Below, piece by piece: positions 1 through 64,000 of a DNA stretch of 64,000 nt. Location: contig NZ_FAOO01000005.1 of the NCBI RefSeq assembly GCF_900070205.1, forward strand, positions 4,512 to 68,511, given 5' to 3'. A program made the position numbers and the translations under genes. Under the pieces are notes generated by a model. The model was not told the DNA's origin, did no database searches, and saw only the letters and a list, made by a program, of their open reading frames with translations. Within the stretch, counting starts at the first letter, position 1; each line of letters starts with the position of its first letter. Source of the DNA: Candidatus Thermokryptus mobilis. GTDB taxonomy: Bacteria; Bacteroidota; Ignavibacteria; Kryptoniales; Kryptoniaceae.

Positions 1-118
1 GCGCTAAAATTTATTTTCCTGAATTAATTTAAAAAGGGGAATTTATTTATCAAAACAGCGAACTTTCTTTACTAGTGTAAGATTATAGGAGCGTGGTTTA
101 CAAATTTTCTTTCTTTCA

Positions 119-290
119 CCTTCCTCTCCCCCTGCGGGAGAGGGTCAGGGTGAGGGGTGTCTTTAACTACCACCCCCACCTTTATCCTCCCCCATCAAGG
201 GAGAGGAAACAAAAGATGTTAAGGTGAGGGATGATGTTAACTTTTTTCCTCTATCTCCCTCTGCGGGAGAGGGTCAGGGTGAGGGGTGTT
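119..290. repeat. Three copies of a GC-rich imperfect palindromic intergenic element
   Basis: Two near-identical blocks (about 123-160 and 255-289) share the string GCGGGAGAGGGTCAGGGTGA followed by GGGGTG. A diverged third copy lies at about 187-232 and keeps the GGGAGAGG and AGGTGAGGG parts. Each block can fold because CCTCTCCC/CTCCC pairs with GGGAGAGG. The GC-rich blocks stand out sharply from the AT-rich surroundings. The 335 bases before the first gene otherwise show no convincing coding signal. This looks like a dispersed palindromic intergenic repeat family; genome-wide copy number cannot be seen from here. Confidence 0.7.
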
Positions 291-335
291 GTTAATCTTT
301 TGATCACCCGAAAGTTTTTGCCATCATTTTTAAAA

Positions 336-686
336 TTAACAACAACCGCCAACCTCTTTTATACCCTCATAAAAACTCGCATCTTCAAGCGCCTCTTTTA
401 TCATCTCCTTCGTCGGAGCACCATAAAATTTATCACCTATCCTGTAAACCCTGCACATAAGCCCATAATCACCGTTGTCAATATAGCTTGGATCAACATC
501 AACACCGTTGACTCTAATAGTTGGCGAGCCAGGGAAACGATACCTCAAAGCGTCCTCTTCACTTTTTATCTCTATCTCCTCAATCTCATAATGTTTTATC
601 CTCGCCTCGGATATAGCTTCCATCAAGTTTTTCCTGGCTGTCTCGTGATTTGGACAATCGGAAAAATAAAGAAATTGAATTTTCAT
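336..686 (-). CDS. Small thioredoxin-fold-like protein
   Basis: About 116 residues. It starts MKIQFLYFSDCPNHETARKN, a beta strand followed by a single-Cys S-D-C-P motif where thioredoxin-like proteins carry their redox site. Further on it has the cis-Pro-like segment FPGSPTIRVNGVDVDP, typical of small thioredoxin-like proteins in mercury/arsenic-resistance and DF-type families. It ends in Gly-Gly-Cys-Cys. There is no signal peptide, so it is probably cytoplasmic. I chose the internal ATG because the nine upstream residues of the longer frame are charged and precede the first beta strand. It is transcribed divergently from the lipoprotein gene, with 67 bases between starts. Substrate unknown. 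Confidence 0.7.
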   Translation of the reverse strand: MKIQFLYFSDCPNHETARKNLMEAISEARIKHYEIEEIEIKSEEDALRYRFPGSPTIRVNGVDVDPSYIDNGDYGLMCRVYRIGDKFYGAPTKEMIKEALEDASFYEGIKEVGGCC

Positions 687-753
687 GACTTTTCTTTTTT
701 CTTTAATCTCCAAAAATTTTTTAAATTTTTCAAAAAAATCCCATCAAAAACAA

Positions 754-2376
754 ATGAAATCCCTTGGCTCAGTTCTGTTTTCTATCCTGATAATTTTCGG
801 TTGCGCAACTCAAATCCCACCCTCTGGAGGACCACCTGACACAACACCACCTCAAATAATAAAAACATTCCCAGCAAATGGAAGCCTCAACTTCAAAGAA
901 AACTTCGTTGAAGTGGAATTTAGCGAGTATGTTGATAAACGCTCCGTTCAAGATGCGATATTTATCTCGCCATATATTGAAGGTGAGATCAAATACAAAT
1001 GGTCCGGAAGAAAGCTTAAAATCATTTTCCCTCAAAAACTGAAAGAAAACACAACTTATGTCATAACATTTGGAGCAGAGATAAGAGATATAAACGCTGG
1101 GAATAAAATGAAAGAATCATTCACCATCGCATTTTCAACCGGTCAAAAAATTGACACTGGCTCAATTGATGGGAAAATTTTCACGGAAAAAGAAAACTTC
1201 ATGGTCTTTGCTTATTTAATTGATGGAATGAACCCCGATACACTTTCACCGATTCATACAAAACCAGATTATGTGACGCAAGCAGGAAAGGATGGAAGCT
1301 TTAAATTTCAATTTATAAAGTTTGGCAAATACAGATTGTTCGCCATAAACGATAAGACAAAGAATTTCCTCTATGATCCAACCATTGACGATTATGGGGT
1401 TTATTGGAACGATATCGTCATTGATTCGCTTAATCCATCGGTTTCAAATATAATTTTTAAAACGACGCTTGAAGACACAAGTAAACCATTCGTTTCCTCT
1501 ATAACCCCAATTGACAACTCACACATAATTGTCAGATTTTCAGAAAAAGTAACTTTAAAAGATAAATCCATAAAAATTGAAAGTTCAAAAGGGGAGACGC
1601 CTTTTATCATTCAACAATTTCAAGACAGCACAAGGTTTATGCTCATAACAGAAAAGCTTGAACAAGGTGAGAAATACATTTTAAAAATTTCAAAATTAAC
1701 AGACATATCGGGAAACGAAATCAATCCCGTCGCCCTTGAAATTTCCGGGAATTTTTCCCCTGACACAACAGCTCCTTCTCTTATCCTTTCAATGCCATCT
1801 GAAAACGAAGAAGATGTAAGTTTAACACCGACGATAAAACTTTACTTTGACGATATTTTAAAAGGCGATTTCATTGTAAATCTCCTTGACTCAACCGGTA
1901 AGGAGATAAAATCAAAAATCATGCAAAGTCAGAACATAATCACAGTCCAACCTGAAAGTGAACTTAAACCAGGTGAAATTTACACAATCAAAGTTTTCAA
2001 TTTAAGCGACATCAACTCAAACAAACTCAAAGATACGCTGAAGTTAACCTTCAAAACAATTGATCCTTCAAATTTCGGGGCGATTGAAGGTAGGATAGCT
2101 TGCGAAGACACAACAAGTGATGTCATAATTTCTGCCTTTGACCCGGAGAAAAAGAAGGTCTTTCACACAACTTCAAAATGTAATTCAAAATTTGCATTTG
2201 AGCAGATACCACAGGGCAAATATATAATCTCCGCTTTCATTGACTCAAACAGGAATGGTAAGTACGATTATGGCAAGGTTTTTCCATTTGTTCCGTCCGA
2301 GAGATTCACATTTTATCCCGATACTGTTAAGGTCAGGGCGAGGTGGACAACGGAAAATGTTGATATAAAATTTTAA
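754..2376 (+). CDS. Lipoprotein with bacterial Ig-like (Big_5-type) domains
   Basis: A 540-residue predicted lipoprotein. A short hydrophobic signal ends in the lipobox IFGC (Cys17), followed by a Pro/Gly-rich linker (PPSGGPPDTTPP). Three Ig-like modules follow. Each opens with a P-x-(N/D) strand and an F(S/D)-E/D phrase, for example VEVEFSEYVDKRSVQDAI, HIIVRFSEKVTLKD and TIKLYFDDIL. The C-terminal 100 residues look like a prealbumin/SpaA-like beta sandwich containing DSNRNGKYDYG. This architecture is common in secreted or surface proteins of Bacteroidota relatives. The start was set at the ATG giving a proper signal peptide; the longer frame would bury it. The gene is convergent with the next one and their stops overlap by 4 bases. 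Confidence 0.8.
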   Translation: MKSLGSVLFSILIIFGCATQIPPSGGPPDTTPPQIIKTFPANGSLNFKENFVEVEFSEYVDKRSVQDAIFISPYIEGEIKYKWSGRKLKIIFPQKLKENTTYVITFGAEIRDINAGNKMKESFTIAFSTGQKIDTGSIDGKIFTEKENFMVFAYLIDGMNPDTLSPIHTKPDYVTQAGKDGSFKFQFIKFGKYRLFAINDKTKNFLYDPTIDDYGVYWNDIVIDSLNPSVSNIIFKTTLEDTSKPFVSSITPIDNSHIIVRFSEKVTLKDKSIKIESSKGETPFIIQQFQDSTRFMLITEKLEQGEKYILKISKLTDISGNEINPVALEISGNFSPDTTAPSLILSMPSENEEDVSLTPTIKLYFDDILKGDFIVNLLDSTGKEIKSKIMQSQNIITVQPESELKPGEIYTIKVFNLSDINSNKLKDTLKLTFKTIDPSNFGAIEGRIACEDTTSDVIISAFDPEKKKVFHTTSKCNSKFAFEQIPQGKYIISAFIDSNRNGKYDYGKVFPFVPSERFTFYPDTVKVRARWTTENVDIKF

Positions 2377-3398
2377 TCAAATGTAATCACGCATTTAAGC
2401 GAATCGCCTGCTTTCGCAGTTATATCAAAAGCTTTTTTTGTATCTTCAATTTTAAATCTATGTGTGACGAATTTTTCCGCTTTTATAATCCCATTGCTTA
2501 TCAATTTTAACGCTTCAATTGTGTCATCTGGACCAGCCGAGTAGCTTGGTATGATTGATATTTCGTTGAAGTAAATTTCGTATGGTTTGATTTCCAATCT
2601 TGCGTCTTCAGGTGTCGGCGTAAAAAGGATAAGTTTTCCACCTTTTGCGACAAGTTCCAAACCAGAGTTTATCGCTTCAATTGTCCCTGGACCGACGATG
2701 ACGATGTCAGCCATGTATTTATTTGTCAATTCACTTACTTTCTCCTTCACATTTTCTTTTGAGAAATCAATTACAAAATCGGCGCCGTTTTCAATTGCTT
2801 TATCAAGTCGGTATTTAACTTTATCAACTCCGATGACGATTTCAGCACCATAAAATTTCGCAAGTTTAACATTTACCTGTCCCATAAAACCGAGTCCCAA
2901 GACGACCACATAATCCCCTTGCTTTATCCCCGCCTTTTTAAACGCCTTTACAGAACACGCCACTGGTTCAATCAAAGCCCCGTCCTCAAAAGAGACATCA
3001 TCTGGAAGTTTAAACATATCATTTTGTAAATTCACATTTGGGACTTTAACGAATTCAGCTATTCCACCTGGTATTATCTTTGAATTTTTCCAGGTTTCGC
3101 ACATTGTGAAATTCCCGCGTTCACAATATCTACACTTCATGCAAGGTGCGTGATGATGTATGAAGACCCTATCACCGACTTTAAATTTACCCACATTTTC
3201 ACCAACTTTAACGACGACGCCCGAAAGCTCGTGTCCGATGACAAGTGGAACTTTCTTCTTAACATACCATTTCATCGTGTCGCTTGAACAAACCCCGCAA
3301 GCTTTAACTTTAACGAGAACCTCATCTGAATTTATATCCGGGATTTCCATTTCCTCTATCTTTATATCGCCGAAGTCATATAATTTTGCAACTTTCAC
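2373..3398 (-). CDS. Zinc-dependent medium-chain alcohol/sugar-alcohol dehydrogenase
   Basis: A 341-residue MDR-family enzyme. The N-terminal GroES-like domain carries the catalytic-zinc ligands in ACGVCSSD and GHELSG. The structural-zinc cluster follows in APCMKCRYCERGNFTMC, with four Cys. The Rossmann domain has GLGFMG and an acidic residue at the end of beta2 (GVDKVKYR), which suggests NAD(H). The family oxidises secondary alcohols or polyols such as sorbitol, threonine or galactitol phosphate; the exact substrate cannot be read from sequence. It is monocistronic. Length is normal for the family. Confidence 0.85.
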   Translation of the reverse strand: MKVAKLYDFGDIKIEEMEIPDINSDEVLVKVKACGVCSSDTMKWYVKKKVPLVIGHELSGVVVKVGENVGKFKVGDRVFIHHHAPCMKCRYCERGNFTMCETWKNSKIIPGGIAEFVKVPNVNLQNDMFKLPDDVSFEDGALIEPVACSVKAFKKAGIKQGDYVVVLGLGFMGQVNVKLAKFYGAEIVIGVDKVKYRLDKAIENGADFVIDFSKENVKEKVSELTNKYMADIVIVGPGTIEAINSGLELVAKGGKLILFTPTPEDARLEIKPYEIYFNEISIIPSYSAGPDDTIEALKLISNGIIKAEKFVTHRFKIEDTKKAFDITAKAGDSLKCVITFD

Positions 3399-3481
3399 AG
3401 GTATGAAATTTTTAGTTTAAAAAAAATCCCACCCATTGTAGGGAAATTTTCCAACCCTGACAAGATATTTACAACCCCGGG

Positions 3482-3718
3482 TTAGTCCTCAAAGTTCTTT
3501 GAAAATCTTTTTTCTTCAAATTCACCGCCGAAAACATACGGTACCGCGTAGCCGTACCAATCAAGTTTTGACTTTTTAATCAACGAGAGGACATGTCTTT
3601 TTGTTTTCTTGCGGAAGTCAAGTATCCCTTCAGCTTTCTCAAAAGCTGTGGGTAGAGGTTCACCCGGGAAAAGGAACTTCAACATTGCGACGAGCATTTT
3701 TTCATCTTGACCTAACAT
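3482..3718 (-). CDS. Hypothetical 78-residue protein
   Basis: Not recognised. The product is small and soluble. It starts with a helix (MLVAMLKFLFPGEPLP), has a Lys/Arg-rich middle (DFRKKTKRHVLSLIKKSK) and an aromatic segment DWYGYAVPYVFGGEF. There is no signal peptide or membrane segment. It sits alone between the dehydrogenase and purC with no strong SD; a second Met at residue 8 could be the start. Codon use resembles its neighbours, so it is probably real, but no function can be given. Confidence 0.45.
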   Translation of the reverse strand: MLGQDEKMLVAMLKFLFPGEPLPTAFEKAEGILDFRKKTKRHVLSLIKKSKLDWYGYAVPYVFGGEFEEKRFSKNFED

Positions 3719-3848
3719 AAGCGCTCACATCTTTTAATTTTCTCTGATGTAATTTACTAACAAGCCGAGAATTAGTCAAGTTTAATAATTTGTTTTTTTG
3801 AGCCGTTTTTTTTATCATTACTTTGACAAAAAATTTTAACAAGAAAAT

Positions 3849-4574
3849 ATGACAAGGAAAAACAAGGTTCAGATCTTCACCCCTGAACTTGTATTTGAGG
3901 GAAACAACAAAAAGTTTTACACCTCGGAGGAAGAAAATTGTCTAATAATGAAGTTTAAAGACACGATCACCCTAAGAGATGGAACGGTTTTCAAGATGAA
4001 GGGACACGGTGAACTTAGGAATAAAATTTCAACAATTTTATTTGAGTATCTTCACAACTTCAACATACTTACGCACTATATAAAGCCAGTTGATGAAAGT
4101 TCAATGCTCGTTCGCAAACTCAATATGATTCCAATCAAAGTTGTCGTGAGAAATATAGCAGCTGGAAATTTTTGCGATAGGTTCGGGATTGAGAAAGGCA
4201 GAGTCCTTGATCAGCCAGTCATTGAACTTTATTACAAGAACAACACATCGCATTATCCGTTTGTTAATGAATATCATGTATATGCTTTGCACATCTCCAC
4301 TCCGGAGGAAATTGCAATGATTACGAGGATGGCTTCAAAGATAAACGCCATATTGAGGTCATTTTTTGAGCGGAGGGATTTGAAATTTGTTGATGCGAGG
4401 TTTGAATTTGGAGTGCTTGGGGATGATATAGTGCTTGGGGATGAGATATCTCCGAGGACATGCAGAATTTGGGATAAGGAGACGAATGAACCGCTTGATT
4501 TTGAAAGGGTTCGCTTCAACATGGGCAATGTAAAGGAAAGCTATAGTGAAATTTTAAGGCGCATATCAATTTAA
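3849..4574 (+). CDS. purC: Phosphoribosylaminoimidazole-succinocarboxamide synthase
   Basis: SAICAR synthetase joins aspartate to CAIR using ATP in de novo purine synthesis. The 241-residue length is standard. Diagnostic segments are VVVRNIAAGNFCDRFGIEKG in the nucleotide-binding region, LKFVDARFEFG, and the signature LGDEISPRTCRIWD. A TTGACA hexamer lies about 20 bases upstream, so transcription may start very close to the ATG. The stop abuts the psd start directly (TAA then ATG), indicating co-transcription with phospholipid genes, with purS closing the cluster. Confidence 0.93.
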   Translation: MTRKNKVQIFTPELVFEGNNKKFYTSEEENCLIMKFKDTITLRDGTVFKMKGHGELRNKISTILFEYLHNFNILTHYIKPVDESSMLVRKLNMIPIKVVVRNIAAGNFCDRFGIEKGRVLDQPVIELYYKNNTSHYPFVNEYHVYALHISTPEEIAMITRMASKINAILRSFFERRDLKFVDARFEFGVLGDDIVLGDEISPRTCRIWDKETNEPLDFERVRFNMGNVKESYSEILRRISI

Positions 4575-5246
4575 ATGGGGAAAGTCAGATTGATAGCAAA
4601 GTATGGAGTTTCCACTGTTGCATGGATAATTGCAATTTCCATCGTCTTAATCTTTATCTCCTTTGCGATAAAATTAACACCGATTAGAATTCTACTCCTC
4701 ATCTTGGCAATTTCCTTAACTTCGTTTACACTTTTCTTTTTCAGGGACCCGGAACGAAAAATTCCAAATGGAGATGGCATAATAGTTTCGCCAGCGGATG
4801 GGAAAGTTTTTTTGATAAGGGAGTTTTTTGAAAACGAATTCATCTTTGACGAGGCAGTTCAGGTAAGTATATTTATGTCGCCTTTAAATGTCCATGTGAA
4901 TAGAATCCCAATAGGTGGTGAAGTAAAATTTTTGAAATATGTCCCCGGCAAGTATATTGTTGCATTTGATGAAAAATCTTCCGAAAATAATGAGAGAAGG
5001 ATCATAGGAATTGAAACAGAAGACGGCTTTAAAATTTTGGTCAAGCAAATTGCTGGCTTTATCGCAAGAAGAATTGTCTGCGATGTAAGAAAAGGAGATA
5101 AGGTGAATACGGGTCAAAGATTCGGGATGATAAAGTTCGGTTCAAGGGTTGATGTGATAATGCCGAAGGGTAAAGTTGAATTACTTGTTAATTTGGGTCA
5201 AAGTGTAAAAGCAGGCGAAACAATAATTGCAAAAGTTAAGAGGTGA
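4575..5246 (+). CDS. psd: Phosphatidylserine decarboxylase (short, archaeal-type)
   Basis: This enzyme converts phosphatidylserine to phosphatidylethanolamine. The 223-residue form has an N-terminal pair of membrane helices (about residues 10-55), then FFRDPERKIP, the SPADGKV motif, and MSPLNVHVNRIP with the conserved His. The self-processing site is KFGSRVDV near the C terminus, where the Ser becomes the pyruvoyl group. It directly follows purC and directly precedes pssA, which makes its substrate. The pssA SD (AGGTGAGG) overlaps the psd stop codon. Confidence 0.92.
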   Translation: MGKVRLIAKYGVSTVAWIIAISIVLIFISFAIKLTPIRILLLILAISLTSFTLFFFRDPERKIPNGDGIIVSPADGKVFLIREFFENEFIFDEAVQVSIFMSPLNVHVNRIPIGGEVKFLKYVPGKYIVAFDEKSSENNERRIIGIETEDGFKILVKQIAGFIARRIVCDVRKGDKVNTGQRFGMIKFGSRVDVIMPKGKVELLVNLGQSVKAGETIIAKVKR

Positions 5247-5253
5247 GGTTATA

Positions 5254-6024
5254 ATGAAGAGAAACAAGTTTATCTTCGTCCCGAGTTTGTTCACGGTCTT
5301 GAACATGTTTTCGGGGTTTCTTGCAATTCTGTATGCGATGAGCGATTTATATATTCAGTCAGCTTGGTTTATAATTCTGGCTGCGATATTTGATTCGCTT
5401 GATGGGGCTATGGCTCGGCTGACAAAGAGCGCGACTGAGTTTGGAGTTGAACTTGATTCGCTGGCGGATGTGATTTCGTTTGGGGTTGCGCCATCAGTTC
5501 TTGTCTATAAATTTTACTTTCACGAGTTCGGAGAAATAGGTGTATTTTTGAGCTCGCTTTTGATGATATTCGGGGCTATGCGACTTGCGAGGTTCAATGT
5601 TGAACTTGTCGGCTTTGATAAGGAATTTTTCAAGGGACTACCTATACCATCTTCAGCGTCAACTGTGGCGTCCTATATAATTTTGTTCTATAACGAAGAA
5701 ACGGGAATGCCGAACTTTGAAAAATATGCCCTTATCCCAATGGTCGTAGCTCTATCCTTACTTATGGTAAGCTCAATTAAATACGACACGATACCTAAAT
5801 TTTCGCTTAAAACATTAAAAACATCGCCTGTAAAGTTTCTCTATTTTTACCTTGGCATAGTCCTCGCCATAATAACTCGCGGGAAGATAATTTTCCCTTG
5901 GTTTGTTCTCTTTATAATTTTCGGCGCACTGAGATCGCTGTTTAACACATTTAAACCAGTCCTTGGGCTTGCTGGAACGAAATCAACTGAAGAAGAAGAT
6001 GAATTCAATGATTTTGACATCTAA
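5254..6024 (+). CDS. pssA: CDP-diacylglycerol-serine O-phosphatidyltransferase
   Basis: This integral membrane enzyme makes phosphatidylserine from CDP-diacylglycerol and serine. The CDP-alcohol phosphotransferase signature is complete: DSLDGAMARLTKSATEFG then VELDSLADVISFG, with all three catalytic Asp. About seven hydrophobic segments follow. The start is the ATG 7 bases after AGGTGAGG; a longer frame begins inside psd without a better SD. The product is 256 residues with an acidic C-terminal tail (EEEDEFNDFD). It forms a two-step PE pathway with the preceding psd. Confidence 0.93.
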   Translation: MKRNKFIFVPSLFTVLNMFSGFLAILYAMSDLYIQSAWFIILAAIFDSLDGAMARLTKSATEFGVELDSLADVISFGVAPSVLVYKFYFHEFGEIGVFLSSLLMIFGAMRLARFNVELVGFDKEFFKGLPIPSSASTVASYIILFYNEETGMPNFEKYALIPMVVALSLLMVSSIKYDTIPKFSLKTLKTSPVKFLYFYLGIVLAIITRGKIIFPWFVLFIIFGALRSLFNTFKPVLGLAGTKSTEEEDEFNDFDI

Positions 6025-6039
6025 TTGGAATTAAAATCT

Positions 6040-6279
6040 ATGAAAGCGAAAGTCATAATCAAGCTAAAGGACTCAATCCTTGACCCACAGGGTTTGACGA
6101 TACATCATGCACTTGAGACGCTCGGTTACAAAAACATTGAAAGTTTAAGGTCGGGGAAATTTTTTGAGATTGAGTTAAATGTTGAGGATAAAGAGAAAGC
6201 AAGTGAAATCGTTGATGAGATTTGTAAAAAGTTACTTGCAAACCCGGTGACAGAAGAGTATCAGTTTACGATTGAGTAG
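6040..6279 (+). CDS. purS: Phosphoribosylformylglycinamidine synthase subunit PurS
   Basis: PurS is the small bridging subunit of the three-part FGAM synthetase (PurS-PurQ-PurL). The 79-residue product has the family pattern: KVIIKLKDSILDPQGLTIHH at the start, then LGYKNIESLRSGKFFEIEL, and a C-terminal LLANPVTEEYQF. I use the ATG rather than the TTG five codons earlier. purQ and purL are not adjacent, so the subunits are encoded at separate loci. It lies 15 bases after pssA and is convergent with potB. Confidence 0.9.
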   Translation: MKAKVIIKLKDSILDPQGLTIHHALETLGYKNIESLRSGKFFEIELNVEDKEKASEIVDEICKKLLANPVTEEYQFTIE

Positions 6280-6287
6280 CCATAAAT

Positions 6288-7163
6288 TCAAATCACTTCA
6301 ATCTTTCCGCCTGAAATTTTGCGATAGATATAAAGCAAAATCATCACGAATGAACTTAACACGAAAGCGAGCGCCGAGCCAAAGGGTTTATCCCTTGCAA
6401 CCATAAATTGATTTTGGATGAGATTACCGATAAGCATACTTTTTGCCCCACCAAGGAGGTCAGAGACGATAAAAGAACCAAGCGTTGGGATGAAGACGAT
6501 AACAACTCCAACGATTATCCCTGGCAATGTCAAAGGTAAAATCACGCGCTTTAAGGTGGAAAATTCATCAGCGCCGAGGTCTTTTGACGCTTCAATTAAA
6601 GTTATGTCAATTTTCTCAAGCGATGCATAAATTGGCAAAATCATGAACGGCAACTCGCCATAGACAAGACCAAGCAAAACGGAAAATTCGTTGTATAACA
6701 AAGGAAGTGGCTTGTCAATCAAGCCCATCTTCATCAAAAATAAATTCAACAAGCCCTCATCTCTCAAAATTAAAATCCAAGCGTATGTCCTTATCAAAAA
6801 GCTTGTCCAGAGCGGAACGATTATGAAAAAAAGATAGAGAATTTTTCTCTCCGGCTTGACGAAAAATGCGATGTAATACGCAACTGGATAACCGATAAGT
6901 AGGCAAATTAAAGTTGTCAATGTGGCTATATAAAGCGAGCGAATGTAAATCGGGATGTAAAGTTCATCAAAGGCTCTCGCATAATTTTCAAGCCAGCGGA
7001 GTGAGATGATATATTCCTTTAAATTTTCAATTGGTTCAAACCCCCCATAAACTCCGCGTTGCAAGAAACTGTAATAAAACATTATCAAAAGCGGAAAAAG
7101 GAAAAAGATCACCAAAACGATCAAAGATGGAACAAGAAGCAGTTGATAAATTTTCCCCTTCAC
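6288..7163 (-). CDS. potB: Spermidine/putrescine ABC transporter permease PotB
   Basis: Inner-membrane permease of a polyamine importer, 291 residues with six hydrophobic segments. The EAA loop that docks with PotA is EASKDLGADEFSTLKRVILP. The conserved GSFIVSDLLGGAKSMLIGN segment is typical of PotB/PotH. It starts with GTG, whose last two bases plus A form the TGA stop of potA, so translation is coupled. The partner permease PotC and binding protein PotD are encoded about 55 kb away on the other strand. Confidence 0.9.
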   Translation of the reverse strand: MKGKIYQLLLVPSLIVLVIFFLFPLLIMFYYSFLQRGVYGGFEPIENLKEYIISLRWLENYARAFDELYIPIYIRSLYIATLTTLICLLIGYPVAYYIAFFVKPERKILYLFFIIVPLWTSFLIRTYAWILILRDEGLLNLFLMKMGLIDKPLPLLYNEFSVLLGLVYGELPFMILPIYASLEKIDITLIEASKDLGADEFSTLKRVILPLTLPGIIVGVVIVFIPTLGSFIVSDLLGGAKSMLIGNLIQNQFMVARDKPFGSALAFVLSSFVMILLYIYRKISGGKIEVI

Positions 7164-8275
7164 GCCGGTTCAAGGAAAACTATGTTTCTTTTCTCCCAAA
7201 CTGCGTAAACTCTATCTCCGGGGTAGAACTCATCTTTAAATTTGACATCGCGATTTTGTTCTTCAACAAAGATAGAAAACCCATCTACCTTCAAAATCCA
7301 GCTGGTTGAAGCACCATAATATATCTTCGTCTCAACTATAGCTGGGACGCAAACGAAAGATGAATTTTTCAATGGCGTTTTCCTTATGAAAATTTTTTCG
7401 GGTCTTACGATGAATTTAAATTCACTTGCGGATATATTGAATCCGTTGTTTATTGAGATTTTAAATTTGAGGTTTTCCAAAAGCTCAACTTCAAATAAGC
7501 GTCCGTTCAATTTTCTAACGAAACAAGTGAAAAGATTTCTCGCTCCCATAAAGTTCGCAACGAATTCGGTCCTTGGTCTTTCAAAAATTTCATACCCTGT
7601 GCCAACCTGTTCAATTTTCCCGGAGTTCATGACGGCGATCCTGTCGGAAATTGAAAGTGCTTCTTCTTGGTCGTGGGTCACGAAGATAAATGTTATTCCA
7701 ACTTCGTGTTGGAGCTTTTTCAATTCAACTTGCATTTCTTTTCTCAACTTAGGGTCAAGTGCATTAAGAGGTTCATCAAGGAGTAAAACCTTTGGTTTAA
7801 GGACGAGCGCTCTTGCGAGTGCAACTCTTTGTTTTTGCCCACCGCTAAGTTCGGATGGCTTCCTGTTCTCAAGTCCATTTAAGCGAACCATTTCAAGCGC
7901 TTCAAAAACTCTTCTTTTGACATCTGACTTACTGATGTTAAGATATTTAAGCCCAAACGCAACATTTTCAAAAACATTTAAATGAGGAAACAAAGCATAA
8001 TTTTGGAAGACCATATTGATAGGTCGTTTATACGGTGGTATATTAGTATAGTCAACCCCATCAATTATAACTTTTCCAATGTCGGGATTTTCAAAGCCAG
8101 CTATTATTCTAAGAAGTGTCGTCTTACCGCAACCGGAGGGTCCAAGCAGCGAGAAAAACTCGCCTTTATTTATGGTGAGATTGATATTGTTAAGAACCCT
8201 AACATCCCCGAAAGATTTACTTATGCCCTGGATTTCAACCAGGGCTTGCTCATTGGATGAGGCAACCTTCTCCAT
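7160..8275 (-). CDS. potA: Spermidine/putrescine ABC transporter ATP-binding protein PotA
   Basis: ATPase of the polyamine importer, 371 residues. Walker A is GPSGCGKTT (residues 45-53), followed by Q-loop VFQNYALFPHLNVFEN, signature LSGGQKQRV (143-151), Walker B LLLDEP (164-169) and switch His201. The C-terminal third is a TOBE-like regulatory beta domain. It is the first long gene of a potAB unit. Upstream are a 25-codon ORF ending 5 bases before this start and a sigma70-like promoter. Its apparent SD (GGAGGG) lies inside the end of that small ORF, about 12 bases from the ATG. Confidence 0.92.
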   Translation of the reverse strand: MEKVASSNEQALVEIQGISKSFGDVRVLNNINLTINKGEFFSLLGPSGCGKTTLLRIIAGFENPDIGKVIIDGVDYTNIPPYKRPINMVFQNYALFPHLNVFENVAFGLKYLNISKSDVKRRVFEALEMVRLNGLENRKPSELSGGQKQRVALARALVLKPKVLLLDEPLNALDPKLRKEMQVELKKLQHEVGITFIFVTHDQEEALSISDRIAVMNSGKIEQVGTGYEIFERPRTEFVANFMGARNLFTCFVRKLNGRLFEVELLENLKFKISINNGFNISASEFKFIVRPEKIFIRKTPLKNSSFVCVPAIVETKIYYGASTSWILKVDGFSIFVEEQNRDVKFKDEFYPGDRVYAVWEKRNIVFLEPA

Positions 8276-8280
8276 TTCTG

Positions 8281-8358
8281 CTAAGTTCCCTCCAATTTTA
8301 GTGGTTTTATTATTCCGACTTTGACAAGCTCAAAGATATTTCTTCTGTCTTTAGTCAT
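8281..8358 (-). CDS. Candidate 25-residue upstream (leader) ORF of potAB
   Basis: An ATG preceded by a strong SD (AAAGGAGCG, about 4 bases from the start) opens a 25-codon frame. It begins MTKDRRNIFELVK and ends KPLKLEGT, then TAG. The stop lies 5 bases before the potA ATG, and the potA SD is inside its last codons, so its translation must affect potA initiation. A promoter-like pair (TTGATT, 16 bp, TATATT) lies about 30 bases upstream. The peptide resembles no family I know. It could be a regulatory leader peptide or simply a coupling ORF. That it is translated is an inference from the SD and spacing. Confidence 0.5.
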   Translation of the reverse strand: MTKDRRNIFELVKVGIIKPLKLEGT

Positions 8359-8388
8359 GGCGCTCCTTTGAATTTTTTTCGGAATAAA

Positions 8389-8416
8389 AATATAAAATCT
8401 TTTCAGAAAAAATCAA
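8389..8416 (-). promoter_or_regulatory. Predicted sigma70-like promoter for the potAB unit
   Basis: On the minus strand TTGATT (8416-8411) is separated by 16 bases from TATATT (8394-8389). This matches the spacing and hexamers seen before speB, cutA and the aroF leader. Transcription would start near 8382, giving a 5' UTR of roughly 24 bases before the small ORF. Confidence 0.5.
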
Positions 8417-8523
8417 GTTTTTATCCCCTTGATTAACATACGGTCATTATCATAGCATTTTCCTCTCACGCTATTTTTCGTTTAGTTGAGCGTATATCGT
8501 CAATTTACATCTTGCCACAATTT

Positions 8524-9558
8524 TTAATTTCTCAAACTCTTGACTGCTTCCAGAGCGATTTCAGGATTTATCTCGTAGCCAATTCCATTACGCTTTAAAT
8601 CAACTGCTGCTAAAAGAGTTGTCCCTGAACCAACGAATGGGTCAAGCACTGTTTCCCCGACATAGCTAAATGCTTTGATTAATCTATAAGGTAGTTCATA
8701 GGGAAATGGTGCCACGTGGGTTCTTCTGTCTCCGCTTCCTTGTGGTTTCATCAGCCAAACATCGCTTTTTTTAATTGATACCCAAAATTCCCTATCTAAT
8801 TTTGACATCTCCTTTTGCTCCTTCGTTAAGTGAGCGTATTTATCAAAACCTTTCCTTTCAGGTTTTTCAAATTCTAAAATAAACTCATGCATATTGTTTA
8901 TTAAAATTCCCCCGGGATAAGGATACGTCCCAAAGTGCGCCCTTACGCCATTGGTCTTGTGCCATATAATATCTCTTTTGAAAATAAACCCAATTTTTTC
9001 AAATATATCTATGGTTCTACCAACCAAATTCAAAGTTCTAAAGCCACTTTTCCCCAATCTCACTGGGACATTCATTATGTTTATAAATGCTTTTCTACCA
9101 GGTTGTAAAACCCTATAAACCTCCTTCCACACCTCGCTTATTTTCTCAAACCATTCATCAACATCGTGTATATTCCCAAGGTCACCTTCTATTGGCTCTC
9201 GTGAATACATCTTCACATTAAAATACGGAGGCGATGTAATGACTAAATGAACGCTTTCATCAGGCAAATCGTCCATCTTCATTGAGTTTTTAACAAAAAT
9301 CTTTTGAATCGTCCCGGCTATTTCAATGACATTTATTTTATCAATATCCAGCCCATCATTTTGAACCCTGTGTTTAAAATTGTTTTCAACTTTCTTTAAT
9401 TCGTTCAGCTCAAATCGCATTTGACCGCTTGGAGCAATTTTAGCTCTAATGATTTTATCCTTAACAAGTTTATGAAGTGTTCTAACAGTGATTCCCAAAT
9501 ATTTAGCAGCTTCAATTGCTGAAAGATAAGTTCTGTTTTTGTAATCTTTTAGTTCCAT
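8524..9558 (-). CDS. DNA methyltransferase (N6-A/N4-C type) with N-terminal HTH domain
   Basis: A 344-residue site-specific DNA methyltransferase. Residues 10-55 form an excisionase/MerR-like winged HTH (YLSAIEAAKYLGITVRTLHK, then FELNEL). The methyltransferase core has catalytic TSPPY (108-112) before the SAM-binding DPFVGSGTT (306-314), the permuted beta-class order. It methylates an exocyclic amino group of A or C. No restriction endonuclease is adjacent, so it looks like an orphan or regulatory methylase. The HTH fusion is unusual and may add sequence targeting. It is divergent from the BtuF-like gene. Confidence 0.85.
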   Translation of the reverse strand: MELKDYKNRTYLSAIEAAKYLGITVRTLHKLVKDKIIRAKIAPSGQMRFELNELKKVENNFKHRVQNDGLDIDKINVIEIAGTIQKIFVKNSMKMDDLPDESVHLVITSPPYFNVKMYSREPIEGDLGNIHDVDEWFEKISEVWKEVYRVLQPGRKAFINIMNVPVRLGKSGFRTLNLVGRTIDIFEKIGFIFKRDIIWHKTNGVRAHFGTYPYPGGILINNMHEFILEFEKPERKGFDKYAHLTKEQKEMSKLDREFWVSIKKSDVWLMKPQGSGDRRTHVAPFPYELPYRLIKAFSYVGETVLDPFVGSGTTLLAAVDLKRNGIGYEINPEIALEAVKSLRN

Positions 9559-9669
9559 TTTTATTCGTTCCCGTTGTAATTTTGCTATTGAGCAGATTCA
9601 ACCTTCAGCTGAAAAGTATAAAGACATTTTTGAAAAATCAAGTTTTTACGACAAGGGTAAAAATTGAAT

Positions 9670-9698
9670 TTGACATATTCGGTTAAATTTGATATTTT
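9670..9698 (+). promoter_or_regulatory. Predicted sigma70-like promoter for the BtuF-like gene
   Basis: TTGACA (9670-9675), a 17-base spacer and TATTTT (9693-9698) precede the start of the binding-protein gene by about 30 bases. The -35 is a perfect consensus. Confidence 0.5.
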
Positions 9699-9728
9699 TC
9701 AAAACAAAAATTGAAGGACAAACTGAAG

Positions 9729-10583
9729 ATGAAAAAGATGTTTTCCCTTGTTTTCTCGTTACTTTTAATTTCAGTTTCATTTGCACAGATAGAGGTCGTT
9801 GATGATTTAAATAGAAAAATTCAATTTTCAAATCCACCCAAAAGAATTGTTTCGCTTGCACCAAGTATAACTGAGACATTATTTTTCCTTGGTCTTGGAG
9901 ATAGAATCGTCGGTGTGACAAGATATTGCAACTATCCGCCAGAGGCAAGGGAAAAACAAATCATCGGCGGAGTTATTGATCCAAATTATGAATTGATAGT
10001 TTCACTTAAACCCGACTTGATAATAATGACGGTTGAGGGAAACACAAAGGAAAGCTTTGAACGACTCTCGGGGCTTGGGTTTAAAATTTTTGTGACAAAT
10101 CCAAGAAATTTTGACGGGATTTTCAAAACGGTGCTTGACATAGGTAAAATTTGTGCAGTTGAAGAAAGAGCTAAATTTTTAGTTGATAGCTTAAAAAGTG
10201 ATCTTGAAAGGATTGAGAAACCTAAGAATAAACCCAAAATTTTCGTTTTGCTCTCTTTGAATCCACTAATGACAGCTGGGAAAAACACATTTATAAACGA
10301 GATAATTGAAAGGGCTGGCGGAGTTAATATCGGAAGGCGTTCAAATCAAAATTATCCGATTTTCAACAGGGAGGAAATTCTGAGAGAAAATCCCGACATT
10401 TTGATTCTGACCGACCCAAATATTGATAGAGAAGAACTTTTGAGAAATTTTCCCGAGTGGAAACATTTGAAAGCGATAAATGAAAATAGAATTTTTAAAG
10501 TTGACCCTGATATACTCTTACGACCCTCGCCAAGGGTTGTGCTTGCAGTTAAGATAATTTCTCAACTCATAAAAAAATTTTAA
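9729..10583 (+). CDS. BtuF-like ABC transporter substrate-binding protein (cobalamin/iron-chelate)
   Basis: A 284-residue periplasmic binding protein of the helical-backbone class. The N-terminal signal (FSLVFSLLLISVSFA) is followed by PKRIVSLAPSITETLFFLGL, the hallmark of BtuF-like proteins. Then come GVTRYCNYPPEA, the IIGGVIDPNYELIVSLKPDL region and AGKNTFINEIIERAGGVNI. The family delivers vitamin B12 or ferric chelates to BtuCD-type permeases, and none is present in this window. The start is the ATG after AAGG; a TTG six codons earlier is less convincing. It begins a plus-strand run that reaches the 803-residue protein. Confidence 0.85.
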   Translation: MKKMFSLVFSLLLISVSFAQIEVVDDLNRKIQFSNPPKRIVSLAPSITETLFFLGLGDRIVGVTRYCNYPPEAREKQIIGGVIDPNYELIVSLKPDLIIMTVEGNTKESFERLSGLGFKIFVTNPRNFDGIFKTVLDIGKICAVEERAKFLVDSLKSDLERIEKPKNKPKIFVLLSLNPLMTAGKNTFINEIIERAGGVNIGRRSNQNYPIFNREEILRENPDILILTDPNIDREELLRNFPEWKHLKAINENRIFKVDPDILLRPSPRVVLAVKIISQLIKKF

Positions 10584-10602
10584 AAACAAAACCAAATCAC
10601 GG

Positions 10603-11262
10603 ATGAAAAAGGAAAAGGTATTTGTCGCTGTAGCTGGAAATATCGGCTCTGGGAAATCCTCCTTGACCAAACTTTTAAGCGAACACTTCGGATGGAAAGC
10701 ATATTATGAATCGGTTGATGATAACCCTTACCTTGATGATTTTTATAAAGATATGAAGCGCTGGTCCTTCAATTTGCAGATTTATTTCCTCTCAAAAAGG
10801 TTTAAAGACCACATGGAGATTGTGAATTCGCCTTATTCAATAATTCAGGACAGGTCAATTTATGAAGATGCTGAAATTTTCGCGCGCAATCTTTATGAAA
10901 TGGGAAACATGGATGAAAGGGATTATAAAAACTATGTTGAGCTTTTTAACATAATGACGAGTTTTTTAAAACCACCCGATCTGATAATTTACCTTCGGGC
11001 AAATGTTGATACACTATTGCACCAGATAAAACTCCGTGGGAGAAGTTTTGAACAAAACATCCCGAGGGAATATCTTGAACGATTAAATAAGCACTATGAA
11101 GATTGGGTTGCAAGATATAATCTTGGGAAAATTTTGATTCTTGAAACCGATGATTTAGATTTTGTAAATGACAGGGATGATTTCAAAAAGGTTATTGAAA
11201 TTGTAAGCGAAGAGCTTGAGAAGATCGGGTATGAAGTAAAAACAAAAAGGACACAAGTTTAA
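10603..11262 (+). CDS. Deoxynucleoside kinase
   Basis: This enzyme phosphorylates deoxynucleosides for nucleotide salvage. The 219-residue product has P-loop GNIGSGKSS (12-20), the substrate-binding ESVDDNPYLDDFY, the catalytic-base/LID pair DRSIYEDAEIFA, and the LRGRSFEQNIPREYL lid with Arg residues. These match the dAK/dGK group of Gram-positives and Bacteroidota; base specificity is not decided by sequence. Its stop touches the start of the exonuclease gene, so the two are co-translated. Confidence 0.9.
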   Translation: MKKEKVFVAVAGNIGSGKSSLTKLLSEHFGWKAYYESVDDNPYLDDFYKDMKRWSFNLQIYFLSKRFKDHMEIVNSPYSIIQDRSIYEDAEIFARNLYEMGNMDERDYKNYVELFNIMTSFLKPPDLIIYLRANVDTLLHQIKLRGRSFEQNIPREYLERLNKHYEDWVARYNLGKILILETDDLDFVNDRDDFKKVIEIVSEELEKIGYEVKTKRTQV

Positions 11263-11865
11263 ATGAAATATCTTGTGATTGATGTTGAATCAACTGGGCT
11301 TGAGCCCGGTTATCACGAGATAATTCAACTTGGTGCTTGTTTATTTGATGAGAATTGGAATCAACTTGGGACATTTCTCACAAATGTTTATCCGATCCAC
11401 GAGGATAGGTTTTCGCTTCCAGCGATGGGAATTCATCAACTTTCACTTCACGATTTGAAGGATGCGCCTATGATTTACGATGTCATCCCAAAGTTTGAGT
11501 CGTGGATTCTAAGGACGCTTAAAAAACCTGAAACAGCAAGAGGCGTTCTCAAAGAGTTAACGCTTTGCGGTCAAAGCGTCACATTTGATATAAACTTTCT
11601 ACACTTTGCTTATCGTGAAGCAAAATATGATTGGCCGTTTTCAAGCAAGGTGATTGACTTACATATACTTGCGTTTTATTACTTCACAATTTTAAAGAAC
11701 AACAATCTCCCAATCCCGAAGTCGTTGAGTTTGGATTCAATTGCTGAATACTTCGGCTTAAAACGCACTGGTGAAGCCCACAACGCACTTGAAGATGCCC
11801 TGATAACAGCAAAATGTATCGCCTTGATAATGAACGAGTCAAAAAAATTTAAGATACAACCTTGA
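11263..11865 (+). CDS. DEDDh 3'-5' exonuclease (DnaQ-like)
   Basis: A 200-residue stand-alone exonuclease. Catalytic residues are all visible: Asp7 and Glu9 in VIDVEST, Asp109 in VTFDINFL, His173 and Asp178 in GEAHNALEDAL. It lacks polymerase or GIY-YIG domains. Proofreading subunits, RNase T and oligoribonuclease share this fold, so its substrate (DNA or RNA) is open. It lies between a deoxynucleoside kinase and an acetyltransferase; its TGA overlaps the next TTG start. Confidence 0.88.
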   Translation: MKYLVIDVESTGLEPGYHEIIQLGACLFDENWNQLGTFLTNVYPIHEDRFSLPAMGIHQLSLHDLKDAPMIYDVIPKFESWILRTLKKPETARGVLKELTLCGQSVTFDINFLHFAYREAKYDWPFSSKVIDLHILAFYYFTILKNNNLPIPKSLSLDSIAEYFGLKRTGEAHNALEDALITAKCIALIMNESKKFKIQP

Positions 11866-12467
11866 TAAGGGTTCACGATATAAAATTAAAAGGCGAGAAA
11901 ACTTTGCTTCGCCCTTTCACCCCTGATGACCTTGAAATGGCTTTCAAATGGAACAATGATCCCCTTGTCCTTGAAGCTGAGGGCGAAGCAGAACACAGCT
12001 GGGAAGAGGTTCTTGAGGCTTACGAGTATCTCTCAAACAATGGACTTTTATTTATAATTGAAGCGATTGATATACCAAAACCAGAACCGATTGGTGAGAT
12101 TTGTCTATTGCATGATAACGATTATGAACGACTAGGGGTTGAGGATAAAAATGAGTTAATTTATTGCATCCCGATACTTATAGGAAAGCCAAATTATTGG
12201 GGCAAGGGTTATGGGAAAGATGCGGTAAAGGCGATTTTAAAATTTGCTTTTGAAGAGATGGGTGCTGACAGAATTTTCGCAACGGATGTTTTCTCGTTCA
12301 GTGAAAGGTCAATAAATCTTTTCAAGTCCCTTGGCTTTGATGAGATGAGAAGGGACAGGAACAGGATTTATTACAGGGGCAGACACTACGACATAATTGA
12401 CTTTTGTATCACACGAGGGAAATATTTTGCCTTACATTCAAAATTTTCCACGCGGGAAAATAAATGA
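11862..12467 (+). CDS. GNAT-family N-acetyltransferase
   Basis: A 201-residue acetyltransferase of the RimJ/RimL-like type. It opens with KLKGEKTLLRPFTPDDLEMA and carries the acetyl-CoA loop in IGKPNYWGKGYGKDAVKAIL, followed by SERSINLFKSLGFDEMRRDR near the C terminus. The start is TTG, overlapping the previous stop as TTGA. The next ATG would delete the first conserved strand. The substrate may be a protein N terminus, an antibiotic or a small amine; nothing here decides it. It overlaps the next gene by 4 bases. Confidence 0.85.
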   Translation: MIRVHDIKLKGEKTLLRPFTPDDLEMAFKWNNDPLVLEAEGEAEHSWEEVLEAYEYLSNNGLLFIIEAIDIPKPEPIGEICLLHDNDYERLGVEDKNELIYCIPILIGKPNYWGKGYGKDAVKAILKFAFEEMGADRIFATDVFSFSERSINLFKSLGFDEMRRDRNRIYYRGRHYDIIDFCITRGKYFALHSKFSTRENK

Positions 12468-14875
12468 AGATCGCCTTCTTAATTGATCCCCAGCCAACGG
12501 TTGAACAAGTTTTAGCTTTCAAATGGGCGAGGGCGAGATTTGGCTGTGTCTTCAAAGTTGAGATTGAAAAATTGTATCTTGAAAAGCTTGAAGAGTTCAA
12601 CATAATTTGGTGGCATTACGATAAGGACTTGAAACTGCCTGATGTCGTCAGGGATGAAAAGTTCAAAACATGGATGAAAAACTTTTTAAAGAGGGGGAAT
12701 GGCTTACTTTTAACTTTATCGGCGCTGAAACTTTTAAACGAACTTGAAATTGAACCGATTGAGCCAGATCTTGAAGAAATGGGGGTTTGGGATTTTGAAG
12801 GTTATGTCTCTTATGGGTTTGCTTCTTTTTTCGGACATCCCATCTTTAAAAAACTTAACAATGCTGTCTGGTTGGACTACCTCTCGCCCGGTGAAAAATT
12901 TTTGAGGGTTGCTTATCATAAGCGAACGCCAGAAAAATTGAAGGTTGTTGCAGTTGAACGAACAAAAGCCGGGATTGAAACGGACAAAAAAATTTTACTT
13001 GAATATGAAGGCGAGGGGAAAGCTATATGCATCGGTGGGGGTGTTTTCTTTTCAAGAAAGGAAAATAAGTTCTATCCCGAGCTTGACCGTTTGATTTTAA
13101 ACTCAATTCTATATCTTAACAATCCATCAAAGCTAAGCGGAACGAAAACATACTGGGATCTATCAAAGGGGATTCAACAGGTCAATCTTAACATTGAAAA
13201 TAAATCGTTAAGAGGGGGACAGAAGAAGATCGGAAGAAAAGGTTTTGAGTTTTCAACTGAAACTGAATCTTGCTATATCCAAGGGGAAAGCATTTTCGCA
13301 GAGGTTTCAAAAGAAAAAATAAGCAACGTAAAAATTTTGCCTTTCAAGCTTATTGACGAGATAAAATTTTTTATTGAGGGTGGCGATAAAATTTTAAAAC
13401 CAGAGAGAGTTTCAATGTGCTTTAAGGTAGAGGGCGTAAATAGACATTTTGGATTTGAAGACGCACAACTTAACGAGGTGACCTTTGCTCATCCTCAAAA
13501 GCCAATTTTGATCCTTCATTATCTGTCAACATCCAACGAGGATATAAAAATTTGCTTCAAGATCAAGGTATCACCTGAAATTTTAAGTCAAACGCCGATC
13601 AAGATAGAAAAATTTTCTTTTGGGTTTGAAGAAAAGTTGAAGGCGTTTTTCGTTCATAACGATGAACTTTTTTCAATTTTCATCGGCAGCGTCAAAAGAC
13701 CGGATGAATTTAACTTTGAGATTGAAAACGGTTTGGTTATAAATGTAAAGTATAAAATTCCGGCGGGGTTTGAAAAGGCATTTAACATCGCGATAACTGG
13801 TGAAGTGAGACCGCAACATTCAAGCGAACAGACAATTTTTATAGCGAAAGAGCTATACAAGCTTGCATTAAAATCAACACACAAGGTTTTTAAAGAAAAT
13901 TTTAAAGCCATAAGAAACACATTGCGAAGGCAACTTCAAATTTCAACATCGGATGATAAACTTGGAAGAAATTTTAACTTTTGTGTCGCTTTGCTCAACA
14001 AGTTTGAAAAGAGGATCAAAAATCTCGGTTACTGCTTCATCCCACACCCTGGAGATAGTCTCGTCAAGGTTGATGAAATTTTAAAATCCCTTTCAGCGCT
14101 TTTGAAGGTTGGCGCATATGAAATAGTTAGGGATACGCTTGAATTTATCGGAAGATTTTTAAGTGTAAGAGGGGAATTGCCATCAATGTTTTATTTCGCT
14201 GGAATTTTTGATTACAACGATGATGTCAAGAGCAGATATGTTGAAATCGCAGGGGATTATGTTAGAGCATCAAAAGATAAAATTTTTGCAAAATTCACCT
14301 GGCGCAGGATAAAGAAATTTTTTGACTTTGAAAGGGACATTGAAAAGATGAGCAACAGAGCAGTGAATTCGTTGCTGCTGTTGGCTATTGTAAACTCGGA
14401 TGAGGTGGTAATTGAGAAATTAAAGGGGTTGAAACAAATTCAAGAAAATAAGTTAAAGGCAGGGATTTCACCTGATTTAAATGTTAACTCTGGTTTAGAA
14501 ATTGCTGGATTCGTTGAGCATGTTATATCCGAGTATTTTGACTTTGAAGTTGATGCTTTTAATAAAGAATTGTTTTTCTCACCGAAGATTGACGCTTGGG
14601 ATTTCTTTAAGGTGAAAAACTTACGGCTTAAGAATATGAGGATTAACATTTCAATGAGCAGAGATGACGGCATACTTTCATTTTGCTTTGAAAAAATTGA
14701 CATGCCGGAGGTCAAAGTTATCTTTGAGCCGAGGTTTGATAGCGGGGTTAAAATTGACAAAGTTTTGATAAACGGAAAAACTCTGAATGATTTCGTCTTT
14801 GAAGATGGAAGATTGAAAATTGAATTTGCTTTTAGATTTAAATCTGAAATTGAAATTCACTTTGAGAAGTTATGA
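12464..14875 (+). CDS. Large cytoplasmic protein of unknown function, possibly carbohydrate-active
   Basis: An 803-residue product I do not recognise. Residues 1-220 look like a flavodoxin/GATase-like Rossmann fold (KIAFLIDPQPTVEQVLAFKW, then IIWWHYDKD and GNGLLLTLSALKLLNEL). Residues about 250-470 are beta-rich. Residues about 480-700 are helical, with repeats recalling an (alpha/alpha) barrel (YCFIPHPGDSLVKVDEIL, GELPSMFYFAGIFDYNDDVK). The last 100 residues are a beta sandwich. Order and size resemble some debranching-enzyme or glycoside-hydrolase architectures, but no catalytic motif is certain. There is no signal peptide. It ends the plus-strand operon and overlaps the convergent neighbour by 19 bases. 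Confidence 0.6.
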   Translation: MKIAFLIDPQPTVEQVLAFKWARARFGCVFKVEIEKLYLEKLEEFNIIWWHYDKDLKLPDVVRDEKFKTWMKNFLKRGNGLLLTLSALKLLNELEIEPIEPDLEEMGVWDFEGYVSYGFASFFGHPIFKKLNNAVWLDYLSPGEKFLRVAYHKRTPEKLKVVAVERTKAGIETDKKILLEYEGEGKAICIGGGVFFSRKENKFYPELDRLILNSILYLNNPSKLSGTKTYWDLSKGIQQVNLNIENKSLRGGQKKIGRKGFEFSTETESCYIQGESIFAEVSKEKISNVKILPFKLIDEIKFFIEGGDKILKPERVSMCFKVEGVNRHFGFEDAQLNEVTFAHPQKPILILHYLSTSNEDIKICFKIKVSPEILSQTPIKIEKFSFGFEEKLKAFFVHNDELFSIFIGSVKRPDEFNFEIENGLVINVKYKIPAGFEKAFNIAITGEVRPQHSSEQTIFIAKELYKLALKSTHKVFKENFKAIRNTLRRQLQISTSDDKLGRNFNFCVALLNKFEKRIKNLGYCFIPHPGDSLVKVDEILKSLSALLKVGAYEIVRDTLEFIGRFLSVRGELPSMFYFAGIFDYNDDVKSRYVEIAGDYVRASKDKIFAKFTWRRIKKFFDFERDIEKMSNRAVNSLLLLAIVNSDEVVIEKLKGLKQIQENKLKAGISPDLNVNSGLEIAGFVEHVISEYFDFEVDAFNKELFFSPKIDAWDFFKVKNLRLKNMRINISMSRDDGILSFCFEKIDMPEVKVIFEPRFDSGVKIDKVLINGKTLNDFVFEDGRLKIEFAFRFKSEIEIHFEKL

Positions 14876-15492
14876 TTCAAAAATCGGGATGGTAGAACGA
14901 ACGGATTTTTATGAAGCGCAAGACCAAATATTTGACCACATCTATTCGCAAGTATATCTCTTTCATCTTTGACCAAGTTTAAACCAAGCTTTTCTCCTTC
15001 TTCAATCAGAAGCCCTATTTTATCGGCTGTTTTTGACCCGCCGTTCAAATAAGAAAGATATGCGGAGAAGAAAAAATGTTGGAGTTTATCCTTATCGTTC
15101 AATGTATCGCTGAATAGATAAGCTGGCAGATTTTCAACTCTTTTCCTAAAAATTTTCTCGTTTTCCGAAGTTAGGAAAATCGGTATTTTTAAACCTAAAA
15201 GTGGAATTTTAAAATTTATTTTCCTGTGGTCAAGCGTTGCAAGCCCTGAGATGAGTAGAGCGTCTGCTATGTTGTAATTGGACAGGACAAGCGCTTTTTT
15301 ATATATCAAATCAACGGATGCCTTGTCGCCGAATTTCTCTCTAAATTTCTTGAATTCATCGCTTCTTATGAATTCCCTCAACTTGTGCGTTTGAAAAAAC
15401 TTATTGTCAAGGAAAATGTCGCTTATCGTTTGGGAGTTAAGCATAGGGACGAAGAAAAGAAGAATAACTTTAAGTTTGAATAACGCCGACAT
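14857..15492 (-). CDS. Secreted hypothetical protein with DKLQHF motif
   Basis: A 211-residue protein with an N-terminal signal (ALFKLKVILLFFVPMLNSQ). The central DKLQHFFFSAYLSYLNGG and later DERDILANRCGQIFGLAL recall small envelope proteins of the YfiM/DUF2279 type, where a D-K-x-x-H-F motif precedes a helix and a D-x-x-A-N-x-x-G motif follows; that match is tentative. The start is the Met just before the hydrophobic stretch, within the last codons of the upstream carboxylase gene (23-base overlap). Confidence 0.55.
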   Translation of the reverse strand: MSALFKLKVILLFFVPMLNSQTISDIFLDNKFFQTHKLREFIRSDEFKKFREKFGDKASVDLIYKKALVLSNYNIADALLISGLATLDHRKINFKIPLLGLKIPIFLTSENEKIFRKRVENLPAYLFSDTLNDKDKLQHFFFSAYLSYLNGGSKTADKIGLLIEEGEKLGLNLVKDERDILANRCGQIFGLALHKNPFVLPSRFLNHNFSK

Positions 15493-17128
15493 TAAACTTT
15501 GGCAAATACGGGTTATTGTTTGCGATTTCAATTCCGCGAGAAATCATTTTTCTTGTTTCAACTGGGTCAATTATACCGTCAACCCAAAGTCGCGCAGCTG
15601 CGAAGATAGGTTCCATTTCCTTTTCATATCTTTCTTGGATCTCTTTTAAAAGTTTTTCCTGCTCCTCTGGCGTAATCACTTTGCCTTCTCTTTCCATTTG
15701 CGAAAGTTTTATGCTCAGCAGTGTTTCGCTTGCTTGTTTTCCACCCATGACAGCAATTTGAGCTGTTGGCCAGGCAAAAATCAACCTTGGGTCATACGCC
15801 TTTCCACACATTGCGTAATTTCCAGCGCCGAAGCTATTACCAATTATAAATGTAAACTTTGGGACAACGCTATTTGCAACGGCATTCACCATCTTTGCAC
15901 CATCTTTTATTATTCCACCCCATTCAGCTCTTCTTCCGACCATAAATCCAGTCACATCTTGAAAGAAAACAATCGGTATCTTCTTTTGGTTGCAATTCAT
16001 TATGAATCTTGCTGCTTTATCTGCGCTATCAGAGTATATGACACCGCCGACTTGCATCTCTCCAAGTTTTGTCTTCACAATTGACCTTTGATTTGCCACT
16101 ATGCCGACAGCCCAGCCATCAATTCTTGCGTAAGCACAAATCAATGTCTTCCCATATCCAGCTTTGTATTCGTCAATTTCACTGTCATCAACTATTCTTG
16201 CGAGGACCTCATACATATCATAAGGTCTTGATAAATCCTTTGGGATTATCCCATAGATTTCGTATGGGTCATACTTTGGGGGGCGTGGTTCAGTTCTATT
16301 AAACCCAGCTTTTGGGGCATCGCCAAGTTTTGAGATTATGCTTCTTATCGTTTCAATCGCTTCTTCATCATTTTTACACTTGTAATCGGTCACGCCACTT
16401 ATTTCACTATGGACTGAAGCACCACCAAGTGTTTCAATATCAATTTCCTCACCTATAGCTGCCTTAACAAGGTGAGGTCCTGCTAAAAAGACGCTCCCTG
16501 TTCCTTCAACTATCAAAGCTTCATCGCTCATAATTGGAAGATATGCACCACCTGCAACGCAAGGTCCCATTATAGCAGCGATCTGTGGTATGCCCATTGC
16601 AGACATGACAGCATTGTTCCTGAAAATCCTCCCGAAGTGCTCTTTATCGGGGAAAATTTCACTTTGAAGCGGTAGGAAAACGCCAGCGGAATCAACAAGG
16701 TAAACAATTGGGATTCTATTTTCCATTGCTATTTCTTGCGCGCGGAGGTTCTTTTTACAGGTTATAGGAAACCAAGCCCCTGCTTTAACAGTTGCATCAT
16801 TTGCAACTATCACAACATCACGACCGTGTATCTTTCCTATTCCGACGACAACTCCAGCCGACGGGGCTCCACCGTATTCTTCATACATTCCATATCCAGC
16901 ATAAAGCCCAATTTCAAGAAATTCACTTCCCGGGTCTATAAGCTTTTCAATCCTTTCCCTTGCTGTCAATTTTCCCCTTTTGTGATGTTTTTCTATCGCT
17001 TCCCTTCCACCGCCGAGTTTGATTTGCTCAGCTTTTGCGCTTAAAATCCGCAGAAGATTTTTCATATTGTCCTCGTTCTCATAAAAAGTCCGATCCTTTT
17101 TGATCGGACTCCCTATCTGTTTTGGCAT
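15470..17128 (-). CDS. Acyl-CoA carboxylase beta (carboxyltransferase) subunit, methylcrotonyl/propionyl type
   Basis: This subunit transfers carboxyl from biotin to an acyl-CoA. It is 552 residues. YENEDNMKNLLRILSAKAEQ and GGGREAIEKHHKRGKLTARE match 3-methylcrotonyl-CoA carboxylase beta subunits closely, as do IVANDATVKAGAWFPIT, VYLVDSAGVFLPLQSEIFPD and GPCVAGGAYLPIMSDE. The N- and C-terminal crotonase-like halves are both intact. No biotin carboxylase or biotin carrier gene is adjacent. The start is uncertain: the first ATG is 1 base after the rpiB stop, but a hairpin with a T-run lies inside codons 6-15. A second ATG (17065) has its own GAGG SD. Confidence 0.9.
   Translation of the reverse strand: MPKQIGSPIKKDRTFYENEDNMKNLLRILSAKAEQIKLGGGREAIEKHHKRGKLTARERIEKLIDPGSEFLEIGLYAGYGMYEEYGGAPSAGVVVGIGKIHGRDVVIVANDATVKAGAWFPITCKKNLRAQEIAMENRIPIVYLVDSAGVFLPLQSEIFPDKEHFGRIFRNNAVMSAMGIPQIAAIMGPCVAGGAYLPIMSDEALIVEGTGSVFLAGPHLVKAAIGEEIDIETLGGASVHSEISGVTDYKCKNDEEAIETIRSIISKLGDAPKAGFNRTEPRPPKYDPYEIYGIIPKDLSRPYDMYEVLARIVDDSEIDEYKAGYGKTLICAYARIDGWAVGIVANQRSIVKTKLGEMQVGGVIYSDSADKAARFIMNCNQKKIPIVFFQDVTGFMVGRRAEWGGIIKDGAKMVNAVANSVVPKFTFIIGNSFGAGNYAMCGKAYDPRLIFAWPTAQIAVMGGKQASETLLSIKLSQMEREGKVITPEEQEKLLKEIQERYEKEMEPIFAAARLWVDGIIDPVETRKMISRGIEIANNNPYLPKFNVGVIQT
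17082..17110 (-). terminator. Terminator-like hairpin at the 5' end of the carboxylase gene
   Basis: On the minus strand AGTCCGATC, a six-base loop and GATCGGACT form a perfect 9-bp stem, immediately followed by TTTTT. This is a textbook intrinsic terminator form placed 20 bases after the rpiB stop. It lies inside the longest carboxylase reading frame. It may end rpiB transcription, or act as an attenuator on the downstream gene. Confidence 0.6.
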
Positions 17129-17129
17129 A

Positions 17130-17789
17130 TCACTTTGGCTTTGAAAATTTTAGTTCTATTTCAAAAATTTTGTTCAATCTTTGTAAGTGTCTTCCTCCAC
17201 CAAAATTTGTCTCAAGGAAAATTTTGACAATTTCCTTTGCAAGTTCATTGCCTATGACTCGTGCACCAAGCGTTAATACATTTGCGTCGTTATGTTCCCT
17301 GCTGATACGTGCAGTAAATTCATTGTGGCAACAAGCTGCTCTTATCCCGGGGACTTTATTTGCGACAATTGAAGATGCGATGCCCGTTCCGTCAATCATC
17401 ACACCACGCCAAGCTTTACCAGAAACAACTGCATAAGCAACAGCATAAGCAAAATCGGGATAATCAACCTGTGATTCTGAATTTGTCCCGAGGTCAAGGG
17501 TTGAATATCCAAGCTCAGCGATAAATTTTTTAATCTCTTCTTTCAATTTAAATCCGGCATGGTCGCTTGCAATTGCGACGATTTTCTTACCACCAACCTT
17601 TGGCTCTGGTGTAAGAGGATAATTAAATTTTTGTTGGGATTCCCGCCGTTCAACGAATTTAACCTTCAACTGTAAAGCTTTATCCCGAGCCGATGGAGTG
17701 ACTATGGTATTTTTATCAATCTCAATCTCGGTTTTACCTTGATTGAAAAGATCAACGATTGTTTTTTCAGTGATAAGTTTTTTTGGCAT
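17130..17789 (-). CDS. rpiB: RpiB-family sugar-phosphate isomerase with N-terminal extra domain
   Basis: A 219-residue protein. Residues 68-215 are an RpiB/LacAB domain: VAIASDHAGFKLKEEIKKFI, then VDYPDFAYAVA, GTGIASSIVANKVPGIRAA and ILTLGARVIG-like NVLTLGARVIG. It would interconvert ribose-5- and ribulose-5-phosphate. The usual catalytic Cys of the CGTGIG loop is Asp133 here (MIDGTGIASS), while His155 of CCHNEF is kept. Residues 1-50 (ITEKTIVDLFNQGKTEIEID, then VTPSARDKALQLKVKFV) form a small domain resembling the N-terminal segment of ethanolamine-utilisation proteins. The missing Cys means a different aldose phosphate substrate is possible. Confidence 0.82.
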   Translation of the reverse strand: MPKKLITEKTIVDLFNQGKTEIEIDKNTIVTPSARDKALQLKVKFVERRESQQKFNYPLTPEPKVGGKKIVAIASDHAGFKLKEEIKKFIAELGYSTLDLGTNSESQVDYPDFAYAVAYAVVSGKAWRGVMIDGTGIASSIVANKVPGIRAACCHNEFTARISREHNDANVLTLGARVIGNELAKEIVKIFLETNFGGGRHLQRLNKIFEIELKFSKPK

Positions 17790-17804
17790 TAGCGGAATTT
17801 ATTT

Positions 17805-17840
17805 TTTTGAAAAGGGGAGGAAAATCAACCTCCCCAAATT
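17805..17840 (-). terminator. Intrinsic terminator after sucC
   Basis: Minus strand GGGGAGG (17835-17829), an eight-base loop and CCTCCCC (17820-17814) form a 7-bp GC stem, followed by TTTTC and a further A/T run. It sits between the sucC stop and the rpiB start. Confidence 0.7.
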
Positions 17841-17842
17841 TT

Positions 17843-18187
17843 TCAACTTATTCCAAGCTCATTTAGAACACCAACAACTTTTTCAGCTGCGTCTTTAAAA
17901 CCGTTTGCGACTATGAAATTAAGCCCGGATTCTTTCAGTATCCTTGCTCCTTCTTCTGCGTTTGTTCCCTCAAGCCGAACCACAACTGGGACATTGACGC
18001 CAACTTTTTTAGCAGCTTCAACAACACCCATGGCGACGCGATCGCACCTGACGATGCCACCGAAAATGTTTATAAGAATTGCTTTGACATTCGGATCAGA
18101 TAAGATAATTCTAAATCCTTGTTCAACAGTTTCAGTTTTTGCTCCCTCCCCCGACATCAAGGAAATTCGCCGGCTCACCACCAGCAA
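17843..18187 (-). CDS. sucC: Succinyl-CoA synthetase beta subunit, C-terminal part (frameshifted)
   Basis: Carries the CoA-ligase C-terminal domain of Suc[61 protein letters not shown]. Homology begins at about the Gly-Glu-Gly-Ala segment, exactly where the N-terminal part in the other frame breaks off. The first ten residues of this frame are read out of register. Removing one G from the G-rich run at about 18144-18152 would restore one continuous SucC of about 390 residues, the usual length. If the shift is real, this piece would not be made as part of a normal beta subunit. Confidence 0.85.
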
Positions 18188-19019
18188 GTTTAATTAAATC
18201 CATCGTCGCCATAGCAAGACCTGCACCATTGACCATACAACCGACATTACCATTCAAACGGATATAATTCAGGTTATACTTTGATGCCTCAACTTCAAGT
18301 GGGTCTTCCTCGTCAATATCCCTCATTTCAACTATTTCAGGATGCCTGAAAAGAGCGTTATCATCAAAATTCATCTTTGCATCAAGCGCTAAAACTTGTC
18401 CATCTGTTGTCAAGACGAGCGGATTAATTTCGGCAAGGGATGCATCTGTTTCGTCATATGCCTTGTAAAGTGCCAGTAAAAATTTCACAGCGTTTTTAAA
18501 TGCTTCCCCTTCAAGTGCAAGCCCAAATGCAAGTCGCCTCGCTTGATAAGGCATAAAACCAACCTTTGGATCAACATACTCCTTCAAAATTTTTTCCGGG
18601 CTTTCCATAGCAATCTGTTCAATCTCAACCCCACCCTCGCTTGAGACCATAACGACATTTCTTGAAGTTGAACGATCAAGCGTGATGCCAACATAAAGTT
18701 CTTTTTGAATATCAAGTGCTTCCTCAACGAGAACCTTTTTCACGATTTTTCCCTCAGGTCCAGTTTGGTAAGTGACAAGTTTTGAACCAAGCATATTTTT
18801 TGCGTGTTCGTAGACCTCATCATAACTTTTAGCGAGCTTAATTCCACCGGCTTTACCTCTTCCACCTGCGTGAATTTGTGCTTTCACAACCCATGCGAAT
18901 CCACCTATTTGCTTTGCAACCTCAACTGCTTCCTCAGGCGTGAAAGCAACACGCCCCTTTGGAACAGCAACCCCAAACTTTTTCAAAATCTCCTTTGCTT
19001 GATATTCGTGAATCTTCAT
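18132..19019 (-). CDS. sucC: Succinyl-CoA synthetase beta subunit, N-terminal part (frameshifted)
   Basis: The beta subunit of the TCA-cycle enzyme that couples succinyl-CoA cleavage to NTP formation. This part begins [20 protein letters not shown] and contains the ATP-grasp domain ([52 protein letters not shown]), reaching [15 protein letters not shown] before the frame closes three codons later. The missing 95 residues lie downstream in another frame. Everything else, including spacing and start, is normal, so an indel or sequencing error in the G-run is the simplest reading. sucD is not adjacent. Confidence 0.88.
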
Positions 19020-19042
19020 TTATTATGTGCATTTTGTTTTTA

Positions 19043-19537
19043 TTATATACCAAACCATTTCTTCAGCAACTCCGCAACAACGGGATTCATAACAGTCAAA
19101 ACTATCACAACGAGAAGTATCAAAAGATTCAATTTCAAATCCAAACGATCTATTCTGCTTTCAAGTTTAATTCTTACATTTTCAATCCTTGCCTCAAGCT
19201 CAGTTCTCACATTTTCAATTCTCGCTTCAAGTTCACCCCTTACATTTTCAATCCTTGCCTCAAGCTCAGTTCTCACATTTTCAATTCTCGCTTCAAGATT
19301 AGCTCTGACATTTTTAATCTCGCCTTCGAGTTCTAACCTTGCAGTGATAAGGTCGGCTTTTGTAGCAAGTTCCTTCGTAAGCTCATCCTTCAATTCAAGT
19401 TTTTTCTGTAATGCTATCTCCCCCGCCTTCTTATTCATCTCATCAAAAAAATCCTCTATCATCCTCGCTATCTCTAACGCCTCGTCCCTACCAAACTTGC
19501 GCTCTAACTTCTCGTATAAACTAACTGGTATACTCAT
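19043..19537 (-). CDS. Membrane-anchored coiled-coil protein with 11-residue repeats
   Basis: A 164-residue protein. An N-terminal helix (SLYEKLERKFGRDEALEIAR) leads into a long coiled coil made of six 11-residue units of the form LEARIENVRTE. A single C-terminal membrane helix follows (LNLLILLVVIVLTV), then AELLKKWFGI. The layout recalls DUF1640/CCDC90-like small proteins, in which a coiled coil projects from a membrane anchor. Function unknown. ATG is chosen over a GTG one codon earlier. It lies 13 bases after the P5C dehydrogenase stop, so it is probably in the same operon. Confidence 0.7.
   Translation of the reverse strand: MSIPVSLYEKLERKFGRDEALEIARMIEDFFDEMNKKAGEIALQKKLELKDELTKELATKADLITARLELEGEIKNVRANLEARIENVRTELEARIENVRGELEARIENVRTELEARIENVRIKLESRIDRLDLKLNLLILLVVIVLTVMNPVVAELLKKWFGI
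19133..19330 (-). repeat. Tandem 33-base coding repeat (six units)
   Basis: Six consecutive 33-base units encode residues 71-136 of the coiled-coil protein. Alternate units are most alike, so the DNA reads as a 66-base higher-order repeat with two almost identical copies (about 19189-19232 and 19255-19298). Exact 11-residue periodicity keeps a right-handed coiled-coil register, and unit-number change would be in frame. Confidence 0.85.
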
Positions 19538-19550
19538 CACAAAACCAATT

Positions 19551-21104
19551 TTATTTAACTTTTTCAGATATCGCCTTGCCCTGCAGGAAAAGCAAAAGAT
19601 AATCCGGTCCGCCAGCTTTTGAATCAGTTCCGCTCATATTAAATCCACCGAAGGGATGAACTCCAACTATCGCACCAGTGCATTTTCTATTGATATAAAG
19701 ATTGCCGACATGGAAAAGCTTCTTTGCCTTTTCAATTTTCTTTCTGTTCTTCGTATAAACAGAGCCAGTCAATCCATATTCAGTATCATTTGCAATTTCA
19801 ATTGCATGGTCAAAATCTTTTGCTTTTATAACAGCAAGGACAGGACCGAAAATTTCCTCTTGTGCAATTCTTGCCTTCGGGTCAACATCGGCAAAAATCG
19901 TTGGCTTTATATAGTAACCCTCATCTTGTCTGACTGCTTCACCACCTGTTAAAAGTCGCCCTTCGGATTTACCAATTTCAATGTAGGACAAAATCTTTTG
20001 TTGTGCCCCTGCATTTATCACTGGACCAACAGGATAATTATCCCTTGCTGGACCAATTTCAAGTTTTTCCGTTTCAGCGACGAGCTTTTCAATAAACTTT
20101 TCATAAACGCTTTCAACCACGATCGCCCTTGAACAAGCCGAGCATTTTTGACCTTGATAGCCGAAAGCAGAAACAACAACTCCCTTCACCGCTGAATCAA
20201 TATCAGCTTCATCATCAACTATGATCGCGTCTTTCCCACCCATCTCAGCTATAACACGCTTTAACCATATCTGCCCAGGTTGAACTTTTGAAGCAAGTTC
20301 ATAGATATGAATTCCAACTTCTTTTGAACCGGTGAAAGCGACAAATCTTGTCTTTGGATGAGAAACAAGCGTATCCCCAACTGTTGACCCAGGACCTGTC
20401 ACAAAGTTCAAGACGCCATCGGGAAGTCCTGCCTCTTTCATCAGCTCATAAAACTTTGCACCTATCACTGGGGAATCGCTTGAGGGTTTCAAAACGACTG
20501 TATTACCGGTTACGAGAGCACCGACTGTCATACCAAGCAAAATCGCAAGCGGGAAATTCCACGGTGGTATCACAGCCCCAGCCCCAAGCGGGATATAAAC
20601 CATTTCATTTTTTTCTCCTGGATATTTCACCACTGGAGCGCCTTCTGCATAATGAAGCATCCATCTGCTGTAATATTCAAGATAATCAATCGCCTCAGCA
20701 ACATCTGCATCAGCTTCAGCCCAATTTTTACCAACTTCAAAAACCTGCCAAGCAGCAAATTCAAATTTCCTCTTCCTTAAAATTTGCGCAGCTTTTAACA
20801 TTATCTTTACCCTATATTCTGGCTTGGTCATTCCCCAATCCTTGAAAGCTTCATTTGCGACTTCAATCGCCTTCTTTGCAAGTTCAGCATCCCCTTTCTG
20901 CAAAACCCCAACAACTTGATCTTTCTTTGATGGATTATAAGAGTAAAATTTCTCCTGCGTTTTGATCCTCTCACCTCCAATCACAATGTCATATTCACGA
21001 CCAAGCTCGCTCTCAACTTTTAAGAGCGCCTTTTCCATCTTTTTCCGATTCTCAGGTTTTGAGAAATCGGTGAACGGTTCATTTTTAAATCTCGGAAGTT
21101 TCAT
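19551..21104 (-). CDS. pruA: L-glutamate gamma-semialdehyde (delta-1-pyrroline-5-carboxylate) dehydrogenase
   Basis: This enzyme oxidises glutamate semialdehyde to glutamate in proline and arginine catabolism. The 517-residue length and N-terminus are typical of RocA/PruA (EYDIVIGGERIKTQEKFYSY). Active-site features are PPWNFPLAI, VLKPSSDSP, TGSKEVG, Glu287 in EMGGKDAIIVD and nucleophile Cys321 in GYQGQKCSACSR. Proline dehydrogenase is not in the window. A following coiled-coil gene is probably co-transcribed, and a sodium/solute symporter lies upstream on the same strand. Confidence 0.93.
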   Translation of the reverse strand: MKLPRFKNEPFTDFSKPENRKKMEKALLKVESELGREYDIVIGGERIKTQEKFYSYNPSKKDQVVGVLQKGDAELAKKAIEVANEAFKDWGMTKPEYRVKIMLKAAQILRKRKFEFAAWQVFEVGKNWAEADADVAEAIDYLEYYSRWMLHYAEGAPVVKYPGEKNEMVYIPLGAGAVIPPWNFPLAILLGMTVGALVTGNTVVLKPSSDSPVIGAKFYELMKEAGLPDGVLNFVTGPGSTVGDTLVSHPKTRFVAFTGSKEVGIHIYELASKVQPGQIWLKRVIAEMGGKDAIIVDDEADIDSAVKGVVVSAFGYQGQKCSACSRAIVVESVYEKFIEKLVAETEKLEIGPARDNYPVGPVINAGAQQKILSYIEIGKSEGRLLTGGEAVRQDEGYYIKPTIFADVDPKARIAQEEIFGPVLAVIKAKDFDHAIEIANDTEYGLTGSVYTKNRKKIEKAKKLFHVGNLYINRKCTGAIVGVHPFGGFNMSGTDSKAGGPDYLLLFLQGKAISEKVK

Positions 21105-21161
21105 TTCAATCCTCCATTTGTTTTACACTTTTTAAAATTTAAAAATTTTCCTCAGCAAAAT

Positions 21162-22631
21162 TCAACTAAATCTGTTTTTCAATACCCAAAACAAATTCCC
21201 AACGACGATCGTAGTGGAAGCACCGATAAAAGTGTGCCAAGTCCAGGCTATCTTCGTATTCAAAATAACATAAATCATCACAACAACCCCAGAAACAAAA
21301 CCGACTAAGGCGCTTCCCTCATCAATCTTTTTAAACAAAACTCCCAAAAGAAAAGACCCAAGCAAACCACCATAAGTAAAAGAAGCGATGCTTAAAGCGA
21401 GTTCAACGACAGTTCTTTCCGTGCGCATAAAAAACACAGCAGACCCAACTAAAAGAACCGCCCAAATCGCAGTTATAACCCTTGAAACAAAAAGCTCTTT
21501 TCTCTCATCGTTATCCTTGCCAAAATACGGCTTATAAATATCAACCATAGCGGAAGAAGCAAGCGAGCTCATTGAGCCAGCAAGCGTTGACATAGCAGCT
21601 GCGAATAATCCCGCTATTATTAAACCAGAAACACCGCTTGGCATATACTTGACGATAAAGTCGGCGAAAACTTCATTTGGATTCATCTCTATCCCATTAT
21701 GAAAAGTGTAAAGCATCAAACCTATGAAAAGGAAAACGAAGAATTGAATGGAAACGATAAATCCAGTTGTTATCAATGCTCTTTGACTGTTTTTAAGGGA
21801 ATCCGTTGTCAAAAGGCGTTGAACGATGAGCTGATCTGCGCCATGTGAAGCCATAGAAAGAAAAGCACCACCAATTAAACTTGCAAATAAAGTATACGGC
21901 TGTTTGAAATAATCCTTCAAAGGGACATCAAAACCAAGGTTTATTATTTTAAATTTATCCGCCGTAAACTCAAGCACGCGCGAAATCCCACCATCAATTT
22001 TCATCCCAAGGATAATTATCCCAGCTATAGCCCCACCGATATAGATAAACATCTGTACTACATCCATCCAAATAACAGCTCTTACACCGCCAACGAATGT
22101 GTAAAGGAAAGTAACGAAAGAGATAATAGCAATAGAAATCACATAAATTTGTGTTTCCGACCAGTTTGAAAATTCAGCGGAACTTTTCAAAATTATCGCA
22201 AGCGGTATAGCTGTTGTGAAAAGCCGAACACCATCAGCTGCGAGTCGCGTCAGCATAAAAACAATTGATGCAAAGTTTCTCATTTTTCTACCGAACCTAA
22301 CCCCAAGAAATTGATAAGCCGTGACAAGCTCTCCTTTATAATAAGCAGGCAAAAGCAAAAAACTTACAACTATTCTGCCGAGGATGTAACCAAATGTCAA
22401 TTGAAGAAAATTTAAATTTGTCGCATACGCAACGCCAGGGATACTAAGGAAAGTTAATGCGCTTGTTTCGGTTGCAACAACCGCAAAACAAACCGCAAGC
22501 CAAGGAACTTGTCTTGCCCCAAGGAAATAATCGGAGGTGTTCCTTTGTTTCCCCCCTGAAATTATGCCAAAGATGGCAACCCCGATAAGATAAAGAACAA
22601 CTATCAACCAATCAATCAAGCCAAATTTCAT
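21162..22631 (-). CDS. Sodium:solute symporter (SSS family)
   Basis: A 489-residue membrane carrier with about 13 hydrophobic segments. It opens with WLIVVLYLIGVAIFGIISG and the family motif region RNTSDYFLGARQVPWLAV, then ATETSALTFLSIPG around TM2, GRIVVSFLLLPAYY, and GLIIAGLFAAAMSTLAGSMS with the Ser/Thr sodium site in TM8. The family imports proline, pantothenate, sugars or carboxylates with Na+. Proximity to P5C dehydrogenase would fit proline uptake, but this is only context. It precedes pruA on the same strand. Confidence 0.88.
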   Translation of the reverse strand: MKFGLIDWLIVVLYLIGVAIFGIISGGKQRNTSDYFLGARQVPWLAVCFAVVATETSALTFLSIPGVAYATNLNFLQLTFGYILGRIVVSFLLLPAYYKGELVTAYQFLGVRFGRKMRNFASIVFMLTRLAADGVRLFTTAIPLAIILKSSAEFSNWSETQIYVISIAIISFVTFLYTFVGGVRAVIWMDVVQMFIYIGGAIAGIIILGMKIDGGISRVLEFTADKFKIINLGFDVPLKDYFKQPYTLFASLIGGAFLSMASHGADQLIVQRLLTTDSLKNSQRALITTGFIVSIQFFVFLFIGLMLYTFHNGIEMNPNEVFADFIVKYMPSGVSGLIIAGLFAAAMSTLAGSMSSLASSAMVDIYKPYFGKDNDERKELFVSRVITAIWAVLLVGSAVFFMRTERTVVELALSIASFTYGGLLGSFLLGVLFKKIDEGSALVGFVSGVVVMIYVILNTKIAWTWHTFIGASTTIVVGNLFWVLKNRFS

Positions 22632-22637
22632 CAGCGA

Positions 22638-22982
22638 TTAACCCTTTATTTTTGATAACGCCTCCTCAACCGAACCAGAAAAATTAAAAATGGAGTCAAT
22701 CCTTGCAATTCTCATCAAATTTAAAATTTTATCCCTCACTCCAACAAGCATAACCTCACCTTTATTTTCATTCATCCTTCTTCTGCAAAACAGAAGAGCG
22801 CTTAAACCAGAACTATCACAATACTCAACTTGTGACAAATCAACGATTAAAAACTTAACCCCTGACTGACACAAAGCGAGGAATTCTGCCTTCAACTCCG
22901 GTGAGTTCAAAGCGTCAATTTTCTTCTCACCGATCTTAAAAACGATAACGCTCTTTTTGGGTCTTGAAACTTCAAAATTCAT
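22638..22982 (-). CDS. STAS-domain protein (anti-sigma factor antagonist-like)
   Basis: A 114-residue single STAS domain. KFLIVDLSQVEYCDSSGLSA contains the conserved D-S-S-G-L with the phosphorylatable Ser of SpoIIAA-like antagonists. The domain is otherwise complete (SVIVFKIGEKKIDALNSPEL; VEEALSKI). Such proteins release sigma factors by binding an HPK-like anti-sigma kinase, or act in stressosome-like switches. No partner kinase is adjacent. ATG is preferred to a TTG one codon earlier. It is closely spaced with the symporter (6 bases). Confidence 0.85.
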   Translation of the reverse strand: MNFEVSRPKKSVIVFKIGEKKIDALNSPELKAEFLALCQSGVKFLIVDLSQVEYCDSSGLSALLFCRRRMNENKGEVMLVGVRDKILNLMRIARIDSIFNFSGSVEEALSKIKG

Positions 22983-22999
22983 CAAAAAATCAATATTTG

Positions 23000-23527
23000 T
23001 TAAAAAATGCTCAATGAACCGATCATTCCAATGTAAGCGGATTTCATATCGGTCTCCTCTCCTATGGCGAGTTGGAAGTTATAAAACAAATCAGCGTTTT
23101 CCTTTTTGAAACCAATTTTTATCCCAGAGTTGATCTTCTGGCAAAGCCAAGCATTGAAAATGTCAAAGTCAAAACTCATATCAATTGCAATATCATATCT
23201 GAAAAGGGCAATTTTTTTAATGAAATTTTTCTTTGGCAACCCGAAAATTGAAATATCATCCTCGCCTACTTCCACATACCGATATTTTTTCACTGTGAAA
23301 TAGTCCCTGTACTCAGCCATCGCAATCACTGTGATATTAAACTTGCCGGGTATATTTTTAAGCATCTCGTAAGCGATGAGAAACTGTTCTTTCTTTCTCG
23401 GCATAATCACCACGATATATCTCGCCCTCTGAAACGCCTGCGTGAAATTGACTATTTTACCTCCCCTTATCCCGTATCTGAATTTCGCATAGGTTAAAAG
23501 GATTAACTTAATTGCTTTCATCAACAT
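23000..23527 (-). CDS. Hypothetical protein, half of a glycosyltransferase-9-like fold
   Basis: A 175-residue protein. IVVIMPRKKEQFLIAYEMLK, FNITVIAMAEYRDYF and FRYDIAIDMSFDFDIFNAWL, followed by INSGIKIGFKKENADLFYNF, resemble the N-terminal Rossmann half of heptosyltransferase-like GT9 proteins or short Bacteroidota relatives. There the Y-D-x-x-I-D-x-S strand is followed by a sugar-acceptor loop. The C-terminal nucleotide-sugar domain is absent, so catalytic activity is doubtful. It lies between the beta-barrel and STAS genes with short gaps. Confidence 0.5.
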   Translation of the reverse strand: MLMKAIKLILLTYAKFRYGIRGGKIVNFTQAFQRARYIVVIMPRKKEQFLIAYEMLKNIPGKFNITVIAMAEYRDYFTVKKYRYVEVGEDDISIFGLPKKNFIKKIALFRYDIAIDMSFDFDIFNAWLCQKINSGIKIGFKKENADLFYNFQLAIGEETDMKSAYIGMIGSLSIF

Positions 23528-23538
23528 TTTCCCGAAAG

Positions 23539-24147
23539 TTATTTTGATCTTCTACCCCTTATAAATGCTTCCCTGATGTACTCCTTGTCGTAGAAATAGT
23601 AGGAAAGCCCAAGTTTAAGTGTGAAAAATCCATCTTTATCTTTTGTATTTAGATTTCCGTCAAGGTCACCACGAGTTGTCAAATTATACGATGATGAAAA
23701 ATCAACCGAGAGGAAATGTCTAACAAACATGTTTAAGCCAAGCCCAAAACCAACCGTCGGTGTGTTCTTCCCCATATAGTTGGAAACATTTGGCTGATAA
23801 TGAATCAAACCGCTGGAGATGAAAAAATACGCATCGGATTTGCTCAGCGGGATTATGTGAAACTCACCTTGTAGTTCGCCAGATATGATAGTCGTCCAAT
23901 TTCTTAAATTTGTATTCTTATCCTTGAATCCAACCCATCCACCGGAAAATTTACCAGCGATTGAGAAAAAGTTTAACACGCCTAATCTAACATAAGCGCT
24001 TCCTATTGGTTGAACATCTGGTTTTGATTGACCGACAAAAATTGATGTACCAAGGTCAGCTCCAAAACCAAACTTCCCTGGCAAAGTTTGAGAGAACAAA
24101 AAAGAAGCCGAAACAAAAAACAAGAACAAAAAGAAAGGTATTCTCAT
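23539..24147 (-). CDS. Outer-membrane beta-barrel protein
   Basis: A 202-residue protein. The signal peptide MRIPFFLFLFFVSASFLFSQ follows a good SD (GGAGGGG, about 5 bases before the ATG). The mature part is a run of amphipathic strands alternating Gly/aromatic residues (KFGFGADLGTSIFVG, SAYVRLGVLNFFSIAGKFSG, FFTLKLGLSYYFYDKEY), consistent with an eight-stranded porin-like barrel. A longer frame into ligA is unlikely to be used. Function beyond an envelope barrel is unknown. Confidence 0.75.
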   Translation of the reverse strand: MRIPFFLFLFFVSASFLFSQTLPGKFGFGADLGTSIFVGQSKPDVQPIGSAYVRLGVLNFFSIAGKFSGGWVGFKDKNTNLRNWTTIISGELQGEFHIIPLSKSDAYFFISSGLIHYQPNVSNYMGKNTPTVGFGLGLNMFVRHFLSVDFSSSYNLTTRGDLDGNLNTKDKDGFFTLKLGLSYYFYDKEYIREAFIRGRRSK

Positions 24148-24163
24148 CTTCCCCTCCAAATTT

Positions 24164-26934
<2,771 letters not shown>

Positions 26935-27025
26935 GTCATGCCTTTTTAATTGTCCTTTTCAAAACATAATCTAACAAAATTAATTTTTTTATTCAAACTT
27001 GCCTTTGGGGATTTTTCAAGTGAAT

Positions 27026-27054
27026 TTGATTTTAAAACACCCGAATTTTATATT
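27026..27054 (+). promoter_or_regulatory. Predicted sigma70-like promoter for speB
   Basis: TTGATT (27026-27031), 17 bases, then TATATT (27049-27054). Start of transcription would be near 27061, leaving a very short leader with AAAGGA before the ATG at 27072. Confidence 0.5.
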
Positions 27055-27071
27055 TTTCAAAAAAAGGAAAA

Positions 27072-27986
27072 ATGAAAACCCTTGGAAAAGACAAAAACTT
27101 CCTCTCAATCCCAGAGGAATTCTCAAACCTTGAAAAATCAAAAATAGTCATAATTCCTGCACCATACGAACATACAACAAGCTACATAAAAGGGACAATT
27201 CTCGGACCTGAAAAACTGATTGAAGCATCCCATCAAGTTGAACTCTACGACGAAGAATTTGACATTGAACTTTATAAAACAATTGGAATTGCAACACTTG
27301 AACCGCTTGACTTTACTGAACTCAGGGATGAAAAGGCAGTTGAACTTGCTTATAAAATCGCACTTGAACTATTAAAACAAGATAAATTCCTTGTAACGAT
27401 TGGAGGTGAACACACAATTGCTATCGGTCCGATAAAAGCATATTCAGAGGTTTATAAAAATCTCACAATTCTTCACTTTGACGCTCACTCGGATTTAAGG
27501 GATGAATACGAGGGGAATAAATACAGTCACGCATCAGCTATCGCCCGTGCGTTTGAGTTCAATAAAAATATCGTCCAGGTTGGAATAAGAGCCCAAGATA
27601 TATCTGAAGCAAGGTTCATAAAAGAAAACGGGATAAAAACTTTTTATGCCTGGGAGATAAAGTCCGGAAAATACAACAAAGATGGAAAAACTTGGCAGGA
27701 TGCGGTCGTTGACGAATTAAGCGAAAATGTCTATATAACATTTGATCTTGACTATTTTGACCCATCGGTCATGCCAGCCGTTGGAACACCCGTCCCAAAT
27801 GGTCTCTATTGGGACGAAACAATTGAACTTTTGAAAAAAGTCGCCGACTCAAAAAACATCGTCGGTTTTGACATCGTTGAACTTTGCCCTTTGCCAGGGC
27901 TTGAATATCCAAATTTCATATCAGCATTTTTCACGAACAAACTTCTCAACATAATTTTCGCCAATAAAATTAAAAACTCAAATTGA
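27072..27986 (+). CDS. speB: Agmatinase / ureohydrolase
   Basis: This enzyme hydrolyses agmatine to putrescine and urea. The 304-residue product has all binuclear manganese ligands: His114 in GGEHTIAIG, Asp137/His139/Asp141 in LHFDAHSDLRDEY, Asp225/Asp227 in TFDLDYFDPSVMPAVGTP. The substrate-loop and YSHASAIARA segments match agmatinases better than arginases. It opens a plus-strand run with NYN nuclease, histidine kinase and Lpt permeases. Together with the pot genes it points to active polyamine metabolism, normal in thermophiles. Confidence 0.92.
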   Translation: MKTLGKDKNFLSIPEEFSNLEKSKIVIIPAPYEHTTSYIKGTILGPEKLIEASHQVELYDEEFDIELYKTIGIATLEPLDFTELRDEKAVELAYKIALELLKQDKFLVTIGGEHTIAIGPIKAYSEVYKNLTILHFDAHSDLRDEYEGNKYSHASAIARAFEFNKNIVQVGIRAQDISEARFIKENGIKTFYAWEIKSGKYNKDGKTWQDAVVDELSENVYITFDLDYFDPSVMPAVGTPVPNGLYWDETIELLKKVADSKNIVGFDIVELCPLPGLEYPNFISAFFTNKLLNIIFANKIKNSN

Positions 27987-28456
27987 GCAACAAAACATAC
28001 ATAATTGACGGTTATAATCTAATTCATAAATCCAAAAAGTTGAGCAAGGTTTTCGCCTCAAACATAGAGCGTGCCCGTGAAGAGCTCGTTTCAATGTTAT
28101 CTGATTTCTTCTCAAAGAGAAAAGAAGAATGTATCCTTGTTTTTGACGGGAAATTGAACATCACAAACGATCTCTCAACTCCCTCCGTGCGAGTTATATT
28201 CTCGCACCCGCCAGATAAAGCTGATGACCTGATAAAGAAAATCATAATGAACCAAGACCCGAAAAGAAGAAAAAATTTTATCGTCGTTTCCTCCGACAAC
28301 GAAATAATAAACTGTGCGAAAGCGTGCGGAGCTGAGAGAATTTCATCGGAAGAATTTCTAAAAAATTTATCTTCAAGGGAAAGGACAAATGAAGAGGAAG
28401 AGAAGCCGTTCGTGAAACTCACTGAGGAAGAAATAAAAAGAATGCTTCAAAGATGA
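27983..28456 (+). CDS. NYN-domain (YacP-like) ribonuclease
   Basis: A 157-residue PIN/NYN-fold protein. TYIIDGYNLIHKSK holds the first catalytic Asp; CILVFDGKLN and PPDKADDLIKKIIM carry further acids, and VVSSDNEIINCAKACGA completes the fold. The family includes Rae1, a ribosome-associated endoribonuclease. The start is TTG overlapping the speB stop as TTGA. Its last codons overlap the sensor kinase start by 4 bases, so it is translationally coupled on both sides. Confidence 0.85.
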   Translation: MSNKTYIIDGYNLIHKSKKLSKVFASNIERAREELVSMLSDFFSKRKEECILVFDGKLNITNDLSTPSVRVIFSHPPDKADDLIKKIIMNQDPKRRKNFIVVSSDNEIINCAKACGAERISSEEFLKNLSSRERTNEEEEKPFVKLTEEEIKRMLQR

Positions 28457-30513
28457 AGGCACTTATAGTTGAGGACAACGATGAAGCGAGGAAATTGTTA
28501 GCAGAACTCCTAAGAGGATCGGGATTTGAAATAGTTGAAGCTGAAAACGGAAAAATAGCGCTTGAAATTTTAAAACAGAAAAAAGATTTTGACATCATAA
28601 TCTCCGATATTTTGATGCCTGTAATGGATGGATTTAAATTCTGTTACGAGGTTAAATCAAACCCGGAATTGAACTTCATCCCTTTTGTCTTCTACACCGG
28701 GAGTTATATATCAGCCGAAGATAAAATGTTCGGTTTAAAACTTGGCGCGGATGACTACATAACAAAGCCGATAAAATTTGAATCCCTTCTTGATAGGATA
28801 AATAAAGTGATTGAGAGAAAAGCAATCAGAAAGCCAGTTGCGGAATTTGAGGAAGCAACCTATCTGAAAGAATACAACGAACGCTTAATACATAAGCTTG
28901 AGGAGAAACTAATTGAACTAAACCAAGCATATGAACAGATAAAAGAGAAGAACAAGGAACTTGAAACGATCAACTTAATCCTCACAGCAATAAATTCCAC
29001 AAAGAATATCAAACATCTTTTAAAGCAAATTTCAAAACCGTTCTCGGAAATTTTTGATGCAGATGCCGTAAACTTTTTCGTTTTTGATAGAACGAAAATT
29101 TCTCTCAAACTCGTTTTTTCATTCACAAAGTTACCCGATGAGAACATCTTTGAGAAACACCCGGAGCTTCCAATTGGCGATGACTTCGCCACTGAAATAA
29201 TGAACCAAAAACTGATAATCTACCATAACATCGGCAAGGGGAGCACAAAGGTGAGAGGGGAAATTTTTAAGAGCGATTTTAACTCCTTCGTTGAGGTCGC
29301 TTTAAGGGTAAGGGATAAATTCATCGGTTCAATTGAACTTGCATTCAAAAGGGATGATGCCTCACTTGATGAGTCAAAAATTTCAATCCTTGAAATGTTG
29401 GCGCAACAGATCGCAATTGGAATTGATAATTTGACGCTGTTTTCTGAGTTAAAGGAATCGGAGGAAAAATACAGAACTTTTATCCATCTTACCCCCGCTG
29501 GTTTGATAGTAATTGACGACAAAATGAACATATTATTTTCAAGTCAAAAAGCGAACGAAATTTTCAAATGTGAGCTTGAAGGTAAAAATTTGAAGGAGTT
29601 TTTAAGATCTTCAACAATTGAAGAGTTTTGTAAATATGATTTTGAGCAAGTTGAAAAGACCTTTGAAGCAACATACAACGGAAAGTTTTTACTAATCTCA
29701 GCCACGAAAAAACTTGACGACCCAAAACTTGGAAAGTGCATACTCGTTGTAAATGATATAAGCGATTTCAAAAGATTGCAAGAGGAGAAAAGAAAAGTTG
29801 AAGCAAAGCTTTGGCAGGAATATCGCCTTGCTTCAATTGGACGTCTTGCGGGAGGAATCGCCCACAATCTTAAAAACCCGCTTGCGGTTTTAAACCTCGG
29901 TCTTCAATCTTTAAAAAGAAAGGGAATTGAAACGGAACAAGTTGAAAGATTGCTGAAACAAGTTGATAGGATAAACCAGATAATTGAGAACCTATCGTTA
30001 AAAACAAAGGAAGAAATTGAAAAGAACAAAAAAAGATTTGATTTAAATCAGCTTTTACAAAGGGAACTTGAAACGCTTGAATTTGACCCGTTTTATAAAC
30101 ATCATGTTGAAAAAGTTTTCCAATTCTCTGAAAAACCAATCATAATTGAAGCTGTATATTCAGACTTTTCAAGCGCATTTTCCCATATTTTAAGAAATGC
30201 CATTGACGCTATGCTTGAAACAGAACGGAAAGTTCTAACTGTTAAAACTTGGGAGGATGAGCAAAATATCTATGTTGAAATAATTGACACAGGAATTGGA
30301 ATGACGGATGAAATTAAAGAAAAAATTTTTGAGCCATTTTTCACTACGAAAACATCTGACAATTTCACTGAAATTAAAGGAGTTGGACTCGGTCTGACGA
30401 TAACATATCAAAATTTGAAAAGATACGGCGCTGATTTTGAGATAGAGTCAGAGATAGGCAAAGGGACGAACTTCAAAGTTATAATCCCAAAAAGAAATGT
30501 CGGTGCATTTTGA
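28453..30513 (+). CDS. REC-GAF-PAS hybrid sensor histidine kinase
   Basis: A 686-residue soluble signalling protein. The N-terminal receiver domain has phospho-acceptor Asp52 (IIISDILMPVMDGFK) and Lys105. A coiled coil (about 135-175) is followed by a GAF domain (175-330), a PAS domain (335-440), the dimerisation/phospho-acceptor helix with His471 (GGIAHNLKNPLAVL), and an HATPase domain with N box (ILRNAIDAM), DTGIGM and GVGLGL. The receiver-first order suggests it is itself a target of another kinase. There is no membrane segment, so it senses a cytoplasmic cue. It immediately precedes the Lpt genes. Confidence 0.92.
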   Translation: MKALIVEDNDEARKLLAELLRGSGFEIVEAENGKIALEILKQKKDFDIIISDILMPVMDGFKFCYEVKSNPELNFIPFVFYTGSYISAEDKMFGLKLGADDYITKPIKFESLLDRINKVIERKAIRKPVAEFEEATYLKEYNERLIHKLEEKLIELNQAYEQIKEKNKELETINLILTAINSTKNIKHLLKQISKPFSEIFDADAVNFFVFDRTKISLKLVFSFTKLPDENIFEKHPELPIGDDFATEIMNQKLIIYHNIGKGSTKVRGEIFKSDFNSFVEVALRVRDKFIGSIELAFKRDDASLDESKISILEMLAQQIAIGIDNLTLFSELKESEEKYRTFIHLTPAGLIVIDDKMNILFSSQKANEIFKCELEGKNLKEFLRSSTIEEFCKYDFEQVEKTFEATYNGKFLLISATKKLDDPKLGKCILVVNDISDFKRLQEEKRKVEAKLWQEYRLASIGRLAGGIAHNLKNPLAVLNLGLQSLKRKGIETEQVERLLKQVDRINQIIENLSLKTKEEIEKNKKRFDLNQLLQRELETLEFDPFYKHHVEKVFQFSEKPIIIEAVYSDFSSAFSHILRNAIDAMLETERKVLTVKTWEDEQNIYVEIIDTGIGMTDEIKEKIFEPFFTTKTSDNFTEIKGVGLGLTITYQNLKRYGADFEIESEIGKGTNFKVIIPKRNVGAF

Positions 30514-30514
30514 A

Positions 30515-31936
30515 ATGATTTTATACAGATACATACTTCGCTTGCATATTGGTCCATTTTTATTTTCATTTTTCACATTGATTCTCATCTTCCTTCTGCA
30601 ATTCCTTATGAAATACATTGATCAACTCATCGGGAAAGGGCTTGACGTTTGGGTTATAATTGAGCTAATCGTTTTAAATCTTGCTTGGATAGTCGTCCTT
30701 GCTGTTCCGATGTCGGTTTTGATTGCTGTTTTGATGGCTTTCGGTGGGCTTTCCGCAAATAACGAAGTAACCGTAATGAAATCAAGCGGTGTGAGCCTTT
30801 ATAAAATGATGTTGCCCGTTTTAATTGTATCATTTTTGATAACTTGGCTACTTATAATCTTCAATAACGAGGTTCTCCCGGATGCAAATCACAGGTTAAA
30901 GGTTCTTATGATAGATATACACCGAAAGAAACCAACGCTTACGCTTAACCCTGGGATATTTTCAACCGATGTGACTGGTTATGCGATACTTGTAAGAAAA
31001 ACACATGAACATACGAACGAATTTGAAGATGCGACGATTTACAATTATTCCGACCCGATGAAGCAGATCGTGATTACAGCCAAGAAGGGAAGAATTTCGT
31101 TTACGCCCGATTACAAGAAATTGATAATGGACCTTGAAAATGGCGAAATACACGAACAAGATGCGGAGAATAAAAACATCTACAGAATTGTGAAATATGA
31201 AAAATATAGAGTTGTCATGGAAGTTCAGGGTTTTGGGTTTGAGCGTTCCTCGGGTAATGCATTTCAGCGTGGCGACAGAGAATTGAGCGCAAAAGATATG
31301 TTAAGGATAGTTGACAGCTTGAGGAACATACAGAGAAAAATTTACGAGAGTTTGAATTCAATAGCATTGACAAATTTCAAAAACCCGTTTGAAGGTAAAA
31401 CGATTCTTCCTACTTCATTTTATCAACGACCGAGGGTTGATTCTGTAAGTGATTACGAGGCAATGGTATCAGCGTCGCAAAAGCTAATAAGTTTGAACGC
31501 CATCTTAAAAAACTATATCACTCAAATTGAATACTATGATCGTTCAATTGACGCTTATATGGTTGAGGTTCACAAGAAATATGCTATACCATTTGCTTGT
31601 GTTGTCTTTGTTTTAGTTGGTGCACCTCTTGGGATGATGGCAAGACGAGGGAATTTTGGAGTTGCTGCAAGCTTAAGCCTTGCTTTCTTTCTTTTCTACT
31701 GGGCTTGCTTGATCGGTGGCGAAAAACTTGCCGACAGAGATATATTATCGCCTTTCTTGAGCATGTGGATAGCAAATTTCGTCGTAGGGACTTTGGGAAT
31801 CTATCTGACGATACGCATGGGAAAAGAATCCATGATCATTGATTGGTATAGCATAAAGGAAATAATACCACCAAGGATAAAGACATGGCTTGGAATCCCA
31901 GAAGAAGAAATTTTAACCGACAGATATGCAAGATAA
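30515..31936 (+). CDS. LptF/LptG-family lipopolysaccharide export permease (first copy)
   Basis: A YjgP/YjgQ permease of about 473 residues. N-terminal MILYRYILRLHIGPFLFSFF and the TM1-TM2 region LVLNLAWIVVLAVPMSVLIA-like sequence are typical. A long periplasmic jellyroll (about 130-330) separates it from the C-terminal helices (AIPFACVVFVLVGAPLGMMA). With the next gene it forms the LptFG pair that extracts LPS from the inner membrane. The chosen start aligns with the family N terminus and lies just after the kinase stop. LptB is not in view. Confidence 0.88.
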   Translation: MILYRYILRLHIGPFLFSFFTLILIFLLQFLMKYIDQLIGKGLDVWVIIELIVLNLAWIVVLAVPMSVLIAVLMAFGGLSANNEVTVMKSSGVSLYKMMLPVLIVSFLITWLLIIFNNEVLPDANHRLKVLMIDIHRKKPTLTLNPGIFSTDVTGYAILVRKTHEHTNEFEDATIYNYSDPMKQIVITAKKGRISFTPDYKKLIMDLENGEIHEQDAENKNIYRIVKYEKYRVVMEVQGFGFERSSGNAFQRGDRELSAKDMLRIVDSLRNIQRKIYESLNSIALTNFKNPFEGKTILPTSFYQRPRVDSVSDYEAMVSASQKLISLNAILKNYITQIEYYDRSIDAYMVEVHKKYAIPFACVVFVLVGAPLGMMARRGNFGVAASLSLAFFLFYWACLIGGEKLADRDILSPFLSMWIANFVVGTLGIYLTIRMGKESMIIDWYSIKEIIPPRIKTWLGIPEEEILTDRYAR

Positions 31937-33023
31937 AATCAAAATAATTGACATATACACGACAAAGCAATTCTTACAGATGATAATTTTCGGGCTCATC
32001 GCCTTCATATTAATTTTCATCTTAGTTGACCTTATGGAAAACCTTGATGATTTCATAGACCAAATGGTGCCCACCTCAATAATTTTGAAATATTATCTCT
32101 ACTTCACGCCTGAGATAATAAAGCTTACACTTCCTGTTGCAGTTTTACTTTCTTGTCTTTTCACGACTGGAAGAATGTCAAATTTGAATGAACTCACAGC
32201 GATAAAGGTTGCGGGTGTAAGTTTATATAGGTTTATGCTTCCATTTCTTGTGATCTCTTTTATTTTAAGTGTGATTTCAGTTTATTTCAACGCTTGGGTC
32301 GTGCCAAAAACGAACAAGAAAAAGTTGAACCTTGAAAGGGTCTATATGCGAAAACATCTTGAATCGTGGGGGAAATATAACATCTACATTCAAGACACAT
32401 ACACGCGGTTACTTTCCATCGGATACTTTGACGATGAATCAAACACAGCTCATAGGGTTGACATTCAGGACTTTGACTCTCTTGATGTCACTAAGATAGT
32501 AGCAAGATATACTGCCCCTGCTATGAAATGGGACAGCACACGGGATAACTGGTTGCTTATAAATTGCACATATCGTAAATTTGTAGACGGAAGGGAATTC
32601 TTAAATAAACTTGACACTTTAAATATCGGCAAATTAAATTTTAAACCGGTGGACATCAAACGCAAACAGATGAAACCGGATGAGATGAACGCAGATGAAA
32701 TGTCGGAGTTTATCAAGGATCAAATAAGAAGCGGAAATGACCCATCAAGATGGTTAACTGATTATCACTCAAAGTTTGCTTTCCCGTTCTCAAACTTTAT
32801 CGTTGTTCTCTTTGGCGTAGCGCTTGCCTCACAGAAGAAAAGAGCTGGTCTGGCGATGGAATTCGGACTGAGTTTATTAATAGCGTTCATCTATTTCATC
32901 TTTATGAAAATAAGCACATCCTTTGGTTATGCTGGACTTTTGAATCCATTCGCATCGGCATGGCTTGCAAACTTTGTCTTCCTTATTTGTGGAATAATCG
33001 TCATTCTAAAGGTTAGAAAATAA
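31926..33023 (+). CDS. LptF/LptG-family lipopolysaccharide export permease (second copy)
   Basis: A 365-residue permease partner. It starts KIIDIYTTKQFLQMIIFG and has FTPEIIKLTLPVAVLLSCLF and LNELTAIKVAGVSLYRFMLP, the conserved TM2 cytoplasmic coupling segment. Its periplasmic domain is shorter than in the first copy. C-terminal helices include FPFSNFIVVLFGVALASQKK. It overlaps the previous gene by 11 bases, which supports a heterodimer made in equal amounts. Confidence 0.88.
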   Translation: MQDKIKIIDIYTTKQFLQMIIFGLIAFILIFILVDLMENLDDFIDQMVPTSIILKYYLYFTPEIIKLTLPVAVLLSCLFTTGRMSNLNELTAIKVAGVSLYRFMLPFLVISFILSVISVYFNAWVVPKTNKKKLNLERVYMRKHLESWGKYNIYIQDTYTRLLSIGYFDDESNTAHRVDIQDFDSLDVTKIVARYTAPAMKWDSTRDNWLLINCTYRKFVDGREFLNKLDTLNIGKLNFKPVDIKRKQMKPDEMNADEMSEFIKDQIRSGNDPSRWLTDYHSKFAFPFSNFIVVLFGVALASQKKRAGLAMEFGLSLLIAFIYFIFMKISTSFGYAGLLNPFASAWLANFVFLICGIIVILKVRK

Positions 33024-33038
33024 AAAAGAGAGATAAAA

Positions 33039-33422
33039 ATGGGACAACAACAACTTCTTCTTCTGGTTTTGGGAGCAATTGTCGTAACCATATCTATAGC
33101 AGTGGCGATAAATGTTTTCATTTCAAGGTCCGGAGCAATAGCTGAACAATATCTCAACGATACGATAAACGACTGCTTAAGAATTGGTCAGCTTGCACAG
33201 GCTTGGGCGAGAAAACCAGTTGAACTTGGAGGCGGTGGATGGTCGTTTGAAAACTTCCAGCTCTCATATGTAAGCTTTCCTGAATCTACTAACTATGCAA
33301 AATATGAAATTAACCTTGCTACAAGAGATAGTATGATTATAGTTGGTCTTGTTACAACTGGTCAAAAAGTAGCTGTCACAGTTACGCACCACGAAATAAG
33401 CAAACCGAGAATATCAAGGTAA
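33039..33422 (+). CDS. Small single-pass protein, pilin-like layout
   Basis: A 127-residue protein. MGQQQLLLLVLGAIVVTISI opens a hydrophobic N-terminal helix without a preceding charged leader or prepilin cleavage site. A globular part with a Gly-rich stretch (ELGGGGWSFENF) and beta strands follows. The layout resembles pseudopilins or short membrane-anchored proteins found in related genomes. No secretion or pilus genes are adjacent. SD GAGAGA lies about 6 bases before the ATG, and it is probably co-transcribed with the Lpt genes. Confidence 0.6.
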   Translation: MGQQQLLLLVLGAIVVTISIAVAINVFISRSGAIAEQYLNDTINDCLRIGQLAQAWARKPVELGGGGWSFENFQLSYVSFPESTNYAKYEINLATRDSMIIVGLVTTGQKVAVTVTHHEISKPRISR

Positions 33423-33423
33423 A

Positions 33424-35085
33424 TTAAAACGATTCGCTCTGATAGATTATTTTCCCACCGAGAACGGTCATTAAAACACTTACATCTTTTATCCTTTCGG
33501 GTGAGATTTTGAATATATCCTCTGATAAAACTACAAAATCAGCAAGCTTTCCAACCGAGATTGAACCTTTTTCATTCTCAGCAAATTCAGCATAAGCATT
33601 GTTTATAGTATAGCACTCAACAGCTTCTTCAACCGTGATTTTTTGTTCAGGAAACCAACCCTCTGGATGTTTTCCATCAAGCGTTTGCCTTGTAACAGCT
33701 GCATAGATCCCAAGAATTGGGCTCAACGGTGCGACATTCCAGTCACTCCCAAAACAAAGCTTAACCCCACTGTCAAGAAATGTTCTGAATGCATAACTTG
33801 TTCTGCATCTTTCCTTACCAATTCTTTTCTCAGCCCATCTTCCATCATCAATTGCATGATATGGTTGCATTGATGCTATGACATTTAACTTCTTAAATCT
33901 TTGAAAGTCCTTCGGATGAATATGCTGAGCGTGTTCAATTCTAAATCTCCTATCCCATGTTGGATTTTTCTCAACGATTTTTTCAAAAATTGATAAAACC
34001 AAGCTATTTGCGCTATCACCGATCGCGTGGATTGAAAGTTGAAGTTTTGCCTTATCAGCTTCGGTAGCCCATTTTTCAAGACGACCATCCTGAACTATAT
34101 CCGTTGCAAGACCTCGCGTATTTGGGTCTTCATTATACGGGTCAAAGAAAAGCGCTGTCATTGAACCCAATGAACCATCAGCGAATGCTTTTAAAGAGCC
34201 AATCCTTATAAACTCATTTCCAAACGGAACCTGAATTCCTAACTTTGCAAGGTCTTCCCATTGTGAAATAGGTAACCGTAAATAAACCCTTATTGTAAGC
34301 TCTCCCCTTTTGTAAAGCTCTTGATAAGCCCTTAAATCATCGCTCGTCCCGATGTCATGGATCCCTGTAAGTCCAAGTTTTTTTGCCTCCTCAAGTGCAA
34401 GCTTTATCGCATTGATTCTCTCCTCAAGTGTCGGCTCAGGTATGACCCTATAAACAAGCGACATTGCCTCATCCTTAAGAATTCCTGTTGGTTCACCATT
34501 TTCATCCCTTACGATCAAGCCCCCAGGTGGGTCTGGGGTTTCACGCGTTATCCCAGCAAGTTTCAAAGCAGCCGAATTTGCAAGCCCCATATGCCCATCA
34601 TATCTTGTCACAAAGACAGGATTTTGCTGAGTAAACTGATCAATCCATTCCTTTCTTGGAAGTTCCCCTCCCCAAAGTTCATGGTCCCAGTCGCCACCTG
34701 TAATCCAGCGCCCGGGGTTTTTCTCAGCGTATTCCTTTATTCTTTTGGCAAATTCATCAGGCGTTTTAGCATCTCTTAAATCAACACTCATCAATTGAAA
34801 TCCACCACTGACAAAATGAGTATGGTCATCAATGAAACCAGGCAACATAAGACGACCCTTCAAATCAACAACTTTAGTATTTTTACCTGCGTATTTTTTA
34901 ATCTCCGTGTTTGTCCCAACACCGATAATTTTATCACCGAGGACTGCAACCGCCTGTGCGATCGGCTTTGATTTGTCAACTGTCCAAATTTTCCCGTTGA
35001 TGAAAATTATGTCTGCTTTTGGCATTTGAGAGATGAGAATTTGTTGTGAAATGAAAAAGGCAAGGATAAAAATTTTAAATCTCAT
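33424..35085 (-). CDS. Exported amidohydrolase (YtcJ-like, Amidohydro_3)
   Basis: A 553-residue metal-dependent hydrolase with a signal peptide (FKIFILAFFISQQILISQ). Metal-site motifs are PGFIDDHTHFVSGG, LSIHAIGDSANSLVL, RFRIEHAQHIHP and CFGSDWNVAPLSP. The beta-sandwich around IIFINGKIWTVD and GKLADFVVLSEDI is typical. The family hydrolyses amides or N-acyl compounds; substrate unknown. It is convergent with the pilin-like gene, one base apart. Confidence 0.88.
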   Translation of the reverse strand: MRFKIFILAFFISQQILISQMPKADIIFINGKIWTVDKSKPIAQAVAVLGDKIIGVGTNTEIKKYAGKNTKVVDLKGRLMLPGFIDDHTHFVSGGFQLMSVDLRDAKTPDEFAKRIKEYAEKNPGRWITGGDWDHELWGGELPRKEWIDQFTQQNPVFVTRYDGHMGLANSAALKLAGITRETPDPPGGLIVRDENGEPTGILKDEAMSLVYRVIPEPTLEERINAIKLALEEAKKLGLTGIHDIGTSDDLRAYQELYKRGELTIRVYLRLPISQWEDLAKLGIQVPFGNEFIRIGSLKAFADGSLGSMTALFFDPYNEDPNTRGLATDIVQDGRLEKWATEADKAKLQLSIHAIGDSANSLVLSIFEKIVEKNPTWDRRFRIEHAQHIHPKDFQRFKKLNVIASMQPYHAIDDGRWAEKRIGKERCRTSYAFRTFLDSGVKLCFGSDWNVAPLSPILGIYAAVTRQTLDGKHPEGWFPEQKITVEEAVECYTINNAYAEFAENEKGSISVGKLADFVVLSEDIFKISPERIKDVSVLMTVLGGKIIYQSESF

Positions 35086-35105
35086 AAAGCCATTTTCCTT
35101 AATTT

Positions 35106-35297
35106 TTACAAATAATTTATCAACCTTTTGCTTCTTATTTTCTCCAGAATTACCCTCGCAATATCAAAACTAGCGGTGTGCGATAATTTAATTTTGCTTC
35201 GTATCTCTTCTATGTCCAACGTAAGGGCATCTCCTCTCTTCTCATTTGTTTTGAAATCGCTAAACCATCTTCTATGTTCTTCAAATTCCTTGCTCAT
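35106..35297 (-). CDS. Hypothetical 63-residue protein following a DNA methyltransferase
   Basis: Not recognised. A charged, helical protein (EEHRRWFSDFKTNEKRGDAL, then IARVILEKIRSKRLINYL). Its ATG is immediately after the methyltransferase TGA, so it is translationally coupled. It could be a remnant of a restriction enzyme or a small accessory subunit; it is too short to hold a nuclease domain. Confidence 0.5.
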   Translation of the reverse strand: MSKEFEEHRRWFSDFKTNEKRGDALTLDIEEIRSKIKLSHTASFDIARVILEKIRSKRLINYL

Positions 35298-36038
35298 TCA
35301 AGGCTCTTTTGAGTTAAGGAGGTTCATCTCCATGTTTTTTAACCTTTCACAGATAAAATCACAATATTCTGGAACAATTTCAAACCCCAAGAAATGCCTT
35401 TTCAAAGCTTTTGCAACTACGACAACCTGTCCCGAACCCAAAAAAGGGTCAAAAACGATATCACCTTCGTCAGACGCATAAAGAATTATCTTACGAACAA
35501 GGGCGGTAGGTAACTTCGTCGGCGTCTTTATCTTTCCCGTCCAATACTCCCTATTTATTATCCAGACATCCTCAGGATAGTGTTCTATCTTGTTGAACTT
35601 ATATCTTTCCTCATCCTTGGCAACGAAAAGTATGTGGTAATGACTTGTGACGAACTTTCGCTTCGTGAAAACACCGAATTGATACTTCCAGATGATATGA
35701 TTTATCGTTATAAAGCCGACCTCATCAAGCGCATTTAAAATGTCTTTTAAATTCGTCCAACCAGAGAAAACAAACATTGATCCAGTGTTCTTTAATACTC
35801 TATAAGCTTGTGAAATCCAATTAATTGAAAATTCATAGTATCTCTCCTTTGGAATTTCATTGTAACCTTCAAGAACCCTTGTTTTATCCCTATTATAGTT
35901 TGATCGCTTGGCTTTGAAATCAATTGCAAAAGGTGGATCAGTTATAATAAGATCAATGCACCCATCGGGCAATTTTTTCATAAGTTCAAGCGCATCACCG
36001 CAATAAATGTTGTCTATTTCAAATTCACCAAGTTTCAC
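35298..36038 (-). CDS. Site-specific DNA methyltransferase (N6-A/N4-C)
   Basis: A 246-residue methyltransferase. It starts with a short N terminus, IDNIYCGDALELMKKLPDG, then catalytic TDPPF (33-37) and SAM-binding DPFLGSGQ (197-204), giving the beta-class order. GFEIVPEYCDFICERL is the usual closing segment. It is smaller than the HTH-fused enzyme elsewhere in the window and differs in motif IV (DPPF versus SPPY), so it probably recognises a different site. No restriction endonuclease is visible beside it. It lies 6 bases after greA. Confidence 0.87.
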   Translation of the reverse strand: MKLGEFEIDNIYCGDALELMKKLPDGCIDLIITDPPFAIDFKAKRSNYNRDKTRVLEGYNEIPKERYYEFSINWISQAYRVLKNTGSMFVFSGWTNLKDILNALDEVGFITINHIIWKYQFGVFTKRKFVTSHYHILFVAKDEERYKFNKIEHYPEDVWIINREYWTGKIKTPTKLPTALVRKIILYASDEGDIVFDPFLGSGQVVVVAKALKRHFLGFEIVPEYCDFICERLKNMEMNLLNSKEP

Positions 36039-36044
36039 ATCAAA

Positions 36045-36530
36045 TCATCTATTTATTTCAAGTATCTTATATCTGACAATCCCAGCTGGGACCTTTACTT
36101 CAACTATTTCACCGACGCTTCTGCCAAGCAAACTTTTACCTATCGGGGATTGAATAGAGATTTTTCTCTCCGCTGAATTCGCCTCTTGAGAGGAGACAAT
36201 AGTATATTCTATCTCTTGATTAGTGTTGAGATTCAGAACCTTAACTTTGGAATAAAGATAAACTTTATCCGTTGGCAAATCTTTTGTGTCTATTATCCTT
36301 GCTCTGGCAAGTGTTTCCTCCATCTTTTGAATTTTCATCTCAAGCAATTCCTGCTCATACTTTGCTGTTTCATATTCTGAATTCTCGGATATATCGCCAT
36401 GAGCCCTTGCCTCAGCTATTTTTCTTGCTACCTCAGCTCTTCCCTTCGTTTTAAGCTCCCGAAGTTCACGCTGTAATTCTTCATATTTTTCACGCGTCAG
36501 ATAAATTATATCTTTTTTTTCTTTCGCCAT
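36045..36530 (-). CDS. greA: Transcription elongation factor GreA
   Basis: Rescues backtracked RNA polymerase by stimulating transcript cleavage. The 161-residue product has the N-terminal coiled coil with its acidic tip (EARAHGDISENSEYETAKYE) and the C-terminal FKBP-like domain (ISIQSPIGKSLLGRSVGEIV). It is slightly extended at the N terminus by KEKKD. The methyltransferase follows after 6 bases, suggesting co-transcription. Confidence 0.95.
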   Translation of the reverse strand: MAKEKKDIIYLTREKYEELQRELRELKTKGRAEVARKIAEARAHGDISENSEYETAKYEQELLEMKIQKMEETLARARIIDTKDLPTDKVYLYSKVKVLNLNTNQEIEYTIVSSQEANSAERKISIQSPIGKSLLGRSVGEIVEVKVPAGIVRYKILEINR

Positions 36531-36554
36531 TTTTATCCGCTCTTTTATTTTTAT

Positions 36555-37589
36555 TTAAACTCTAACTTTTAACCAGTGTTTCTTTATCACTTCAATTGAT
36601 GGTTTACCATATGGAGAAAAATCCTTTTTAAGCGAATCACTTTCCAAATTCGCATTCCAGTTCCAAATGAAAACACCATCAACAAAATTCAGCTTGGAAA
36701 TCATTTCAAGCGCTACATCATAACATAAGCTTTGTTCATCAAGGTCAAGGGCTTCTCCGATCTTCCATGGTTTCATACTCGCGCCATCCGTCGCAGGATA
36801 GCCGATCTCCGTGAAAATCAATTTTTTATCAATGTTTGACTCAACAAACCAACTCTTTAAATCATTCAAATAAGGTTGCCAACCCAGAACAATTTCATCA
36901 TAAACTGGATCAGGTTTATTTGAAACTGGAGCAAAAAAATCTATCCCAACGAAATCTACCTTATCCCAAAATGAAACATTCCTATATTCATCAAAATTTG
37001 AAGCATAGATAATTTTACCGCTGTACACATTTCTTACGCTTTCAATCAAATCGGACCAATGCTTTTTCTCACCGCTTAATCCTGAAAGTTCCGTGCCTAT
37101 GCAAAGCAACTCAACGCCAAGCATTTCGCTAACCCTAGCATAGTTTAAAACATACTTTGAATAATTCCTAAACCAAGCGGAAACATCAAATGGTTTTATC
37201 TTTGTCCTTGAAACATCATCGTTAGAATCAACATGAATTTTAAGCATCACACCAAAACCTTTCGTATGGGCATACTGAACGATTTGAGAAATAGAATAAA
37301 TGCTCGGGCTCTTATTAATATCTTCAAACACTGCTGTATCAGAGAAATTTTTCTGATAAAGCGTAACGACAATTGAAACCCAGTTTGCACCGGATGTGCT
37401 CATTGTGTCAAACGAGGCCCTTGCGTAATCACTTCCATATTCAGTCCTTTTCCAAGAGACGAAGTTAAAACCTCTTTTGTAAATTTGAATTTTTTCAGTT
37501 TTCTCGCCTTTGACCGTTACGATAAAATCACATCCATTTAAAATGAACAGGATGAAAATTAAAGCTTTTCTCAATCTGTAGTTGATCAA
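36555..37589 (-). CDS. GH113-like glycoside hydrolase lipoprotein
   Basis: A 344-residue predicted lipoprotein (lipobox LNGC, Cys20). The TIM-barrel segments GANWVSIVVTLYQKNFSDTA, YAHTKGFGVMLKIHVDSND, VELLCIGTELSGLSG and KLIFTEIGYPATDGAS resemble the GH113 beta-mannanase-like family. The two carboxylates would be Glu in GTELSG (acid) and Glu in FTEIGYP (nucleophile). FIWNWNANLES closes the barrel. The start is TTG overlapping the tldD stop as TTGA; there is no nearby ATG upstream of the lipobox. Substrate is inferred only from family resemblance. Confidence 0.72.
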   Translation of the reverse strand: MINYRLRKALIFILFILNGCDFIVTVKGEKTEKIQIYKRGFNFVSWKRTEYGSDYARASFDTMSTSGANWVSIVVTLYQKNFSDTAVFEDINKSPSIYSISQIVQYAHTKGFGVMLKIHVDSNDDVSRTKIKPFDVSAWFRNYSKYVLNYARVSEMLGVELLCIGTELSGLSGEKKHWSDLIESVRNVYSGKIIYASNFDEYRNVSFWDKVDFVGIDFFAPVSNKPDPVYDEIVLGWQPYLNDLKSWFVESNIDKKLIFTEIGYPATDGASMKPWKIGEALDLDEQSLCYDVALEMISKLNFVDGVFIWNWNANLESDSLKKDFSPYGKPSIEVIKKHWLKVRV

Positions 37590-39001
37590 ACCTGTGTCCC
37601 ACCAACTGTCATTTCACTTACAAGAATTGTTGGTTGTCCAACCCCAACTGGCACATATTGACCATCTTTGCCACAAGTTCCGGTCCCCTTCTCTATTTCA
37701 AGGTCATTTCCAACGCCGATAACTTTTCTCATAACCTCTGGACCATTTCCAATTAAATTAGCACCGCGAATTTGATGTGTTATCTCTCCATTTTCAATTA
37801 AATATCCCTCGTTTATCTCAAAGACAAAATTTCCACTGACTATATCAACCTGTCCACCGCCAAGCGACTTGGCATATATTCCGAACTTAATACTTTTAAT
37901 GAGGTCGGATGGGTCATCTTTTCCAGCGTCAATAAATGTATTTCTCATCCTTGGAAGAGGATAATGTCTATATGATTCCCTGCGACCGTTTCCTGTGGAT
38001 TCAAGATTCAAAAGTTTCGCGTTCAATTTATCAAGCATGTAATTTTTGAGAACTCCGTTTTCAATTAAAACCGTTCTCTGCGTTGGCGTTCCTTCGTCAT
38101 CAATTGCAACCGAACCTCTTGAATTCGGCACAGTCCCATCATCAATTATTGTTACAAGCTCTGAACAAACCTTTTGTCCCAATTTACCGGAATAAACCGA
38201 GATACCTTTCCTATTGAAATCGCCCTCAAGACCATGTCCAACAGCTTCGTGAACGAGAACACCACCCCAACCCGATTTGATTAAAACCGGGAAATTTCCC
38301 GCAGGCGCTGGTTTAGCATAAAGCTTTGAAACAGCTTGTTTTGCTGAGTCAACGCCAAATTTCTCTGGCGGGTTTTCAAGCAAGAAATCGTATCCATATC
38401 TTCCACCAAGATAACTCACCCCCATTTCCCTCAAGCCATCGGAGATAGCAACCGAGGTTATAAAAATTCTAAACAAAGAATCATCGCTTTCAACACACAC
38501 CCCTTCGGAATTTGCAATCCAGAAATATCTCGCACTTTCAAAATAATTTATATCAACTTGTTTTATTCTACCGTCATAACTTCGCGCTGAGTCGTTCGCA
38601 CGCCAAAGCCATTCAATTTTTTTATCAATGTCAAGAAGATAAATCGGTCTTTCAACTTGAAAATTTTGCTCAACTCTCTTTCTCGCCTCAAGATTTACTG
38701 CTTTGTTTCCAATCCCTGAATCAGCCACATAAGATGCGACATCTGCAACTTCAAGAATCTTTTCAAACCTAAAGTCATCGGTGTAAGCATATCCCGTCTT
38801 AGACCCTGAAATCACCCTGATACCAAGTCCAGGGGATATACCGTAGTTTAGGGATTTAATTTTGTTTTCCGATAAATTTATCGCGAGTTCAATTCTATAC
38901 TCAAAATATATCTCTGCAAAATCACCACCCTTTGAAAGCGCCCTTTCTATCACTTTTTTCATTTGGGATGGCTCAAGTATTTCGGGATAGGAAAACATCA
39001 T
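37586..39001 (-). CDS. tldD: TldD-like metalloprotease
   Basis: A 471-residue TldD/PmbA-family protease subunit. The zinc motif [10 protein letters not shown] (His251, Glu252, His255-region) is present, which identifies the catalytic TldD rather than the TldE partner. Typical [34 protein letters not shown] and [20 protein letters not shown] segments follow. TldD works with TldE on unfolded or modified peptides. TldE is not adjacent. It overlaps ribBA by 4 bases and the GH113-like gene by 4 bases. Confidence 0.92.
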
Positions 39002-40236
39002 TTCTTCTCGTTATCGTTTTTTTCGTTCATCAGGATCAAGTGACCGAGTTTATCTCGCTTTGTCCTCAGATAATTTATGTTTACCTGATTGGGTTCAATC
39101 TCAATCGGAACTCTCTCAACGACTTCAAGACCATAACCAGCCAGTCCGACAATTTTTTTGGGATTGTTCGTCAAAAGGCGCATTTTTCTCACTCCAAGAT
39201 CAACGAGTATTTGCGCGCCAATTCCATAGTCTCTCAGGTCGGGCTTAAAACCAAGCATTTCGTTTGCTTCAACAGTGTCTTTCCCTTCATCTTGCAATCT
39301 ATAAGCTTTAATTTTATTGACAAGCCCAATTCCCCTTCCTTCTTGTCGCATATAAAGCAACACTCCTCTTCCTTCCCGTTCAATCATCTTCATAGCTGAA
39401 TGGAGCTGTTCTCCACAGTCACATCTAAAAGAGCCAAAGACATCACCAGTGAGGCACTCCGAGTGAACACGGACAAGGACTGGATCGCCATCGTCAATTT
39501 TCCCTTTAACAAGAGCGACATGGACTTTCCCATCGGTTAAACTTTCATAAAGGTGGAGATCAAAGAATCCATATCTTGTTGGAAGTTTTGTTGTTGTTAT
39601 TTTTCTTACGAGTTTTTCTCTTTTAAGCCGATAGCTTATGAGGTCTTTTATGGTTATAATTTTCAAGCCGAATTTTTTTGCGATTTTAAATAGGTCTGGG
39701 ACGCGAGCCATCGTTCCGTCGTCATTCATAATCTCACAAAGCACGCCCGCTGGATAAAGCCCAGCAAGGCGCGCAAGGTCAACTGCTGCTTCAGTATGCC
39801 CAGCTCTTCTCAAAACCCCACCTTCAACAGCTTGAAGTGGGAAAATATGCCCAGGTTTGGCAAAATCGCTTGGCTTTGAATTTGGATCAACAATCGCTTT
39901 TATTGTCGCTGCTCTATCAAAAGCGGAAATGCCAGTTGTAGTTCCTTTCAGATAATCAACGCTCACAAGAAAAGCCGTCCCGTGCCTTGCCGTGTTAAAC
40001 TCAACCATCGGTTCAAACTCAAGCTCGCGAGCCCTATTTTCAGTTATCGCAACACAAATTAAACCGCGACCATACTTAGCCATAAAATTAACGCTTTCTG
40101 GCGTCACCTTTTCAGCTGCCATTATAAAGTCACCCTCATTCTCCCTGTCCTCATCGTCAACAACTATCACAATTTTCCCAGCGCGTATGTCTTCAATCGC
40201 TTCATCTATCGTGTTGAATTTCTCCATTGGCATCAT
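38998..40236 (-). CDS. ribBA: Bifunctional 3,4-dihydroxy-2-butanone 4-phosphate synthase / GTP cyclohydrolase II
   Basis: Makes both starting compounds for riboflavin synthesis. The 412-residue protein has the DHBP synthase domain first ([34 protein letters not shown]). The GTP cyclohydrolase II domain follows with zinc Cys in [20 protein letters not shown] and [29 protein letters not shown] is about 6 bases before the start. Only about 90 bases separate it from yajC, too few for an FMN riboswitch. It heads the ribBA-tldD-GH113-like unit. Confidence 0.95.
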
Positions 40237-40261
40237 GTCTTCACCTCCATTATCGTTGATT

Positions 40262-40300
40262 AAAAAATTTTAGGGACAGATAAATCTGTCCCTTAAAGAA
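40262..40300 (-). terminator. Intrinsic terminator after yajC
   Basis: AGGGACAGAT (40272-40281) and ATCTGTCCCT (40284-40293) form a perfect stem with a tiny loop. On the minus strand it is followed by AAAATTTTTT. It lies between the yajC stop and the ribBA start, so it separates the two units. Confidence 0.75.
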
Positions 40301-40326
40301 AAAGCAACAAAAAAGAAATTTTAATT

Positions 40327-40626
40327 TTAACCCTCACGAGTCACAACAGCGATTGCTGTCTTCTCAAATTTTATCTTAACCCCATCATCAACCTCAAGCA
40401 AAACCGTCCTATCATCAAGCCCGACAACTTTCCCATGGATACCGCTTGAGGTTATTACCTTGTCTCCCTTTTTGAGGGATTCAATTAGTTTCTGATGTTC
40501 CCGTGCTCTCTTTTGCTGGGGTCTAATTATGAGAAAGTAGAAAATCAAAAATATCGCAAGAAACATTATAATCGTACTGATCAAACTGCTCGTCGCATCT
40601 GGCTGAGCTTGAATTAAAAAAAGCAT
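40327..40626 (-). CDS. yajC: Preprotein translocase subunit YajC
   Basis: An accessory membrane subunit of the SecDF-YajC complex. The 99-residue product has one N-terminal membrane helix (SLISTIIMFLAIFLIFYFLI) followed by the signature RPQQKRAREHQKLIESLKKG and the beta domain GDKVITSSGIHGKVVGLDDR. Length is standard. It is divergent from the aroF leader region and ends in a strong terminator. Confidence 0.94.
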   Translation of the reverse strand: MLFLIQAQPDATSSLISTIIMFLAIFLIFYFLIIRPQQKRAREHQKLIESLKKGDKVITSSGIHGKVVGLDDRTVLLEVDDGVKIKFEKTAIAVVTREG

Positions 40627-40707
40627 AACGCTTATCCTCCGACATTAATTTGCACACCAATTTGGTTTTAAGATAAAAAAACGAAACGAGATTTCAAAAT
40701 TTTTTTC

Positions 40708-40736
40708 TTGCAAAATGCATATCAAATTTGTATATT
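40708..40736 (+). promoter_or_regulatory. Predicted sigma70-like promoter of the aroF leader
   Basis: TTGCAA (40708-40713), a 17-base spacer and TATATT (40731-40736), with the same geometry as the promoters before speB and cutA. Transcription would begin near 40743, about 28 bases before the leader ATG. This is the main content of the 342-base gap between yajC and aroF, together with the leader ORF. Confidence 0.55.
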
Positions 40737-40770
40737 TTAATAAACTCATTGGCAAAGAAAGGTTTCGGAA

Positions 40771-40893
40771 ATGGACGATCTTGGCAAGCAAATAAGTTTG
40801 ATTCAACCATCGTTCGTTTCTTACTTTGTTTCCTTCCAAGTTTACTTTTACGCTTACTACTTCGCCCAGTGGTGGCGCAACCACTGGGCATAA
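40771..40893 (+). CDS. Aromatic-amino-acid leader peptide upstream of aroF-tyrA
   Basis: A 40-codon ORF with SD AAAGG 8 bases before its ATG. It begins MDDLGKQISLIQPS. From residue 15 it is dominated by aromatics: Phe15, Tyr18, Phe19, Phe22, Tyr25, Phe26, Tyr27, Tyr29, Tyr30, Phe31, then Trp34, Trp35 and Trp39 before the stop. That is five Phe, five Tyr and three Trp, the three end products of the pathway whose first enzyme is encoded 75 bases downstream. Its Trp codons lie in a perfect hairpin. It is a textbook form for a translation-sensing attenuator. Translation and regulation are inferred, but the composition cannot plausibly be chance. Confidence 0.85.
   Translation: MDDLGKQISLIQPSFVSYFVSFQVYFYAYYFAQWWRNHWA
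40864..40889 (+). promoter_or_regulatory. Hairpin in the aromatic leader (attenuator element)
   Basis: GCCCAGTGGT (40864-40873), loop GGCGCA, then ACCACTGGGC (40880-40889): a perfect 10-bp stem spanning the Trp codons and ending two bases before the stop codon. There is no T-run directly after it, so it is not a simple terminator. The loop GGCG can pair with CGCC at 40913-40916, which precedes TACTTTTAAA. The following RNA is C-rich and G-poor, as expected of a Rho-loading region. An ACCCCT segment there could also partly mask the aroF SD. Confidence 0.7.
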
Positions 40894-40968
40894 ACACCCC
40901 TCACAACAATATCGCCTACTTTTAAATTCATATCAAATCAAAAACAAAATTAAAGGAGGTAAAAACAA

Positions 40969-41991
40969 ATGATCGTTGTTATGGAACCTGATGCAACCGA
41001 AGAGCAAATCCATAATGTGATAAAAGTTCTAAATGACTACGGCTTTGATGTCCACAGGTCAACTGGCGTTTCAAGGACAGTGCTTGGGGCCATAGGTGTA
41101 AAACCAGAATTTGATCACAGAAACATTCAGCTTTTACCAGGGGTTGCAGAGGTTTACAGAGTAACCGAACCTTATAAACTTGCGAATCGTGCTTTTAAAC
41201 ACGAAGGCACACTCATTGAATTAAAAGGCGTCAGGATAGGAAGTAATATTGAAGAGGTCGTTGTAATGGCTGGACCTTGTGCGGTTGAAAGCGAAGAGCA
41301 AATTTTCACAATCGCTAAATTCGTTGCCGAACAAGGAGTTAAAATTTTAAGAGGTGGTGCATTTAAGCCCAGAACTTCACCTTACTCATTTCAAGGGCTT
41401 GGCGAACAAGGGCTTAAACTTCTAAGAAGTGCCGCTGATGAATACGGACTTCTCGTCATAACCGAGGTGCTTGATACAAAAGATATCCAACTTGTGGCAA
41501 AATATGCCGATATACTCCAAGTAGGTGCGCGAAATATGCAAAACTTCGCCCTTTTAAAAGAACTTGGAAAAATTGATAAACCAGTTATGTTAAAACGTGG
41601 GATGTCCGCAACAATTGAAGAGTGGTTGATGGCTGCTGAATACATTCTCTCAGGTGGTAATCACAAAGTTATCTTATGTGAAAGAGGAATAAGAACATTT
41701 GAAACATCAACAAGGAATACGCTTGACATAAACGCCATACCTGTGGTCCACAAAAAAAGTCACCTCCCAATAGTTGTTGATCCATCTCATGCAACAGGGC
41801 TAAGGGATAAAGTTATACCAGTTGCAAGAGCAGCTGTTGCTGCTGGAGCGGATGGTTTAATAATTGAAGTTCATCATCAACCAGAAAAAGCAAAATCGGA
41901 CGGACCTCAATCACTTTACTTTGAACAATTCGTCCAACTGATGAAAGAGGTCAGGAAAATAGCCGAAGCAATAGGAAGAAAAATAGCATAA
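40969..41991 (+). CDS. aroF: 3-deoxy-7-phosphoheptulonate (DAHP) synthase
   Basis: First enzyme of the shikimate pathway, joining PEP and erythrose-4-phosphate. The 340-residue thermophile-type enzyme has an N-terminal ferredoxin-like regulatory domain ([20 protein letters not shown]), the feedback-binding part in Thermotoga-type enzymes. The KDO8P/DAHP synthase barrel follows: [11 protein letters not shown] with metal Cys104, [17 protein letters not shown] and [29 protein letters not shown] is near-perfect. It is preceded by the aromatic leader and followed after 7 bases by tyrA, giving two levels of end-product control. Confidence 0.95.
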
Positions 41992-41998
41992 ATTTACT

Positions 41999-43081
41999 AT
42001 GTTTAGAAAAATTTCAATTATCGGAACAGGCTTAATTGGCGGTTCGCTCGGTTTGGCATTTAAACAAATGAGAAATTTAAAAGTAGTCGGTTTTGACACT
42101 AATACGCAAGCGCTTGAAAAGGCAATTGAAATAGGCGCAATTGATGAAGGGATAAGTTCAATAGAAAACGCTGTGAATGATTCTGATGTGATTTTCTTGT
42201 GTACCCCACTTAACGAAATTATAAAGTTGCTTCCGTTGGTTTCAAAATTTGCCAAACTTGGGACAATAATAACAGATGTTGGTAGCGTAAAAAAAGCAGT
42301 GCTTGACGCGGCAAAAAATATAAAAAACGATGTCTATTTCATCGGCGGACACCCAATGGCTGGCTCAGAAAAAAAAGGCATTTCATACGCTGATCCTTTT
42401 CTCTTTCAAAATGCCGTCTACGCACTTTGCCCAGGTCCAGATGTGCCGATAAAAGTCATAAACGATTTAACAATTTTGATAAAATTAACCGGAGCCAATG
42501 TCGTATTAATTGACCCAGAAATTCACGATAAAATAGCTGGATACATAAGCCACTTGCCACAATTGCTCGCTGTCTTGCTAGTTAACACCGCTGGCGATTT
42601 GGGAACTGAATACCTAACACTCGCTGGCGGTGGCTTTAGAGACCTTACAAGAATAGCATCAAGCCAATTTGAAATATGGAACGATATAATTTCACTAAAC
42701 AGAGAAAAACTCCTTGAGGCAATTGATGCCTTTATAGTTGGACTTAACAAATACAAGTCATATCTTTTGAACAACGAAATTGAAAAATTTAGAGATGAAT
42801 TTGACAGGGCTTTCAAACTTAGAAACGAGATACCTTTAACCGCGAAAGGTTTTATACACAAACTATATGATGTTTTTATCGTGGTTGAGGATAGACCCGG
42901 GGTTTTGAGCAAAATTTCCACTGCACTTTATGAGGGCGGGCTAAATATAAGAGACATTGAACTCCTGCGCGTCAGAGAAGGCATTGGTGGAACTTTCAGA
43001 ATTTCATTTGAAAGCGAAAGGGACGCAAACAAGGCGATTGAAATAATAAAATCACTCGGTTACAAGGTCTTCACGAGATGA
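41999..43081 (+). CDS. tyrA: Prephenate dehydrogenase with C-terminal ACT domain
   Basis: Converts prephenate to 4-hydroxyphenylpyruvate for tyrosine. The 360-residue product starts with the Rossmann motif ISIIGTGLIGGSLGLAFKQM. Then come DVIFLCTPLNEI, the catalytic-site GGHPMAGSEKKGISYADPFL and HDKIAGYISHLPQLLAV with the conserved His. The last 75 residues are an ACT domain (FIVVEDRPGVLSKISTALYE), a likely tyrosine or phenylalanine sensor. It is in an operon with aroF and overlaps the next gene by 4 bases. Confidence 0.94.
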   Translation: MFRKISIIGTGLIGGSLGLAFKQMRNLKVVGFDTNTQALEKAIEIGAIDEGISSIENAVNDSDVIFLCTPLNEIIKLLPLVSKFAKLGTIITDVGSVKKAVLDAAKNIKNDVYFIGGHPMAGSEKKGISYADPFLFQNAVYALCPGPDVPIKVINDLTILIKLTGANVVLIDPEIHDKIAGYISHLPQLLAVLLVNTAGDLGTEYLTLAGGGFRDLTRIASSQFEIWNDIISLNREKLLEAIDAFIVGLNKYKSYLLNNEIEKFRDEFDRAFKLRNEIPLTAKGFIHKLYDVFIVVEDRPGVLSKISTALYEGGLNIRDIELLRVREGIGGTFRISFESERDANKAIEIIKSLGYKVFTR

Positions 43082-43668
43082 TTGAAAAATTTTTGAACAT
43101 ATTCAAGAAAAGAAAAGAAGAGGAAACGCTTGAAATAAAATTAACACCACGAACACTCATTGTCCTATGTGGCGTTGCCGGTAGCGGTAAATCAACCTTT
43201 GCCAAAAAATTCTTCAAAAAAACACAAATCGTCTCGTCCGACCATTGCAGAGCAATGATATCAGATAACCCAGCAAACCAGGCGGTTTCAAAACATGCCT
43301 TTGATTTGTTTTATTTCATCATTGAAAAAAGATTGCTCGTGGGTCGGCTCACCGTAGCGGATGCAACATCTCTCTCCAAAGAAACAAGGCAAAAACTGAT
43401 TGAAATCGCAAGAAAATACGGCTTTAAAGTCGCAATAATCGTCTTTGACATACCCATAGAAATCTGCATAGAAAGAGACCAAAAAAGAAAACGGAAAGTA
43501 GGTGAGGAAGTGATCAAATATCAATATGCAAACTTCATTGAAGCAAAGAAATCAATACCGACGGAAGGATTTGACGAAATTTTCATCCTTAACGAAAAAA
43601 CGCTTGACACTGCAATAATTAAAATCATCCCTACTCAAGCAAGTCCAAATAACTCAGCAAGTTTTTGA
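43078..43668 (+). CDS. P-loop kinase resembling polynucleotide kinase domains
   Basis: A 196-residue AAA_33-type P-loop protein. Walker A is LCGVAGSGKSTFAKK, then IVSSDHCRAMISDNPANQAV with the acceptor-binding Asp, VADATSLSKETRQKLIEIAR, and lid Arg residues in CIERDQKRKRKVGEEVI. This is the pattern of the kinase domain of bacterial Pnkp and of zeta-toxin relatives. No ligase, phosphatase or antitoxin is adjacent. The substrate (RNA/DNA 5' end or small molecule) is open. It ends the aroF operon and overlaps the convergent membrane-protein gene by 34 bases. Confidence 0.75.
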   Translation: MIEKFLNIFKKRKEEETLEIKLTPRTLIVLCGVAGSGKSTFAKKFFKKTQIVSSDHCRAMISDNPANQAVSKHAFDLFYFIIEKRLLVGRLTVADATSLSKETRQKLIEIARKYGFKVAIIVFDIPIEICIERDQKRKRKVGEEVIKYQYANFIEAKKSIPTEGFDEIFILNEKTLDTAIIKIIPTQASPNNSASF

Positions 43669-44477
43669 TTACGTTTTAAAACCGTCATCAAGAAATTTTG
43701 CATTGAATAAACCTCAACAGCAAAGGCAAGGAAACCAAGGTATCCGAGAAGTGGCATTTCAAAAATTTTCGGTCCCGCAAATGGGATCGGCACAGTATAA
43801 ATCCACCTTCCTATAGCCCAATAATTCCAAAACTCCCAAAGGATTCCACAAATTAGACCAGCTAAAAAAAGTGATAAAAGCGTTGTCATCTTCCCAGATT
43901 CAAACTCTCGGAATAAGCTCTCACCACCAAGTTTATAACTTATCGGCTCAAGCAGAAACGCAAACCCAACCCAAACAAGCGCAAAAAGATAAGAAGCAAC
44001 TTCAGATGGTAAAACCAATGGAATTACAAGGCATAAAACTCCAACGATAAAGTAAATGGTTAGCTTTGTGTCCGTTGTTTTAGAGGGTTTCTTGTTCAAA
44101 TTTTTAAACAAAGGATTTACAAGTTGGTTCGTCTCAAGTATCGCTGGGAAAATAGTCGCAAAAGACCAAACATAACCAAATGTCCTCGCAAGAGCGCTAT
44201 CAGGTAAACCGACATAAAACCAATTTTTAAGGTGAAAATTATATGCCTCAAAAATCAACCAACAAAGCACAGACCAAGGCAACATCAAGATGAATTCATT
44301 TCTACGATTTTTTATGAGTGAGTTTCCGTAAAGCTTGAAATTCAACGCATCAACAAAGAGAATGTAACCAGTCCAAACTATCGGCGTGAAATAAATTCCA
44401 ACAATTTTAACCCCCATAAAAAGCAAAATTTCAGCAAGTATGATTATAAAAATGCCGATGTATCCATAAAATGGCAT
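43635..44477 (-). CDS. Conserved-looking multi-pass membrane protein of unknown function
   Basis: A 280-residue protein with about eight hydrophobic helices arranged as two similar halves. Both contain an aromatic-rich segment after a cytoplasmic patch: LPWSVLCWLIFEAYNFHLKN in the first half and ICGILWEFWNYWAIGRWIYT in the second, each with acidic Glu next to Trp/Tyr. VDALNFKLYGNSL and LEPISYKLGGESLF also pair. The internal duplication suggests a carrier or membrane enzyme. I do not recognise a family. Confidence 0.65.
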   Translation of the reverse strand: MPFYGYIGIFIIILAEILLFMGVKIVGIYFTPIVWTGYILFVDALNFKLYGNSLIKNRRNEFILMLPWSVLCWLIFEAYNFHLKNWFYVGLPDSALARTFGYVWSFATIFPAILETNQLVNPLFKNLNKKPSKTTDTKLTIYFIVGVLCLVIPLVLPSEVASYLFALVWVGFAFLLEPISYKLGGESLFREFESGKMTTLLSLFLAGLICGILWEFWNYWAIGRWIYTVPIPFAGPKIFEMPLLGYLGFLAFAVEVYSMQNFLMTVLKRNQKLAELFGLA

Positions 44478-44497
44478 ATCCTGCTTTCAAATTTTTT

Positions 44498-44950
44498 TTA
44501 ACTTATTTCAATATCATTGGGAAGTTCGTTAATATCGTCTGGTTTTATCGGAAAATGCGCGGAAAGAATTTTACCAATCTCATCCAAACCGAAAAGAAGT
44601 CCATCAAGATATTTACCTTCTTTAAATTTCTCAACCATCTTGTCGGCGATTTTCTGCCATGTTTCATTCTCAACCTTTGAGTTTATACCTTCATCTGCAA
44701 TTATTTGTAGTTTCCTTTCAGATAATAAAAGAAAAATTAAGACGCCTGTCTTGTCCCTTGTTTTATCCATTCCGAGCCGATAAAACTCCCTCAATGCGAT
44801 GTCAAAGATAGAAAGTTTTCTTTCAATCAAACTTCTTTTTTCACGGATTGAGACGCGAACCTCACCGCTTGTACTTTTCTCTATCTGTGCGATTTTTTCC
44901 GAAATTTTTTTCAAATCATCATTTGTGAAAATTTCTCTAACCTTAAGCAT
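44498..44950 (-). CDS. TPM-domain protein, soluble form
   Basis: A 150-residue TPM (PF04536-like) domain: KISEKIAQIEKSTSGEVRVS, KTRDKTGVLIFLLLSERKLQ, IADEGINSKVENETWQKIAD and FKEGKYLDGLLFGLDEIGKI. No signal peptide. The family fold was first linked to acid phosphatase activity and photosystem repair; its bacterial role is poorly known. It lies 22 bases after a second, exported TPM gene, so the two form a pair. Confidence 0.85.
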   Translation of the reverse strand: MLKVREIFTNDDLKKISEKIAQIEKSTSGEVRVSIREKRSLIERKLSIFDIALREFYRLGMDKTRDKTGVLIFLLLSERKLQIIADEGINSKVENETWQKIADKMVEKFKEGKYLDGLLFGLDEIGKILSAHFPIKPDDINELPNDIEIS

Positions 44951-44972
44951 ACGGGATTTGTGTTAATTTTAT

Positions 44973-45743
44973 TTACCAGCTACTACTTGCTCCTCCGCCT
45001 CCGAAGCTTCCGCCACCGCCTGACCATCCACCACCTCCGAAACCGCCGGATGAAAACCCACCCCATCCTCCTCCTCTTCTTCTTTCACTCATTGAACCAA
45101 GCAACCACATCCAAAATAAAGCTGAGTCATACCCAGACGAATGAACGCTATAATGCCTAACGCCACGGATAAGCGACAAAATAAAGGTCAAAAAAATGAA
45201 AGCAATAATGATCAAGACGAGAATCGCTCCGAAACTTGTCTCAGGGCGTTTGCGAGGATCAGCTTTAAACTCACCTTTTGTAGCGGAAATTACCGCATCA
45301 ATTCCTTCATTTATGCCGTTGAAATAATCACCCCGCCTAAATTTAGGGCGAACTATATTTCTCAAGATTTGATCGCAAAGCGCATCTGGCAATGCACCTT
45401 CAAGACCATAACCAACTTCAAGACGCATCTTCCTATCTTGAATCGCTATCAAAAAAAGAACGCCGTTGTCTCTTCCCTTTTGACCGAGTTTATTCTCTTC
45501 AACAACTTTCATTGAGAAGTCCTCAAGATCTTCCCCTTCAAGAGAAGGTATAATCAAGACAGCAATTTGATTCGTAGTCTCCTCTTCAAATTTTCGTAAC
45601 TTTTCTTCAAGGAAATTAACCTGTTCCGGTGTTAAGACACCGACAAGGTCGGTCACGCGCTGTCTTAACTTTGGGATTTCAATCGCAAAGGAAAACGATA
45701 CAAGCAATAAAAGAACCAAAAAAGCGGAATTTAATCTTCTCAC
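44973..45743 (-). CDS. TPM-domain protein, exported with Gly-rich tail (YgcG-like)
   Basis: About 256 residues. A signal peptide (SAFLVLLLLVSFSFA) precedes a TPM domain (RVTDLVGVLTPEQVNFLEEK; KGRDNGVLFLIAIQDRKMRL; VGYGLEGALPDALCDQI). A membrane helix follows (FGAILVLIIIAFIFLTFILS), then a Gly/Ser/Trp tail (GGFGGGGWSGGGGSFGGGGA). That tail pattern is usual in LemA-associated YgcG proteins, though no lemA is adjacent. I prefer the GTG start because it gives a normal signal peptide; the upstream ATG would overlap maeB by 50 bases. Confidence 0.85.
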   Translation of the reverse strand: MRRLNSAFLVLLLLVSFSFAIEIPKLRQRVTDLVGVLTPEQVNFLEEKLRKFEEETTNQIAVLIIPSLEGEDLEDFSMKVVEENKLGQKGRDNGVLFLIAIQDRKMRLEVGYGLEGALPDALCDQILRNIVRPKFRRGDYFNGINEGIDAVISATKGEFKADPRKRPETSFGAILVLIIIAFIFLTFILSLIRGVRHYSVHSSGYDSALFWMWLLGSMSERRRGGGWGGFSSGGFGGGGWSGGGGSFGGGGASSSW

Positions 45744-45774
45744 ATCGCAAATGTTTTTGTTGTAGAGCAAAATT

Positions 45775-48066
45775 TTATCCTCGTCCGTCAACTCTTTCCT
45801 TTTCAATCGCCTCCACAACAGCAATAGCTGCCATGTTGACTATCTCACTGACCTCGGCACCCGTTTGAAGCACATGAACTGGTTTCTTCATCCCCATAAG
45901 TATAGGACCAATTACATCAGCGCCACCAATTCTATAGACAAGTTTATAAGCGATGTTAGCTGAGTTCAGGTCTGGGAATATCAGAACATTGGCTGGACCT
46001 TTGCCTTTAAGAGTTGAGAACGGATACATTTCATCAATTATCTCTGGAACGACAGCGGTATCTGCCTGCATTTCCCCATCAACGATTAAGTCAGGGGCTT
46101 TTTGCCGTATGATTTCAACCGCCTTTTTAACCTTAAGCGAATACGGGTTCTCGGTGCTTCCGAAGTTACTAAACGAAAGCAAAGCCACAACCGGCTCAAT
46201 ATTAAATCTCCTTGCCGTCTCAGCCGAAGCTATCGCAATTTCGGCGAGTTCCTCCGGTGTTGGATCAATATTTACGGTCGTATCAGCAAAGAAAAATGTC
46301 CCCTTCTTTGTAATCATTATGTAAAGACCCGAAACCCGTGTAAATCTCTCATCCATTCGTATTATTTGAAGCGCTGGGCGAATTGTGTCCGGATAGTGAG
46401 ATGTCAAACCAGATATCAAACCATCCGCATCACCCATTCTAACCATCATTGAGCCGAAATAATTTGGCAAAGTCATAATTTTATACGCTTCTTTCAATGT
46501 TACACCCTTGCGCTGACGCAAACGATAATACTCTTGAACATATTCTTCAAATCTCGGATACTTCATCGGTTCAACGATTTGAATCTCTTTCAAACTTAAT
46601 TTATTTTCCTCTATCCTTTGCCTTATCACATTTTCAGAACCAATCAAAATTGGCTTCGCTATTCCCTCATCAATGAGGATTTGACTTGCTTTCAAGATTT
46701 TCACCTCTTCTCCTTCAGGGAAAACGATTCTCTTTGGATTTCTCTTAGCTATAGCAAATATCGGTCTCATTATTTCCCTTGAGATACCAAGACGAACCTC
46801 AAGTTGATGTTTATATTCCTCCCAATCTTTTATTTCAACTCTTGCGACACCGCTTTCAATTGCTGCCTTAGCCACGGCTGGCGCAACCCAAGTTAAAACT
46901 CTTGGATCAAACGGCTTAGGGATTATGTAATTTCTTCCAAATTCAATTTTCTCTCCACCATAAGCCCTTATCACGGAATCCGGAACATCTTGCTTCGCAA
47001 GTTGTGCCAGTGCACGAGCAGCAGCAAGTTTCATCTCCTCGTTTATAGACCTTGCCCTAACATCAAGCGCCCCTCTAAATATAAATGGAAAACCAAGGAC
47101 ATTGTTAACTTGATTCGGATAATCTGACCTTCCAGTTGCCATTATGATATCGTCTCTTGCCTCAATTGCATCTTCATAGGAAATTTCTGGATCCGGGTTC
47201 GCCATTGCGAAAACAATCGGATTGTCAGCCATCGTTTTAAGCATTTCCTTCGTAACGACATTTCCAACTGAAAGTCCAACGAAAACATCCGCCCCAACAA
47301 GCGCATCTTTAAGCGTTGCTCCATCGGAAAATTTATCTGTCGCAAATTCTTCCTTGTAAGGATTCATATCCTCTTTTCTTCCCTTGTAAATAACACCCTT
47401 CCTATCGCACATAACTATATTTTCCTTTTTAACCCCGAGCAATACATAAAACCTGGCACAAGCAATCGCAGATGCGCCCGCGCCGTTAAAGACGACCTTA
47501 ACTTCATCAATTTTTTTACCAGCAAGCTCAAGTGCATTCAAAAGCGCAGCTCCACTTATTATCGCAGTCCCATGCTGGTCATCGTGAAAAACGGGGATAT
47601 TCATCCTTTTTTTCAACTCTTCCTCAATGTAAAAGCATTCCGGCGCCTTGATATCTTCAAGGTTTATCCCCCCAAATGTCGGTTCAAGCGAAGCAATTAT
47701 CTCAATCAACTTATCAGGGTCTTTCTCGTTTATTTCAATATCAATCGCATCAATATCAGCAAATCTCTTGAAAAGGACCGCTTTCCCCTCCATCACTGGC
47801 TTTCCAGCAAGAGCCCCGATGTCCCCAAGCCCCAAAACCGCTGTCCCGTTTGAAATAACCGCAACAAAATTCCCCTTCATTGTATACTCATACGCAAGGT
47901 CAGGATTCTTATAAATCTCCCTGCACGGCTCCGCAACCCCAGGTGTATAAGCAAGCGAAAGGTCCCTTTGCGTCAAACACGGTTTTGAAGGAATAACTTC
48001 AAGTTTACCTTTCCTCCCTTTACTGTGATACTCAAGAGCTTCCTCACGACGAACTTTGACTCCCAT
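45775..48066 (-). CDS. maeB: NADP-dependent malic enzyme with phosphotransacetylase-like domain
   Basis: Decarboxylates malate to pyruvate. The 763-residue MaeB-type fusion has the malic enzyme domain first ([60 protein letters not shown], the NAD(P) site [20 protein letters not shown]). A C-terminal Pta-like domain follows ([48 protein letters not shown]), which in this class binds acetyl-CoA as an allosteric signal. A good SD (GGGGAGG) lies before the start. Confidence 0.95.
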
Positions 48067-48186
48067 AGTAAGGTCCTCCCCTTTAAAATTTGTTTTTAAG
48101 ATGTGCGAGGTGCTTCTTTAAATTTTTCAAATCTTTTTCCATTTCCTGCGAAATTATATTTTTCATAGATAATTTATCAAATCAAT

Positions 48187-49515
48187 TCATCTCTTCAAAA
48201 CTATCTTTGCCCTTGTAAAAGTCGTGTCAATAGAAACAACTTTATCAGCATCAGCAATGTAAATCATACCATATTTTAAATCAATGCTCCTCGGAAATTT
48301 CAACCCGCCAAATTCATCTGCCTCAAAAGTTTTTTCAACTTTTTCACCCCTGACCTTAACGACAGCTTTAAGCCCAACATCGGCAACATAAATTGAATTT
48401 GAAACGGAATCATATTTCAAATCCACGGGAGCGACAAATTGACCTTTGATGCTTCTTAAAAATTTATTTGAACTTTTTGAATAAACAGCTATATGACCAA
48501 GCGTCGGATCAGCACAATAAATGTTGTATTTATCAGAAGCTATAGCAGTTGGAAATTTCAAATTTTCTGGATCTGTAAATGATGACATCAATCTGAAATC
48601 GCGATTGAAAATTTTAATTGCCGATCCATCAATTACATAAATCCTTTCCGCATCAGCATAGATATAATTGGGCATCTTGACCATAAACTGAGCCACTTGT
48701 AAAGTTCTCTTTGGGTAAACCACAATTATCTTGTCAATATCACCGATGTATAAACCATCGTCATGATACATCAACCCACCGCACCATCTCAAATAAGTGA
48801 ATTTGTTCAATAGATTTCCCCCGGTATCAATTACTTGAACATGGGAATAAACATCGCTTGAAAGAGCAAATCTTGCACTATCAATTATGGCGATTGAGCT
48901 TATGTGATCTATTATCGGCTCCTTGAGCTTTTTCAAATCGTCAATGCTTTTATACCTCTCATTTGAAGAAATTATGAAATAATCAAATTCGGTTTTCCCC
49001 TCACTAACGCCGATCACGATATAACCCGACCCAAAATACAGCTTCTCCTCAAGATACTTCTTTTTGTTGAAGTAAATAGAATATCTACCGTTGGAGACAA
49101 CCACCTCAATCGTGTTAAAATTTCTTCGCGAATCCGGGAGCGAGACGAACTTATTTATTTTCTCATCACCGTTAAGCCCAATTAAACCGGTGTAAAGTGC
49201 ATTTTTATAAAACTTCACGAAATTCCCCGTCATCCATGTGAAGATATCATACAGGTTAAACATCAAAATCATGTTTTCCCCTGAGAAACTCAAATTTATC
49301 CTATAATTTGACCTTGGCGGAATTATAAAGTTCAAGCCGATATAGTTTGTCTTGCCTATGGCTGAAGACACCAAACGTCCCTTTTCAACTCGCCACTTCC
49401 CTGAAATCTCAATCCACTCGCTTTTCAAACTCCCGGAGAAATCATCCGAGAACCATATGTTTTGTGAGATCAATTCGGTACACAGGATTAAAAGCGGGAG
49501 AAAAAATTTTGACAT
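48187..49515 (-). CDS. Exported beta-propeller (NHL-like) protein with N-terminal jellyroll
   Basis: A protein of about 442 residues with a signal peptide (FFLPLLILCTELISQ). Residues about 20-190 look like a concanavalin/DUF1080-type sandwich (WFSDDFSGSLKSEWIEISGK, WRVEKGRLVSS). The rest is a six-bladed NHL-type propeller whose blades repeat the pattern x-I-Y-(V/C)-A-D-x: NIYCADPTLGHIAVYSKSSN, SIYVADVGLKAVVKVRG, MIYIADADKVVSID. Probably a periplasmic or surface binding protein; ligand unknown. No enzyme motif seen. Confidence 0.7.
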   Translation of the reverse strand: MSKFFLPLLILCTELISQNIWFSDDFSGSLKSEWIEISGKWRVEKGRLVSSAIGKTNYIGLNFIIPPRSNYRINLSFSGENMILMFNLYDIFTWMTGNFVKFYKNALYTGLIGLNGDEKINKFVSLPDSRRNFNTIEVVVSNGRYSIYFNKKKYLEEKLYFGSGYIVIGVSEGKTEFDYFIISSNERYKSIDDLKKLKEPIIDHISSIAIIDSARFALSSDVYSHVQVIDTGGNLLNKFTYLRWCGGLMYHDDGLYIGDIDKIIVVYPKRTLQVAQFMVKMPNYIYADAERIYVIDGSAIKIFNRDFRLMSSFTDPENLKFPTAIASDKYNIYCADPTLGHIAVYSKSSNKFLRSIKGQFVAPVDLKYDSVSNSIYVADVGLKAVVKVRGEKVEKTFEADEFGGLKFPRSIDLKYGMIYIADADKVVSIDTTFTRAKIVLKR

Positions 49516-49580
49516 CTTCACTTGTTTCCGAAGTTATTTTTTGCCATCTATCGTTAAAATGCTGAAAAAATGTGATAAAT

Positions 49581-50369
49581 TCAAGCCAAAGATGGGTCAA
49601 TTAGTCCAAGTTTTATCAAAGCGTTATAAGCAGCTGACTTTTCTGCTTCCTTCTTACTTTTGCCAGTTCCAATTCCCACAACTTCTCCCCCGAGTAAAAC
49701 TTCAACAGTGAAAGTTCGCTCGTGCTCTGGACCCTCAATCTTTACAACTCTATAACTTACATCAAGATTAACCTTGTGGGAGTACTCAATCAGTATGCTT
49801 TTGTAATGCTCCCTTGTCGTCTCATAAAATTTTGCGTCAAATTCGCCGATTTGTTCCTTAAAAACCCGTGTTAGAAAAGTTTTCACCGCTTCAAATCCAG
49901 AGTCAAGATAGATAGCAGCAACTACAGCCTCAAAAGTATCAGCAAGTAGGGAATTATACCCTTGCATAAGTGCCCTTCGTGCGGAATGGCTTAAAAGTAT
50001 GAACTCGTCAAGTTTGAGCAAGTATGCATACTTTATCAAAATTCCCTTATTTATTACACGAGACCGCAGGCGCGTCAACCTCCCCTCCGACGCCTGCGGA
50101 TACGCTTTATAAAGCAATTCCCCAGCAACAAGATTTAAAATTGAATCACCCAGAAATTCAAGCCGTTCATTTGATTCAAGCCGTAGCTTGAACTTATTTT
50201 TCGCTATCGGCACAAAAGAACGATGAGTCAACGCCTGAACAAAAATATCCCTATTTTTTATCTTCAACCCGAGAATTTTTTCAAGCTCCTTGAACTTCTC
50301 ATCGCTTATTATATCAACCTTCGGCTTAAAAAGCGATTTTAACTTTCGTATTAAACCTAACAAAATCAC
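49581..50369 (-). CDS. rnc: Ribonuclease III
   Basis: Double-strand-specific RNase for rRNA and mRNA processing. The 262-residue product has the signature NERLEFLGDSILNLVAGELL with catalytic acids, and LLADTFEAVVAAIYLDSGFE holding the second metal site. The C-terminal dsRNA-binding domain (KSILIEYSHKVNLDVSYRVV, GGEVVGIGTGKSKKEAEKSA) is complete. It ends the fatty-acid cluster, overlapping fabF by 4 bases, the common fabF-rnc arrangement. A GC-rich inverted repeat lies within the coding sequence. Confidence 0.96.
   Translation of the reverse strand: MILLGLIRKLKSLFKPKVDIISDEKFKELEKILGLKIKNRDIFVQALTHRSFVPIAKNKFKLRLESNERLEFLGDSILNLVAGELLYKAYPQASEGRLTRLRSRVINKGILIKYAYLLKLDEFILLSHSARRALMQGYNSLLADTFEAVVAAIYLDSGFEAVKTFLTRVFKEQIGEFDAKFYETTREHYKSILIEYSHKVNLDVSYRVVKIEGPEHERTFTVEVLLGGEVVGIGTGKSKKEAEKSAAYNALIKLGLIDPSLA
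50064..50099. repeat. GC-rich inverted repeat within rnc
   Basis: CCGCAGGCG (50064-50072) and CGCCTGCGG (50091-50099) are a perfect 9-bp inverted repeat with an 18-base loop, lying in the RNase III coding sequence. It is clearly more GC-rich than the rest of the gene. It could fold in the mRNA and be an RNase III target, or be a small palindromic insertion kept in frame. Confidence 0.6.
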
Positions 50370-51619
50370 TCTTCAAACTTTTTGAAAACTATTGAAACAT
50401 TGTGACCACCAAAACCAAAAGAATTTGAAATCGCTGCTTTTACTTCTCTATCTATCGCCTTGTTCGGAACATAAAACAGATCGCATTCTGGATCAGGATA
50501 CTCATAATTTATCGTCGGATGAATCTTTCCGGTGGTGATTGAAAGTATTGTAGCTATTGCCTCAACAGCACCTGCTGCGCCGAGTAGATGCCCTATCATT
50601 GACTTTGTTGAATTAACAGCAAGTTTATAAGCGTGTTCCCCGAAGACGGTTTTTATCGCCTGTGTCTCGTTCTTATCATTCTCTTTCGTTGAAGTTCCAT
50701 GAGCGTTTATGTAATCAATATCCCCGGGCAAAAGCCCAGCATCTTTTAAAGCCATAGACATTGACCTTACCGCACCTTCGCCGTTTGGAGCTGGCGCTGT
50801 TATATGATATGCATCCGCTGTAAGACCAAAACCAGCAACCTCTGCATAAATTTTCGCTCCACGATTTAAAGCATGTTCAAGCGATTCAAGTATTAAAGTT
50901 CCAGCTCCCTCACCCATAACAAAACCATCACGCTCCGCATCAAAAGGTCTACTTGCTTTCTCAGGGGCATCATTTCTTGTTGAAAGAGCTCTCATAGCGT
51001 TGAAAGAACCAACCCCCATAGGGCAAATCGCAGATTCTGCCCCACCAGTTATTACGACATCAGCAAGACCGCGCTCAATCAACATAACCGCATCGGTAAT
51101 AGAATTTGCGGAACTTGCACAAGCTGAAACAGTTGCATAGTTTGGCCCTTTATATCCATATCGGATTGAAATATAACCTGCTACTATATCAATTATCATC
51201 ATCGTAACGGTAAAAGGACTTATATGTCTCGGTGACCCAGTTTTAAAAAGAAGCTCATGTTGAGTGTGATATGTCCACATTCCACCGATACCTGAGGAAT
51301 AAACTACAGCGACTCTTTCTTTATCTATTTTTGAATCTGAGTTAAGACCTGCATCTTGAATAGCCATTTCAGTCGCTGCCATCGCAAATTGAGTGAATAT
51401 GTCCATTCGTTGCGCAAGCTTTCTGTCCATGTAATTCAACGGGTCAAAATTCTTTACCTCAGCTGCAAACTTCGTTGCAAAATTTGTCGTATCAAACTTT
51501 GTTATATATCCAACTCCACTTTTCCCATCAAGCAGGTTTTTCCAAAATTCTTCAATTGTTAATCCAACTGGCGATATTACGCCCATTCCAGTTACGACGA
51601 CCCTTTTACGGTTTCGCAT
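50366..51619 (-). CDS. fabF: 3-oxoacyl-ACP synthase II
   Basis: Condensing enzyme of fatty-acid elongation. The 417-residue KAS II has RVVVTGMGVISPVGLTIEEF at the start, nucleophile Cys in TVSACASSANSITDAVMLIE, then the two His in NAHGTSTKENDKNE and STKSMIGHLLGAAGAVEAIA, and a C-terminal SNSFGFGGHNVSIVF. It follows acpP after a terminator-like hairpin, so its expression may depend on read-through. It overlaps rnc by 4 bases. Confidence 0.96.
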   Translation of the reverse strand: MRNRKRVVVTGMGVISPVGLTIEEFWKNLLDGKSGVGYITKFDTTNFATKFAAEVKNFDPLNYMDRKLAQRMDIFTQFAMAATEMAIQDAGLNSDSKIDKERVAVVYSSGIGGMWTYHTQHELLFKTGSPRHISPFTVTMMIIDIVAGYISIRYGYKGPNYATVSACASSANSITDAVMLIERGLADVVITGGAESAICPMGVGSFNAMRALSTRNDAPEKASRPFDAERDGFVMGEGAGTLILESLEHALNRGAKIYAEVAGFGLTADAYHITAPAPNGEGAVRSMSMALKDAGLLPGDIDYINAHGTSTKENDKNETQAIKTVFGEHAYKLAVNSTKSMIGHLLGAAGAVEAIATILSITTGKIHPTINYEYPDPECDLFYVPNKAIDREVKAAISNSFGFGGHNVSIVFKKFEE

Positions 51620-51644
51620 AATTTGTTACTTAACTTTTGTTTTA

Positions 51645-51675
51645 ACAAAAAACAAGGGGCGATTTAAATCGCCCC
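51645..51675 (-). terminator. Hairpin with T-run between acpP and fabF
   Basis: GGGGCGATTT (51656-51665) and AAATCGCCCC (51666-51675) are perfectly self-complementary. On the minus strand the stem is followed by TTGTTTTTTGTT. A partial terminator here would raise acpP mRNA above fabF-rnc, as expected for the very abundant carrier protein. Confidence 0.7.
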
Positions 51676-51683
51676 CGCAGTAA

Positions 51684-51923
51684 TTACGCTTGCCCAAGCT
51701 TTTGCTTCAAATAATTGATAGCATCGCCAACTGTTCTTATCTTCTCAGCATCTTCATCTGGAACCTGAATCCCAAATTCCTTCTCAAATTCCATCACAAG
51801 CTCAACCGTGTCAAGCGAATCAGCACCAAGATCATTGATAAAAGACGCCTCCGGCACTACCTTATCCTCACTCACATTAAGCTTATTCACGATTATCTGC
51901 TTGACCTTTGCTTCAATGTCCAT
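51684..51923 (-). CDS. acpP: Acyl carrier protein
   Basis: A 79-residue acidic protein. [20 protein letters not shown] contains the 4'-phosphopantetheine attachment Ser (D-S-L). [20 protein letters not shown] opens the four-helix bundle. SD AAAGGAGG lies before the ATG. It stands between fabG and fabF in the usual order. Confidence 0.97.
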
Positions 51924-51956
51924 TTCTGTCCTCCTTTTTGTTTTTTTATTTTCTTG

Positions 51957-52703
51957 TTATGCGGTCAAACCACCATCAACGACAATTACTTGCCCGGTTA
52001 TATAATCTGCTTCATGGGAAGCGAGAAATTTAACGACATAAGCTATTTCCTCCGGCTTTGCAATCCTCTTGGCAGGAATAAGCTCAAATAGACGCTTTTT
52101 TTGCTCTTCACTTAATTTTTCGGTCATCTCGGTCTCTACATAACCTGGTGCAACAACATTGACCTGTATGTTTCTTGAAGCTACTTCCTTTGCAAGTGCC
52201 TTCGTAAAACCGATTATCCCAGCCTTTGAAGCAGCGTAATTTGCCTGCCCAGGATTACCAATTAAACCCACAACTGAAGCGATGTTTATTATCTTGCCCG
52301 ACCTCTGACTTATCATATGCTTTATAGCTGCCTTAGTAAAGTTAAAAACACCTTTTAAATTTGTCTCAATAACCTCATCCCAATCCTCTTCGCTCATCCT
52401 AAGTAAAAGATTATCACGAGTTATTCCTGCGTTATTAATAAGTATATCAATTTTGCCAAAATTTTTCAAGACCTCATCAACAACCCTTTGAGCATCTTCA
52501 AACTTTGCCGAATCGGCTTGAATCGCCAACGCTTTTGAATTCATATTTAAAATTTCATTGACAAGTTCCTGTGCTTGTGCGGAGGAGCTTTTATAAGTTA
52601 TCGCGATTGAGCATCCTTCCAAAGCAAGTGCCTTAGCGATCGCCCTTCCGATTCCCCTTGAACCGCCAGTGATTATAGCTACCTTATCCTTTAAAGACGC
52701 CAT
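51957..52703 (-). CDS. fabG: 3-oxoacyl-ACP reductase
   Basis: NADPH-dependent ketoreductase of fatty-acid synthesis. The 248-residue SDR protein has VAIITGGSRGIGRAIAKALA, ILINNAGITRDNLLLRMSEE, catalytic Ser in IINIASVVGLIGNPGQ, Tyr and Lys in ANYAASKAGIIGFTKALA, and NVVAPGYVETEMTEKL. C-terminal GQVIVVDGGLTA is standard. It follows the DUF3109-like gene by 9 bases. Confidence 0.96.
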   Translation of the reverse strand: MASLKDKVAIITGGSRGIGRAIAKALALEGCSIAITYKSSSAQAQELVNEILNMNSKALAIQADSAKFEDAQRVVDEVLKNFGKIDILINNAGITRDNLLLRMSEEDWDEVIETNLKGVFNFTKAAIKHMISQRSGKIINIASVVGLIGNPGQANYAASKAGIIGFTKALAKEVASRNIQVNVVAPGYVETEMTEKLSEEQKKRLFELIPAKRIAKPEEIAYVVKFLASHEADYITGQVIVVDGGLTA

Positions 52704-52712
52704 AAAAATCCC

Positions 52713-53351
52713 TTATTTATTTTTTAGTTTCTTCCATTCATCGTAAATCCTCAACAACTCAGCATATCCATCCTCACCAAGGACATAGATAAATTCATCC
52801 TTGCATATCTCAATTACTGGTCCAGCGTGGTTATGTGTTGCTCTTAATCCACAATATGGTAGATCTTCAGCGTGATCATCATCATAAGTTAAAGCGCCCT
52901 CCCAGAAAGTTAAAGGATAAATACAGCAATAAAACGGCTTCAAAGCCCATTGATGCATACCGCTATTCACAGCGCTAACTTGCAGAACACAATATCCTTC
53001 TTTTGTTAAAAAAACGCATTTATCATTGTAAACATTCGTGCCGACACATTTGCCTGAGGGAAAATCCGGGTCTTCCCATTCCTCTTTCTCAAACCAGAGC
53101 TCAACATCTTTTGGTTGTGTTTCATCCATAAACTTTAAAATCAAGTCCTTATGCGCCAAAATTTTCTCCCGTTCCTTTAAATCCACATAAACTCCCCAGT
53201 AACAACAATTAGCGCGACAAACTGGAACATTGCAAAACGGGACAAATCCAGCACTGAAAACGATCGTATCTATTTTAAAATTCTTGACATAGACAAATTT
53301 ACCTTGAAATGCGCCCCTTTCGGGTTCAACACCGACATTTAGCTCGCTCAT
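52713..53351 (-). CDS. Cys-rich DUF3109-like protein in the fatty-acid cluster
   Basis: A 212-residue soluble protein rich in Cys: VPFCNVPVCRANCCYWGVYV, then SGKCVGTNVYNDKCVFL, GYCVLQ, FYCCIYPLTFWEG and LPYCGLRATHN. WGVYVDLKEREKILAHKDLI and DPDFPSGKCVGT are phrases of the DUF3109 family, a relative of YkgJ-type proteins that bind iron or zinc through clustered Cys. Biochemical role unknown. It sits between fabD (4-base overlap) and fabG, so it must be made with lipid-synthesis enzymes. There is no signal peptide. Confidence 0.75.
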   Translation of the reverse strand: MSELNVGVEPERGAFQGKFVYVKNFKIDTIVFSAGFVPFCNVPVCRANCCYWGVYVDLKEREKILAHKDLILKFMDETQPKDVELWFEKEEWEDPDFPSGKCVGTNVYNDKCVFLTKEGYCVLQVSAVNSGMHQWALKPFYCCIYPLTFWEGALTYDDDHAEDLPYCGLRATHNHAGPVIEICKDEFIYVLGEDGYAELLRIYDEWKKLKNK

Positions 53352-54271
53352 ACAAGCCCATCTTTTAAATTTTGTATATCGCTGAGTTTGTCAAAGCCGG
53401 CAACTTCAACATCTTCAAGCGTTCTTTTTATCAAACCTTGAAGGACCTTCCCCGGTCCAATTTCATAAAACTTCACAGCCCCGTCAGAGCGCATGTTTAG
53501 GATTGTCTGCGTCCAGAGAACTGGTTTCGTGATTTGAAGGTAAAGAAGGTCTTTTATTTCTTCGGCTTCAAATGTCGGTTTAGCAGTTACATTGAAATAG
53601 ACGGGGATTTTTGGTTTTCTAAATTTTACCTCATCAAGGATTTTTTTGAGTTCATCTTTCGCACTTTCCATAAGTGGGGAATGGAAAGCGCCACTTACAA
53701 CAAGTTCCTTCACCATTTTCGCACCCTCACGCTTTGCAATTTCCATCGCCATCTTTACCGCCCCAACCTCCCCAGAGATAACCACTTGACCTATAGCATT
53801 AAAATTAGCCGGCTGAACTATTCCATCTTTAACCTCCTCGCATATTTTTTTAACTTTTTCATCATCAAGCCCAACAATTGCTGCCATCGTCCCTGGGTTC
53901 TGCTCCCCGGCTTTTTGCATCAATTCACCACGAACTTTTACAATCATAAGAGCTGTTTCAAAATCTAAAGCATCTGCATAGACAAGAGCTGAATATTCCC
54001 CAAGCGAATGCCCCGCTGCCATATCCGCTTTTAACTTACCCTCAAGAAGTTTTGAAACAACATAACTATGGACAAAAATCGCTGGTTGCGTTATCCTCGT
54101 CTGCTTAAGCAATTCCTCTGGTCCTTCAAAACAAATTTTCTTCAACTCAAAACCAAGAATTTCCTCCGCTCTGTCATAAATTTCTTTAACTAAACTATTC
54201 CCCTCATATAAATCTTTTCCCATGCCGACATATTGAGATGCTTGACCCGGAAAAACAAAAGCGATTTTCAT
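53348..54271 (-). CDS. fabD: Malonyl-CoA:ACP transacylase
   Basis: Loads malonate onto ACP. The 307-residue product has FPGQASQYVGMGKDLYEGNS, nucleophile Ser in AAGHSLGEYSALVYADALDF, Arg in KVRGELMQKAGEQNPGTMAA, and active-site His in VSGAFHSPLMESAKDEL. FYEIGPGKVLQGLIKRT closes the fold. It overlaps fabH by 4 bases upstream and the DUF3109-like gene by 4 bases downstream. Confidence 0.96.
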   Translation of the reverse strand: MKIAFVFPGQASQYVGMGKDLYEGNSLVKEIYDRAEEILGFELKKICFEGPEELLKQTRITQPAIFVHSYVVSKLLEGKLKADMAAGHSLGEYSALVYADALDFETALMIVKVRGELMQKAGEQNPGTMAAIVGLDDEKVKKICEEVKDGIVQPANFNAIGQVVISGEVGAVKMAMEIAKREGAKMVKELVVSGAFHSPLMESAKDELKKILDEVKFRKPKIPVYFNVTAKPTFEAEEIKDLLYLQITKPVLWTQTILNMRSDGAVKFYEIGPGKVLQGLIKRTLEDVEVAGFDKLSDIQNLKDGLV

Positions 54272-55368
54272 TTAGCGACATTGTTCTTTATTTTCAATTC
54301 CTCCGGTATCTCAAACCTTCTTGAATCCATCTCCTCGCAATATCTTGCGACATCTGGTCTTGGTTGCGGAGGATTTGGAAGCGACCATCTCATCAAAACA
54401 GCTCCCCAAGTGTAACCAGCACCAAAGGCAGACATAACTATTCTCTGCCCAGGTTTAAGTTTTCCACATTCCCAATACTCTGACAGACAAAGTGGAATTG
54501 TTGCAGCTGTGGTATTTCCGTATCTATCTATGTTTATCATCACCTTTGAAAGATCAAGCCCCATTCTTTCAGCTGTAGCCGTAATAATTCTCAAATTCGC
54601 CTGATGTGGAACAAGCCAATCTATATCATCTCCCCTTAACCCATTTCTTTCAACTATCTCGGCAGAAACATCCGCCATTCCGACAACAGCAACTTTAAAA
54701 ACAGCTCTTCCATCTTGATAAATGTAATGCATTTTTTTATCAACTGTTTCGTAGGTTGGCGGATTTAAACTCCCACCCCCTGGCATGTAAAGATATTTTC
54801 CACCGGTTCCATCCATATAAAAAATATGGTCAAGTATTCCATACTCAGGGTCGTCGCTTGGTTCAAGCAAAACTGCCCCGGCACCATCTCCAAAAAGAAC
54901 ACAGGTGTTTCTATCCGTATAATCAACAATTGCGCTCATCTTGTCAGCGCCAACCACAAGAACTTTATTATAATTTCCTGATTCAATAAACTGCGCCCCT
55001 GTGATCAAAGCATAAATAAAGCCAGAACAAGCAGCTGATAGATCAAATCCCCAAGCCCTCTTCAAACCAAGCTTCTCTTGAATAACCGCAGCAGTTGACG
55101 GAAAGAACATATCAGGTGTAACCGTCGCAACTACTATAACTTCAATATCTTCCGGTCCAACACCGCTATTTTCAAACAATCTCTTTATCGCCTCAACCGC
55201 AAGGTCAGATGTTGCTCCCTTCTCAAGAATTCTCCTCTCTCTTATCCCAGTTCTCGTCCTTATCCATTCATCGCTTGTATCAACCATCTTTTCAAGATCA
55301 AAATTTGAAAGAACTTTCTCAGGAACATAATGACCAACAGCAGTTATAGTTGCTCTCCGTTGCCCCAA
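54268..55368 (-). CDS. fabH: 3-oxoacyl-ACP synthase III with C-terminal extension
   Basis: Starts fatty-acid synthesis by condensing an acyl-CoA with malonyl-ACP. The triad is visible: Cys in FDLSAACSGFIYALITGAQF, His in WLVPHQANLRIITATAERMG, Asn in DRYGNTTAATIPLCLSEYWE. The family usually ends soon after GAGYTWGAVLMRW; this 366-residue version carries some 35 extra residues, Pro-rich then charged (SLPNPPQPRPDVARYCEEMD). Role of the tail unknown. It lies 2 bases after plsX. Confidence 0.95.
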   Translation of the reverse strand: MGQRRATITAVGHYVPEKVLSNFDLEKMVDTSDEWIRTRTGIRERRILEKGATSDLAVEAIKRLFENSGVGPEDIEVIVVATVTPDMFFPSTAAVIQEKLGLKRAWGFDLSAACSGFIYALITGAQFIESGNYNKVLVVGADKMSAIVDYTDRNTCVLFGDGAGAVLLEPSDDPEYGILDHIFYMDGTGGKYLYMPGGGSLNPPTYETVDKKMHYIYQDGRAVFKVAVVGMADVSAEIVERNGLRGDDIDWLVPHQANLRIITATAERMGLDLSKVMINIDRYGNTTAATIPLCLSEYWECGKLKPGQRIVMSAFGAGYTWGAVLMRWSLPNPPQPRPDVARYCEEMDSRRFEIPEELKIKNNVAK

Positions 55369-55370
55369 TT

Positions 55371-56405
55371 TTACACCTCCGCTTTAATTTTGTAAGTTTT
55401 CAATGCTTCCTTAATTTTTTGATTGATTTTTTTGTAAACCGTTTCTTCAGCTCTGTAAATCATATTCTTAATCGCAACCGCAGTTGAACTCCCATGACCA
55501 ATTATAGCAACACCATTCACACCCAAAAAAGGAACCCCACCATATTCTTGATAATCAAACTCTTTCAATGCTTTCCTCAAACCACGGGCAAGCAAACCAA
55601 AAGTCAACCTGCGGAATATATTCCTCATCGCATAATTTCTTAACTTCCTTTTCAAAACACCAAGAACGCTTTCGGCAAACTTCAAAACTATGTTCCCAAC
55701 AAAACCATCACAAACGATGACATCCGCCTTCCCCAAAAGGATATCTCTGCCTTCAACATTACCAGCAAAATTTAATTTACTCTCCGATAAAAGCTGATAC
55801 GCCTGTAAGACGACATCCCCACCTTTTGTGCTTTCCTCTCCGATGTTTAAAAGCGCAACCTTGGGATTCTTCTGTCCAAGTATTTCACTTGAATAAATAC
55901 TCCCCATAATCGCAAATTCAAATAAATGATTCGGCTTACAATCAACATTTGCACCAACATCAAGCATTATACTTTTTCTTCCCGACTCGGTCGGGAAAAC
56001 ACTCCCAATCGTCGGTCTTGAAATCCCCTCTATTCGTCCAAGTATAAAAGTCGCTGCTGTCAAAACCGCCCCAGTATTGCCAGCGCTTGCAAAAGCGTCA
56101 ACTTCACCATCGCTGTGAAGCTTCATCCCAACAACTATTGACGAGTTCTTCTTCCTCCTCAAAGCCACAGTAGGAATATCATCCATCCCTATCACCTGAG
56201 GCGCATCAACTATTGAGTAACTCAACCCAATGGTATCATACTTTCTCAGTTCATTTTTTATCTTCTCCTCATCGCCAACGAATACAATCTCAAAACGATT
56301 GTTAGATTCCCTTAAAGCCATAATTGCACCCTCAATCACATTCTCGGGTGCATAGTCCCCACCCATCGCATCAACAGCGATTTTAATCTTCTTTGAATTT
56401 TCCAT
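55371..56405 (-). CDS. plsX: Phosphate acyltransferase PlsX
   Basis: Makes acyl-phosphate from acyl-ACP for phospholipid synthesis. The 344-residue product has KIAVDAMGGDYAPENVIEGA at the start, DAPQVIGMDDIPTVALRRKK, AFASAGNTGAVLTAATFILG, MLDVGANVDCKPNHLFEFAI and VCDGFVGNIVLKFAESVLG. I use the second Met of the frame because the ten residues before it overlap the stop of an intervening 56-residue ORF. Only one base separates that ORF's stop from this ATG. Confidence 0.94.
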   Translation of the reverse strand: MENSKKIKIAVDAMGGDYAPENVIEGAIMALRESNNRFEIVFVGDEEKIKNELRKYDTIGLSYSIVDAPQVIGMDDIPTVALRRKKNSSIVVGMKLHSDGEVDAFASAGNTGAVLTAATFILGRIEGISRPTIGSVFPTESGRKSIMLDVGANVDCKPNHLFEFAIMGSIYSSEILGQKNPKVALLNIGEESTKGGDVVLQAYQLLSESKLNFAGNVEGRDILLGKADVIVCDGFVGNIVLKFAESVLGVLKRKLRNYAMRNIFRRLTFGLLARGLRKALKEFDYQEYGGVPFLGVNGVAIIGHGSSTAVAIKNMIYRAEETVYKKINQKIKEALKTYKIKAEV

Positions 56406-56406
56406 C

Positions 56407-56577
56407 TCACAAAATAAATTCAATTGGAATTTCAAGGAATGTTGAAAGGGATATCAATTCAATGCCGTTCACGGGTTCCTCACGAAGCAAAAGCACACTA
56501 AAATCAGCGTCTTCGGAGATCAGCTCAGGCAAAACATTTTTCAGTTCCTCTTTATTTATCGCTCGCCCTGTCTTCAT
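56407..56577 (-). CDS. Unannotated 56-residue ORF between rpmF and plsX
   Basis: An ATG frame begins MKTGRAINKEELKNVLPELI, continues SEDADFSVLLLREEP and ends LSTFLEIPIEFIL. It starts 10 bases after the rpmF stop and stops 1 base before the plsX ATG, an exact fit in the operon. It uses codons like its neighbours. It resembles no family I know. No clear SD, so it may depend on rpmF translation. Coding status is inferred from fit and composition. Confidence 0.55.
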   Translation of the reverse strand: MKTGRAINKEELKNVLPELISEDADFSVLLLREEPVNGIELISLSTFLEIPIEFIL

Positions 56578-56587
56578 AAAATTGAAA

Positions 56588-56767
56588 TTATTCTTTTGGA
56601 GTTATCACGGTTCTACCGTGATAATAACCGCATTTTGGACAAGCACGGTGAGGTAGCTTCGGCTCATGACATTGTGGACATTCGCTTAATGTTGGTGCTG
56701 TTGGTTTGTAATTGGCTCTTCTCTTGTCCCTACGCGACCTTGAATGTCTACGTTTTGGATTTGGCAT
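56588..56767 (-). CDS. rpmF: Ribosomal protein bL32
   Basis: A 59-residue protein starting [20 protein letters not shown], then a zinc ribbon with Cys30, Cys33, Cys43 and Cys46 ([20 protein letters not shown]) and ending [21 protein letters not shown] lies 6 bases before the ATG. It is in its usual place between yceD and plsX. The zinc-binding (C+) form is encoded. A perfect 9-bp hairpin covers its last codons. Confidence 0.96.
56602..56624. repeat. Inverted repeat at the 3' end of rpmF
   Basis: TTATCACGG (56602-56610), five-base loop, CCGTGATAA (56616-56624): a perfect 9-bp stem inside the last codons of rpmF. There is no T-run on the coding strand, so it is more likely a processing or stability element than a terminator. 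Confidence 0.5.
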
Positions 56768-56784
56768 ATCAAATCACCTCAATT

Positions 56785-57306
56785 TTAGTTTTCACTTTTA
56801 AAGTTTTCATCTTCCATAAGTTTTAAAAGAGGAGCCCAACGCGGGTCTATCTCCTCAACTTTACAAGTACAAACCTCAAAATTTAAATTTTTACCGCATC
56901 TCGGACAAAGCCCAAGACACTCCTCATAGCATAGCAACTTCATCGGAACCGAAAGCAACACCATTTGCCTTACATCATCGGATATATCAATCTCATTCGT
57001 TTCAGGAGTTATAACCATAACCTCGTCCGGCTCATACTTCTTTGACTCTTCCTCGCTGTAAACATAATACATTCTATAACTGTTCTCAAGCACTAAATCA
57101 AAGTCCTCTACACACCTATCACATTGGAATCTGCCAACGGTGTAGATATTCGCTTTTAAAAAGATCTGTCGCCTTGACTTTTCAAGCGTAACCTCAACAT
57201 AAACTGGTTTATTAAATCTCCGCTCGTCAATTTCAAGTTCCAATGGTTTCGTTACAAATGTATAATTGTGTTCCCCATCGGACAACTTTGAGATGTTGAT
57301 CTTCAT
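56785..57306 (-). CDS. YceD family protein (DUF177)
   Basis: A 173-residue protein. The family pattern is clear: PLELEIDERRFNKPVYVEVT, GRFQCDRCVEDFDLVLENSY, the acidic middle, and the metal-binding-like C terminus LLCYEECLGLCPRCGKNLNF with four Cys. YceD is found next to rpmF across bacteria and is linked to rRNA accumulation. This gene starts the rpmF-plsX-fab cluster; 17 bases separate it from rpmF. Confidence 0.92.
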   Translation of the reverse strand: MKINISKLSDGEHNYTFVTKPLELEIDERRFNKPVYVEVTLEKSRRQIFLKANIYTVGRFQCDRCVEDFDLVLENSYRMYYVYSEEESKKYEPDEVMVITPETNEIDISDDVRQMVLLSVPMKLLCYEECLGLCPRCGKNLNFEVCTCKVEEIDPRWAPLLKLMEDENFKSEN

Positions 57307-57378
57307 TAAAACCTCTGTCAGCTTTTTAAAAAATTTTTAAAAATATAAAGAAAAAATAAAACATAAGCAAGACAAATC

Positions 57379-58500
57379 TCATCCGATATACTTCCTAAAT
57401 CTGAAAACGCTAAAGCCGAAGATTAAAACCCCGAAACAGAGGAGAACAATTATATTTGGGTAAAGTAGTTCAAACCCTGCCCCCTTGAGAAAAATCCCAC
57501 GAAGGATCAAAAGGAAGTACTTCAACGGGATAAAATTAGTGATGAACCTTATCAGAGAAGGCATGCTTTCAACTGGGAATACAAAGCCAGAAAGGATTAT
57601 ATTTGGCATCGCAAAAAAATACGCTGTCATCAGCGCCTGTTGTTGTGTCCTTGAAACAACTGACGAAAAAATTCCTAAACCAAGCGTCGTCATAAGAAAA
57701 ATAAATGTTGAAACGAAAAGCAAAAACAAACTCCCATGCATCGGAACCTTAAACCAAAACCTCCCTACAAGTATAATTGCTACCGCATCAAATAAACCAA
57801 TTAAAATAAATGGCAAAATTTTACCTATCAACAACTCGTGACTTTTAATCGGTGTGACAAGCAACTGCTCAATCGTCCCTTGTTCCTTTTCCCTAACCAT
57901 TGACATTGAAGTCATTATCAAGGTCACAGTTATAAGTATCATTCCAATCAAACCCGGCACAATAAAAACTGCTGACCTCATTTCAGGATTGAACCACACC
58001 CTCACTTCCGGTTCGCACATTGGAAGGGTTTTAAAACCCATTGATAATAATTTTTTCTCAACCAATGAGATAAATTTATCCCAAATCATGCTCACAAAAA
58101 ACCCAAGCGCAATCGTAGCCGAGTTAGCATCGCTTCCATCAACAACAACCATAAGTTCAACCTTTTCACCTTTAATAATTTTTTTCTCAAATTCGCTTGG
58201 GAAAACTATAACTAAATTCGCCTTCCCCATCTTCAAAACATCATCAATTTCTCTTGAACTCTTAATATAAATCACAACATCAAATGTTTCCGTTGAATTT
58301 ATCGCATTTACAATCTCGCTTGTCAAACGGCTTTTATCTAAATCAAAGACAGCAACGGGTAAATTCTTCACCTCAAATGTAGCAGCATATCCAAGTATGA
58401 AAAGCTGTATCACAGGAGCTATTATCATAATCCCCATAAGAAGCCGATTTCTGCGTATCTGTAAAATTTCCTTTTTGAAAACCGAAATTATTCTAAACAT
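57379..58500 (-). CDS. ABC-2 type transporter permease (second of pair)
   Basis: A 373-residue permease. N-terminal ISVFKKEILQIRRNRLLMGI and a first helix lead to a periplasmic domain with LMVVVDGSDANSATIALGFF, then five helices including MILITVTLIMTSMSMVREKE and GTIEQLLVTPIKSHELLIGK. This is the YbhR/YhhJ type that exports drugs or lipid-like compounds. Its start shares one base with the stop of the preceding permease (TAATG), implying equal synthesis of both halves. Confidence 0.9.
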   Translation of the reverse strand: MFRIISVFKKEILQIRRNRLLMGIMIIAPVIQLFILGYAATFEVKNLPVAVFDLDKSRLTSEIVNAINSTETFDVVIYIKSSREIDDVLKMGKANLVIVFPSEFEKKIIKGEKVELMVVVDGSDANSATIALGFFVSMIWDKFISLVEKKLLSMGFKTLPMCEPEVRVWFNPEMRSAVFIVPGLIGMILITVTLIMTSMSMVREKEQGTIEQLLVTPIKSHELLIGKILPFILIGLFDAVAIILVGRFWFKVPMHGSLFLLFVSTFIFLMTTLGLGIFSSVVSRTQQQALMTAYFFAMPNIILSGFVFPVESMPSLIRFITNFIPLKYFLLILRGIFLKGAGFELLYPNIIVLLCFGVLIFGFSVFRFRKYIG

Positions 58501-59687
58501 TAAATTTCACGCATCAATTTTCTTAACCTTAATGAAGCAACTACAAAAGTGAAAAAAATAAAAAACAAAAGAACAAAGACATACTCAACCTGCTCAAAAA
58601 GTCCATTCCCTTTCAAAATTATACCTCGTATCACATCAAGATAATATCTTGCTGGGACAAGATATGAAAGCATTTGCAAAACCCAAGGCATATTTCTTAT
58701 CGGAAAAACAAAACCAGAAAGTATGAAAGTAGGAACAACCGTTGAAATAAAAGCTATCGCCATGGTTGATTGCTGAGACCTCGCAACGGTTGAAATTATC
58801 AAGCCGATGTTTAACCCACAAAAAATAAAAATAACCGTCACAAGCAAAAGAGAAAATAAATCGCCTTTGACTTTAAGGTTGAAAAGAATATAACCAGCAA
58901 GAAGGATGAGAACCGAATCAATGAAAGCAAGAACAGCATAAGGGATTAATTTACCGGCAATGATGAAATTTGGAGAAAGCGGTGTTGATATCAACCTCTC
59001 AAATGAACCCAGTTCCCTTTCCCTTGATATTGAAAGCGATGTCATCAAAACAGTCATCACCATCATGATCAATCCCATAAGCCCCGGGATGAAAAAATTT
59101 ACACTCTTAAGTTCCTGATTAAACCAAATTCTCGGTTTCAGGTCAATTGCTGGGATATTTCTTCCAGTGATTTTAAAAATATAATTTTCAATTTCATCTC
59201 TTGAAAAACCTTGAACGATTTGTTGAACATAGCCAAGTACAACATTTGCCGTATTTGCATCGCTACCGTCAACTATTATCTGAACCTTAACAGGTCTTCC
59301 TAACTCAATTTCGTTTGCAAAATCATGTGATATAACTATTCCAACTTTTGCTCTGCCCGACACAAGAAAACCATCTATCTTCCTCAAATCATCAACATAG
59401 CCAACCAACTTGAAAAAACCAGAAGAAATGAACTCCCTTATGAATTCATCACTTAAACTTGTTTTACTCTGGTCGCATACGATAAGATTGATATTTTTGA
59501 TGTCCATTGTAACCCCATATCCAAAAACTACAAGGAGAAAAATTGGTATGAAAATAATTATAAAGATGCTTCTTGGGTCACGACTTAGCTGGACGAATTC
59601 CTTTTCAGCTATATTAAATAGCGTTTTGATTTTTATTTTTCGTGAGAGCCACAAAAACATCTTCAATTGATGGTTGAATTTTTTCAA
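58500..59687 (-). CDS. ABC-2 type transporter permease (first of pair)
   Basis: A 395-residue permease paralogous to the next one: KTLFNIAEKEFVQLSRDPRS, VQIIVDGSDANTANVVLGYV, VMTVLMTSLSISRERELGSF and RLISTPLSPNFIIAGKLIPY. The same DGSDAN phrase occurs in both permeases, showing recent duplication or tight co-evolution. The start is unsure. The frame as given overlaps the ATPase gene by 74 bases, and an ATG nine codons later is possible. The conserved N-terminus begins around residue 20. Confidence 0.88.
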   Translation of the reverse strand: MKKFNHQLKMFLWLSRKIKIKTLFNIAEKEFVQLSRDPRSIFIIIFIPIFLLVVFGYGVTMDIKNINLIVCDQSKTSLSDEFIREFISSGFFKLVGYVDDLRKIDGFLVSGRAKVGIVISHDFANEIELGRPVKVQIIVDGSDANTANVVLGYVQQIVQGFSRDEIENYIFKITGRNIPAIDLKPRIWFNQELKSVNFFIPGLMGLIMMVMTVLMTSLSISRERELGSFERLISTPLSPNFIIAGKLIPYAVLAFIDSVLILLAGYILFNLKVKGDLFSLLLVTVIFIFCGLNIGLIISTVARSQQSTMAIAFISTVVPTFILSGFVFPIRNMPWVLQMLSYLVPARYYLDVIRGIILKGNGLFEQVEYVFVLLFFIFFTFVVASLRLRKLMREI

Positions 59688-60549
59688 CTTTCACATAAGC
59701 CAGTCCCTTTTTAAGCAAGAAATTGAGTATCTCTGGCATCTTCTCATCCGCATTCTCAACGACGATATGAACTGAATCACCAAATATGCCGACATCTTCA
59801 ACAAAATCAAGCGACCTGAGCGCGTCATAACATTTCATCAAATCCTCCGGGATTATGCTTACGACTTCACCCCGCAGATATTTTTTCTTTATGTTTGTCG
59901 GTGAGTCAAGAGCGATTATCTTCCCGGCAGAAATAAAAGCAACTCTGTTACATCTTTCCGCTTCATCCATATAATGAGTCGTCACAAGAACGGTCTTCCC
60001 CTTAGCAGAGAGATTATATACAAGTTCCCAGAATTGCCTTCTTGAAACGGGGTCAACACCTGATGTTGGCTCATCAAGGAAAACAATTTTCGGCTCGTGG
60101 ACTATCGCTGTGGCAAACGAAAGACGCTGTCTCCACCCACCCGATAAATGCATTGCAAGTGTCCTTCTATACCTTTGAAATGAAAGCTCTTCAATTATCT
60201 CTTCCGTTCGTTTCTTCGCTAATTTTTTATCATTGAGATAAATGCCAGCATAAAAACTTATATTTTCCTCCACGGTCAAATCATCATAAAGCCCAAACCT
60301 TTGAGACATATAACCAATTATTTTCTTGACCTCTTCCGGTTCTTTAAGTATGGAAAAACCACCGACAAGCGCATCCCCAGATGTCGGTTTCAACAAACCA
60401 CAAAGCAAGCGCACAAGGGTCGTCTTCCCAGCTCCATTTGGTCCAAGCAAACCGAAAATTTCCCCCTTTTCAATTTTCAAACTAACTGAATCAACAGCTA
60501 CCACATCACCAAAAACCTTTGTCAATTCAAATGTCTCAACATCAAACAT
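59614..60549 (-). CDS. ABC transporter ATP-binding protein of the exporter
   Basis: A 311-residue ATPase of the drug/lipid exporter type: Walker A GPNGAGKTTLV, Q-loop YMSQRFGLYDDLTVEENISF, signature LSGGWRQRLSFATAI, Walker B IVFLDEPTSGVDP and switch His in TTHYMDEAERC. The C-terminal part (VSIIPEDLMKCYDALRSLDF, EKIQPSIEDVFVALTK) is typical. It follows the membrane-fusion protein by 10 bases. It matches the YbhG-F-S-R order with a single ATPase half. Confidence 0.93.
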   Translation of the reverse strand: MFDVETFELTKVFGDVVAVDSVSLKIEKGEIFGLLGPNGAGKTTLVRLLCGLLKPTSGDALVGGFSILKEPEEVKKIIGYMSQRFGLYDDLTVEENISFYAGIYLNDKKLAKKRTEEIIEELSFQRYRRTLAMHLSGGWRQRLSFATAIVHEPKIVFLDEPTSGVDPVSRRQFWELVYNLSAKGKTVLVTTHYMDEAERCNRVAFISAGKIIALDSPTNIKKKYLRGEVVSIIPEDLMKCYDALRSLDFVEDVGIFGDSVHIVVENADEKMPEILNFLLKKGLAYVKVEKIQPSIEDVFVALTKNKNQNAI

Positions 60550-60559
60550 CTTTTCCCCG

Positions 60560-61525
60560 TCATTTTATTATTTCAACATCAGCAGGCATTCCGGGTTTGA
60601 AAATACCCTTCTCATTTCTCACCTTTACTTTTACAGCATAGACAAGTTTTGTCCTTTCCTCCTTCGTTTGAACATTTTTTGGTGTAAATTCAGCCCTAGG
60701 CGAAACGAAAACAACCATACCTTTGAAAACTCTTTTCGGATAAGAATCAATCTTCACATCAACACTATCACCAAGCTTTACAAAGCCAAGCTCACTTTCA
60801 GGCAGATAAATGCGAATGTAAACCTCATCAAGGTTTGAAATCTTCGCTATTGGAACCCCTGGGGAAACAAACTCACCCAACTCAACAAACTTCGTCGTGA
60901 CGAAACCGGATATCGGCGACAAAATTTTTGATTTTTTAATCTGTAATTCAACGCTTTTCATCTGAGCAAGTGCTCTTTGATAGTTGGCGAAAGCAATTTT
61001 TATCTCTTCTTCTCTAGCGCCACTTTTTAAAATTTCCAACTTTTTAACCGCCTCTTCATACTGTGACTTACTTGACTCATAAAGTGTCCTCGCATTGTCA
61101 AACTGTTCCTGAGTCGCGACATTTTCCTCATATAACTTTTTAATTCTCTCAAAATGTTTTTTGGTGTTTTCAAAATTTACCCTGGCACGCTCAACGGCTT
61201 GCTCCATTGCTTCTATTTCCTCGCGCCTTGCTCCTTTCAAAAGCAATTGATATTGCAACAAAAGTGCTTCCGCCTGCGACTTCGCTTCAAGATACCTCTG
61301 ATAAATCATCTCGGTATCAACACGACAAAGGACAAATCCACTATCAACCCTGCTACCCTCGTCAAAATTTAATTCAATAATCCTCCCGCTCACCTCTGAA
61401 CTGACTATAACTTCCCGAGCTTCAACTACCCCACTTGCATAAATTTTCAAATCCTTGTCCCCTTTTCCCCCAGAACAGGAATTCAACAATAACCAAACCA
61501 AGAGGAAAAAAATGTGCTTTTTCAT
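60560..61525 (-). CDS. HlyD-type membrane fusion lipoprotein
   Basis: A 321-residue periplasmic adaptor. The lipobox is LNSC (Cys17). The barrel/lipoyl parts flank a long alpha hairpin: VIVSSEVSGRIIELNFDEGS and KSKILSPISGFVTTKFVELG form the lipoyl halves, with two coiled helices between. GDSVDVKIDSYPKRVFKGMV and KVRNEKGIFKPGMPADVEII complete the adaptor. It links the inner-membrane ABC pump to an outer-membrane factor, which is not encoded here. It is first in the operon. Confidence 0.92.
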   Translation of the reverse strand: MKKHIFFLLVWLLLNSCSGGKGDKDLKIYASGVVEAREVIVSSEVSGRIIELNFDEGSRVDSGFVLCRVDTEMIYQRYLEAKSQAEALLLQYQLLLKGARREEIEAMEQAVERARVNFENTKKHFERIKKLYEENVATQEQFDNARTLYESSKSQYEEAVKKLEILKSGAREEEIKIAFANYQRALAQMKSVELQIKKSKILSPISGFVTTKFVELGEFVSPGVPIAKISNLDEVYIRIYLPESELGFVKLGDSVDVKIDSYPKRVFKGMVVFVSPRAEFTPKNVQTKEERTKLVYAVKVKVRNEKGIFKPGMPADVEIIK

Positions 61526-61606
61526 GCGTTTCTCACTGAAATTAATTTTTTCAGTAATCGTTTAAATTTAAAAAAATGGATTAAAATACACACAATAAAT
61601 TTGAAC

Positions 61607-61635
61607 TTGTCAAATCAAACCCATAATTTTATATT
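61607..61635 (+). promoter_or_regulatory. Predicted sigma70-like promoter for cutA-potCD
   Basis: TTGTCA (61607-61612), 17 bases, TATATT (61630-61635), about 28 bases before the cutA ATG. It lies in the divergent 137-base gap with the fusion-protein gene. Confidence 0.5.
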
Positions 61636-61662
61636 GCAAAAACAAAAAAGCAGGAAAAACGG

Positions 61663-61992
61663 ATGAGCGAACATATCGTCGTTTTAATTACAACCCCAAA
61701 TGTCATTGAGGCGAGGAAAATATCAAAAACACTCGTTGAGGAAAAACTCGCAGCTTGTTGCAACATCGTTCAAAAAGTTAATTCAATCTACTTCTGGAAA
61801 GGCAGCATTGAAGATGATTCCGAATCCCTGATAATAATTAAAACAAAAAAGGATATCTTCCCACAACTTGTAAAACGGGTCAAAGAACTGCATAAATACA
61901 CAGTCCCTGAAATAATCGCTTTGCCAATAATTGATGGCTCTGAATCTTACCTCCAATGGATAGATGAAACAGTCACAAGGAAAGAGACATAG
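61663..61992 (+). CDS. cutA: Divalent-cation tolerance protein CutA
   Basis: A 109-residue trimeric ferredoxin-like protein. VLITTPNVIEARKISKTLVE, EKLAACCNIVQKVNSIYFWK with the conserved Cys pair, LIIIKTKKDIFPQLVKRVKE and YTVPEIIALPIIDGSESYLQ W are all family signatures. Its role in copper tolerance is debated. It overlaps potC by 29 bases, which ties it to polyamine import here. Confidence 0.94.
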   Translation: MSEHIVVLITTPNVIEARKISKTLVEEKLAACCNIVQKVNSIYFWKGSIEDDSESLIIIKTKKDIFPQLVKRVKELHKYTVPEIIALPIIDGSESYLQWIDETVTRKET

Positions 61993-62746
61993 AATTCTAA
62001 AATTTTACACACTTGCGATTTACTTCTTCCTCTACCTTCCGATTCTAATTCTCGTCTTGCTTTCATTCAACAAGTCAAGATGGACAACTATTTGGGAGGG
62101 TTTCACTTTCCAATGGTATTTGAAACTTTTCAAAAACGAATTGCTTTTAAATTCTGCAAAAAATAGCTTGATAATAGCGACGATTTCAACATTGATTTCA
62201 ACAGTTTTCGGAACGCTCGGAGCGATAGCACTCAGAAAAATTAATTTCAAAATAAGGGAGAGCTTTAAACTGCTTGTTTATCTTCCGATAGTGATACCTG
62301 AAATAGTTCTCGCAGGAGCTTTGCTCAGCTTCTTTGGTTTCGTAAAGATAACCCTTGGCTTCACAACAGTCATTATAGCACATATCGTCTTCAGCATCTC
62401 GTATGTAATTTTAATCGTTCTGGCTAGATTACAAAACATTGAAAAGGAGATTGAAGAATCAGCCCTTGACCTTGGAGCGAATGAATTTGAAGTCATAAAA
62501 AGAGTGACAATCCCATTGCTTCTACCAGCCATAACTTCATCAGCGCTTATCGTCTTCACACTTTCAATTGACGATTACGTGATAACCTCTTTCGTCGCTG
62601 GCGTTTCATCAACAACGCTACCGCTCCAGATTTATTCAATGTTAAGGACAAGCATAACCCCAGAAGTAAATGCAATATCAACCATAATGCTTATCACGAC
62701 GACGATCGCTATATTTTTATCACAAAGGTTGCTAAAGGAGAAATGA
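61964..62746 (+). CDS. potC: Spermidine/putrescine ABC transporter permease PotC
   Basis: A 260-residue permease with six helices. The EAA loop is EESALDLGANEFEVIKRVTI, and SIDDYVITSFVAGVSSTTLP is diagnostic of PotC/PotI. It starts inside cutA (29-base overlap) and shares its stop with the potD start (4-base overlap). Its ATPase and PotB partner are encoded at the other end of the window on the minus strand. Confidence 0.92.
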   Translation: MKQSQGKRHRILKFYTLAIYFFLYLPILILVLLSFNKSRWTTIWEGFTFQWYLKLFKNELLLNSAKNSLIIATISTLISTVFGTLGAIALRKINFKIRESFKLLVYLPIVIPEIVLAGALLSFFGFVKITLGFTTVIIAHIVFSISYVILIVLARLQNIEKEIEESALDLGANEFEVIKRVTIPLLLPAITSSALIVFTLSIDDYVITSFVAGVSSTTLPLQIYSMLRTSITPEVNAISTIMLITTTIAIFLSQRLLKEK

Positions 62747-63762
62747 TAAGAAAATTCCTTTTTCTTGCTTTTGTCTTAATTTTCATCTCCTGCGGAAGGA
62801 ACAAAAACCAAGTGAATGTCTACATCTGGTCAGATTATCTCCCAAGCGATGTGATTGAAAAATTTGAAAAAGAAACCGGGATAAAGGTCAACATTGACAC
62901 TTATGATTCTAATGAGATTCTCCTTGAAAAACTATTGACAGGGGTGAGCAAATATGATGTCGTGGTCCCATCTGACTATATGGTCCAAATTTTGATAAGG
63001 CAGAATCTCCTACAAAAAATTGACAAGTCAAAAATTACAAACCTGAAAAATATCAATAAGAAATTTCTAAACCTTGAATTTGACCCTGGGAACGAATTCA
63101 CAATACCTTTTTTCTGGGGAACTACGGGATTTGCTTATAGAAGAGATAAACTTGGCGAACTACCCAACACCTGGCAAGTTCTATTTGATGAAAAATACGC
63201 TGGAAAAATTTTAATGCTTGACGATATGAGAGAGTGTTTTGCAGTGGCACTTAAACTTATGGGACACTCAATAAATGAAACTGACACAACTATTTTATCA
63301 AAAGCAAGGGAAATTTTAATGAGTCAAAAAAAATTGGTAAAGCAATACAACAGTTCCGGTTTTGATCAAGCAATTTTATCTGGCGATGTTTGGATAGCGC
63401 ACGGATGGAGCGGACAACTTGTGAAAATCGCTGAAACCGATACTAAAATAGTATATGTTTTTCCGAAAGAAGGAGGAACCCTATGGATTGATAATCTTGC
63501 AATTCCCAAAACAGCTGAAAACATTGAAAATGCCCACATATTCATCAACTTCCTTTTAAAGCCAGAAATAAGCGCCAGAGTAAGCGAGTTCTCTGGATAT
63601 GCAACCGTAAATGACTCGGCAAAAAAATTCATAAATCCAAAATTTCTCACAAGGCAAAGATATCCAAATGATGAAGACCTCAAAAATTTTGAACTTATGA
63701 AAGACCTCGGACCTGTGACGAAGCTTCTTGATAGATACTGGACGGAGATAAAGTCAAAGTGA
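62743..63762 (+). CDS. potD: Spermidine/putrescine-binding lipoprotein PotD
   Basis: A 339-residue binding protein with lipobox FISC (Cys17), so it is lipid-anchored. NVYIWSDYLPSDVIEKFEKE, KYDVVVPSDYMVQILIRQNL, FTIPFFWGTTGFAYRRDKLG, AHGWSGQLVKIAETDTKIVY and FPKEGGTLWIDNLAIPKTAE align with PotD, including the Trp/Tyr/Asp residues that cup polyamines. A weak hairpin (TTGAC AAAA GTCAA plus T-run) follows the stop and may terminate the transcript. Confidence 0.92.
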   Translation: MIRKFLFLAFVLIFISCGRNKNQVNVYIWSDYLPSDVIEKFEKETGIKVNIDTYDSNEILLEKLLTGVSKYDVVVPSDYMVQILIRQNLLQKIDKSKITNLKNINKKFLNLEFDPGNEFTIPFFWGTTGFAYRRDKLGELPNTWQVLFDEKYAGKILMLDDMRECFAVALKLMGHSINETDTTILSKAREILMSQKKLVKQYNSSGFDQAILSGDVWIAHGWSGQLVKIAETDTKIVYVFPKEGGTLWIDNLAIPKTAENIENAHIFINFLLKPEISARVSEFSGYATVNDSAKKFINPKFLTRQRYPNDEDLKNFELMKDLGPVTKLLDRYWTEIKSK

Positions 63763-63845
63763 ATTTGACAAAAGTCAATTTTTATCTTGTTTTATATTTT
63801 TAACTTTTTACGAGTCAATTCAAAAACAAAAAGGAGAACCTCAAA

Positions 63846-64000
63846 ATGGCTTACATTATTTGCGAACCCTGCGTAGGCGTTTGCGACACCGCCTGTGTTC
63901 AAGTGTGTCCTGTAAACTGCATCTACGGACCAGAGGGATATGATGTGACAAACGAGGAACATCTGAAGGAGATGAGAGAGAAGAAGATGCAGCTTTACAT
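63846..64000 (+). CDS. Ferredoxin, 4Fe-4S (5' part only)
   Basis: The gene runs off the window. The visible 51 codons start MAYIICEPCVGVCDTACVQV, followed by CPVNCIYGPEGYDV, giving one C-x2/3-C-x3-C-x3-C-P cluster motif and the acidic segment TNEEHLKEMREKK. It resembles small bacterial ferredoxins used as low-potential electron carriers. SD AAAGGAGA is 7 bases before the ATG. Confidence 0.85.
   Translation, partial: MAYIICEPCVGVCDTACVQVCPVNCIYGPEGYDVTNEEHLKEMREKKMQLY

Follow-up and report, generated by a model that had tools for sequence, protein, structure and literature searches.

Organization of the aroF-tyrA Locus

The window, a stretch of 64,000 nucleotides of contig NZ_FAOO01000005.1 of the hot-spring bacterium Candidatus Thermokryptus mobilis, carries a promoter-like pair, a 40-codon open reading frame (ORF) and a perfect 10-bp stem between a divergent yajC and the gene pair aroF-tyrA (Table 1). 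The ORF, whose translation is MDDLGKQISLIQPSFVSYFVSFQVYFYAYYFAQWWRNHWA, is separated from aroF-tyrA by 75 nt. An AAA_33-type P-loop ATPase/kinase gene (43078-43668) lies immediately 3' of tyrA and is a neighbor of aroF-tyrA across the genus. The Phe leader, Trp leader, and T-box families of Rfam had no match above the gathering score anywhere in the window.

TABLE 1. Positions, in the window, of the features that make up the aroF-tyrA locus.
Feature	Coordinates	Strand	Basis or remark
Promoter-like pair, TTGCAA-17 nt-TATATT	40708-40736	+	Same element precedes 18/18 Kryptoniales leaders
SD-like purine-rich stretch 5' of leader ORF, weak	40755-40762	+	Sequence; not conserved
Leader ORF, 40 codons (ATG..TAA), 5 Phe + 5 Tyr + 3 Trp	40771-40893	+	
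TCCTTCC element within leader ORF; may act as anti-SD (GGAGG) or as another RNA element	40831-40837	+	
Control codons TAC TTT TAC GCT TAC TAC TTC (YFYAYYF)	40843-40863	+	
10-bp stem with 6-nt loop over the last 9 codons of the leader; holds 3 Trp codons	40864-40889	+	
Linker, C-rich and G-poor; candidate rut	40894-40950	+	
aroF Shine-Dalgarno (SD), AGGAGG	40954-40959	+	GGAGG kept in 7/7 genus members
aroF, DAHP synthase type I-beta with ferredoxin-like domain	40969-41991	+	PF00793, PF18152, NF006421
tyrA, prephenate dehydrogenase with ACT domain	41999-43081	+	Adjoins aroF in 18/18 loci

The initial annotation had pointed out 13 aromatic residues (5 Phe, 5 Tyr, and 3 Trp) among residues 15-39 of a 40-codon ORF starting at 40771, and these counts proved to be exact. 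In a 464-kb sample of the organism's own genome, which was used for a chance estimate, this ORF had the highest aromatic content of 194 small ORFs located in upstream gaps, with 12 aromatics in its last 25 residues versus nine in the runner-up. As judged by sequence comparison, conservation of the leader in two families (see below) settled the question against a chance origin. A reading of the ORF as an ordinary protein was also rejected, and its N-terminus was not conserved. Covariance model searches returned no significant second copy of the element in any genome of the genus beyond the aroF leader, and no convincing leaders were found 5' of trpE or pheA across the order.

Conservation of the Leader in Kryptoniales

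A leader was present upstream of all full-length aroF-tyrA loci examined in the order Kryptoniales, seven from the organism's own genus and 11 from a sister family; the sister-family genomes G014, with a partial copy, and G015, with only a paralogue, stand outside this count of 18. Each of the 18 leaders contained Phe, Tyr, and Trp codons as well as a stem across its last codons. The conservation of ORF and aromatic codons in relatives, on which the initial annotation had made its proposal depend, thus extended over two families. Leaders of the genus mostly ended in FYAxYFAQWWRNHWA and those of the sister family in YSYFYFPHRGI, YSYFYFPQWGN, or similar sequences. Alignment columns 33-34 of the genus, which hold the last Tyr-Phe pair, were invariant as amino acids, while their codons alternated between TAC and TAT and between TTC and TTT. 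Since only synonymous third-base changes were seen in an invariant pair, the residue, and hence the tRNA, appears to be under selection, which indicates that Tyr and Phe codon identity matters in this genus.

Matches to the promoter consensus were about as frequent as expected (41 observed, 42.8 expected), and a consensus match was by itself uninformative. The element TTGC...TATATT did, however, occur at a constant position upstream of all 18 leaders, in line with the promoter proposed in the initial annotation. The SD sequence proposed with it fared less well: a weak purine-rich stretch was found at 40755-40762, but it was not conserved and was absent from locus L006 and from the sister family. 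In the latter, the leader start codons (ATG, GTG, or TTG) were located 6-7 nt past TATATT at all 11 loci (L009-L019) and these leaders are therefore probably leaderless.

A Stem Across the Last Codons of the Leader

The arms of the stem, GCCCAGTGGT (40864-40873) and ACCACTGGGC (40880-40889), form 10 perfect base pairs around the loop GGCGCA, exactly where the initial annotation had placed a stem containing the three Trp codons, and a single base separates the stem from the leader stop codon. Predicted folding energies were -20 kcal/mol at 37°C and -9.6 kcal/mol at 70°C. In the alignment of seven genus genomes, all 70 cells of the stem were paired, with one G-U pair and one compensatory double change, CAG/CAC to CAA/CAT, in which both substitutions were synonymous. 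Alignment of aroF upstream regions, suggested earlier as a check, therefore yielded both conserved aromatic codons and a double change in the stem, but covariation alone was weak evidence: eight of the 10 pairs did not vary in the genus, and the observed covariation was reached by 72 of 500 shuffles. Stems of the sister family were unrelated in sequence (CCCCC-ACC-GGGGG) and occupied an equivalent position with respect to control codons and stop codon.

Pairing of the 3' arm with the linker, as in an antiterminator, was considered and rejected; the linker contained neither a special complement of this arm nor an antiterminator-like partner. A proposed pairing of the loop sequence GGCG with CGCC at 40913-40916 was likewise abandoned, as it was not conserved and CGCC was absent from L004, L006, L007, and L008.

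Readout of the Leader

The initial annotation had noted that no T-run follows the stem and that the RNA downstream is rich in C and poor in G, and had considered a non-intrinsic readout plausible. All three statements held. No U-run after the stem, and no competing antiterminator before the first gene, was found at any of the 18 Kryptoniales loci. The linker of the window contained 16-17 C versus one G and had the highest value of C minus G among 83 upstream regions. Summed over the seven linkers of the genus, the C:G ratio was 111:15, with C far above G in each of them; the bias was mild in the sister family. Rho was found in 19 of 20 genomes, and U-run terminators at gene ends looked scarce (two of 39 in a strict scan). 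A readout via Rho was favored because the linker is C-rich and G-poor, Rho is present, and U-run terminators looked scarce.

These observations are most consistent with regulation of aroF-tyrA by ribosome sensing through a leader peptide, encoded by the 40-codon ORF, and with an OFF step that is not intrinsic and most likely depends on Rho, a reading to which we assign a probability of roughly 0.8. Upon a shortage of charged Phe-, Tyr-, or Trp-tRNA, the leading ribosome would stall in the aromatic run or at the Trp codons of the stem; without shortage, it would reach the stop codon and depart, upon which the stem would close. The position of the ribosome would thereby determine which state is adopted by the RNA that links the leader to aroF, and with it whether transcription of aroF-tyrA proceeds and its message is translated. 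Most likely, Rho would bring about the OFF step by acting on the linker and on the untranslated start of aroF, with or without concomitant masking of the ribosome-binding site of aroF, a coupling that has been proposed for Escherichia coli toiL-topAI. Three elements of this scheme are our inference: that ribosomes stall, that starvation serves as the ON signal, and which step accounts for OFF.

We regard a purely translational mechanism as rather unlikely. In it, TCCTTCC or a local stretch of the linker would pair with the aroF SD as long as the leader is free, and stalling at the aromatic codons would place a ribosome over this element and release the SD. CCnnCC of TCCTTCC was invariant in all seven genus members while the encoded amino acids changed (S/P, F/L/Y, and Q/R/H), which suggests that here the RNA rather than the peptide is selected and matters. 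It was also the best SD complement in six of these seven, at a constant place that a stalled ribosome could reach, and toiL-topAI offers a worked precedent (PMC12121999). Five to six pairs would, however, be weak for a thermophile, and in the genus, pairing with the SD did not exceed that of dinucleotide shuffles (combined p 0.15). In simulations of ribosome stalling that covered the loci up to L017, accessibility of the aroF SD was unshifted in all seven genus members. SD complements of 9-12 bp occurred in L017-L019, and the pairing signal of the sister family was uneven, its combined p of 0.001 being driven by three close relatives and L012; in this family, the element lies so far 5' of the control codons that a stalled ribosome would not reach over it. 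Masking of the aroF SD by ACCCCT, as initially suggested, was not upheld, the best linker partner in the window sequence being 40914-40926. The aroF SD of the sister-family loci L010-L013 and L017-L019 is directly preceded by a small hairpin (CCGGAGC..GCTTCGG, CCGAAGTC..GACTTCGG, and similar), in which apparently compensatory changes were seen. Overall, Rho-dependent or ribosome-binding-site control of aroF-tyrA is favored, and the folding tests did not separate the two.

Tryptophan Codons and Loss of Tryptophan Synthesis

Among the genomes, G005, a member of the genus that is 97% complete, was the only one to have lost trpE, trpD, trpA, and trpB; trpE, trpD, trpA, and trpB1 were not found in it and were present in the other genus members searched. 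A G005 contig was syntenic with the trp region of the Thermokryptus genome, and exactly trpD and the trpF-trpB pair were missing from the block. A diverged, decaying trpC with altered active-site-like motifs remains (G005:C7:78325-80306, L262); the motif reading of this trpC and the assignment of a 208-aa ORF as trpF are putative. G005 thus has the appearance of a recent tryptophan auxotroph with cleanly lost trp genes, which fits the patchy amino acid auxotrophy known in Kryptonia (PMC4737851).

The leader of G005 alone contains a stop codon (TGA) after its first Trp codon, by which two of the three Trp codons are lost and the stem is left intact. Its Phe and Tyr codons, as well as tyrA and pheA, are retained. 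In this single event, the control codons of the leader tracked the pathway present in the cell, as a Trp sensor would predict. Sensing of Phe and Tyr is well supported, and sensing of Trp is supported by one clean loss event (n = 1). The cautious initial reading, that the leader senses all three aromatics, accordingly drew support from the conserved ORF, the Tyr and Phe codons, the loss of Trp codons, and the stem.

Sensing of Phe and Tyr only, with the Trp codons as a by-product of selection for a G-rich RNA stem (TGG repeats), appears rather improbable. The Trp codons of the genus do sit in a stem that is kept at the RNA level, TyrA makes only Tyr, leaders of class-level relatives and of KSB1 contain Phe and Tyr codons without Trp, and the aroR leader of Corynebacterium glutamicum responds to Phe (PMC11802643). 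Against such a by-product, the stem of the sister family mostly lacks TGG, yet one to three Trp codons occur elsewhere in all 11 leaders of that family, and in the genus Trp codons were lost only in the genome without Trp synthesis, where the stem stayed.

A more far-reaching proposal can be made tentatively, at somewhat less than even odds: that one leader integrates all three aromatics, that the stem on its own last codons and a Rho-loading linker together form a readout which is neither an intrinsic terminator nor a known fold masking the ribosome-binding site, and that the set of amino acids sensed evolves by gain and loss of codons along with the pathways of the cell.

Sensing of a free amino acid by TnaC-like arrest of the nascent peptide at the stop codon is very improbable: the nearly invariant C-terminus YFAQWWRNHWA of six genomes would fit such arrest, but this invariance is accounted for by the stem, the C-terminus of the sister family differs (YFYFPHRGI), and that of G005 is YFARW.

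Comparison With Known Systems and Relatives

A leader peptide with Phe and Tyr codons is known upstream of a DAHP synthase gene. In C. glutamicum, the aroR leader before aroF contains Phe-Tyr-Phe, and stalling induces the operon at Phe limitation, according to the account of Neshat et al. (2014) in PMC11802643 and to PMC4046766. In contrast to the Kryptonia leader, aroR has no Trp, is described as acting by transcription attenuation, and belongs to an unrelated phylum. The initial remark that no precedent could be named therefore needs qualification: a leader before DAHP synthase has been described (PMC11802643, PMC4046766), and none was found in which Trp had been added. The enterobacterial pheL and trpL are likewise short leader ORFs that contain codons for the amino acid under regulation; unlike the Kryptonia leader, each serves a single amino acid through a U-run terminator and antiterminator and does not precede a shared first enzyme.

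Parallels for the readout are provided by two other systems. For the toiL uORF before E. coli topAI, stalling occurs at several positions, and the proposed model has Rho downstream and no intrinsic terminator; toiL senses antibiotics rather than aromatic tRNAs, and its masking of the ribosome-binding site was studied experimentally, whereas masking was unsupported by folding here (PMC12121999). Conserved cysteine leader peptides of Mycobacterium cys operons likewise contain the regulated codons, lack a terminator hairpin, and come with a polypyrimidine stretch as proposed Rho site, but they involve one amino acid and no conserved stem at the end of the ORF (PMC1262725).

Attenuators have been predicted before aroA-I-beta/tyrA operons, for instance in Thermus thermophilus and Bacteroides thetaiotaomicron (predictions by Merino in PMC1173090). 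These involve the same gene pair as in Kryptonia and are terminator/antiterminator predictions; the account in PMC1173090 describes no leader peptide for them. T-box riboswitches precede orthologous aroF genes in Clostridia (L040, L048, L071, L090, and L099). They precede the same aroF type as the Kryptonia leader and sense uncharged tRNA, but bind the tRNA directly, without a leader ORF. The authors of a survey in 2010 knew of no leader-peptide system that had been shown beyond Proteobacteria and Actinobacteria, to which they added Firmicutes (PMC2965389).

Among class-level relatives, families f12 (L026, L122, and L123) and f18 (L136 and L141) have textbook Phe/Tyr leaders (e.g., MNSRFVDLFYFYFYFTYGYF) before an aroF paralogue. 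These leaders contain no Trp codons and are followed by a GC-rich hairpin and a T-run, with antiterminator partners visible in L026 and L122. In KSB1, locus L039 has a leader (...YYYRYYYYFSY...) without Trp codons and a U-run terminator before chorismate mutase-aroF. Since U-run terminators were seen in these relatives and at none of the 18 Kryptoniales loci, the sensor appears to be present and the intrinsic terminator to be absent in the order. Although a leader and a hairpin are present and true intrinsic attenuators precede aroF in these relatives, a classic attenuator at the Kryptonia locus is extremely unlikely, given the missing U-run and the position of the stem within the ORF, since a ribosome that completes the leader would unfold it.

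The best name for the element is an aromatic leader-peptide regulator with non-intrinsic readout, a kind that is known, to which Trp is added without a precedent that we could find. Control of the first step in aromatic amino acid synthesis, which all products share, usually falls to several isozymes or repressors, each dedicated to one product. At this locus, one 40-codon ORF seems to adjust a single DAHP synthase to Phe, Tyr, and Trp alike. In the open-licence literature searched, neither a leader with codons for all three nor any leader peptide from Kryptonia was found to be described, and the present results would extend leader-peptide control of amino acid synthesis to this group. The genus itself offers a ready natural test, in which an apparent Trp auxotroph has dropped Trp codons and kept the RNA stem. 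Together with the Phe/Tyr attenuators of class-level relatives and KSB1, the leader of Kryptonia points to a layer of regulation that is widespread in this region of the tree and has gone unannotated.
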